Source: Acidobacteriaceae bacterium (GTDB taxonomy: Bacteria; Acidobacteriota; Terriglobia; Terriglobales; Acidobacteriaceae). Taken from it: DNA of 47,260 nt. The notes under the pieces were generated by a model that was given only the letters and a program-made list of their open reading frames with translations, ran no database searches and was not told the origin of the DNA. Below, piece by piece: positions 1 to 47,260 of the stretch; within the stretch, counting starts at the first letter, position 1, and every line of letters begins with the position of its first letter. The DNA lies in contig PLOG01000158.1 in the NCBI GenBank assembly GCA_003142935.1, forward strand, positions 2,935 to 50,194. The letters run 5' to 3'. The position numbers and the translations under genes were made by a program.

Positions 1-20
1 CCACTGTTCACTGTTCACTG
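1..20. repeat. Heptanucleotide tandem repeat (minus strand CAGTGAA CAGTGAA CAGTGG) immediately after the permease stop codon; truncated by window edge
   Basis: Direct reading: ccactgttcactgttcactg. Confidence 0.75.
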
Positions 21-22
21 CC

Positions 23-1516
23 TCAAAGCGCCGCCAGCAGCAGCGTAATCCCCAGTCCGCTCACTGACAGCACCGTCTCCATCACCGACCACGTCGCGAG
101 CGTTCCTTTCACATCCAGCTTGAACAGCGAACACACCAGCCAGAAGCCCGAGTCGTTCACATGCGACAGCAGAAGCGAGCCGCAACCGGTGGCCAGTACC
201 AGCATCTCCGGCCGCACGCCCATCTGCCCGGCCACCGGAGCCAGCACTCCGGAAGCCACCGCCATGGCCACCGTCGACGAGCCCATGCACACCCGCACCA
301 CCGCCGCCAGGGCCCAGGCCAGCACTAGGGGCGGCATGTGCGCTCCCAGCGCCAGCCCCACCGTCGCCTGCGCCGCACCCGAGTCGCGCAGAACCCCGCT
401 CAACCCGCCCGCCGCCGACAGAATCACCAGCACCCCGGCGATGGGCACAAACGAGTCCGCGGTCAGCCGCCGCAGCATGTCCGGCCCGTGATGTGGTTCG
501 CGCGGAATCCGGCCGCCCAGCGTAGCCAGCGCCACCAGCACCGCTAGCAGCATGGCCACATCTGGGTAGCCCAGCAGGTGCATCGCCTGGTTTGGAATCC
601 CACCCGGTGCAGTCACCGCATCGGCCCAGCTCCCCACAAAAATCAGCGCAATCGGCAGCAGAATCGCCACCAGCGCCAGCACCGCACCCGCCGGCGCCGG
701 CGCATTCTCCCTGGCGATGGGTGCCCCAGGTCCGGGGTCCCCACGGGCAGGTCTTCGTCCGTGGGGCGGAGGTCCCGCTTTTGGGACCTGGGATACCACG
801 CTCCCAACTGTCGCCACTCCCAGCTTCGCCTGTCGCCGCTCCCAACGCGGAATCAGTACCCAGCCCACCACCGGCCCAGCCAGTGCAGCCGCCGGCGCTC
901 CCACCAGCATTCCCCACAGAATCACGCGCCCGATGTCGGCGTGAAACAGGGCAGCCGCCAGCAGCGCCGATGGATGCGGCGGAATCAGCCCATGCGTAAT
1001 CGAGAGCCCCGCCAGCACCGGCAAGCCAACCAGAATCGGAGGCCGTCCACTGCGCCGTGCCGCCTCCACAACAATCGGAAACAGCAGCACCAGCCCCACC
1101 TCGAAGAACACCGGCATCCCCACCAGCAAGCTCAACCCCAGCAGCGCCCAGGGCAGCCCCTTCGGGCCGCAACCCTCAACGAGCGTCTTGCTCAGCGAAG
1201 CCGCTCCTCCGGAAGAAGCCAGCAGTTGCCCCAGAATCGCCCCCATCCCCAGGATGATGGCGATATGCCCCATCATGTTTCCCACGCCCACGGAGAACGA
1301 GAGCGGCACCTGCTTCAACGGCATACCCGACGCAATGCCCAGCCCCAAGGCCGCAATCGACAACCCCAGCGCCGCATGAAGCTTCAGCTTTACCACCAGC
1401 AACAAAAGCAGCAGCACCGTCCCAGCCACGCAGGCCAGCAGATACCAGTCATGAGCAGTTACAGCATGCACGTTCACCGGCAGATTATTCCACACAGACG
1501 CTGGATTGCGCACCAA
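23..1516 (-). CDS. GntP-family gluconate/H+ symporter-like permease containing an in-frame repeat-element insertion (start uncertain; TTG at 1516 or an internal GTG)
   Basis: Hydrophobic multi-TM protein with GntP-like motifs (IILGMGAILGQLLASSGGA, GLIPPHPSALLAA, CGSLLLSHVNDSGFW). Confidence 0.88.
   Translation of the reverse strand: MVRNPASVWNNLPVNVHAVTAHDWYLLACVAGTVLLLLLLVVKLKLHAALGLSIAALGLGIASGMPLKQVPLSFSVGVGNMMGHIAIILGMGAILGQLLASSGGAASLSKTLVEGCGPKGLPWALLGLSLLVGMPVFFEVGLVLLFPIVVEAARRSGRPPILVGLPVLAGLSITHGLIPPHPSALLAAALFHADIGRVILWGMLVGAPAAALAGPVVGWVLIPRWERRQAKLGVATVGSVVSQVPKAGPPPHGRRPARGDPGPGAPIARENAPAPAGAVLALVAILLPIALIFVGSWADAVTAPGGIPNQAMHLLGYPDVAMLLAVLVALATLGGRIPREPHHGPDMLRRLTADSFVPIAGVLVILSAAGGLSGVLRDSGAAQATVGLALGAHMPPLVLAWALAAVVRVCMGSSTVAMAVASGVLAPVAGQMGVRPEMLVLATGCGSLLLSHVNDSGFWLVCSLFKLDVKGTLATWSVMETVLSVSGLGITLLLAAL
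719..795 (+). repeat. Palindromic GGGTGCCCCAGGTCC...GGACCTGGGATA element inside the GntP CDS
   Basis: Near identical to the three copies at 7826-8198; nested inverted repeats. Confidence 0.9.
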
Positions 1517-1518
1517 AT

Positions 1519-1567
1519 GGGTGCCCCACCTACGCCACGTCTTTGTTTTTGTGGCTTAGGTGGGATA
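1519..1567 (+). repeat. Short palindromic element GGGTGCCCCACCT...AGGTGGGATA
   Basis: Same ends as the long element, inverted repeat with central tctttgttttt loop. Confidence 0.8.
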
Positions 1568-1914
1568 GTTCCACCTATCTATGGTCTTTTCGGCCTTTTA
1601 TAAGTTCTTAGAAGTCTTTTGTTGTTCTCTCCGATCATTTCGCATCAGCCGCGCGTCCCATCTTTGCGCCCTTTTCCCCTCATGGGTAAGACTTGCGATC
1701 CTTACTATCAAAGCCGTGCCCGCATCGGAACAGCCCCATCCCGGAACCTCGCCAAAAACCCCTGCCTCGCTGTGCTCCCCGCCACACTTTTTCCTTGCAC
1801 ACCTCTGCTACCATAGGGATGATTGCAGCTCCCGCAGCCCGGCAGTCCGTCCTCCTGATTTTCGGAGTGCAAGCGCGCAGGCCACCGGAGCCATCCCATT
1901 AAAGGAGAACCTTT

Positions 1915-2964
1915 ATGCCTCTAGTCTCCATGCGGCAGCTACTCGACGAGGCCGCCAAGGGCGGTTACGGCGTCGGCGCATTCAACGTCAACGATATGGA
2001 ACAGATCCAGGCCATCATGATGGCCGCCAAGGAAACCAAGTCCCCGGTCATCGTGCAGGCCAGCCGCGGCGCCCGCCAGTTTGCCGAGGATCTCTATCTT
2101 TTCAAGCTCATCCAGGCGGCAGCCGAACTCAACCCCGAGATTCCAATCGCCATGCACCAGGATCACGGCAACAGCTTCGAGACCTGCAAGAGCGCCATCG
2201 AGCTGGGCTACACCTCGGTCATGATGGACGGCTCGCTGAAGGAAGACGGCAAGACCCCCTCCACATTTGACGAGAACGTCGCCGTCACCAAGAAGGTAGT
2301 CGACTACGCGCACGAGCGCGGCGTCACGGTCGAAGGCGAAATCGGCGTCCTCGGCGGCGTTGAAGACGGTCACGGAGCCGGCGGCAGCGGCCTCGAGCAC
2401 ATCACCGATCCCGACCAGGCCGTCGAATTCGCCGAGCGCACCGGCGTCGACGCTCTGGCCATCGCCATCGGCACCAGTCACGGCGCTTACAAGTTCAACA
2501 AGAAGCCTGACGGCTCCGTGCTCAAGATGGACGTGCTGATCGCCATCCACAAGCGCCTGCCCAACACCCACCTGGTCATGCATGGCAGCTCGTCTGTCCC
2601 CAAGGACCTTCAGGACATCGTCAACAAGTACGGCGGCAAGCTCAAGGAAACATGGGGTGTGCCGGTCGAGGAGATTCAGCTCGGCATCCGCAACGGCGTC
2701 CGCAAGGTCAACGTCGACACCGACAACCGCCTCGCCATCACCGGCGCCATCCGCAAAGTTTTGTGGGAGACCCCGGAGAAGTTCGATCCGCGCGACTACA
2801 TGAAGCCTGCTCGCGAAGCCATGAAGAAAGTTGTCGCCCTGCGCATGACCCAGTTCGGCCAGGCCAGCCACGCCAGCGACTACAGCCCCATCCCGATCAC
2901 CGAGATCGCCAAGGGCTACAAGGACGGCACCCTCACTACCCACCCGCTGGTCGCCGCCAAGTAA
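1915..2964 (+). CDS. fba: Class II fructose-bisphosphate aldolase
   Basis: MPLVSMRQLLDEAAKGGYGVGAFNVNDMEQ..., HQDHGNSFETC, MMDGSLKEDGKTPSTFDENV, VMHGSSSVP; RBS aaaggag upstream. Confidence 0.95.
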   Translation: MPLVSMRQLLDEAAKGGYGVGAFNVNDMEQIQAIMMAAKETKSPVIVQASRGARQFAEDLYLFKLIQAAAELNPEIPIAMHQDHGNSFETCKSAIELGYTSVMMDGSLKEDGKTPSTFDENVAVTKKVVDYAHERGVTVEGEIGVLGGVEDGHGAGGSGLEHITDPDQAVEFAERTGVDALAIAIGTSHGAYKFNKKPDGSVLKMDVLIAIHKRLPNTHLVMHGSSSVPKDLQDIVNKYGGKLKETWGVPVEEIQLGIRNGVRKVNVDTDNRLAITGAIRKVLWETPEKFDPRDYMKPAREAMKKVVALRMTQFGQASHASDYSPIPITEIAKGYKDGTLTTHPLVAAK

Positions 2965-2986
2965 CCTCCGGCACAGCGCAGAATCG

Positions 2987-3017
2987 AAGGGCCACTCCGC
3001 GGCGGGGTGGCCCTTTT
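2987..3017 (+). terminator. Rho-independent terminator downstream of fba
   Basis: AAGGGCCACtccgcggcgggGTGGCCCTTTT stem-loop with T run. Confidence 0.75.
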
Positions 3018-3029
3018 CAGCGATAAAGC

Positions 3030-3078
3030 GGGTGCCCCACCTTCGCGGCGTCTTTGTTCTTGCCGCTAAGGTGGGATA
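3030..3078 (+). repeat. Short palindromic element GGGTGCCCCACCTT...AAGGTGGGATA
   Basis: Same family as 1519-1567. Confidence 0.8.
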
Positions 3079-3256
3079 TCCATATTTATGGCCTCTTGTT
3101 GTTTATTGGATTCTCCTGCGTCCCGATTCGCATTCTTTCTAACTGCAGGCCGCGCCCCCAACGCCTTCCCTGAGCCTGCCGAACGGCCCAAATCTTGAAC
3201 CCCCGGGAATCAGCCGAAATCCACAGCCGCCGAATTCGCCAGTTCTCACGGATCGG

Positions 3257-4120
3257 GTGTATTTTCTTCTGATGATGTCCACCAGCTTTTCAACTCTTCT
3301 CAAATCCGCCGCTCTGATTGCCCTGGCTGCGCCGCTCCTTGCGCAATCGCCGGCCTCGACTCCCACCGCCCAGCCAACCGCAGCCGCAGCGCCCGCGCAG
3401 GCCGCCGAACCCGCCAAGCCCAAACCCGAAGACACCGAAATATGGGAGCCGGTCCCCGCCGTCGTCACGCCCGGCGCTACGCTCGGCGCGGCGCCCTCCG
3501 ACGCCATCGTGCTCTTCGACGGCAGCAATGAAGACGAGTGGCTCTCCATCCGCGACCATTCCCCAGCCCAGTGGGTCGTCGCCAACGGTGTGCTCACCGT
3601 CGCCAAGTCGAAGGGCGGCATCGAAACCAAACGCAGTTTCAAGAACTACCAGCTTCACATCGAGTGGAGCGAACCCGTCAACATCACAGGCAGCGGTCAA
3701 GCCCGCGGCAACAGCGGCGTATTCCTCGCTTCCACCGGTCCTGGCGACGACGGCTATGAGTTGCAGGTCCTCGATCCCTGGCAGAACAAAACCTACGTCA
3801 ACGGAATGGCCGGCTCCATGTACAAGGAGAGCACTCCGCTGGTCAATCCCGGCCGCAAACCCGGCGAGTGGCAGACTTACGACGTCGTGTGGACCGCTCC
3901 CACCTTCAACGACGATGGCTCCCTGAAGACGCCTGCTTATGTGACTGTCTTTTTCAATGGAGTGCTGGTGCAGAATCACTTCGAGCTGAAAGGCCAGACC
4001 CTCTACATCGGCACGCCTTATTACAAGGCCTACACCGCCGCGCCCATCAAGCTCCAGGCCCACGGCGACAAGAGCGAGCCCATCAGCTACAGAAATATCT
4101 GGGTGAGAGAACTGAAATAA
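3257..4120 (+). CDS. Secreted DUF1080 (3-keto-disaccharide hydrolase-like) protein
   Basis: Signal peptide then VLFDGSNEDEWLSI...WVVANGVLTVAKSKGGIETKRSFKNYQLHIEW...GNSGVFL...YELQVLD; typical DUF1080 fold motifs. Start may be 3272. Confidence 0.88.
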   Translation: MYFLLMMSTSFSTLLKSAALIALAAPLLAQSPASTPTAQPTAAAAPAQAAEPAKPKPEDTEIWEPVPAVVTPGATLGAAPSDAIVLFDGSNEDEWLSIRDHSPAQWVVANGVLTVAKSKGGIETKRSFKNYQLHIEWSEPVNITGSGQARGNSGVFLASTGPGDDGYELQVLDPWQNKTYVNGMAGSMYKESTPLVNPGRKPGEWQTYDVVWTAPTFNDDGSLKTPAYVTVFFNGVLVQNHFELKGQTLYIGTPYYKAYTAAPIKLQAHGDKSEPISYRNIWVRELK

Positions 4121-4135
4121 ACGCGGTTAAAAGAG

Positions 4136-6217
4136 CTAACCTCTGATCGCCGAGGGTTCCGGGCTGATCCCTGTTCCCTGATCCCTGACCCCTGATCTCT
4201 GTTCTCTGATCTCTTTTTCCTGGTCCTTGTATTGCAACTGGTACAGCTTCCAGTAGAGTCCGCGCTCGGCCAGCAGTTCCTGATGCGAGCCCATCTCCCG
4301 CAACTGCCCCTTGTGCATCACCAGGATCGTTTCCGCGCGCTGCACGGTCGAGAGCCGGTGCGCAATCAGCACCGAGGTGCGCCCTTCCACCATGCGCTCC
4401 AGCGCCCCGCGAATACGCAGCTCCGTATCGGTGTCCACGCTCGACGTCGCTTCGTCCAGAATCAGAATGTGCGGATTGTAAGCCAGGGCCCGCGCAAAGT
4501 TGACCAGTTGCTTCTGCCCTGTCGACAGCGAATTGCCGCGCTCCCGCACCGGCTCGTTGAAGCCCGCTGGCAGGCTCTCGATAAAATCCAGCACGTTCAC
4601 GTCCCGCGCTGCCTGCCGCAACTGGTCGTCTGTAATCGCGCTATTGCCGAACCGGATGTTGTCGGCTATCGTCCCGGCAAACAGAAACGGATCCTGCAGC
4701 ACCACCGCGAAGTGCTGCCGCAGCGCGGTCAAATTCTGATCGCGCAAATCCACGCCCTCCAGCAAAATCTCCCCCGCCGTCACCTCGTAGAAGCGCATCA
4801 TCAGGCTGGTCAGCGTCGTCTTCCCCGCTCCCGTGTGCCCTACAATCGCCACCGTCTGTCCCGGCTCAACGGTGAAACTTACATCTTTCAGAATCCACTC
4901 GATCCCGGCAATCCCGTTCAACGCCGCCGCATCCAGCGCAGCTGCCGCCACAGCCGCCTTCTGCTCCTCGGTCAGTTTTTGATAGGTAAACCACACGTGC
5001 CGGAATTCGATCCGATTCGACCCGTCGCCAACCACCGGATGCGCGGGGCTCACAATCTCCGGCTGCGTGTCGAGCAGTTTAAAGATCCGCTCGCAAGCCG
5101 CCATCGCCGCCTGCAAAATGTTGTACTTGTCGCTCAAATCCTGAATCGGCCGCCAGAACCGCTGCGAGTACTGGATAAACATCGCCAGCACGCCGATGGT
5201 CACGGCTCCATGCCTCAGCACGCTGAATCCGCCCCGCCACACCACCAGCGCAATCGCCACCGACGACAGCAGCTCCACCGCCGGATAGTAGAGCGCGTAA
5301 GCAAAAATCGTGTCCTTGAACGCGATCATGTGCTGCCGGTTGACCGCTTCGAAATCCTGGTACGCGCGCTCCTCGCGGTTGAAGAGCTGCACCACCGCCA
5401 TCCCCGAGATATGTTCCTGCGTGAAACTGTTGATGCGCGCAATCGCGGCCCGCACTCGCCTGTAGCTCTCCCGAACATGGTCGCGAAACAGTCGCGTTAC
5501 AACCAGGATCAACGGCAACACGGCGAACGCCAGCAGTGCCAGCCACCAGTTCATGCTCAGCATCACGGCCGCCATCACCGTCAGCATGAAAAAGTCGTTC
5601 ACAATGGCCAGAATGCCGTCGGTGAACATGTCGTTGACCGCGTCCACGTCCGAGGTCAGCCGCGTCACCAGCCGCCCCACCGCGTTCACGTCGAAGAACC
5701 CCACATCCATCCGCTGCATGTGGCGAAAGATGTTGCTGCGCAGGCCGAACATCACCTTCTGCCCCATCCACTGCATCAGGTAGGTCTGCACAAACGCGAA
5801 CACGTACCCCGCCAGCAGCGTCGCCAGGTACAAACCCGCCAGCATCGTGATGCCGCGGTAGGCATCGGCCGGCAGTATCCGCGCCAGCGGGCTGTTGGTG
5901 TCCAGCCAATGTGCCAGCGCGCTCTCGGCGCTGTGGCTCTTCAGAGTCGGCGCCATATAGCGGTCGATCGCCATCATCACCATGATGGGTCCGGCCACAT
6001 CGCAAAAGGATTTCAGCGTAACCGAAACAGAAGAGACCGTCGCCTGCAACCAGTATGGCCGCACGTAGTGGGCGAGCCGCCGCATCAGCCGCGAGTCGTA
6101 GACCTTGCCGGCGACATCGTCGTCCCGCTTCCGGGCCGGCTGTTGCGCGCTAAGTTTTTGAGGCTCTTTCTGCTCTGCGTCCGCCATCGGGTAGGTGGGT
6201 CGATCTTCCTTCTCCAT
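4136..6217 (-). CDS. ABC transporter, fused TM and ATPase domains (MsbA/BmrA-like exporter)
   Basis: Walker A GHTGAGKTT, signature SLSTGQKQLVNFARAL, Walker B ILILDEATSSVD, N-terminal ABC_membrane domain. Confidence 0.95.
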   Translation of the reverse strand: MEKEDRPTYPMADAEQKEPQKLSAQQPARKRDDDVAGKVYDSRLMRRLAHYVRPYWLQATVSSVSVTLKSFCDVAGPIMVMMAIDRYMAPTLKSHSAESALAHWLDTNSPLARILPADAYRGITMLAGLYLATLLAGYVFAFVQTYLMQWMGQKVMFGLRSNIFRHMQRMDVGFFDVNAVGRLVTRLTSDVDAVNDMFTDGILAIVNDFFMLTVMAAVMLSMNWWLALLAFAVLPLILVVTRLFRDHVRESYRRVRAAIARINSFTQEHISGMAVVQLFNREERAYQDFEAVNRQHMIAFKDTIFAYALYYPAVELLSSVAIALVVWRGGFSVLRHGAVTIGVLAMFIQYSQRFWRPIQDLSDKYNILQAAMAACERIFKLLDTQPEIVSPAHPVVGDGSNRIEFRHVWFTYQKLTEEQKAAVAAAALDAAALNGIAGIEWILKDVSFTVEPGQTVAIVGHTGAGKTTLTSLMMRFYEVTAGEILLEGVDLRDQNLTALRQHFAVVLQDPFLFAGTIADNIRFGNSAITDDQLRQAARDVNVLDFIESLPAGFNEPVRERGNSLSTGQKQLVNFARALAYNPHILILDEATSSVDTDTELRIRGALERMVEGRTSVLIAHRLSTVQRAETILVMHKGQLREMGSHQELLAERGLYWKLYQLQYKDQEKEIREQRSGVRDQGTGISPEPSAIRG
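4164..4214. repeat. Heptanucleotide array, minus strand (CAGAGAA)(CAGAGAT)(CAGGGGT)(CAGGGAT)(CAGGGAA)(CAGGGAT)
   Basis: Exact 7-nt phasing of CAG, lies in the last codons of the ABC transporter. Confidence 0.9.
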
Positions 6218-6354
6218 TGTACCGGCAACCCTCCGGGGTCTACCTGGCCGCAGGCCTACTTGCTAATTCGCGAAGCGTTCCTTCCTAACCAACCCAAAAA
6301 ATCCTTCCCCGGCCTCCAAGACCCTGTGTATGGTAGAGAGCAGGAGAGTATGCC

Positions 6355-7230
6355 ATGCAACGTAGAGAATTTCTTTTGAAATCCGCACAAGCTGTGGGAG
6401 CCGCGTTTCTCTCCCGCGCCGTCACCGTCAACGCCGCCTGGCTTCATGCCGATCCGCTGTCCGCCAAGTTCAAGGCCTCGGATGAAATCGTCCTCGGCCA
6501 CACCGGTATCCGCACCAGCCGCCTGGCCATGGGCACGGGTACCATCGGGGGGGGCGGCGCCTCTAACCAGACCCGCATCGGCATGGATGCCTTCGTGAAA
6601 CTTGCGCTGAACGGCTACCACGAGAATGGCCTGCGCTTCTTCGATACCGCCGACGGCTACGGCAGCCACCCCTATGTCGCCGCCGCCCTCAAGCAGCTCC
6701 CGCGCGACAAAGTCACCGTCCTCACCAAGACCGACACCCGCAAAGCTGCCGGAGTCCGCGCCGACCTCGACCGCTACAGAAAAGAACTCGGCGTCGACAT
6801 GATCGACATCGTCCTCATCCATGTCGTGACTGAAGCCGACTGGACCACCCGCTACCGCCCGGTCATGGATGTGCTCTCTGAAGCCAAGGAGAAGGGCATC
6901 ATCCGCGCCCACGGCGTCTCCTGCCACACCATCCAGGCACTTCGCGCCGCTGCCGCCTCTCCCTGGGTCGAAGTCGACCTCGCCCGCCTCAACCCCATCG
7001 GCCGTTACATGGACGCCGACCCCGACACCGTGATCTCCGTCCTCAAACAAATGAAAGACCAGGGCAAAGGGATCGTCGGCATGAAGGTTCTGGGACAGGG
7101 TGACCTGCGCGACCGCCCCGGCGAGGCCATCCGCTTCGCCCTCGGCTCCGGCGTTCTCGACGCCTTCACCATCGGCGCCGAATCCAAAGCCGAGCAGGAC
7201 AATTTGGTTGAGCACATCGCCGCCGCCTGA
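6355..7230 (+). CDS. Tat-signal aldo/keto reductase family protein
   Basis: MQRREFLLKSAQAVGAAFLSRA signal; VLGHTGIRTSRLAMGTG, LRFFDTADGYGSH, DMIDIVLIH. Confidence 0.88.
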   Translation: MQRREFLLKSAQAVGAAFLSRAVTVNAAWLHADPLSAKFKASDEIVLGHTGIRTSRLAMGTGTIGGGGASNQTRIGMDAFVKLALNGYHENGLRFFDTADGYGSHPYVAAALKQLPRDKVTVLTKTDTRKAAGVRADLDRYRKELGVDMIDIVLIHVVTEADWTTRYRPVMDVLSEAKEKGIIRAHGVSCHTIQALRAAAASPWVEVDLARLNPIGRYMDADPDTVISVLKQMKDQGKGIVGMKVLGQGDLRDRPGEAIRFALGSGVLDAFTIGAESKAEQDNLVEHIAAA

Positions 7231-7257
7231 TCCAGCTCACCGCAATTCATTCCACGC

Positions 7258-7292
7258 AAGAAAGCCCTCCATGCAAAATGGAGGGCTTTCTT
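7258..7292 (+). terminator. Perfect 15-bp stem-loop, possibly bidirectional terminator
   Basis: AAGAAAGCCCTCCAT gcaaa ATGGAGGGCTTTCTT. Confidence 0.88.
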
Positions 7293-7357
7293 GACAACGG
7301 CGAATCTCGCCATCCGCCTTTCTTGCGTTCCGAATGATCTGAAAAGAGAACCGCGCC

Positions 7358-7516
7358 CTATGACCCGGAGGTTGCCCCCGGATCGGGTTTGACCACCGGC
7401 TTGTCCGATGGGTTAACCGTTGTCTTGACCGCAGTCTTCTTCTGTGCCGGGCTGGAAACGCCCATACTCATCAGCACATACCCGAACCCCTTGCGCAACA
7501 CGTCAAGAACGCTCAT
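7358..7516 (-). CDS. Small hypothetical protein, 52 aa (MSVLDVLRKGFGYVLMSMGVSSPAQKKTAVKTTVNPSDKPVVKPDPGATSGS)
   Basis: ATG preceded by purine-rich RBS (agaggaag); not in supplied ORF list because of length. Confidence 0.55.
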   Translation of the reverse strand: MSVLDVLRKGFGYVLMSMGVSSPAQKKTAVKTTVNPSDKPVVKPDPGATSGS

Positions 7517-7793
7517 CGTTCTACTTCCTCTCCGACTAGAACATTCTCACATGACATCGTCGGCGGCCGCGAACCGAGAACTATGCACTAGTGTCCTGAA
7601 TTGAAGGTTCGTTTCACAAATCGAATGGTCGCGTCCCATCGTCCCGGAAATCACCCGTGCATTGGACATCTCGCCGTCGCACAAATCCGCCAACTTGCCA
7701 ACTTGCCATTTCCGCGAAGCGGAAGCTAACCTGCTGTCCTTTTTCAAAAATCCCCGCCAGACCCACCACATGAGCTTCCGTTTCACCACACCA

Positions 7794-8240
7794 GGTCTCT
7801 GACTGCGTGTTGTTGTACCAACTGTGGGTGCCCCAGGTCCGGGGCCCCCAAGGACAGGTCCTGGTCCTTGGGGTGGAGGTCCCGATTTTGGGACCTGGGA
7901 TAGCAGAAATTCAAGGCACGAAATCATGCGGTCAGATTCCTGGGTCTCTGACCGCGTGTTGTTGTACCAACTGGGGGTGCCCCAGGTCCGGGGCCCCAAG
8001 GACAGGTCCTGGTCCTTGGGGTGGAGGTCCCGATTTTGGGACCTGGGATAGCAGAAATTCAAGGCACGAAATCATGCGGTCAGATTCCTGGGTCTCTAAC
8101 CGCGTGTTGTTGTACCGACTGGGGGTGCCCCAGGTCCGGGGCCCCCAAGGACAGGTCTTGGTCCTTGGGGTGGAGGTCCCGATTTTGGGACCTGGGAAAC
8201 AATGAACTCAAAGCACGAAATCACACGGTCGGAAACTTAG
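7794..8240 (+). repeat. Three tandem ~148-bp units, each carrying one GGGTGCCCCAGG palindromic element (7826-7902, 7975-8050, 8123-8198)
   Basis: Unit starts ggtctct at 7794, 7943, 8091; near identical except the degenerate last unit. Confidence 0.95.
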
Positions 8241-8246
8241 GAACTG

Positions 8247-8852
8247 TTACTGTTTCTTGCCCGGCAGCGGAGCCAGGGCCGCGGCCCCGCCTTTTTGGTT
8301 CGCTTCCGCCGCCGCGTTCGCCGCCGGCTTCTTCCCGTTCAGAATATCCAGCGCCGCCGGAGGCAGCGGCTTGTCCGCGTTCGCCAGCAGCAGCGTCACC
8401 TGCCACATCTCCGTGTCCGTCAGCACCTTCTTGAACGACGGCATTCCTGTCAGCCGGATGCCATTCTCCACCTTCCAGTGCGTCTCGCCCGGCGGATCGT
8501 CGCTCACGCCCACCACGTCGCTGTTCTTGTGCTGCTCCCAGAGCTGCGGAGCCCTGGGGTACATCTGCCCCCCAAACGGCGAAGGCTTCTCATGGAATCC
8601 ATGGCAGGCCGCGCACTGGTCCCGGTAGATCTCCGCGCCGGCCACAAACGCACTCTCATCGGCTTGAACCGGCGGAGTCTTTACCATCTCGCTGTCAATC
8701 CGCGCATGCAGCGCAATTGCCGTGATCTGGCGCTCATGAGGAAACGGCGCATCCGCAACCGCAACCGGCGGATGGCCGAAATGGAACCACGCCAGCGCGG
8801 CGACGGGAACCAGAACGATCCCCAAAATAATTCCAAGCAGGACTCGACCCAT
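8247..8852 (-). CDS. c-type cytochrome domain protein (single CXXCH), membrane anchored
   Basis: MGRVLLGIILGIVLVPVAALAW anchor; DQCAACHGFHE heme-binding motif; GMPSFKKVLTDTEMWQVTLLL distal Met region. Confidence 0.88.
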   Translation of the reverse strand: MGRVLLGIILGIVLVPVAALAWFHFGHPPVAVADAPFPHERQITAIALHARIDSEMVKTPPVQADESAFVAGAEIYRDQCAACHGFHEKPSPFGGQMYPRAPQLWEQHKNSDVVGVSDDPPGETHWKVENGIRLTGMPSFKKVLTDTEMWQVTLLLANADKPLPPAALDILNGKKPAANAAAEANQKGGAAALAPLPGKKQ

Positions 8853-8872
8853 ACCTTCGACCGCCTCCACTG

Positions 8873-8928
8873 CCCTCAATCCTATGCCCTCAGGCCAGTG
8901 CCCTCAAGCCGGTGCCCTCAAGCCTGGG
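8873..8928. repeat. Four tandem 14-nt units CCCTCAAGCCGGTG
   Basis: ccctcaatcctatg/ccctcaggccagtg/ccctcaagccggtg/ccctcaagcctggg. Confidence 0.85.
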
Positions 8929-9149
8929 CCATGCGCCCGCTCTGTCGCTTCTGGCAATTCGTTCATCTTCCCGCGAAGCCGCACGGCTGGAATTCTGGCC
9001 CTCTCCGGCGACCATTCAGCTCCTCAAACGTCCAATCCGCCATAGGCCCACCCCCCACCCCTCTCCCAGGTGTTTTAATACCAATTGGGGGGAGCACTGC
9101 ATCCTGCGGTGGTGTGCTTCCGTACTCCCGTGGAGGAATCCCGATACCG

Positions 9150-9896
9150 ATGCGTTCTTTTTACCGTCTTGCCCTTATGCTGGCGCTTTTGTTCCCAGCC
9201 GTGCACGCCGTTCTGGCCCAAGGCTCGAGCAGCAATCCTCCAACCCCGGCAACTGGTCAAGACCAGGCCCAGCCGCAGCAGCACGAAGCCGAAACCGCGC
9301 AGCAGTTGAGCGTGCAGGCTCGTATCCGCGCCCGCCGCGAACAGCGCCGCGCTGCCGCCATTCACGATGCCTACTCGCATCGCTATGACACCTTTGCCGA
9401 TATGGGCTACCTGCGCTTCAGGCCCGGTCCCTACATCCAGAACCTGACCTTCTACGCCTGGGAAACCGGCATCACCCGCTATTACAGTGAGCGCCTCGGC
9501 ATCAACGTCGTGGGCCGCGGCTATTACGGCACAGCCTACGTCGGCCTCAATCCGAGCAACATCACCCGCCCATCAATCAGCCAATACGATGCCCTGGCCG
9601 GCCCCACTTACCGCTTCTACCTCCAGCCCAAGTACTCCATCGCTGTTCGCGGGCTCGCAGGCTACTCCTACGGCAATTTCTCCGGAGACACCAATGGTTT
9701 TGGCGGCAAAACACTTGGCCTCTACCCTGATGGCAATACCTTCGCCGGCAGCGCCAGCGTCATCGGTGAAGTCAACCTGACTCCCAACATCGGCTTCCGC
9801 CTGGCTCCCGAATACTTCGTCACTGGTTATGGATCGAGCGTGCAGAACAGCCTCGGCTTTACCGGAGGCATTGTCTATCGCTTCGGAAAACAATGA
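9150..9896 (+). CDS. Outer-membrane beta-barrel protein (porin-like)
   Basis: Signal peptide MRSFYRLALMLALLFPAVHAVLAQ; alternating amphipathic strands, C-terminal GGIVYRFGKQ; RBS tggagg upstream. Confidence 0.75.
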   Translation: MRSFYRLALMLALLFPAVHAVLAQGSSSNPPTPATGQDQAQPQQHEAETAQQLSVQARIRARREQRRAAAIHDAYSHRYDTFADMGYLRFRPGPYIQNLTFYAWETGITRYYSERLGINVVGRGYYGTAYVGLNPSNITRPSISQYDALAGPTYRFYLQPKYSIAVRGLAGYSYGNFSGDTNGFGGKTLGLYPDGNTFAGSASVIGEVNLTPNIGFRLAPEYFVTGYGSSVQNSLGFTGGIVYRFGKQ

Positions 9897-10768
9897 AAAG
9901 GTTTCTTTCTCGCCGCAACTTCATTCAATCCGGCGCGCTCATGGCTACTGCCTGCGCTGCCTCCGGCGCAACTCAGTCTTTTGCCCAGGCGCTGCCTGAG
10001 ACCGGCAAGCCTTTGCCCATCAAGCTGGGCATTTGCAGCTACACCTTCCGCAACTTCACGCGCGCCCAAATGCTGGGCTACTTGAAGGATCTCCGGCTCG
10101 CCGATCTCAACGTAAAAGACACCAAAGACCACCTGCCCATGGATCCCACGCTTGAGGCGCAGGCCCTGGCCGACTACGCCGCCGCCGGCATCGAGCTCCA
10201 CGCCGCAGGCACCATTTATTTCCCCAGCTCCGGCGAGTCCGACATTCGCGGCAAGTTCGAGTACTGCAAGCGCGCCGGCATCGACACCATCGTCGCCGGC
10301 GATCCCACCCCTGAGTCTCTCCAGCGGATTGAGCGCTTCGTCAAGGAATACGACTTCAAGATCGCCATCCACAATCATGGCCCGGAAGACAAGTACTTTC
10401 CGTCGCCGTTTGACGTGCTCAAAGCCATCGAAAACCTCGATCCCCGCATCGGCCTCTGCATCGACGTAGGCCACGCCGCCCGCGCCAATGCGAATCTCGT
10501 TGACGCGATCCACGCCACCGGCGCGCGTCTCTATGACATGCACATCAAGGACCTCGGCAACTTCACCAGCAAGGAAAGCCAGGTCGCCGTCGGCGAAGGC
10601 ATTCTGCCCATCCGCGAAATCTTCCAGGCGCTCATCGATATCAAGTACCCAAACTTCGTTGACCTCGAGTACGAGATCCACGGCGACGACCCGATGCCCG
10701 GCGTCATCGAGAGCTTTGGCTACATGCGCGGCGTGCTCACCGGCATGGGCTACATCAACCACGCCTAG
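9893..10768 (+). CDS. Tat-signal sugar phosphate isomerase/epimerase (AP_endonuc_2 TIM barrel)
   Basis: MKRFLSRRNFIQSGALMATACAASG; LGICSYTFRNF, DLNVKDTKDHLPM, IGLCIDVGHAARA, YDMHIKDL. Confidence 0.88.
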   Translation: MKRFLSRRNFIQSGALMATACAASGATQSFAQALPETGKPLPIKLGICSYTFRNFTRAQMLGYLKDLRLADLNVKDTKDHLPMDPTLEAQALADYAAAGIELHAAGTIYFPSSGESDIRGKFEYCKRAGIDTIVAGDPTPESLQRIERFVKEYDFKIAIHNHGPEDKYFPSPFDVLKAIENLDPRIGLCIDVGHAARANANLVDAIHATGARLYDMHIKDLGNFTSKESQVAVGEGILPIREIFQALIDIKYPNFVDLEYEIHGDDPMPGVIESFGYMRGVLTGMGYINHA

Positions 10769-10912
10769 CGCGAGCGCGGCTCTGCGCAAAAAAATTGGGC
10801 GAATTGCAAATTGCTACGCGCCTTGGCCCGCCCGCGCATAAAGGCAATCACCCCTACCCATAACGACTTCCTATTGGACTCAGGCTTCATAGCCGTGTTG
10901 AATCTAGCCATG

Positions 10913-11572
10913 GGGTCTCAAATGTCATCCACGCCTGAAGTCAACCTTTGGCCTTCCACCGAGCACGCCTTGGAGTATCTCCGCCGCGCGGACTCGATTC
11001 CGCACCGTGTCGAGGGCGAAGCCACGCTGCTAGAGTTTGTGCCTGCCGAAGCCCGCCGGATTCTGGACCTTGGCAGTGGCGGGGGAAGGTTGCTTTCGCT
11101 GGTGAAGGCGGCGTGGCCGGGAGCTAGCTATGTCGCGCTCGATTTCTCTCCCACCATGGTGGAGACGCTGCGGAAGCTGTTTGCGGCACAGAGCAGCGTG
11201 ACCGTCGTCGCTCACGATTTGGATGAGAAGCTGCCTGCGATGGGGCAGTTCGACGCTGTGATCTCAAGCTTCGCCATCCACCATCTGGTTCACGAGCGCA
11301 AGCGGTCGCTGTATAAAGAGATCTTCGAACTGCTTGCTCCACAAGGCGTCTTCTGCAATCTCGAACACGTCTCTTCCCGCAGCCCTCTGCTCCACGCCGG
11401 TTTCCTTGAAGCCATCTCCTGCGCGGACGAAGATCCTTCGAATAAGCTGCTCGATCTGGAAACGCAGTTAACCTGGCTGCGCGAAATCGGCTTCGTCGAT
11501 GTCGACTGCCACTGGAAGTGGCGCGAACTGGCACTTTTCGCTGGGGTCAAGCCGCCCGCAAGCCAGAACTAG
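10913..11572 (+). CDS. Class I SAM-dependent methyltransferase
   Basis: RRILDLGSGGGRLLSLV, YVALDFSPTMVETLRKL, FDAVISSFAIHHL. Confidence 0.88.
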   Translation, partial: GSQMSSTPEVNLWPSTEHALEYLRRADSIPHRVEGEATLLEFVPAEARRILDLGSGGGRLLSLVKAAWPGASYVALDFSPTMVETLRKLFAAQSSVTVVAHDLDEKLPAMGQFDAVISSFAIHHLVHERKRSLYKEIFELLAPQGVFCNLEHVSSRSPLLHAGFLEAISCADEDPSNKLLDLETQLTWLREIGFVDVDCHWKWRELALFAGVKPPASQN

Positions 11573-11630
11573 CGATGCGCCACCGGTCTTTGTCCCCTCG
11601 TGCTCTAATCACGAATCCTTAACCCCTGCT

Positions 11631-13157
11631 TTACTGCAGTATTGGAATGCCAGCAATCCTGCGCTGCCATTCAGCGGGGCCGGTCTGGTGCACGCTTGTA
11701 CCCTTCGAATCGACGGCTACGGTCACGGGCATATCGCGGACGTCGAACTCGTAGATGGCTTCCATGCCGAGATCGCCGAAGGCTACTAGCCGCGAGCCGA
11801 CGATGGCCTTGGACACCAGATACGCTGCGCCGCCCACGGCCATCAGATACACCGCGCCAAACTCCTTGATCGCGTCTATCGCCGCCGGGCCGCGCTCGGC
11901 TTTGCCCACCATGCCCAGAAGACCCGTCTCGGCCAGCATCTGGCGCGTGAATTTATCCATACGCGTCGCCGTCGTCGGCCCCGCAGGCCCCACCACTTCT
12001 TCGCGCACCGGGTCCACCGGGCCCACGTAATAAATAAACCGTCCGCGGAAATCAACCGGCAGTTTTTCGCCGCGGCTCAGCATGTCGGTCATGCGCTTGT
12101 GCGCCGCGTCGCGGCCTGTCAACAGCTTGCCGGTGAGCAGCAGCACCTCGCCCGGCTTCCACTGGTCGGCTTCCGCGCGGGTCACCGTGTCGAGGTTGAC
12201 GCGGCGTGCGCCGGAGACGTCATGCGTCAACTTCGGCCAGTCGTCCAGATTCGGCGGATCGAGATAGACCGGCCCGCTGCCATCGAGCACGATGTGCGCA
12301 TGACGCGTGGCCGCGCAGTTGGGAATCATGGCCACCGGCAGGTTCGCGGCGTGGGTCGGATAGTCGAGCACCTTCACATCCAGCACCGTCGTCAGCCCGC
12401 CAAGACCCTGCGCGCCGATCCCCAGCCGGTTCACCTTGTCGTAGAGCTCGACACGCAGCTTCTCGGCGGTAGTGACCGGGCCGCGCGCAATCAGTTCCTG
12501 AATATCGATCGGGTCCATCAGCGACTGCTTTGCCAGCAGCATCGCCTTCTCCGACGTGCCACCAATCCCGATCCCCAGCATCCCCGGCGGACACCATCCC
12601 GCGCCCATGGTCGGCACCGTCTTCAGCACCCACTCCACAACCGAGTCCGACGGATTCAGCATCGCGAACTTCGACTTCGCCTCTGACCCTCCGCCCTTGG
12701 CCGCGACAGTGATATCGACCTTGTCGCCCTTCACCAGCTCGACCGTGACGCAGGCCGGCGTATTGTCTTTGGTGTTTTTGCGCGCCCCCGCCGGGTCAGC
12801 CAATATCGAAGCCCGCAGCTTGTTGTCCGGATCGAGATAAGCCCTCCGCACGCCCTCGTCGACCATCTGCTGAACGTCCTTCGCCTCTTCGCCCGGAGCA
12901 GACTCGAACCGCACGTCCATGCCGACCTTGAGAAACGCCGTCACGATGCCCGTGTCCTGGCAGATGGGCCTGTGCCCCTCGGCGCACATCCGGCTATTGA
13001 TCAGAATCTGCGCAATCGCATCTTTGGCCGCCGCAGACTCTTCCTTCTCATAGGCCTTGGCGAGGCTCGTGATGTAATCCACCGGGTGGTAGTAGCTGAT
13101 GTACTGCAACGCCCCCGCAACGCTGGCGATAAAGTCTTCCTGGCGGATGATGGTCAT
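11631..13157 (-). CDS. Fumarate hydratase, class I (iron-sulfur dependent)
   Basis: RPICQDTGIVTAFLKVG, GMLGIGIGGTSEKAMLLAK, RIAGIPILQ terminus; FumA-type architecture. Confidence 0.93.
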   Translation of the reverse strand: MTIIRQEDFIASVAGALQYISYYHPVDYITSLAKAYEKEESAAAKDAIAQILINSRMCAEGHRPICQDTGIVTAFLKVGMDVRFESAPGEEAKDVQQMVDEGVRRAYLDPDNKLRASILADPAGARKNTKDNTPACVTVELVKGDKVDITVAAKGGGSEAKSKFAMLNPSDSVVEWVLKTVPTMGAGWCPPGMLGIGIGGTSEKAMLLAKQSLMDPIDIQELIARGPVTTAEKLRVELYDKVNRLGIGAQGLGGLTTVLDVKVLDYPTHAANLPVAMIPNCAATRHAHIVLDGSGPVYLDPPNLDDWPKLTHDVSGARRVNLDTVTRAEADQWKPGEVLLLTGKLLTGRDAAHKRMTDMLSRGEKLPVDFRGRFIYYVGPVDPVREEVVGPAGPTTATRMDKFTRQMLAETGLLGMVGKAERGPAAIDAIKEFGAVYLMAVGGAAYLVSKAIVGSRLVAFGDLGMEAIYEFDVRDMPVTVAVDSKGTSVHQTGPAEWQRRIAGIPILQ

Positions 13158-13247
13158 GGGAACTCCTGGAACTCTTTAGATTAGTGGATGCAGGTAGAGT
13201 TTGTCCGGTGGCGGTCGGCTATTGGCCAAACTAAAGAGAAGGCCGCT

Positions 13248-13415
13248 TTATGCCGGCCGAATACCCGTATGCCCGAAGTGGTCGCCCTTCCACAGCATCG
13301 GCTCCCGCTTGTCCCGCGCCAGGGCATAGCTGAAGCAGTCCCCGAAGTTCAGCCCCGCCGGGTGCCCGCTGCCCTTTCCGAAATCCCGATAAGCCTGGCG
13401 CGCGATCTTGGCCTG
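13248..13415 (-). pseudogene. C-terminal remnant of a VapC-type PIN-domain toxin
   Basis: [48 protein letters not shown] matches the VapC C-terminal signature; N-terminal catalytic half absent. Confidence 0.75.
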
Positions 13416-13513
13416 CCCGGCAACGCCCGGCTCTATGCTATATTCGTCCCGAGCCGCGAGGCAGAATAGAAATTCCTGCGTGGCGCTTTGGCCCGCGGGT
13501 TTGGAGCGAGCCA

Positions 13514-14683
13514 ATGAAAACCAGCCCCGGACGCATCATCGCAGCGGCTGCGATCGTTGCTGCCGGTTTCTGCTTTGTACTCGGCCTTTATGCCTTCGGC
13601 CTGACGGAAAAGAACGCCACCGAACGCGACTATATCGAGTACTGGGCGGCCGGGCAGCAACTGGTTCACGGCGCCAACCCCTACGACCTGGCGGCAATAT
13701 TTCAAGTTGAGCGCGCAGTGGGACTCGACGATCGCGAACCCAAGGTCACGCTCAGCCCGCCGATCGTCCTGCTGCTTGTGCTACCGCTCGGATTCCTGGG
13801 CGTAAAGGCCGGCCTCATCCTTTGGTTGTTCCTCATACTTGCCTGTCTTGTAGCGTCGATTTCGCTTATCTGGCGCCTGCACGGCAGTCCGCCTACCGGC
13901 TATCACTGGATTGGTATGGCTTTTGCTCCGGCGGTGGCATGTCTGCTGGCTGCCCAGATAAGCCTTTTTCTCTTGCTCGCAATCGTGCTGTTTCTTTACT
14001 GGCACCGGTCCAGGCCATTGCTTGCCGGCGTGGCTCTTCTGCCTTGCGTCCTGAAGCCGCACTTGTTTCTGCCCTTCGCGGTGGTGCTGCTGCTCTGGAT
14101 AGCCAACCGCAGGGCGTATCGAGTCCTGCTTGGATTTGGCGCCGCGTTCGCCGCCAGTTGCGCCCTGACGCTCGGCCTCGATCGCCATGCGTGGTCAGAG
14201 TATGAGCTGCTGTCGCACTCCAACAACATTCTTCATCTTTTTGTCCCCACGCTGAGTTCGTTCCTTCGCTTCCAGGTCGCTCCCAACGCCGTTTGGCTGC
14301 AATTTCTTCCTGCTGCCGCAAGCTGCGTTTGGGCCATCTGGTACTTTCTGACGCGGCGCGCCGGCTGGGATTGGATGCAACAGGGACTGCTGGTAATGTT
14401 AGTCTCGTCACTCTGTGCGCCCTACGCGTTCTTCTACGACGAAGCGGTATTGATGCCCGCCGTGCTGGCCGGCGTCTATTTGGCAGCGAATGCGCAGCGT
14501 TCCCTGCTCCCCCTGATGCTGATCTCCGCAATTGCTCTCACCGAAACCTGCGCGGAAGTCCCGCTTACCTCGGCCTCTTATCTGTGGACCGCGCCCGCAT
14601 GGCTTGCATGGTTTCTCTACGCGAGCCGGCGCAGGAACGCGCCTGCCGAAGAGACCCGCTTCGACCGCTCTGTTCTTGACTGA
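13514..14683 (+). CDS. Multi-TM GT87/DUF2029-like glycosyltransferase-family protein
   Basis: [22 protein letters not shown] motif followed by about 10 TM segments. Confidence 0.75.
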
Positions 14684-15351
14684 GGCACTTCAGCGCCCCG
14701 GCGAAGAAGAAGCTCCCAATGGAGTCAGGCCGCGTGAGTGGCGGGCCAGTGGCAGACACCGGAATGCGCAATGCAGCCTGAACCGCAACCTTCAGATAAA
14801 GGCGGGTTGGATTGCATTTCAGGATGTGCACAGGCCATACGCTTATATTCTGCGTGTTATTGGCTCAAGTTCTGCGTTTTGCCTTCGAGTTCATGGATGT
14901 GGTCACTGAAAGTTTTCTCACGAGTTAACTTTTATTCCACTTGTCTGCCATAAACGATGGTTGGCGCGGTGAATATTTGGTCAAAATTGAACAGTATTAT
15001 CTCATCATCGGTGCTTTGATGTTTTGAGAGCTCCAGGCGGGAGATGCCGGCAACCTCAGATCTCTTGGCTGAAGCACATTCTTGTACCTTGCTGGAAACC
15101 AATTCAAGAGGGAGCTGACCGGAGATTTCCCACAAGCACATTGTGGGAGCCGGCGGCTAAGTGTTTGTTGCACCTGCATGTCTTCGAACCTTAGTTTTTC
15201 CCCTGATTAACGATCGAATTGAACGCGAGGGAAAACGAGTATGACCACAATCTCATATTGGGTTCAGATGCGTGATTAATACCACAAAAAACAACTTGAT
15301 TTCAAAAGATCCGCAAGCGGCCGTACCGCTATTGCGGACCCTGAGGTGCGT

Positions 15352-15741
15352 ATGCCAACTACCGTAGTACTTGCCGTTTGCCTTGACTCCCTCGTTCCGG
15401 GACCTCAAGACTCAGCCTGGAGATCCGCAGGTTACTTCTTCATCCCGGCGAACTCCATCAAAGAGGCAATCAGTCACTTCAAAGCTGGCGATTTCGATCT
15501 CGTGCTCCTCGGGCACACCATTCCCGCGGAAGCCAGGGAGCGGCTCACCTTCCTCATTCGAGCAACGGGCTCCAATGTGCCCGTGGTCAGCATGGCCGGC
15601 TTGTCGGACCATAACGACTCCTTCGTGGATGCGACCCTGGGGGCCGATCCAGGCATTTTGCTCGCCGGCATGGAAAATCTATTGGCGAACAAGGCGAGAA
15701 TGCGGACGGCGCCGGCGCTCCAGTTTTCCAGCGCGACCTGA
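15352..15741 (+). CDS. Receiver-like (CheY-fold) protein lacking the conserved phospho-acceptor Asp
   Basis: FDLVLLGHTIP where canonical receivers have DLVLLDxxMP; alpha/beta pattern, alternative GTG start 15346. Confidence 0.65.
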   Translation: MPTTVVLAVCLDSLVPGPQDSAWRSAGYFFIPANSIKEAISHFKAGDFDLVLLGHTIPAEARERLTFLIRATGSNVPVVSMAGLSDHNDSFVDATLGADPGILLAGMENLLANKARMRTAPALQFSSAT

Positions 15742-15785
15742 CGGGCCGCATCGAACATCCCGCAAGTTCAAGGAAGAAGGCGGTC

Positions 15786-16619
15786 ATGGAATATCTCGGC
15801 GAGCGGGCTAGCAACGACGCTCAAGCCCCAAGCTTCGGTGCGGATCTCCCCTGTCAGCGAACCGCCGGCAACTCAGCACCAGGCTTGACTGCGACACCCA
15901 TCCTCCCACACTCCGCACTCAGATGGAACGATCCCGGCGCGGAGTGGAGATCGGGCGAGTTCTTCAAATCTCTTTCACCCAAGGCGATGAGCGAATTCGA
16001 ATCGCTCGCAACCCCGTTTTGCTGCCAGGGAAATAAGGTGCTCTTCACCGAGGAGCAGCAACCTTTGAGCGTCTTCTTCCTGCTGGAGGGCAGAGTCAAG
16101 CTCACCATGAACTCCAGCGAAGGCAAGCGGCTCATGCTCGGAATCGCCATGCCCGGAGAGATCCTCGGGCTCGCTGCCGTCGTTACCGGCTGTCCCTACG
16201 AGATCACGGCTGTTTCGCAGTTCCCTTGCAGAATCATTGGGCTCCCGCGGAAAATCTTTTTCGACTTCCTGTTGTGTCACCCAGTTGCCTGGGAAAACTC
16301 GGCGCGCCTCTTGTGCCTCGAGTACAAGAGAGGCTGCGAACAACTACGCCTCCTTGGCCTCTCCCTCACCGCCTCTATAAAGCTGGCAAGGCTGCTGCTG
16401 CTTTGGTCCACTGAAGGCCAGCGGACCGGACTCGGCGCGCGCATCCACTGCTCGCTCACTCACGAGGAAATCGGCGAGTACATCGGCCTCTCGCGAGAAA
16501 CCGTCACCCGCAATCTTAAAGACTTCAAGAACCACGAGCTTGTCGTGCAGCGAGGGTCAACTCTTGTCATTTCCAGTCTTCGCGCCCTCGAAATCTACGC
16601 CGGCCAAGTCGCCTGCTGA
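15786..16619 (+). CDS. Crp/Fnr family transcriptional regulator
   Basis: cNMP-binding-like FFLLEGRVKLTMNSSEGKRLMLGIAMPGEILGLAAVV; HTH LTHEEIGEYIGLSRETVTRNLKDFKNHELV. Confidence 0.9.
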   Translation: MEYLGERASNDAQAPSFGADLPCQRTAGNSAPGLTATPILPHSALRWNDPGAEWRSGEFFKSLSPKAMSEFESLATPFCCQGNKVLFTEEQQPLSVFFLLEGRVKLTMNSSEGKRLMLGIAMPGEILGLAAVVTGCPYEITAVSQFPCRIIGLPRKIFFDFLLCHPVAWENSARLLCLEYKRGCEQLRLLGLSLTASIKLARLLLLWSTEGQRTGLGARIHCSLTHEEIGEYIGLSRETVTRNLKDFKNHELVVQRGSTLVISSLRALEIYAGQVAC

Positions 16620-16629
16620 AGGAGTTCAA

Positions 16630-17109
16630 ATGCATTCGCACGAATTAAATGTCAAAGTTGGTGATCGCGTGGTCATATCCAGGCCTGACTCAAGAGATCC
16701 TTTTGCAGCCAGGATCGAGAGGGTATCGGCCGTGGAAGCTGTCCGCCCAAAATCGTTCGACGCCGGGGGCCTCTGCTTTCGGTATGACGGAAGAGAGTGG
16801 AGTGGACACAATCGAGTTTGCTCGATCCCTCGCGAGGAGGGCATCAAAGAAAAGCGCGCGCTGGAAGCGGCCCGCGAAGCCGATCTGATCGAGCGCGCGA
16901 AGCGCGCAAGAGAAGACGTGATTCTGGCCTTCGTCCTCAGTTGCCGGCATCAGGACGAGTGGCTCAAACTGGGCATCGAGGAACTGAGAAGGATCGCCGA
17001 GTTGCACGGAATCGCCTCTGCAAGAGCCGAAGCGTTGAGTGCCTCGCAACGCCGGTTGTCCACCTTGCCTCCGCTGAGGCCATTTGAAGAACAGAGGGGT
17101 AGCCTTTAA
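16630..17109 (+). CDS. Hypothetical protein, 159 aa
   Basis: ORF immediately downstream of the Crp/Fnr gene, ATG 10 nt after its stop codon. Confidence 0.55.
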   Translation: MHSHELNVKVGDRVVISRPDSRDPFAARIERVSAVEAVRPKSFDAGGLCFRYDGREWSGHNRVCSIPREEGIKEKRALEAAREADLIERAKRAREDVILAFVLSCRHQDEWLKLGIEELRRIAELHGIASARAEALSASQRRLSTLPPLRPFEEQRGSL

Positions 17110-17343
17110 CGGGATGGGCTGAATCCGCAACCGAATCGCGCTGCGCAAGTCCAGAGGAAAATTAGCAGCGAGCAGACTCCTGAGAACTCGCATCGCGCCC
17201 AATTAATGACGGCGTAAACGTTCGGGGAGTAGAATCGGCTGTCGGCAGCGAGACCGCCCTCCGGCGTGGGAGAAAGATCGTGCCCGCCGCCGCATCGTAG
17301 CCTTCTTCCGGCTGCACCTGGAAGGCCAAGCCTGAAAATTCGA

Positions 17344-17384
17344 TGCCCCACCTTCGGCAGGTTCATCTCGCCGAATGTGGGGCA
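17344..17384. repeat. Inverted repeat TGCCCCACcTTCGGC-11nt-GCCGAAtGTGGGGCA
   Basis: 15-bp stem with one mismatch; shares the TGCCCCACCTTCG core with the short elements. Confidence 0.7.
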
Positions 17385-17408
17385 CTGTCATTGTCACGAT
17401 GCAAAAAA

Positions 17409-17432
17409 CTGAAAGCTGATAGCTGAGAGCTG
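17409..17432. repeat. Heptanucleotide array, minus strand CAGCTCT CAGCTAT CAGCTTT CAG, followed by T run
   Basis: Direct reading, ends 3 nt from the helicase stop codon. Confidence 0.85.
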
Positions 17433-17435
17433 CTC

Positions 17436-18575
17436 TTACGCCGCGTGTTGGGCGATCGAGCTGACCCGGTAGTGCTTCATCTGGATCGACAGCGTCTTCT
17501 CGATCTTGCGCAATTCACCGCGCTCGGCGGGAACGGCAAAGGTGGAAGCGACGCCGTGAGCCGAGGCGCGGCCGGTGCGGCCGACGCGGTGGACGAAGTC
17601 CTCGGCCACCTTGGGCAGGTCGAAGTTGATGACATGCGCGACGTTAGCCACATCGATGCCGCGAGCAGCAACGTCGGTGGCAACCAGCACGCGGTGATGG
17701 CCTTCGGAGAAGCTGCGCAACGCGGCGTTCCGCTGCGCCTGCGAACGATCGCCGTGAATCTGGGTTGCCGACCAGCCGGAGCGGCTGAGGCGGCGCGCAA
17801 CGCGGTCGGCGCCGTGCTTGGTGCGAACGAAGACCAGGAAGCTGCCCTTCTCCGCGCCCAGCAGATGCTCGAGCAGTTCCTGCTTCTTGTCGGGTGCGAC
17901 CTCAAAAGTACGCAGCTCGACATTCTCAGCGGGCTTGAGCACCGAGCCGATCTCGATGCGGGTGGGATTGTTGAGATATTTGTGCGCTACTTCCTTCACC
18001 GCGCCCTCAAGCGTGGCCGAGTAGCAAAGCGTCTGCCGGACTTTGGGCAGCGTGGCCGCAATGCGCGCGATGGCAGGCTGAAAGCCCATATCGAGCATGC
18101 GATCCACTTCGTCGAGCACCAGGATCTTTACCTGGTCGAGCCGGACGAGTTTGCGCTTGAGATAATCCTCGAGCCGCCCGGGCGTGGCGACAATCAACTT
18201 GGCGCCGCGGCGAATCGCATCGAGCTGTGCACGCTCTTGCATCCCGCCAACCACCAGGGCGACGGTCTGTTCGGAGCTGGAGCGGATGGCGAGAAAAGCC
18301 TGCTCGACCTGCATGGCCAGCTCGCGCGTGGGCAGCAGGATGAGGGCATGGGCCGCGGGTCCGCGAGCCGACGAGGTTTGCAGCATTTCCACAATGGGAA
18401 TGAGGAAGCCGAGCGTCTTGCCGGTTCCGGTCTGCGCGGTCGCGAGCACGTCGCGGCCTTCAAGGGCCGGAGGAATGCAGCCGGCCTGAACCGGGGTGGG
18501 GGTTTCAAACTTGTTGGCGTTGAGCCGCGCCATAAGAGGAGCGGACAAATTGAACTGCGAAAACTGGGTTGTCAA
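17436..18575 (-). CDS. DEAD/DEAH-box ATP-dependent RNA helicase (RhlE-like)
   Basis: AQTGTGKTLGFLIP, PTRELAMQ, VLDEVDRMLDMGF, SATLEG, HRVGRTGRA; probable TTG start (LTTQFSQFNLS) with RBS aggaaag; the ORF opens upstream to 18665. Confidence 0.93.
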   Translation of the reverse strand: MTTQFSQFNLSAPLMARLNANKFETPTPVQAGCIPPALEGRDVLATAQTGTGKTLGFLIPIVEMLQTSSARGPAAHALILLPTRELAMQVEQAFLAIRSSSEQTVALVVGGMQERAQLDAIRRGAKLIVATPGRLEDYLKRKLVRLDQVKILVLDEVDRMLDMGFQPAIARIAATLPKVRQTLCYSATLEGAVKEVAHKYLNNPTRIEIGSVLKPAENVELRTFEVAPDKKQELLEHLLGAEKGSFLVFVRTKHGADRVARRLSRSGWSATQIHGDRSQAQRNAALRSFSEGHHRVLVATDVAARGIDVANVAHVINFDLPKVAEDFVHRVGRTGRASAHGVASTFAVPAERGELRKIEKTLSIQMKHYRVSSIAQHAA

Positions 18576-19056
18576 AATAGATCTTTCCTGGGCTCCGGGA
18601 GTCGCTTTTCCTCGCAACCTGCCGGCGGAGCCGGACATGGAGGCACACGTCACACACAGACGCAAGCCTGCTTATCGATATGCGTAAGGGAGAACCGAAA
18701 GTCGTTCCAAATGACTGACCAGCTTGCACTCAAAAGGGGAGAATGCCCTGGCCCGGAGCTGCCACACGCTACTTGTACGCCAGACGGCTCATTGCCGGTC
18801 TGGCACCACTATCCCTGTCACTCCCGGCTTCGAGCGCGCCCATTCCATTAAAGGAGGCTGCGCTTCAAGGCTTGCCGGACCTACTTGAAGGTCCAAGGGC
18901 AAAGTCGCCGGACGGGAAATGGCTACGCTGTAGGGGCTTGGGGAAATATCTGTAAAAGGCAAGCTGCCTTTGTATCGGGCAGGCTACCGCTCACGGCCAA
19001 ATCACTGAGCGCAAGAACAGTGTAGCACAGTTTCGCTTTTCCCTCGCCATGGACTC

Positions 19057-19245
19057 ATGGACTGTTTTATGGGGCAGAGAGCAGGGCCGACGCCCATAAA
19101 TGCCCATAGCTTGCTATATGCAAGGGGCAAGAAGAAGCTGGTCCACATGGTTTCGGCCTGGGCCGAGGGCAACGGCCCGGTGCTTGGACAGCACAAGGTC
19201 GATGAAAAGTCCAACGAGATCGCGGCCATTCCGAACAATCGCTAA
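19057..19245 (+). pseudogene. Internal fragment of an ISAs1-family transposase
   Basis: KKKLVHMVSAWAEGNGPVLGQHKVDEKSNEIAAIP resembles the conserved DDE-region block of ISAs1 transposases. Confidence 0.78.
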
Positions 19246-19351
19246 AACGCGGAATCAAGGGAAAACGACTGAAAGCCGCATGGGACCACCCCTATCTGCT
19301 CAAATCGCCGGGAATTTGATATGCGTCGCCCCTTATTGATCGTCGGAGTTT

Positions 19352-20251
19352 CTACCCCGCCGGAAACAAAAACCGCAGCATCGGCCTAACCCGCCGAGCC
19401 CAACTGGCCTCGTCGTGGGTACCGCCCTCCACGCGCTCAAAATGAAGCGTTTCCCCAGCCTTCCATCCGTTAGCCATGAGTCGCCGGTTCAACTGTTCGG
19501 CGTTTTCCAGGGTCCGCAGCCCCTCTTGGTCGCCCACATCCAGCCACAGCTGTGGCCGCTCCCAGATCTGCGGTGCACACTCATTCAGGTAGCCCAAAAT
19601 GCTCTTGTGGTTCCACCACACGCTGGGCGAAAGCACGGCCAGCTTGCCGAAGTACTCGGCGTAACGCAGGCCTAAATAGAGCGAAACCAGGCCCCCCAGC
19701 GACGACCCGCCCACGCCCGTCTGTTCCCGTTCCGTCCGCACCCGGTACAACCCGGCGATCCACGGCATCAGTTCCTCGGTCATCAGCCGTCCATACGCTC
19801 CGGCCTCGCCGCCGCCCAACTGCCAGTCGCGTTCGTGCGTATACTCGGCCAGCCGCCGGTCGCCGGTGTTGTAAACGCCCACAATCACCAGCGATTCCAC
19901 CTCGCCTGCCGTTCCTGTTTTGATGGCCTCGTCCGCATGCTCGCGCACCATCCACGTCCGCCCTGGAATATACGACGTCCGTCCGTCGAAGAGATTCTGC
20001 CCATCCTGCAGGTAGAGCACCGGGTACGTCCGTTCAGGATGCGCGTCATATCCAGGCGGCAAGTAGACAATCACGTCCCGCTCATCGGGCAGAAACCGGC
20101 TCTTGAACGCCCGATGAAGCCGCAGCCGCGGATGGAGGCGGGCCGCGCCTTCCCCCGCCGCCGACAGCCCCAGGGTCTCGGCCATCTCCGGTTGAGCCGC
20201 TGCAGCCTGCGCTTCGAGATTCAATCCTTGTCTTCCTTTATCGGTAGCCAT
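19352..20251 (-). CDS. Alpha/beta-hydrolase esterase (enterochelin esterase-like family)
   Basis: YLPPGYDAHPERTYPVLYLQDGQNLFD, GVGGSSLGGLVSLYLGLRYAEYFGKLAVLSPSVWW. Confidence 0.88.
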   Translation of the reverse strand: MATDKGRQGLNLEAQAAAAQPEMAETLGLSAAGEGAARLHPRLRLHRAFKSRFLPDERDVIVYLPPGYDAHPERTYPVLYLQDGQNLFDGRTSYIPGRTWMVREHADEAIKTGTAGEVESLVIVGVYNTGDRRLAEYTHERDWQLGGGEAGAYGRLMTEELMPWIAGLYRVRTEREQTGVGGSSLGGLVSLYLGLRYAEYFGKLAVLSPSVWWNHKSILGYLNECAPQIWERPQLWLDVGDQEGLRTLENAEQLNRRLMANGWKAGETLHFERVEGGTHDEASWARRVRPMLRFLFPAG

Positions 20252-20375
20252 TTATCGCTGCTCATTCACTGCCCTGGGGGAGGCGCCCAAAATAAAGCAG
20301 CAAGCCAGGCTGTTACAGTAGCAAGAAATCGGCGGTTCTCCAATCGGCCGTCTCAGAACGCGGAGTAAGCAACCA

Positions 20376-21086
20376 GTGAATCGCGAGTATCGCAATCGGC
20401 ACTCCAGCCCGCTCGGCCGTGCGATGGAGTTGCTCGTCTTCGGCCACGCCGGCTTGCCCGTCGTAGTCTTTCCCACCTCCGGCGGCCGTTTTTACGACTT
20501 TGAAGACCGTGGCATGATCGCGACTCTCGCTGGCAGAATCGACGCCGGCCAGTTGCAGGTCTTCTGTGTAGACTCGGTGGACATGGAAAGCTGGTACAAC
20601 CGCAATGTGCCTCCGCGCTTGCGCATCGCACGCCACCTACAGTACGAATCTTATCTGCTCACCGAGGTCGTCCCCTTCATCCGCGCCAGAAACAGCGACC
20701 CGCATCTGGTCGCTTTGGGATGCAGCTTCGGCGGCTATCACGCGGCCAACATCGCCCTGCGCCATCCCGACATTTTCACTGGCATGTTGTCCATGTCCGG
20801 CGCCTTCGACCTGTCGAGTTTTCTCGAAGGCTACTACGACCAGGACTGCTACTTCAATCTACCCACGCACTACCTGCCCAATTTGAGCGACCCCTGGTTC
20901 TTTGACCACTACCGCCGAAACACGTACGTGCTGGCCACCGGCTGGGACGACCAGTGCCTTGGCCAGAACCAGAACCTCGACCGCATCCTCAGCGAAAAAG
21001 GAATCCCGCACCAGCTTTACGTCTGGGATACGCACAACGCCCACGACTGGCCCACCTGGCAGCGCATGGCGCAGCAATACCTCTGA
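20376..21086 (+). CDS. Putative esterase (alpha/beta-hydrolase), GTG start
   Basis: LVALGCSFGGYHAANIALRHPDIFTGMLSMSGAFD nucleophile elbow; HDWPTWQRM terminal His. Confidence 0.8.
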   Translation: MNREYRNRHSSPLGRAMELLVFGHAGLPVVVFPTSGGRFYDFEDRGMIATLAGRIDAGQLQVFCVDSVDMESWYNRNVPPRLRIARHLQYESYLLTEVVPFIRARNSDPHLVALGCSFGGYHAANIALRHPDIFTGMLSMSGAFDLSSFLEGYYDQDCYFNLPTHYLPNLSDPWFFDHYRRNTYVLATGWDDQCLGQNQNLDRILSEKGIPHQLYVWDTHNAHDWPTWQRMAQQYL

Positions 21087-21269
21087 GACTCTATTGAATA
21101 TGATGCTGTCTTGACGGGCCGGGCTTTGTTGAGAACTGCAAAGCAAATGTCCCATCGAGCACAACTCATCCTGAAAGATCCTTCCACCTACTTTCCGGCG
21201 AAAAGATAGAACCGAACAAGCCTCAACTGGGACCGCGCCCACCCCAGGCTCTCGCTCGTCTGAACCGCG

Positions 21270-21446
21270 CTACTTGTTCTTCTTGCCGGGCGCGGTCTTT
21301 GCCGCAGCCTGTTGCGGCTGATCCCCGTGATGGTGACGGTCGTGGTGTGCCTGCGCCTTCGCGATCTGTTCAGCGGTGAGCTTGGTTTCGGTGCCGAGGT
21401 GCAGAACATCGTCTTTAATTGAATTGTTGGATTCGGTTGTTCCCAT
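21270..21446 (-). CDS. Small His-rich hypothetical protein, 58 aa
   Basis: MGTTESNNSIKDDVLHLGTETKLTAEQIAKAQAHHDRHHHGDQPQQAAAKTAPGKKNK; RBS caggagaa upstream. Confidence 0.6.
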   Translation of the reverse strand: MGTTESNNSIKDDVLHLGTETKLTAEQIAKAQAHHDRHHHGDQPQQAAAKTAPGKKNK

Positions 21447-21730
21447 TTGCTTCTCCTGTTTCAATACATGGCGCTTTATCTGCAAGCTGCCGCACAAGAT
21501 CACAGACAAGCTCCTGCCAGTTGGGCGGAAAACCCTCAGCGGCGCGCACCGGCGGCGCTCTGAGGCAAAGCAGGAATGGTCCTCGACGTCCGCCTTGGCC
21601 ATCCTGGCGGGAACAGCCGCCCCGAGCGGCAGCTCCTGCATTCAGGATAGTCTCGCAGGACGCTCGCGCGCTGGATGCCCTGTTTTGCTCACCGCTCCCA
21701 AGCGCGCAAGAGCTGTGAGCAGAAACCCTT

Positions 21731-22321
21731 CTAGGCTCTAACCTTCTTCAGCAGCCAAGCCATGTTCTGTCCCAAAATCTTCATAGTTCCGATGCCCTCC
21801 TCGTCCTTCTCCACATCGCCGATTTCGCGGCCATAGCCGATGTTCCAATACGACGACCCGGGCACGATCATCTCGCTGATCAGGAAAAAGTGATTCAGCG
21901 TATCGAAGGTGTGAATACCCCCGGCGCGCCGCACTGCAACCACTGCGGCCCCCACCTTGTGGCGGAACATCCCTCCATTGGCCTTCGACACCAGGCAGGC
22001 GCGGTCCATCAGCGCCTTGATCTCCGGCGATACATCGGCAACATAAGTCGGCGAGCCCAGCAGGATGCCGTCGGCCTGCTCCATCTTTTCGATATACGCG
22101 TTGCCCATGTCGCCGCTCTGCGCGCAGCGGCGATCCTTTCGCTTCGAGCATTCGCGGCACGCCAGGCAGCCGTGAATCTTCGCCCCGCTCATCTCGATAA
22201 GTTCCGTTTCAATGCCTTCGTTTTCCAGTTCCTTCAGAACGTATTTGAGCAAAATTGCCGTATTGCCGCCCTTGCGGGCACTGCCATTGAAGGCCACAAC
22301 CTTTATATGAGTTTCAGTCAT
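21731..22321 (-). CDS. Flavodoxin-family / NADPH-dependent FMN reductase (iron-sulfur flavoprotein-like)
   Basis: VVAFNGSARKGGNTAILLKYVL, CLACRECSKRKDRRC, DGILLGSPTYVADVSPEIKALMDR. Confidence 0.9.
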   Translation of the reverse strand: MTETHIKVVAFNGSARKGGNTAILLKYVLKELENEGIETELIEMSGAKIHGCLACRECSKRKDRRCAQSGDMGNAYIEKMEQADGILLGSPTYVADVSPEIKALMDRACLVSKANGGMFRHKVGAAVVAVRRAGGIHTFDTLNHFFLISEMIVPGSSYWNIGYGREIGDVEKDEEGIGTMKILGQNMAWLLKKVRA

Positions 22322-22524
22322 GTGTCAGTCTCCCATGTTCGCCATCCAGTCGATGAGCTATCCGGATCATGCTGGATCGGCGATCTTTTTTGAAACACTT
22401 CATTCTCCTCACATACCCCGGCGAATTGCTATGCCGTTCGATACAACGGAATGAAAAGACAGTCTCGAACCGTCCTGGCGAAATCGTCTATCCATCGCGT
22501 CTGGTGTTAGCATCAATAAGACAG

Positions 22525-24180
22525 ATGCAAACTAAAAAACTGAAGATCATTCCCTTGGGCGGGCTGGGCGAGTTCGGCATGAACTGCCTTGCCCTGCGCT
22601 GGGAAGACGACATTATCGTGATCGACGCCGGGCTCATGTTTCCGGAGTCGGAGTTGCTCGGCGTGGATATCGTCGTTCCCGATATCACTTACCTCATCGA
22701 AAACAAGCAGCATGTCCGCGCCATCGTCCTCACCCATGGCCACGAGGACCACATCGGCGGACTGCCCTGGATTCTGAACGAGCTCAAGGTTCCCGTTTAC
22801 GCTACCGAGTTCACGCTGGCCTATGTTGAAGGCAAGCTTGAAGAGCACGAGCTGCTCGACGAGATCGAGCTCATCGAAATTGCTCCCAAGGAAAAATTCA
22901 CCATCGGGCCGTTCACCATCGAGCCCATCCGCGTCACCCACTCCCTGGTCGATTGCGTCGCGCTGGCCGTCGAAACTCCCGTGGGCGTCGTCATCCACAC
23001 CGGCGACTTCAAAATCGACCTGTCGCCGCTCGACGACAAAGCCTTTGACCTGCACACCTTTGCCGAATACGGCAAGCGCGGCGTGCTCGCGCTCTTGCAA
23101 GATTCGACCAACGTCGAGCGCACCGGCTACACGCCCAGCGAGCGCGCCGTCATTCCTCGCCTCGACGAAATCTTCTCGCGGACCAAAAAGAAGCTCTTCT
23201 TCACCTGCTTCTCGTCCTCCATCTACCGCATACGGATTGCGTTGGAATTGGCGCGCGCGCACGGCCGCAAGGTCGCCATTGTCGGCCGTTCCATGATGGA
23301 AAGCTCGGAGATTGCGCAGGACCTTGGCTACATCGACATCCCGCCGGGCCTTGTCATCCAGCCCGGACAGATGCGCGACTACGCGCCGGAGCAGTTGATG
23401 ATTCTCATCAGCGGCACCCAGGGAGAGCCCATGAGCGCGCTCAGCCGCGCCGCTGTCGATAACCACAAGCACGCCAAAATCGACCCCGGCGACACCGTGG
23501 TGCTCAGTTCCAGAATCATCCCCGGCAACGAGAAAAGCATCTTCCGCGTCATCGACCACCTTTGCCGCCGCGATGCCAACGTCATCTTCGACGACGGAGC
23601 CAGCGGCCTCATCCACGTCAGCGGCCACGGTTGCCAGGAAGAGATGCGCCTGCTCATCAACCTGGTGCGTCCCAAATTCTTCATCCCCGTGCACGGCGAC
23701 TACCGCAACCTGCGCAAGCACGCGCAGGTTGCCATGGAAACCGGCGCTGTCGAGCACGCAATCGTGATCGAAGACGGAGACGTGCTCGAACTCGACAAGA
23801 ACGACGCGCGCAAGAAAGACAAGGTCACCGCGGGCCGCATCCTCATCGACTCCGGCTCCTCCATCGATGTGGTCGAAGACCTGGTCATTCGCGACCGCCG
23901 CATTCTGTCTGAAGACGGAATCGTGCTCGCCGTTGTGGCCATCAACAAGCGCACCGGCAAAGTGGAGCAGCAGCCCGAAGTAGTGATGCGCGGCTTCGGC
24001 GGGGCGGACATTACAGACCAGGCCCGCGAGTTGATGCTCAAGACCCTCGATGGCCTAAGCACCGAACAGAAAGCCGACTACGGCATGGTCAAAGAGAAGG
24101 TCCGCGCCGAGCTGAAGCGCCTGATCCAGAAGACAACCGGCCGCCGCCCCATGATCATGCCCGTAATTCTTGAGCTCTAG
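22525..24180 (+). CDS. rnj: Ribonuclease J
   Basis: MQTKKLKIIPLGGLGEFGMNCLALRWEDDIIVIDAG, LTHGHEDHIGGLPWIL, metallo-beta-lactamase/beta-CASP architecture; the ORF opens at 22369. Confidence 0.93.
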   Translation: MQTKKLKIIPLGGLGEFGMNCLALRWEDDIIVIDAGLMFPESELLGVDIVVPDITYLIENKQHVRAIVLTHGHEDHIGGLPWILNELKVPVYATEFTLAYVEGKLEEHELLDEIELIEIAPKEKFTIGPFTIEPIRVTHSLVDCVALAVETPVGVVIHTGDFKIDLSPLDDKAFDLHTFAEYGKRGVLALLQDSTNVERTGYTPSERAVIPRLDEIFSRTKKKLFFTCFSSSIYRIRIALELARAHGRKVAIVGRSMMESSEIAQDLGYIDIPPGLVIQPGQMRDYAPEQLMILISGTQGEPMSALSRAAVDNHKHAKIDPGDTVVLSSRIIPGNEKSIFRVIDHLCRRDANVIFDDGASGLIHVSGHGCQEEMRLLINLVRPKFFIPVHGDYRNLRKHAQVAMETGAVEHAIVIEDGDVLELDKNDARKKDKVTAGRILIDSGSSIDVVEDLVIRDRRILSEDGIVLAVVAINKRTGKVEQQPEVVMRGFGGADITDQARELMLKTLDGLSTEQKADYGMVKEKVRAELKRLIQKTTGRRPMIMPVILEL

Positions 24181-24679
24181 GCGGCGCGGCAACCTGGTTC
24201 GGACCAAATCGGCTCGCGGCAAGTTGCTCTTCTCCATCCCGCCCCGTTTCAGAGGAAACCGAACGGCTCCTCTCCGGCGCAAGGCAACGTTTCCTGATGA
24301 ACACTTCGCCCAGCTCAAGCTGCGCATTCCCTTCCAGGTCCAGAAAGCCGGCTTTGCTCTCCCTGCACAAAGCCTCGCTCTCCTCTGAAAAATAAGGCGC
24401 AATCACCACCGGCGTCGCTTCTTCTGAAAACTCTAATGCCTGAAGTTCTTTGAGGGCCACGCGGACATGTTCGGGCTGGCTGCTGGACCCCACTTTGCAC
24501 ACAAGCGTATGGTTCTTGCCGTGCACGTCCACGTATGCCAGAATATCGACTTTAAGATCGGGTCTCGGCGAGTCAAACTCTATGCTCTTGAGCTTGATCT
24601 GAGACACCTGATGAAGCGCTGTCTTCAGAGCTTCGGCGGCGCGGTACTTTACGGACTTCTTCGAATCGGCCATCTTCAT
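24155..24679 (-). CDS. AbiEi-like (type IV TA antitoxin-like) N-terminal domain protein, probably truncated
   Basis: PVVIAPYFSEESEALCRESKAGFLDLEGNAQLELGEVFIRK; C-terminus low complexity and overlaps the RNase J 3' end. Confidence 0.5.
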   Translation of the reverse strand: MKMADSKKSVKYRAAEALKTALHQVSQIKLKSIEFDSPRPDLKVDILAYVDVHGKNHTLVCKVGSSSQPEHVRVALKELQALEFSEEATPVVIAPYFSEESEALCRESKAGFLDLEGNAQLELGEVFIRKRCLAPERSRSVSSETGRDGEEQLAASRFGPNQVAAPPRAQELRA

Positions 24680-24772
24680 CGGAGCCTCCTCTATCCCATC
24701 TAATGTGTCTGTCCACCGGTAGTGGCGCTCCGCGCTCTTTTCAACTCACCGCGAAACGTTGTTGCGCAGGTG

Positions 24773-25129
24773 TTATGCAGCATCTTCTTGAGTGGCTGGA
24801 TCCTGCGACTGCCTCAACTTCCCGGCCCCATTCCGGGAGATGGATGCCAGCCTGAAGCAGTTCTTGCCCTCGGGAATCATCGCCAGCGGGACCGGAGTCC
24901 GGCATGGCCTGTCGTGCAGTTGCTTCGACTCCAGCCAGTCGCACAGCCGCGGATCGTGAATCTCCGGCTGCCCCTCCCAGAAGCGAGGCGTCAGTCCGCA
25001 CTCAATCCGCAGATGATCCAGTTGCAGTTCGATTTCCAGAGTGCGTTTTGAAAAATAGCGCCTAACGTTATTAACGCCCACGTAAAGTCCTGAAACCCGA
25101 TGTCCTTCGTATTGAGTTTTCACGACCAT
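24773..25129 (-). CDS. Conserved-looking hypothetical protein, 118 aa
   Basis: Coherent [50 protein letters not shown]. Confidence 0.5.
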
Positions 25130-25702
25130 GGCTTAAATCTCATCTCTAAAAGACCGAAGGGGTCTGTTAACGGAATCCAGTCGAGCCGCATGCCGCTCGA
25201 CGAAAAGCGCGGCATCGGCTGCCAATGCGCAATTTGAAGTGTCGCCCGAGAACGCCCCGGCTCATTGGATGGTTGAAGCCGCAATCGACAGAATCTTGGA
25301 TGCCATTGCCGCGCATCCGATTCGGTCGACGGATTGCTTATCCAGCCAGCTCGATCAATAAGCTCGGTGCCACACGGCACAGAGATAGCTTGGCGTCGCC
25401 GGAGCGATCGATTGGTGCAAAAAAGTGTTTGTCATCCGGGGAAAGCAAGGTAGGCCAGGTGATCACTCACAACCGCTTTAGCGGCGAACCCGGCCGCCCG
25501 CGTCTATTCCCGATGTATCTGCGAGGATATTGACCCTCTTTTCCTCAAGTGTCAAGGCGCTCCCTGTGAATATTCGTCGCGCCCGATTTCTCTTCCTCAA
25601 CCCGAGCCCGGAGAAGTGTCTGGATTCATCGGGTTACTCGAAGAACCCACGTCAGGTTGCCAAAACCGCACCGGAATCGGAGAATGCTGGTGAGGCTCAT
25701 CT

Positions 25703-26632
25703 ATGGAACGCAGGGAGTTTATCGCGGCCGCATCGGCAGCCGTTGTTGCGCAGGCGCTGCCCGCGGCGCGGGTCCAGGCCGCAACCAAACCGCTCCAGCC
25801 CATGGCGCTGGGACTCATTATTTCGCCCTTCGGCGCGCCCGAAGAGCGCCTCAAGCGCGTGCACGATCTCGGTTTCTCCAACTGTTTTCTTTCGCTTGAC
25901 GATTACATCGGCCAATTCACGCCACAATTGGCCGCGCAGTTTCGCGACCTGCTTGACAAATATGAACTGATCGCAACTACCGTCGAGGTGGTCGGTCCCG
26001 GGCCCCTCATCTGGGACTTCCTGCGCGGCCCCTCCACCATCGGCCTCGTGCCGCAAGCCACGCGCGCCGCTCGCACCGATGCCCTCCGCCAGGCCTCGGA
26101 CTTTGCCAAACTGCTGGGCATCCCCCAGGTACAAACCCATTGCGGCTTCATCCCTGAAGATCCCGCCGACCCCAAATATCCCGGCGCCGTCGAAGCCATC
26201 CGCGCTGTCGCCCAGCACTGCCTGGATAACGGCCAGCACTTCCTCATGGAGACCGGGCAGGAGACGCCCACCACCATGTCGCGAATGCTGCGCGACGCAG
26301 CCATGCCCAACCTCGCCGTCGGCCTCGACACAGCCAACCTGATTCTCTACGGCAAGTCCAACCCGGTCGATGCTGTCGACATTCTTGGACCCCACATCCG
26401 CAGCGTTCATGCCAAGGACGGCCGCTGGCCCACCGACCCCAGCCAGTTAGGCCAGGAGGCGCTCATCGGCTCCGGCCTCGTCGACTTCAGGAAAGTATTC
26501 TCCAAATTGCACAGCATCGGTTACACGGGCGCCATCACCATCGAGCGCGAAACCTCGGGTCCCCAGCAGATCGAGGATGTGCGCAACGAGAAAATCTACC
26601 TCGAAAAGATTCTTCGTGACGTCCTTGCCTGA
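25703..26632 (+). CDS. Tat-signal sugar phosphate isomerase/epimerase (TIM barrel)
   Basis: MERREFIAAASAAVVAQALPAARVQA; VQTHCGFIPED, VGLDTANLILYGKSNPVDAVDILGPHIRSVHAKDGRWP. Confidence 0.88.
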   Translation: MERREFIAAASAAVVAQALPAARVQAATKPLQPMALGLIISPFGAPEERLKRVHDLGFSNCFLSLDDYIGQFTPQLAAQFRDLLDKYELIATTVEVVGPGPLIWDFLRGPSTIGLVPQATRAARTDALRQASDFAKLLGIPQVQTHCGFIPEDPADPKYPGAVEAIRAVAQHCLDNGQHFLMETGQETPTTMSRMLRDAAMPNLAVGLDTANLILYGKSNPVDAVDILGPHIRSVHAKDGRWPTDPSQLGQEALIGSGLVDFRKVFSKLHSIGYTGAITIERETSGPQQIEDVRNEKIYLEKILRDVLA

Positions 26633-26742
26633 GCTAGCAATTGCCTGCTTCAGGATGGCAATCGGCGCGGCAGGCGGCGCAGGTTCCGGGGGCGCGGAAA
26701 AAGGATTACGATAAGAATGGAAGCGAGAACGGAGAACCGGCC

Positions 26743-27009
26743 ATGCAACTGACCGTGCCCCCCGATATTGAAACGCTCATCAATAGACGCTTGTCGAGCG
26801 GCGATTATGCGAACGCCGAGGATGTGTTGCGCCGCGCCCTCGAGGCTCAGGATGCCGAGGAAAGCTGGACCGATGAAGAACGGCGGGCGCTTTCGGCGCA
26901 TATCGAGGAAGGCTATCTGCAGGCTGAGCGCGGCGAACTGATCGATGGCGCGCAGGTCCGCCTTGAAATTCAGGCGATGAAAGTCGATTGGCGTTCCACC
27001 CGGCAGTGA
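26743..27009 (+). CDS. parD: ParD-like (RHH) type II antitoxin
   Basis: MQLTVPPDIETLINRRLSSGDYANAEDVLRRALEAQDAEE. Confidence 0.8.
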   Translation: MQLTVPPDIETLINRRLSSGDYANAEDVLRRALEAQDAEESWTDEERRALSAHIEEGYLQAERGELIDGAQVRLEIQAMKVDWRSTRQ

Positions 27010-27317
27010 GCTTCTATGTCTTCACTCCTCTAGCCAAAGCAGATATCTTCAGCATTTGGTCCTCCATCGCCGTTGACAACCAACGAGCCGCTGACCGCGT
27101 TGAACAGGCGATCTACGCTGCGTGCGCGTTTATCGCCGAGGCACCTCTGCGCGGCCACGTCCGGCCAAGCGTGACATCCCGCTCCCTTCGCTTTTGGACG
27201 CTGACCCGGTATCGAAACTACGCGATTGTCTACCGGCCAGAGACAACTCCGCTTCAGGTTGTCGCGATTGTGCACGGGAAGCGAAATCTTCGCCGCGTTC
27301 TGAAACCGCGGCTGTGA
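27006..27317 (+). CDS. parE: ParE/RelE-family toxin, GTG start
   Basis: (M)SFYVFTPLAKADIFSIWSSIAVDNQRAADRVEQAIYAACAFIAEAPLRGHVRP...LRFWTLTRYRNYAIVYRPE. Confidence 0.82.
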   Translation: MSFYVFTPLAKADIFSIWSSIAVDNQRAADRVEQAIYAACAFIAEAPLRGHVRPSVTSRSLRFWTLTRYRNYAIVYRPETTPLQVVAIVHGKRNLRRVLKPRL

Positions 27318-27444
27318 CGCCCCATCGAGACAAATAACTTCCATTGAGCAACGGAGCTCCCGTGTGTCTCGAGAGCCTCTGGTTCTGGCACAGGATTTAG
27401 ATGGGTGCTACGGGGTAAACTTTCCTCACCACGAAAGGCACGCC

Positions 27445-28713
27445 ATGCAACGCAGAGAATTCATTCAGACCACCGCCGCAATCGCATCCGGGCTACTCCT
27501 GCTCAAGCCCAAAGCTGCATTCGGCTACCAGGCCAACTCCGCCGTGCGCCTAGCGCTGATTGGCTGCGGAGGCCGCGGCACCCACGTCGCAACTTCGTTT
27601 TCGCAGAACACCATTGCGCAAGTAGTGGCGCTCGCCGATCTATTTCCCTCCCAGCTCGAAGCCGGCCACACGCACTTCGATCGAATCAACGCCAGTCTTG
27701 GCCGCGCCGCGATCGACAGCAAACTCCTCTTCCGCGGTCCGCACACCTTTGAGCAGCTCGCCGCGTCGCCCGAGGTCGACTTGATCCAGATCTCCACTCC
27801 GCCCTTCTTTCACGTCGAACATCTCGAGGCCGCCGTCGCCGCCGGCAAGCATGTCTATTGCGAAAAGCCGGTGGGCATCGACATCAAGCAGGCCAAACAG
27901 GCCCTCGCAATCGCCAAACGCGTGCGTCCCGCGCAGAGCGTAGACGTGGGCTTCCAATGCCGCAACGCGCCGCCCATCGCCGCCATCGCAGAAAAGATCA
28001 AGGCCGGAGCCCTCGGCAAAATCGCCTCCGTCAGCGCCTGGTACTACGCCCCCGCCTCAAAAGAAAAAGTCTTTCCCGGCGCGGCTCACGACGAATATCG
28101 CCTCCGCAATTGGCTCTGGGACCGCGCTATCTCCGGAGACATCCTCGTCGAGCAAAACATCCACATCGTCGATCTCTGCAACTGGATTCTGGGTGCGCGC
28201 CCGCTCAAGGCAATCGCCACCGGAGGCCGCAACATCCTCACCCACGCCGGCGACTGCTGGGACAACTGCCAGGTCGACTTCCTTTATCCCAACGACGTTC
28301 GCGTCTCATTCGTCTCCACGCAGTTCGGCGACTATGGCATGTTCGAAGCCGGCCTGCGCCTCTTCGGTTCCGAAGGCGCGGCCACCATCCCATACGCCGG
28401 TCAGGTCGAGATCGTCGGATCGCAGAAGTGGTCCTGGCAGGATGCGCCAGCCTCCACAGCCACCGGCAAATTCTCCGCCAGCGGCAATTTCCAGGACAAT
28501 CTCGCCTTCGCGGACCGCGACAAGGAGCGCACCTTCATCGACAGCATTGTCAACGGTCCGGCTCACAACCAGATTGCCGCCGGCGTTGAAACCGCGCTCA
28601 GTTGCATGATGGGCCGCATGGCCGGCCTCCGCCATCGCGAGGTCACGTGGGAAGAGCTTGAGGCTCACGGCGAAACCTACAAGCTGGGCATGGATCTCGC
28701 CCAGTTCTCCTGA
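27445..28713 (+). CDS. Tat-signal Gfo/Idh/MocA family oxidoreductase
   Basis: MQRREFIQTTAAIASGLLLLKPKAAFGYQ; LIGCGGRGTHVA, KHVYCEKPVGIDIKQAK, VDLCNWILGARP. Confidence 0.93.
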   Translation: MQRREFIQTTAAIASGLLLLKPKAAFGYQANSAVRLALIGCGGRGTHVATSFSQNTIAQVVALADLFPSQLEAGHTHFDRINASLGRAAIDSKLLFRGPHTFEQLAASPEVDLIQISTPPFFHVEHLEAAVAAGKHVYCEKPVGIDIKQAKQALAIAKRVRPAQSVDVGFQCRNAPPIAAIAEKIKAGALGKIASVSAWYYAPASKEKVFPGAAHDEYRLRNWLWDRAISGDILVEQNIHIVDLCNWILGARPLKAIATGGRNILTHAGDCWDNCQVDFLYPNDVRVSFVSTQFGDYGMFEAGLRLFGSEGAATIPYAGQVEIVGSQKWSWQDAPASTATGKFSASGNFQDNLAFADRDKERTFIDSIVNGPAHNQIAAGVETALSCMMGRMAGLRHREVTWEELEAHGETYKLGMDLAQFS

Positions 28714-29201
28714 GCTGGACTGCGGTTGTTTCAAGATCAAGCGATCAAGGGGAATTCGGGCCAGTCGGCCTCAACCAGGGCGCAGGCGCGCCGCGGAGTT
28801 TCTTGAGCCGCCTGTACGGAAGAGTTTGCGGCATCGGGGATGAAAACCGGGTGCCCCATCCGATAACTCCTATCCAGGATTGCTTTCTCGCCTTGGATGA
28901 TGCTGACGTCCTTCCTTCAGTCCGCAGTCCATGGCATTCGCAGAGAATAACCGCCTCCCGGCGCACAATGGGAATAGAGAGGAAGAGCGCCCCAGCCGGA
29001 CTGATAACCCATGAAAAGAACCGCCCAAATCTCTCCCAAGTTCTCCGCCATCGGCTCGGATGCAGTTCAGCCGCTTTTCTTGCGCTCTTTCGGGCGAATC
29101 TTCTGCTCTTCAAGCCATTCAAATAGAAATGCTTATGGAGAAAATGCCCCCCCCTCCACTTTTCATCTTTTCGGCTGTGAAACTGTGAACCCCTATCGAA
29201 C

Positions 29202-29300
29202 CTAATTAGAATCAATCGTTTAGGAAAAGAAATAGCCCGAAGTACAGTCGCTGTACGCCAGTACGCTTCATCCTAACTAAATTAAAGTCAATAGTTTACA
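29202..29300 (+). repeat. Imperfect direct repeat CCTAAyTArAnnnAnTCAATmGTTTA, two copies about 71 bp apart
   Basis: cctaattagaatcaatcgtttag and cctaactaaattaaagtcaatagtttacag. Confidence 0.6.
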
Positions 29301-29409
29301 GCCGAGAGAAATGACGCCGGACAGGCGCTGTACCGCTGTAAAAAATGAGCACACGAAAGCCACCAGCCGGTTGCTCGGCACCCGCCACAAACCCATCCTT
29401 TGAATCGAG

Positions 29410-30252
29410 TTACTTGAAGCGCTTCGAAGGCTCGTCGGAGAAGATCTGGCCATCGCGGATATGAACCACGCGATGCGCATACTCCGCGATATCCGGCTCG
29501 TGGGTCACCAGCACGATCGTGTTGCCGCTGGAATGCAGCGTGTCGAACAGGGCCATGATCTCGTTGCCGGTCTTCGAGTCCAGATTCCCCGTCGGCTCAT
29601 CGGCCAGAATGATCGAGGGATGGTTCACCAGGGCGCGCGCCACGGCCACGCGCTGGCGCTGTCCGCCGGAGAGTTCGTTCGGCTTGTGGTTCATGCGCGA
29701 TTCCAGGCCCACATCGGCCAGGGCTTCCTTGGCGCGCGCAATCCGCTCGGCGGCCGGCGTTCCGTTGTAGATCAGCGGCAGCTCCACGTTATGCAAACTC
29801 GTGGCCCTGGCCAGCAGGTTGAATGTCTGAAAGACAAACCCGATCTCCTTGTTGCGGATGCGCGCCAACTGGTCGTCATCCAGTTCGCTCACCAACTGGC
29901 CGTTAAGCCAGTACCTTCCCTCGGACGGAGTATCGAGGCAGCCGATCAGATTCATCAGCGTGGACTTTCCCGAGCCGGAGGGGCCCATGATAGCCACGTA
30001 CTCGTTGCGCTTGATGCGCAGCGAGACCCCGCGCAGGGCCTGGACCTGTTGCTCGGAGCCCATATCGTACGTGCGCCACAGATTTTCCACCACGATGATG
30101 TCGCTCGAGGGCGGAGCCACGGATTGCGCCGCTTCATCGATGATCAAGCTGTCCATTGCCATCCGAATCTCATCCTTTGTTCCGGTGGTTGCCTTGCCAG
30201 TCCCGCTTGGCGCCGGGCAGATAGTCTGCTGGTCTGCCGCCTTCCGCGCCAT
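29410..30252 (-). CDS. ABC transporter ATP-binding protein (MacB/LolD type)
   Basis: [54 protein letters not shown]. Confidence 0.94.
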
Positions 30253-30281
30253 TGCCCGTCGCTGCAGGATTGCCTTTGCTG

Positions 30282-31664
30282 TTAGCTGCTGCCTCCGGAT
30301 GGAAGCACTACTTTGACGGTGTCGCGCTTCAACAGCGAGCCGCCTTTCAGGTCGCGCAGCGTCTTGTACGGGCCGGTGACCACTTCCTGCCCCTGGTTCA
30401 GGCCGGAGAGCACCTCGATATTGGTGGCGCCGGTGATGCCGGTGGTTACTGGGATGAACTTGGCCCGAAGTCTGCCTTTTTTGTCTTTATCGACGACGAA
30501 CACGCCCTGCACCGGGTTAGATTTCGCCTGAACCGAGGACGAAGTTGCTGCCTGCACATCGCCCTTGCTCTTGGCGGCGTCTAACGCCGGATCGTGCATG
30601 GTCAGCGCCTGAATGGGAAGAGAAAGCACATTCGGCTTGTGGGCCGTAGTGATCTTGGTGGTGCAGGAAAGGCCAGGGCGCAGTTCGTCGATGGGACCGT
30701 CCAAAGTAACCACGACCTTGAAGTCCTTGGCCTCCTCGGTTCCCGTGGTGGATTGCGAAGTGGCTATGCCTGTGGAACGGAGCAGCGCCTGATCTCCTAC
30801 CAGCGTAACGTGGCCCTTGAAGACCTTTCCAGGCAGAGCATCGACGGTGACGTCGGCGGGCTGGCCGAGCTGGATGTTGACGATGTCCGTCTCGTCCACC
30901 TTGACCTCGGCGGTGACGACGCTCATGTCCGCCAAGGTCATGAAAGTGGAACCCTCGGTGTTCTGGATGCCTTGGACGACGGTTTCGCCCTCGCGGACCG
31001 GCTCATTGGTCACGATTCCGTCAAACGGCGCCACAGCCATGGTCAGGTCGACCGCATTCTGGTTGACGCGCAGGGTGGCTACCTGCATCTGCAGGTGGCC
31101 GCGCAGGGAGTCGGTGTTGGCCTTGGCCTGATTGACCTGGGCCACGGCCTGGGAAACCGTAGCGACGTCGGTGTCGTAAGCCGCCTTCTTGGCGTCGTAA
31201 TCCTGCTTGGCCAGAATTCCGGCCGAATAAAGGGCCTGGGCGCGATCCCAATCCAGCTTCTTCTGTTCCAGATCGGCCTTGGCGTGTTCGACATTGGCCT
31301 CGGCGGTTTTCTCCGCGGCGATATCGGAGAGGATGTCGGTTCTGGCCGCGGAGATAGCCGCCTCCTGGCTGGAAAGCGAGGCCTGCTGCTGGACATTTTC
31401 AACGGTGGCAACGGTCTCGCCCTTCTTGACCAGGTCGCCTTCCTTTACATAGAGATGGGTAACGCGTCCCATGGCGGTAGCGCCTAGAACGACGTAAGTC
31501 TTTGGCTTGATCTGGCCGGTGCCGCTAACCACCGTTGACAGGTCCTCGCGCGCGATTGTAGCTGTCAGAACCTTGGTGTAGCCGGACTGCTGCTTGATGA
31601 CCATGAAGGCTACGAGCCCACCGGCAACCACTACGGCAAGAATTATCAGGAGAATTTTCTTCAT
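30282..31664 (-). CDS. HlyD/MacA-type periplasmic adaptor (membrane fusion) protein
   Basis: N-terminal TM anchor [23 protein letters not shown]; lipoyl/hairpin/barrel pattern [22 protein letters not shown]. Confidence 0.9.
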
Positions 31665-32012
31665 GAACGATGCATGCTCCGAATCTCTCTCCAACCAGTG
31701 TACGCAATCGCGTTACGTGCAGTTCCAGTGATCCAAAAGCCCAATCTCCCCTTGGTTCGCGAACCGAGAGGCCTCAGAGGCACGCAGCCGGAGCCAGAGG
31801 ACTATGCGTGTGGCTGTTTGTTGTTTGACGGCCCGGCGGGCCAAAGAGTCTCGCAACTCCGCCTTTCTCAATGATTTTAGCGCCTTTGGTGGCGTTTTCC
31901 GAGGTAACCATTGCGACATTCCCCCGTCAAACCGGCAGCCTACTGCGTAAGAAGTGTTGCTCTGCCCTATTGGGAACCGTAAAATAGAGGATCGCAGGAG
32001 TTTTAAACGTCA

Positions 32013-33770
32013 ATGATGCTTAACGGTCGAAATTTTCTCTTTGTCCTGATTGGTTGCGGCTTTGTTCTTATCCCCGCGGCCGGTACCAAATCCCTGAGGG
32101 CGCAGACGCCCCCGGCACAGCCCCAGGCACAACAACAGACCGGGACAGATGCCGGACAGGACCAGGACGTTGACCCACTCAAGCGCCAACGGTCCGATAA
32201 AGATCGATATAAGGCCCAGAGGGCTCTCCGTCAGGAGTTGAAAGGGACATACAAAACCTGGCTAAGCCAGGAGGTCCCGTACATCATCACCGACGAAGAA
32301 CGCAAAGCCTTTACGAGCTTGAGTAACGACGAGGAGCGCGACGCCTTCATTGAGAACTTCTGGCTCCGCCGCAACCCCAACCCGGATTCACCCGAAAACG
32401 AGTTTCGCGAGGAGCATTACCGGCGCATCGCCTATGCCAATGAGCACTTTGCGGCAGGCAAGCCAGGCTGGAAGACCGATCGGGGACACATCTACATATC
32501 CTTCGGAAAGCCGGACGAAATTGATTCCCATCCCTCCGGCGGTAACTACGAACGGCCCCAGGAAGAAGGCGGCGGCAGCACTTCCACATATCCGTTCGAG
32601 ACGTGGCGTTACCGCTATCTGGAAGGGATCGGGGAGAACGTCGAAATCGAGTTTGTGGATACCTGTCAATGCGGCGACTATCACTTCACCATCGACCGCG
32701 GCGAGAAGGACGCTCTGCTGCACGTGCCCGGCGCCGGACTTACCCAATATGAGGAAATGAACCACAAAGACAAGACCGACCGGTTCCAAGGCGGCGGATT
32801 AGAGAGTCTCGGCAGTGGTCCGGGGGGAAGCCAGAACCAAAGCAAGGAATTCGACCGCATCGAGTTGGCTGCCAAGCTTTTTGCTCCTCCTCCGATCAAG
32901 TTCAAGGATCTGGACGCCTTTGTCTCCGAGCACAGGCTATTGACAGGGCCGGTATTCCCGTTTGACGTGCGGACCGACTTTGTGAAGGTGACCGAAGGCA
33001 TGGACCTGGTCCCGATCACCTTGCAGATCAGAAACCGCGATATCACCTTTGTGACCAAGGATGGCGTTTCAAAGGGCTTGGTCAACATCCTTGGCAAGGT
33101 GACCACCATTACCGGCAAGACAGTGCAGACGTTTGAAGATACGGTCGAGGTCAATCAGCCGGCGGAGTTGCTGGAGAAGGCACTGGACCGCCAATCTGTC
33201 TATTGGAAGGCTTTGCCCCTGATGCCGGGTCTCTACCGCCTGGATATTGCCATCAAGGATGTAAACAACAGCGATCACGTCGGGCTCTACGGCCGCGGAA
33301 TCGATGTTCCGATTTACCACGATGAAAAACTTGGCGCCTCGTCGTTGATTCTGGCCGACGAGATGTATCCGGTTTCTTCCCGCCAGATTGGCAGTGGAAA
33401 TTTCATTATTGGCGGAGATTTTGTCCGGCCGCGCGTGGCTGCCACAACGGTTCCTGCATCGCCGGTGAAGTTCAAACGCAACCAGGAACTGAATTTTTGG
33501 ATGCAGTTTTACAACCTGGGCATCGACGAGGTTACCAAAAGTAACTCTGCCACGGTGACTTACGAGATCACCGATTCCGCATCCGGTGTGGTAATTTTGA
33601 CCAAGCAGCTTGAATCCAAGGATTTGGGGGCACATAGCGACCAGTTGACGGTGGAGAAAACTCTGCCCATCGCAGGGTTGCAGCCAGGCAAATATAAGGT
33701 GACGGTAAAAATAAATGATGCAATTTCGAAACAAGAGATTGCGCAATCGGCGCCTTTTGTCGTGGAATAG
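32013..33770 (+). CDS. GWxTD domain-containing exported protein
   Basis: YKTWLSQEVPYIITDEERKAFTSLSNDEERDAFIENFWLRRNPNPDSPENEFREEHYRRIAYANEHF...GWKTDRGHIYISFGKPDEID. Confidence 0.9.
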   Translation: MMLNGRNFLFVLIGCGFVLIPAAGTKSLRAQTPPAQPQAQQQTGTDAGQDQDVDPLKRQRSDKDRYKAQRALRQELKGTYKTWLSQEVPYIITDEERKAFTSLSNDEERDAFIENFWLRRNPNPDSPENEFREEHYRRIAYANEHFAAGKPGWKTDRGHIYISFGKPDEIDSHPSGGNYERPQEEGGGSTSTYPFETWRYRYLEGIGENVEIEFVDTCQCGDYHFTIDRGEKDALLHVPGAGLTQYEEMNHKDKTDRFQGGGLESLGSGPGGSQNQSKEFDRIELAAKLFAPPPIKFKDLDAFVSEHRLLTGPVFPFDVRTDFVKVTEGMDLVPITLQIRNRDITFVTKDGVSKGLVNILGKVTTITGKTVQTFEDTVEVNQPAELLEKALDRQSVYWKALPLMPGLYRLDIAIKDVNNSDHVGLYGRGIDVPIYHDEKLGASSLILADEMYPVSSRQIGSGNFIIGGDFVRPRVAATTVPASPVKFKRNQELNFWMQFYNLGIDEVTKSNSATVTYEITDSASGVVILTKQLESKDLGAHSDQLTVEKTLPIAGLQPGKYKVTVKINDAISKQEIAQSAPFVVE

Positions 33771-33778
33771 TAGTTGTT

Positions 33779-33838
33779 CCCGCGCGGACAGTAGCCGGAC
33801 CCCAGATCCGGTAACCTGCGCGGGTTTCATTTGGAAGA
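33779..33838 (+). terminator. Two-armed hairpin (CCCGCGC...GCGCGGG enclosing CCGGAccccagaTCCGG) with T-rich tail
   Basis: Direct reading of nested inverted repeats after the GWxTD gene. Confidence 0.5.
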
Positions 33839-33866
33839 TTGCCAGGGACACCGCCAGGTCACATAA

Positions 33867-35576
33867 GTGATGAAGCGCAAAGCCCATTTCGCCGCCCATT
33901 TCGCCGGATTTGCCGTGCTGATCGCTTTAGGCGCTGCTCCTGTCTGCGGAGCGGCATCGGCGTCGGTCTCGGGATTGGTACGCGATTCCTCCGGTGTGCC
34001 CCAGATCGGCGCACAGGTGCAGTTGCTGCGCCCGGACCTGAGCGTTGTGGCCAGCGTTTATACCAACAGCCAGGGCCGCTTCAAAATCTCATCGGTTCTT
34101 CCCGGCCGTTACGCGCTCAAGGCGATGAGCATGTCGTTTCTGCCATCGCTGCGGGAAGATGTCCGTGTGCGTACAGCCACCATTGTCAACCTGACACTGA
34201 ACACGCTTTACGAAGTCATCCAGTGGCTTCCGGCTGAGCCGCGCGCGGCTAATTCCCAAAAGGACGACTGGGCCTGGACCTTGCGATCGGCCGCTAACCG
34301 CCCGTTGCTCCGCTGGCTGGAAGACGGACCACTGGTGGTTGTCACCGACGGTTCCGGAGCGGCGCCCAAGCTGAAGGCACGTTTGATGGCTACCGGGCAG
34401 GCTGGGACTTTTGGCGAGAGCGGTCAGCGCTTCTCCGCGACGGTGGAAGACACGCCCTCTAACAGCCGCGAGTTGCTGGCGCGCGTGGACTTTGAGCCAA
34501 ACACCGATGCCGGAATGGAATCCATGCTCGGCTTCCGCCAGGATCTGGGGTTTGCGGGTTCCGTGCAATCGGTAGCGGCAGTTTCCGTTCATCCCGAAAT
34601 CAATGGTTCCGCGGGTGAAGAGGGACTGAATGAGGCTGCGGTCCGGACCTGGGAAACCATGCACCTGGGTGACGAGTTCGATGTGGAGGTGGGCTCCACT
34701 GAGGCTTTAGGCCGTTTCGCCGGGCAATCTCCCCACACCGTTGTCGCGGCTCTGCCCAATGCATCGGTCGACTGGCTCGATGGCAACTCTTCGATAGGCT
34801 ACCGGGTTGCAACCTTCCAACCGGGCCCGATTGAAAGCGACGACACCCAGGCCGGGGCTTGGCTGCCTGAATTCTCGCTCCGCCATGGCGAGCTCGTTAT
34901 CGAGCGAGGAGTGCATCAGGAAATTGCTTGGGCGAGGAAGACCGATGTCTCGGAGATGACGGTCGGCGTCTTTGCCGACGAAGTCCTGAATCCTGTCATC
35001 GAGGCCATGGGACACTTTGCCGAAGGCAGTTCCGGTGCGAACTCCGTTGATACGCTTCTAGACAATGCGAGTGGACTGTTGCGCGCATCCGGTCCGAACT
35101 TTTCGAGCGACGGAATTGTGGCCAGCGTCGAGCGCCGTTTACCCGGCGGAAACGACGTCCGCCTCAGCTATGCCAATAGCAATGCGCTGGTAATGCCGGT
35201 TCTGCCCAGGCCGGTGGCGATGGCCGAGGTGCTTGGTGCAGCCCATCCCCGCCGGGCACAGATGTATTCCATCTCGCTCTCCGGAACTCTGGACGGGACC
35301 GGAACCCGCTGGCGGGCGAGTTACCGCTGGCAGCCCGAAGACACTGTCACTCAAGTGGCTCCGTTTGCGCTGGACGCAGCCGAGCCTTACCTCAACCTCC
35401 GCCTGCGTCAACCCATCCGGTTGAGCCGAGCCGGAGGGGGTGGCTTGGAGGCGCTCCTCGATGTCCGGAACATGCTTGCCGAGGGCTACCGCCCCATAGT
35501 TCTGAATGATGGTTCCATCCTGGTCTTCGCCCAGGACCAGCGCAGCATCCGCGGCGGGTTGGCATTTACCTTCTGA
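33867..35576 (+). CDS. Exported carboxypeptidase-regulatory-like / TonB-receptor-like beta-barrel protein
   Basis: Signal peptide; ASVSGLVRDSSGVPQIGAQVQLL...TNSQGRFKISSVLPGRYALKA. Confidence 0.72.
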   Translation: MMKRKAHFAAHFAGFAVLIALGAAPVCGAASASVSGLVRDSSGVPQIGAQVQLLRPDLSVVASVYTNSQGRFKISSVLPGRYALKAMSMSFLPSLREDVRVRTATIVNLTLNTLYEVIQWLPAEPRAANSQKDDWAWTLRSAANRPLLRWLEDGPLVVVTDGSGAAPKLKARLMATGQAGTFGESGQRFSATVEDTPSNSRELLARVDFEPNTDAGMESMLGFRQDLGFAGSVQSVAAVSVHPEINGSAGEEGLNEAAVRTWETMHLGDEFDVEVGSTEALGRFAGQSPHTVVAALPNASVDWLDGNSSIGYRVATFQPGPIESDDTQAGAWLPEFSLRHGELVIERGVHQEIAWARKTDVSEMTVGVFADEVLNPVIEAMGHFAEGSSGANSVDTLLDNASGLLRASGPNFSSDGIVASVERRLPGGNDVRLSYANSNALVMPVLPRPVAMAEVLGAAHPRRAQMYSISLSGTLDGTGTRWRASYRWQPEDTVTQVAPFALDAAEPYLNLRLRQPIRLSRAGGGGLEALLDVRNMLAEGYRPIVLNDGSILVFAQDQRSIRGGLAFTF

Positions 35577-35740
35577 TCGTTCAGCCGGTATGCCCGCTGC
35601 CCAGCCTGCACAAATTCGCCCTCCACAGTCTTGCCCTACTTTGTTTGTCCGCTCAAGTGATCGCGGTTGCGGTTATGTTTGTCTTCCAGGGCTTGCAGTG
35701 CAGAACGGCTGCCTGGGAGCGTAAAGTGAAAGTGCAATCC

Positions 35741-35850
35741 CAGGTTGCTGAAAAAAACCTATTGCGGCATTGTTTTGAAAGGGCACGGCTTGAGCCGTGC
35801 CGCAAACGCAATCAAATCAGCGTGGGCTTCAGCCCCTGAGGGATGCCGGG
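35741..35850. repeat. REP-like intergenic element with hairpins GGCACGGCTtgAGCCGTGCC and GGGCTtcAGCCC
   Basis: Hairpins at 35782-35801 and 35824-35835 separated by 22 nt. Confidence 0.65.
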
Positions 35851-35939
35851 CTATTACTCCAAGCTCAGCGATTTGTCAGTAGTCTGAAATCCGTTGCCCT
35901 CTTTCGAATGCGGGCCGGAGAAAGAAGATAAATTTGCCC

Positions 35940-36794
35940 ATGATCAGCCGTCGCTCAGTTCTGAAAACCAGCCTTGCCGCAACCGCGTTGACATCGTTGT
36001 CCGGACTTCTGAAGGCAGAAGAAGTGAACGCAAAGAAGATGAGAATCAAGCAGTCGGTCTGCCGGTGGTGTTATAAAGAAACACCGCTAGAGGAGCTATG
36101 CGCGTTGGCCGCGCAGATCGGACTCGTGGGCATCGACCTGCTTGAGCCTGAAGAATACGAAATTCCACGGCGTCACGGTCTTATTTGCACCATGGGGTAT
36201 GCTGAAGCGGGAACTATCCCCGACGCCATGAACCGGACGGAATATCATGAGGCAATCGAAGCAGCTCTCCGCGCCAACATCCCTTTGGCGGCCAAAGCGG
36301 GCGTGCCCAACGTAATCACCTTCTCGGGAAGCCGGCGCGGCATGGCGGATGAAGAAGGCGCGCGCAATACCATAGTTGGACTGAACCGCGTAAAGAAGAT
36401 CGCCGAGGACAACGGCGTCAACATTTGCCTTGAGTTACTCAACAGCAAGGTGAACCACCCGGATTACATGGCGGACCATACCGCTTGGGGTGTGCGCGTG
36501 ATGGAAGAAGTGAATTCTCCGAATGTCAGGTTGCTCTACGACATTTATCACATGCAGATCATGGAGGGGGACCTGATTGCCACCATTCGCGATAACATCG
36601 CCTGGATCGGGCACTTTCACACTGGCGGCGTACCGGGACGGCACGAACTCGATAACACGCAAGAGGTACAATGGGACGGCGTGATGCGGGCCATTGCGGC
36701 GGCAGATTTCAAAGGGTATGTTGCCCACGAGTTTCTGCCTCTGCACGATCCAATCGCCAGTCTCCGCGCGGCTAAAGAATTGTGCGATGTGTAG
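35940..36794 (+). CDS. Tat-signal hydroxypyruvate isomerase-like TIM-barrel protein
   Basis: MISRRSVLKTSLAATALTSLSG; IGLVGIDLLEPEEY, VRLLYDIYHMQIMEGDLIATIRDNIAWIGHFHTGGVPGRHE. Confidence 0.88.
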   Translation: MISRRSVLKTSLAATALTSLSGLLKAEEVNAKKMRIKQSVCRWCYKETPLEELCALAAQIGLVGIDLLEPEEYEIPRRHGLICTMGYAEAGTIPDAMNRTEYHEAIEAALRANIPLAAKAGVPNVITFSGSRRGMADEEGARNTIVGLNRVKKIAEDNGVNICLELLNSKVNHPDYMADHTAWGVRVMEEVNSPNVRLLYDIYHMQIMEGDLIATIRDNIAWIGHFHTGGVPGRHELDNTQEVQWDGVMRAIAAADFKGYVAHEFLPLHDPIASLRAAKELCDV

Positions 36795-36850
36795 GCTGTG
36801 CTCATTAAGTTGACACATGCATACTAACTAAGTTGAGGATTTGAGAAAAT

Positions 36851-37888
36851 ATGAAGTCATTACTCCTTTCCGAGTACAGCCACCTGGAACTAACTGACCT
36901 CCCTATTCCGGCTGTCGGACGTGGCGAGGTGCTGGTGCGCGTCGAAGCCTGCGGCATTTGCGGGAGTGACGTGCATGGTTACGACGGCTCAACGGGGCGG
37001 CGCATTCCGCCCATTGTGATGGGCCATGAAGCTGCCGGTACGGTGGAAGCTACCGGCGAGGGAGTGACGAAGTACAGTAAAGGCGACCGCGTCACTTTCG
37101 ATTCGACTGTTTATTGCGGCGAGTGCCCGTACTGCCTGCGCGGTCAAATCAACCTTTGCGACAACCGTCAGGTGATTGGTGTCTCCTGCGGGGAGTATCG
37201 CCGGCACGGCGCATTTGCCGAGTACGTTGTAGTGCCTGAGCGGATCATGTACAAGCTGCCCGGCAATATCTCGTTCAACGAGGCAGCGATGCTTGAGGCG
37301 GCGTCCGTGGCGCTGCACGGGGTGAAGGTGTCGCAGATCGTCGGTGGCGAAACTGCGCTCGTGATTGGTGCTGGAATGATTGGCTTGCTCATCGCGCAGG
37401 CTGCGCGAGCCGCAGGCTGTGCGCGCGTGTTTGTCACGGATGTAGACGCAACACGATTGAAATTGGCCAAACAGGTTGGCGCCGACGAGGCGTTGCATTG
37501 TTCGGGCGCGGAGTTGGTCGCCGAGGTGATGCGGCTGACAGGCGGCAACGGGGTTGACATCGCATTGGAAGCAGTTGGACGCAACGAAACGGTGGCCGGC
37601 GCAATTGACTGCACGCGTAAGGGCGGGACGGTGACTCTCGTAGGTAACATCATGCCCGAGGTGACGCTGCCACTGCAGAAAGTGGTGGTAAAACAACTGC
37701 GGCTGCAGGGGTCGTGCACTTCGTCTGGCGAATATCCTGAGGCCATTGAATTGATCGCAAATGGCAAGATTCAAGTCAAGCCTCTGATTACTGCTGTGGC
37801 TCCTCTCGAAGAAGGGCCGAGCTGGTTTGAGCGTCTCCATGCGCGCGAACCGAATTTGATGAAAATTATTCTGACACCGAGGACTTAA
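36851..37888 (+). CDS. Zinc-dependent medium-chain alcohol/polyol dehydrogenase
   Basis: VEACGICGSDVHGYDG, MGHEAAGTV, CGECPYCLRGQINLC, LVIGAGMIGLL. Confidence 0.93.
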   Translation: MKSLLLSEYSHLELTDLPIPAVGRGEVLVRVEACGICGSDVHGYDGSTGRRIPPIVMGHEAAGTVEATGEGVTKYSKGDRVTFDSTVYCGECPYCLRGQINLCDNRQVIGVSCGEYRRHGAFAEYVVVPERIMYKLPGNISFNEAAMLEAASVALHGVKVSQIVGGETALVIGAGMIGLLIAQAARAAGCARVFVTDVDATRLKLAKQVGADEALHCSGAELVAEVMRLTGGNGVDIALEAVGRNETVAGAIDCTRKGGTVTLVGNIMPEVTLPLQKVVVKQLRLQGSCTSSGEYPEAIELIANGKIQVKPLITAVAPLEEGPSWFERLHAREPNLMKIILTPRT

Positions 37889-38682
37889 TGGACGACAAAC
37901 TCTTCGACCTTACCGGGCAGGTTGCGATTGTGACCGGAACCAGCCGAGGGCTGGGGCAATATTTTGCCAAGGCGCTGGCGAAAGCTGGCGCGGATTTGGT
38001 GTTGACGAGCCGTACGCTCGAGTCTCTTACGACCTTCGAGGCAGAGATCGAGGCGCTCGGCCGTCGTGTGCTTTCGCTAGAGCTCGATGTGCGTAACCAG
38101 GAGAGCATCGAGAAGATGGCCGCCGACGCGGAGGCTGCCTTCGGGCAAATTCACATCCTGGTGAATAACGCCGGTTGCAACATTCGCAAGCCTGCGCTCG
38201 ATGTGCAATGGGAAGACTGGAACACCATCCTCGACACGAACCTCCGCGGTACTTTCTTTGTTGCGCAGGCTGTGGCGAGGAGGATGATTGCCAAGGGATA
38301 CGGGCGCATCGTCAATATCGGCTCGGTAACGTGCGTGGCAGGCTACGCCGGTTTGGCGCCTTATGGCGCGAGCCGTGGAGGCGTGCGGCAAATGACGATG
38401 AGCTTGGCCGACGATTGGGGCCGGCATGGAGTTACCGTAAATTGCCTGGCGCCAGGCTGGTTCCGCACCGAGCAAAACAAAGTCCTATACGAAAATCGGG
38501 AATGGGTGGATTATCTTGTCGATCGCATTCCCGTGAAGCGTCCCGGCGAGCCGCACGATCTGGATGGGGCTGTAGTGTTTCTATCTTCTGAAGCCAGCCG
38601 CTATGTTACCGGGCAAACATTGTTGGTAGACGGCGGAATCTCAACCGGCGCCACGCGAGCGACGGTGACTCCCAATAAATAA
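37888..38682 (+). CDS. SDR family oxidoreductase
   Basis: AIVTGTSRGLGQYFAKAL, LVNNAGCNIRKPALD, YGASRGGVRQMTMSLA (Y-x3-R in place of Y-x3-K), VDGGIS. Confidence 0.92.
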   Translation: MDDKLFDLTGQVAIVTGTSRGLGQYFAKALAKAGADLVLTSRTLESLTTFEAEIEALGRRVLSLELDVRNQESIEKMAADAEAAFGQIHILVNNAGCNIRKPALDVQWEDWNTILDTNLRGTFFVAQAVARRMIAKGYGRIVNIGSVTCVAGYAGLAPYGASRGGVRQMTMSLADDWGRHGVTVNCLAPGWFRTEQNKVLYENREWVDYLVDRIPVKRPGEPHDLDGAVVFLSSEASRYVTGQTLLVDGGISTGATRATVTPNK

Positions 38683-38747
38683 GGTTGAGAGTAATGTGAA
38701 GAACTATTCCGCTCACCGGAAAGAGCGAACGAGGATGAACCGAAATG

Positions 38748-42203
<3,456 letters not shown>

Positions 42204-42274
42204 CTCCATCGAAATGCGAAAATAATCGGCCGTATTTCCTTAGCAGGAATGCGGTCGGCTGATTCAGGTGGGCG

Positions 42275-45200
42275 CTATTCAACCGTGAGTGCAATCGGGG
42301 CGGAGGTTGCAATGATCGAGCCGGATTTTCCGGTGACGGTGACGGTGTAGCTGCCCGCGGTGGTACCGGACGTGACGACGTTACTGCAGGCAGACGACGA
42401 ACCACCGCCGCAGGCGAGCACGCCACCAACGAGGGCGACGAAGAGCAGCATCATGCCCAGGACCGCCCGGCCTTTGCGCCGCCGGGGCACAATGCCGAAG
42501 AACAGCAGGCAGGCCAGAACCGCGCCGCCGCGCGCGTACCAGGGGATTCCGCGAGGTATTTCATTCGCTGCTACGCATGAGCTTTGGCCTGCCGTGGTGG
42601 AGATGGTGAGCGTAGCCGTGCCTGCGGCGGTGGAAGTGATGCCCACGGGGCTGGTTGAGCCGAAGCTAAGGGTGGGCGTGTTCACGGCGCCGGTTGGGCC
42701 GGATGCGATGGAGGCCGTCAACGTTACGCTGCCGGTGAAGCCGTTCGCCGGCGTGACGGAGATGGCGGAGGTGTTGCCGGTAGTTGCACCGGACGTTGAG
42801 ATTGTGACGGCAGTGCCCGAGACGGTAAAGCTGGGAAGAGCGGCCGCTACAGTCAGAGTGACCGAGGATGACGCGGTGTTGTAGTCCGTCGTGTCGGTTG
42901 GGGTAAAGATTGTGGAAAGAGTCGTGCTACCGATGGCGGACATCACGGTCCCCAACGGAGGAGTGTAGACAAAGACGCCGGGAACATTTGCCGTGGCGTT
43001 CAATTGCGTGGCACTCAGCGCTGTTGCAACAACGACCGCAGCCGGAGCGTTCCATGCGATGGATGGCGAGGCCTTGTTCACCGTCAGCGTGACGGTTCCC
43101 GATGCGGTGTTGTAATCCGTCGAATCCGTGGGGGTGAAGTTTGCGGTGAGCACCTGCGAACCAGCGGTGAGGACGGTTCCAGCCGCTGGGGCATAGACGA
43201 ATGTTCCGGGAACACTGGCCGTGGCGTTAAGCTGAGTTGCGCTGAGGGCTGTGCCGTAGGTGATGGCCACCGGCGTGGCCCATGTGATGGTGGGCGTGGT
43301 TTTGGCAACGGACGAGGTGGTGAAAGGTTGGATGCTCCCGTAACTTGTGCCTGCGCTGCTCTGAGCCACAAGCTGGAAGTAGTATGCCGTGCCTGAGCTG
43401 AGTCCAGAGATGTTGGCGCTGACCGGGGAGGCAGCGGTTCCGGAGCCGAGGTCCTGCGATGAGGTTTGGCTCGCTCCACTCAGGGTGCTGTTGGCGCCGT
43501 TGAGGAACCAGGCATGTGTGTCAGTTCCATTGGGGTTTACCGCGCCGACCAGTGTGGCGGAAGTGGCTGTGATGGCGGAAGCCGCACCCGTTGTTGCTGT
43601 GGGCAATGGCGCCGCTGCGGCGTAGTTGTTAATGAACGTGGCCACGTCGAGGGAGCCGAGGCCGGTGGCTTCGTCGTATCCGGTGCCCAGTAGAAAGCCG
43701 GCCTGCGCGGCAGTTCCAGCGGCATCGGCAATGCTGTTGTTGCACATGCTCGCGGTATTGACACTGCATCCGCTAACGCCGCTTGAGGCGACGGTCGCAT
43801 CGTGGAATGCCGACGGCACGGAGGCAGCAATGGAATAGAGCTGCAGATTCAGATTGCCTTGCGAGCCGCCGAGTTGTTGATCGAGCAGCGCCGCCACGCC
43901 CGCCATGCCGGGAGCTGCGGCTGAGGTCCCAGAGAAGGCGATGAAACTGAAACTGCCTCCCGAGGTCACGCAACTGCCGTTTGCGGCGGCCATGCAAGCG
44001 AAATAGCCGTCGTGCCCAGAGGCCGAAAAGGAGACGTCGGGTGTATAGCGCCCGCTTCGTGCCGAAGGCACACCGGTGCCTGTCTGCCAGGTTGGGGTGG
44101 CGATGACGGCACTGACGCCTCCGCCGGTGGCGGCCACGGAGGTGGTGGTCGATTCATTCCACGCGCCCTCGGGGATATATCCGAGCGCCGAGAGGTAGCC
44201 GGCACTGTTGGTGGAAGACCAGTAAGTGGAGGGGCTGGCGGTGTCGGCGAACTCGGTGCCGCCGGCGCATGTGGCATAGCTTGAGGAGCAGATGTAGTTT
44301 GGACTGTCGGCCATAGGCGAGGCGGGCGGCACGGAGAAAGCAGTATCGCAGCCGGAGGCGCCGGCGTCGCCGGAAGAGACGAAGACCGAGATGCCCTCGG
44401 CGGCTGCGGTTTGAAAGAGGCTGTCCCAGAAAGCAACTCCGCCCGATCCGGCAGAGGACTCGCAGGCTCCGAAGCTGATGGTCATCACCTGCGCGGGAAC
44501 AGGCGTGGTGTTCACAAGGTATTGCGCATCTGCGCCGATGCCATCGTTGGCGCCGGACTGAGACGAGACCACGAGCAGGAGAGTGGCGGCCGGCGCCACA
44601 CTGCCGGCACGGATCACGTCGAGCGTGGCCTCCGACTGGCCTGTGATGGAAACACCGGCCGCTGGCGGAGCGGTGTAAGCGGGACCGGGGTCGATGCCGC
44701 CGTAGGCAGTGGGAATCACTTCTGTCGGGTCTGTAAAGGAGGCGCCTGTCTTGCTTTTGAAGTTGTCGAAATCGGCTGCGTCGGTTCGCGACCAACTGAC
44801 GATGCCGATGGTGATGCCGGCGCCGGTAACGCTGGAAGGAACATCGTAGATGGTGTTGAAATCGGCAGGAGCGATGAAGTGGGTCCCGTTGGCGCCGTTG
44901 AGTTGCGGCAAAGTCGATTCGACTGCAATAGCGTGATGGGCGGCTTGATCGTCGATGGTGTAGAGGCCGCGAATGGCCTTGATGGCAGGGAGGATTGCCG
45001 CGGGGATCATCGGGTCGGAGTTGACTGATAGACGCTGCTTGCCGCCGACGCTGTAGTAATGTATCTCGGTCTGGAAGGCGTGGCCGACGTTGGCTGCCGT
45101 GCCGCCGAATCCGATAAAAATGCGGCTGGGCGAGACCCAATTGACATGCAAGCCCTGGGACTGGAGCCAGCCCGTGACGGTGGCAATGTCCTGTCCGGAG

Positions 45201-45598
45201 AGGCCGAAGCGTTCGCCCACTTCTTGTGGGGTGAGCCAGTGATGGTAATCGGGCGAGGCTGGGTTCTGCTGGCCGGCGAGAAATTGTTGCAAGGCCTGTT
45301 CCTGCTGGGGCGAGCGGGAGAGTACCAAGGTCAGCTGATTCAGAGAAAGGTCCGCCGGAACCATGCCGATGCTGTTGGCGGTGCTGGCCCAAAGAGGATG
45401 GTGACTGGGCAGCGGCTGAGAATTTGAGATGTCAACAGTCTGAGTGATGCGATTGATGGCTTGCGCAGAGACTACGGGAGCGGTAAAAGCGGCTGCCGCC
45501 AGAAGAACGGACGCAAGGGAGAGAGACACTCGGTGGGAAGCAGCGATCGAACGGTGGAACACCGAAGAGCAAGGGAAACCGCGCACTTTCACATTCAT
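42275..45598 (-). CDS. S53-family (sedolisin/kumamolisin) protease with pro-domain, FN3-like and Ig-like repeats, C-terminal two-TM module
   Basis: Pro-kumamolisin-like HHWLTPQEVGERFGLS; catalytic SFIAFSGTSAAAPGMAGVAALLDQ; repeats TPTDSTDYNTASGTVTLTV. Confidence 0.92.
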   Translation of the reverse strand: MNVKVRGFPCSSVFHRSIAASHRVSLSLASVLLAAAAFTAPVVSAQAINRITQTVDISNSQPLPSHHPLWASTANSIGMVPADLSLNQLTLVLSRSPQQEQALQQFLAGQQNPASPDYHHWLTPQEVGERFGLSGQDIATVTGWLQSQGLHVNWVSPSRIFIGFGGTAANVGHAFQTEIHYYSVGGKQRLSVNSDPMIPAAILPAIKAIRGLYTIDDQAAHHAIAVESTLPQLNGANGTHFIAPADFNTIYDVPSSVTGAGITIGIVSWSRTDAADFDNFKSKTGASFTDPTEVIPTAYGGIDPGPAYTAPPAAGVSITGQSEATLDVIRAGSVAPAATLLLVVSSQSGANDGIGADAQYLVNTTPVPAQVMTISFGACESSAGSGGVAFWDSLFQTAAAEGISVFVSSGDAGASGCDTAFSVPPASPMADSPNYICSSSYATCAGGTEFADTASPSTYWSSTNSAGYLSALGYIPEGAWNESTTTSVAATGGGVSAVIATPTWQTGTGVPSARSGRYTPDVSFSASGHDGYFACMAAANGSCVTSGGSFSFIAFSGTSAAAPGMAGVAALLDQQLGGSQGNLNLQLYSIAASVPSAFHDATVASSGVSGCSVNTASMCNNSIADAAGTAAQAGFLLGTGYDEATGLGSLDVATFINNYAAAAPLPTATTGAASAITATSATLVGAVNPNGTDTHAWFLNGANSTLSGASQTSSQDLGSGTAASPVSANISGLSSGTAYYFQLVAQSSAGTSYGSIQPFTTSSVAKTTPTITWATPVAITYGTALSATQLNATASVPGTFVYAPAAGTVLTAGSQVLTANFTPTDSTDYNTASGTVTLTVNKASPSIAWNAPAAVVVATALSATQLNATANVPGVFVYTPPLGTVMSAIGSTTLSTIFTPTDTTDYNTASSSVTLTVAAALPSFTVSGTAVTISTSGATTGNTSAISVTPANGFTGSVTLTASIASGPTGAVNTPTLSFGSTSPVGITSTAAGTATLTISTTAGQSSCVAANEIPRGIPWYARGGAVLACLLFFGIVPRRRKGRAVLGMMLLFVALVGGVLACGGGSSSACSNVVTSGTTAGSYTVTVTGKSGSIIATSAPIALTVE

Positions 45599-45816
45599 AG
45601 ATTGTCTTTCCGCGCTTCTAGCCCGCCTGATGGAGAGTATAGGGCATTCTCCGCTCCCAAAAGGGATGGATCAACAGCGCGAATGGGGCAGGCGCGCGAA
45701 TGGGAGGGGGAAAAATAGCTTGCAAAACGCAAGGGGAATCAGGAAGAATCGCTGCACGGCGTTCCCCAAAGCGGGCCAATGAGCCCTAGACGCCGGACAC
45801 CAACAGGAGGCAGTGA

Positions 45817-46932
45817 ATGAGCAGTGTGCGCGTGCTGGTCGGAACGCGGAAGGGTGCGTTCATTCTGATGTCGGATGGCAAGCGGAAGGATTGGACGGTA
45901 AGCGGACCGCTCTTTGCCGGCTGGGAGATCTACCACATGAAGGGGTCGCCGGTGGACCCTAACCGGCTGTATGCGTCGCAATCGAGCAGTTGGTCGGGGC
46001 AAGTGGTGCAGCGCTCGGACGATGGCGGGGCCACGTGGAATGCGGTAAGTAACAAGTTTGCGTATGCCGGTGTGCCGGGAACGCACCAGTGGTATGACGG
46101 AACGCCGCATCCGTGGGAGTTCAAGCGCGTGTGGCATTTTGAGCCTTCGCTGACGGATGCGGACGCAGTGTTTGCCGGAGTGGAAGATGCGGCGCTCTTC
46201 AAGTCGCCGGATGGCGGCGCGACGTGGGAGGAGTTGAAGGGTCTGCGCGAGCACGGCACGGGGCCGCGCTGGCAGCCGGGAGCGGGTGGCATGTGCCTGC
46301 ACACGGTAATCCTGGACCCCAGCAATGCCGATCGAATTTTCATTGCCATCTCCGCGGCTGGAGCGTTCAGAACCGATGATGGTGGCAAGTCGTGGAAGCC
46401 AATCAATAAGGGCCTGGTATCGCAGTACATACCGGATCCGACGGCGGAGGTGGGCCACTGCGTGCACCATGTGGCCATGCACTCGTCGCGGCCCAATGTG
46501 CTATTCATGCAGAAGCATTGGGACGTGATGAGGAGCGACGACGCCGGCGATAACTGGCATGAGGTGAGCGGCAATCTTCCTACGGATTTCGGATTCACTA
46601 TCGACGTGCATGCGCATGAGCCGGAGACGATTTTTGTGGTGCCCATCAAGAGCGATGCGGAACACTTTGTGCCGGACGGCAAGCTGCGCGTGTTTCGCAG
46701 CAAGACGGGCGGCAACGAGTGGGAGGCGCTGGAAAAAGGGTTGCCGCAGAAGGACTGCTATGTGAATGTGCTGCGCGATGCGATGGCGGTGGATTCGCTG
46801 GACAAGTGCGGAGTTTACTTCGGGACCAGCGGCGGACAGGTTTACACATCGCCGGATGCGGGCGATAGTTGGGCGCCGATTGTGCGCGATTTGCCCGCGG
46901 TGCTTTCGGTTGAGGTGCAGACGCTGCAATGA
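45817..46932 (+). CDS. WD40/YVTN/BNR-like beta-propeller (sialidase-like) protein without signal peptide
   Basis: Repeated S-D-D-G-G-x-x-W motifs: [60 protein letters not shown]. Confidence 0.9.
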
Positions 46933-47260
46933 CAGATGCCGGCGCAACAAAGGGCGGCCCGGCGATTCGCGTGGCGCTGCCGTATCATTTGCGGACACTG
47001 GCGAAGATCGAGAGCGCGGAGGTGAGGCTGGAGGTGGCGGCTCCGGTGACGGTGCGGCGGGTTCTGGATGCACTGGAGGCGCGCTATTCGATGCTCGGCG
47101 GGACCATTCGCGAATATGGCACGGGGCAGCGAAGGGCATTCATGCGCATCTTTGCCTGCGAGGAAGACTGGTCGCACGAGTCGATGGATGCGGAGTTGCC
47201 GGAGCCGGTGGCCGCGGGGCGCGAGCCGCTGCTGATTCTCGGGGCGATTGCGGGGGGATA
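46929..47260 (+). CDS. MoaD/ThiS (ubiquitin-like) family protein, runs to the window edge
   Basis: [56 protein letters not shown]...[13 protein letters not shown] then 'ta' at the window end. Confidence 0.82.

Follow-up and report, generated by a model that had tools for sequence, protein, structure and literature searches.

How does a 77-bp palindromic repeat come to lie in frame within a permease gene, and what does it do there? The repeat was noticed in a 47,260-nt stretch of DNA (the window) from the 5.2-Mb draft genome of an Acidobacteriaceae bacterium (G000), and the original prediction saw in it a possible mobile, coding-tolerant palindrome that adds a Pro/Gly-rich loop to the protein. 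Our analysis makes it very probable that the 77-bp element is a RAYT-type non-autonomous mobile palindrome tolerated in a loop of GntP. The in-frame position and the mobility in the prediction stand, with the amendment that two nested palindromes are involved rather than one element.

A palindrome within the gntP reading frame

The gene encodes a 497-aa protein from its annotated start, the first TTG in the ORF, and the true start may be further downstream. Its match to PF02447 (GntP_permease; 2.7e-108), together with the sequence itself, agrees with the predicted placement of the element inside a GntP permease. Gluconate-permease models match the ORF separately on either side of the element, as expected from the claim that normal permease sequence flanks it. 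Against the nearest orthologue (G070, 84% amino acid identity), dN/dS is ~0.15 upstream, 0.54 in the loop and 0.11 downstream. The gene is intact and constrained on both sides of the element.

In the gntP frame the element is read as SQVPKAGPPPHGRRPARGDPGPGAP, a Gly/Pro/Ala-rich peptide of ~25–26 aa. The loop that contains it sits between predicted membrane segments and is probably cytoplasmic, because an Arg-rich stretch precedes it (positive-inside rule); a sequence search retrieved no homologue of GntP with a solved structure. Across orthologues the loop is hypervariable in sequence and length, and it is Pro/Ala-rich in these too. Among the ~27 orthologues that have the loop, the 77-mer occurs in the gene of the window only and is missing from G070, and genomes without a detected copy of the element (e.g. 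G026, G042, G047, G057 and G067) do not have this loop sequence, in accordance with the prediction. The case is not unique, however, since the same loop was invaded in two other lineages. In G004 it contains a short family copy in the opposite orientation, read as VPQVPILGPG, and in G043 a short copy in the orientation of the window, read as SQVPTEGPGAP, of which a decayed shared copy is found in G014. Differences in stem type, length or orientation are the reason for counting these copies as independent.

Divergence of the loop is too great for a base-exact empty site, and none of the orthologues has a clean one; it is the comparison with the orthologues as a whole that points to an insertion at gntP itself. 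As 77 is not divisible by 3, the boundary of the insertion or a small indel must have restored the frame. Nothing indicates a function of the added loop, given that the site is hypervariable and relaxed.

Composition and fold of the element

The same genome has many intact 35-bp REPs of the form GGGTGCCCC-AGGT-CCCGATTTTGGGACCTGGGATA, and the 77-mer corresponds to such a REP with a 38-bp hairpin placed after AGGT and the AGGT repeated (35+38+4=77; Table 1). The intact 35-bp REP is the empty form of the composite. Comparison at the sequence level shows a composite of two nested palindromes, both of them of mobile families.

Table 1. Coordinates in the window of gntP, of the composite element with its parts, and of related repeats.
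Feature	Position	Strand	Description and basis
gntP	23..1516	-	GntP-family (gluconate:H+ symporter-like) permease, 497 aa; Pfam match and dN/dS
Composite 77-bp palindromic element	719..795	+	In frame, antisense to gntP; GGGTGCCCCAGG...CCTGGGATA
Host REP, 5´ part	719..731	+	GGGTGCCCCAGGT; match to intact 35-bp REPs of the same genome
Nested second palindrome, 38 bp	732..769	+	CCGGGGTCCCCACGGGCAGGTCTTCGTCCGTGGGGCGG; also found singly, nested in other palindromes and within genes; malQ orthologues give an exact empty site
Host REP, 3´ part	770..795	+	AGGTCCCGCTTTTGGGACCTGGGATA; match to intact 35-bp REPs
AGGT, left copy of 4-bp duplication	728..731	+	Flanks nested palindrome
AGGT, right copy of 4-bp duplication	770..773	+	Flanks nested palindrome
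Outer stem, 5´ arm	725..731	+	Paired with 786–792; RNAalifold consensus, 45 copies
Outer stem, 3´ arm	786..792	+	RNAalifold consensus, 45 copies
Inner 10-bp hairpin, 5´ arm	739..748	+	Paired with 757–766; two-sided changes at 5/10 pairs
Inner hairpin, 3´ arm	757..766	+	Same covariation analysis
Composite copy	7826..7902	+	Non-coding; sequence match
Composite copy, 76 bp	7975..8050	+	Second unit of 148-bp tandem array
Composite copy	8123..8199	+	Third unit of 148-bp tandem array
49-bp REP, same tag family, other stem	1519..1567	+	Directly upstream of gntP
49-bp REP, same tag family	3030..3078	+	Downstream of fructose-bisphosphate-aldolase-like ORF

The REP has the tag GGGTGCCCC and the foot TGGGA; on one strand the foot is GGGTGC, on the other TAT. 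Its family consists of multi-copy, mostly intergenic palindromes that resemble REPs in length (~20–40 bp) and in having a conserved foot. The tetranucleotides GTAG/GTGG or CGTC are absent from the 5´ foot of the stem, and the family is for this reason described here as REP-like and RAYT-associated, with a different tag. Family members were detected in 62 of 71 genomes of the same genus, whereas the other genera searched yielded none. In a 1.15-Mb sample of the source genome, made up of contigs picked for carrying matches, there are 63 exact GGGTGCCCCA tags, the commonest length being 35 bp; clearly intragenic tags are confined to gntP and uvrC. The element was predicted to be otherwise intergenic within the window. 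This agrees with the non-coding copy at 7826–7902, and two shorter members and a tandem array (~7794–8286; three 148-bp units with one composite element each) can be added to the picture. A single GGGTGCCCCA tag at 28849–28858 of the window has no recognisable partner arm.

The nested hairpin also occurs alone, within other palindromes and in genes. An exact 4-bp repeat flanks it at the same boundaries in four of 13 independent contexts, as against 0 of 20,000 permutations, a fixed-length target-site duplication of the kind seen in MITEs. The clearest case is malQ (PF02446) of the window's genome, in which PPHGRRPVHGDPGL is inserted after RIAGL. At exactly 42 nt (38 and the 4 duplicated), the insert preserves any frame. 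In 17 of 19 malQ orthologues the alignment over the site shows a gap of exactly 14 codons and no copy. One locus (L309) has a small local difference without hairpin, and the insert of G000 (L270) recurs in G065 (L293) as a similar insert at the same place. These sequence relationships show both palindrome families to be mobile. Other palindromes with a nested 38-bp hairpin are found at L261 (~6.0 kb), L148 and L248, and hairpin DNA may be a preferred target of this module.

When aligned, 45 long copies from the genus fold as a three-way junction, in which an outer stem of 7 bp, which is constant, is joined to an inner hairpin of 10 bp and to a small one on the 3´ side. Shuffled sequences fold less well than the element, and two-sided pair changes in the inner and 3´ hairpins are well above those in shuffles and slid controls. 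The difference in the inner stem between the gntP copy and that at 7826–7902, taken in the original prediction as a sign that the hairpin is maintained, is real. However, CACGG/CCGTG, as found in gntP, is the majority stem and CAAGG/CCTTG is rare, so the compensatory change belongs to the lineage of the element, and an origin within gntP is rejected. Maintenance of the hairpin is accordingly seen at the level of the family, with no sign of selection inside gntP. All six reading frames are open in both the 77-mer and the 35-mer, which is the case for 5% and 16% of the respective shuffles. Selection for six open frames was also rejected: in sequence so rich in GC the property is only slightly unusual, and stops occur in other stem types.

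RAYT genes and the origin of the gntP copy

The genome of the window has eight matches to the Y1-transposase domain, and four of its genes (L064, L065, L066 and L068) pass the cut-off of the RAYT model NF047646, one of them also matching the TnpA-REP structure 4er8 (E 1e-6). The motifs are HVH/HIH and Y[MI]HRNPV in L065, L066 and L068, and HVH and YIENNPV in L064. The features of RAYT/TnpA-REP proteins are thus in place: a Y1_Tnp domain with HUH, the catalytic Tyr and the class-2 Y---NP motif. L065, L066 and L068 are each flanked by an inverted pair of identical or nearly identical REPs that share the tag of the family, each pair with its own stem type, whereas L064 has a REP on one side only. 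RAYT genes adjoining REPs, here between inverted copies, correspond to the published arrangement (PMC2817692; PMC3733652). One stem type per RAYT may explain the coexistence of several REP stem types; no RAYT with exactly the REP stem of the composite was found.

We infer that a RAYT moves the composite element. A 38-bp mobile hairpin would have interrupted a REP, with duplication of AGGT on insertion, and the composite would then have spread as a single unit within the genus, most likely moved in trans, as single-stranded hairpin DNA, by RAYT/TnpA-REP proteins. One copy would have entered the hydrophilic, hypervariable loop that joins the two halves of the GntP permease, where a preserved frame and a Gly/Pro/Ala-rich peptide would have let the gene survive purifying selection. 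The protein with its insert is probably made and working, and the insertion is probably near neutral. Orientation is suggestive of single-strand transposition. On contigs C55, C109 and C5 of G000, neighbouring REPs agree in orientation in 30 of 37 cases (p 2e-4), and the GGGTG strand is on the C-rich strand for 42 of 52 REPs, with gene-direction skew as a confounder. Such coherence along contigs and the correlation with GC skew would be expected of single-strand transposition tied to replication. Replication-strand orientation as the explanation was set aside because of this confounder and because the two complete genomes offer few tags (5 and 14 matches).

The insertion could instead have been domesticated, with the Pro/Gly-rich loop altering regulation, stability or partner binding of GntP and being kept by selection. 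Invasions of the loop in at least three lineages left the frame open each time, and the frames used lean towards Gly/Ala/Pro-rich readings, although this bias is equally expected if insertions are simply tolerated. Free variation in length and sequence of the loop among orthologues, the raised dN/dS there and the confinement of the 77-mer to one genome all speak against domestication, which we consider very unlikely. A role of the hairpin at the DNA or mRNA level in gntP (pausing, attenuation, RNase protection or protein binding), for which it would be kept, could draw on the folding of the element and on the family covariation. This covariation is, however, accounted for by selection for mobility or by shared descent of the element. 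With a majority stem in the gntP copy, giving no sign of selection in situ, and no 77-bp hairpin at this place in any other orthologue, such a role is highly improbable.

That there was no insertion, and that the likeness of an ordinary GC-rich coding loop to the repeat is due to chance or conversion, might be argued from the Pro/Ala-rich loops of the orthologues. The gntP element, however, differs from the genus consensus at just 3 positions in 75 bp, has exact tags at both ends and is absent from the nearest orthologue. A genome-wide search, proposed with the prediction, found the element to be abundant outside the window, with eight further copies at 94–100% identity to that at 7826–7902 or to each other's consensus. 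Chance resemblance is excluded by these copies and by the tag pair GGGTGCCCCA...TGGGATA, for which shuffles give an expectation of 0. This reading is refuted by the existence of a multi-copy family and by the comparison of orthologues, and its probability is negligible. Tolerance of a mobile palindrome thus remains by far the best account of the gntP locus.

In-frame palindromes in other genes and in known systems

Many other genes of the genus contain these palindromes in frame. The long element is read through in priA, queA, rlmN (two species), mnmG, rimO, rimM and the gene for a family-4 uracil-DNA glycosylase, as well as in that of a protein resembling a mechanosensitive channel by eye only. 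By itself, the 38-bp hairpin lies in frame within dinB, malQ and a transporter gene (loci of the set from priA to dinB: L239, L071, L072, L081, L074, L247, L089, L097 and L182). The most extensive series is in uvrC (L187–L236; in the window's genome G000:C55, ~97.6–100.1 kb), with 0–3 REPs per gene. One to three REPs are placed in two linkers at 21 of 51 loci, and the length of the ORF varies from 621 to 865 aa among full-length genes. All 32 REPs, of several stem types, are sense-oriented and 31 use the frame starting with Gly-Ala-Pro; the number of events is not 32, as some REPs are common to sister species.

In-frame REPs have been described before. REPs within genes, many of them in excision-repair, recombination and pseudouridine-synthase genes, were suggested to be perhaps not fortuitous, and recB has insertions at the same site in two Xanthomonas (Di Nocera 2013; PMC3733652). 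Our examples show an apparent lean towards DNA-repair and RNA-modification genes. The palindromes in the UvrC linkers and in PriA, DinB, UDG, QueA, RlmN, MnmG, RimO and RimM might be targeted or selected, e.g. to tune repair or mutability, instead of just being tolerated, with gntP as a minor case. The same functional classes being reported for unrelated REPs in other phyla is what recommends this possibility, which we regard as unlikely. The 51 uvrC loci with 0–3 REPs constitute a natural experiment for the suggestion made in 2013.

The family shares with GTAG/CGTC REPs and their RAYTs (Di Nocera 2013, PMC3733652; Nunvar 2010, PMC2817692) the short, high-copy and mostly intergenic palindromes, the several stem types per genome, the RAYT genes by REPs, the in-frame insertions and the lean towards excision-repair and RNA-modification genes. 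It differs in its end tag (GGGTGCCCCA...TGGGA instead of GTAG/GTGG/CGTC) and in the second mobile hairpin nested within the 5´ arm, which comes with a 4-bp duplication and makes a three-way junction. Rickettsia palindromic elements, by description also mobile and palindromic, lie in frame in unrelated protein-coding genes and add a peptide that the host protein tolerates; these are ~150 bp, and the review describes no RAYT association (PMC10969869). The 38-bp hairpin resembles MITEs in that it codes for nothing itself and leaves a short duplication of the target, but it is much shorter than usual MITEs, and 38+4=42 nt makes its insertions frame-neutral. In the limited literature covered, we found no description of this tag family, of a nested palindrome with a 4-bp duplication, of an exact 42-nt empty site or of a genus-wide uvrC series. 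A palindrome within a palindrome, with its frame-neutral module, helps to explain the survival of coding copies, and the exact filled and empty sites show a way in which new protein segments can arise from tiny mobile hairpins.

Linker 1 of UvrC also holds other repeat-like peptides, KGTGFSPYIN...GALAPEG, VILSESQRRRVEGSAVA and RDQGSGIRDQG (L201, L217, L218, L231 and L220), as if it collected many repeat families.
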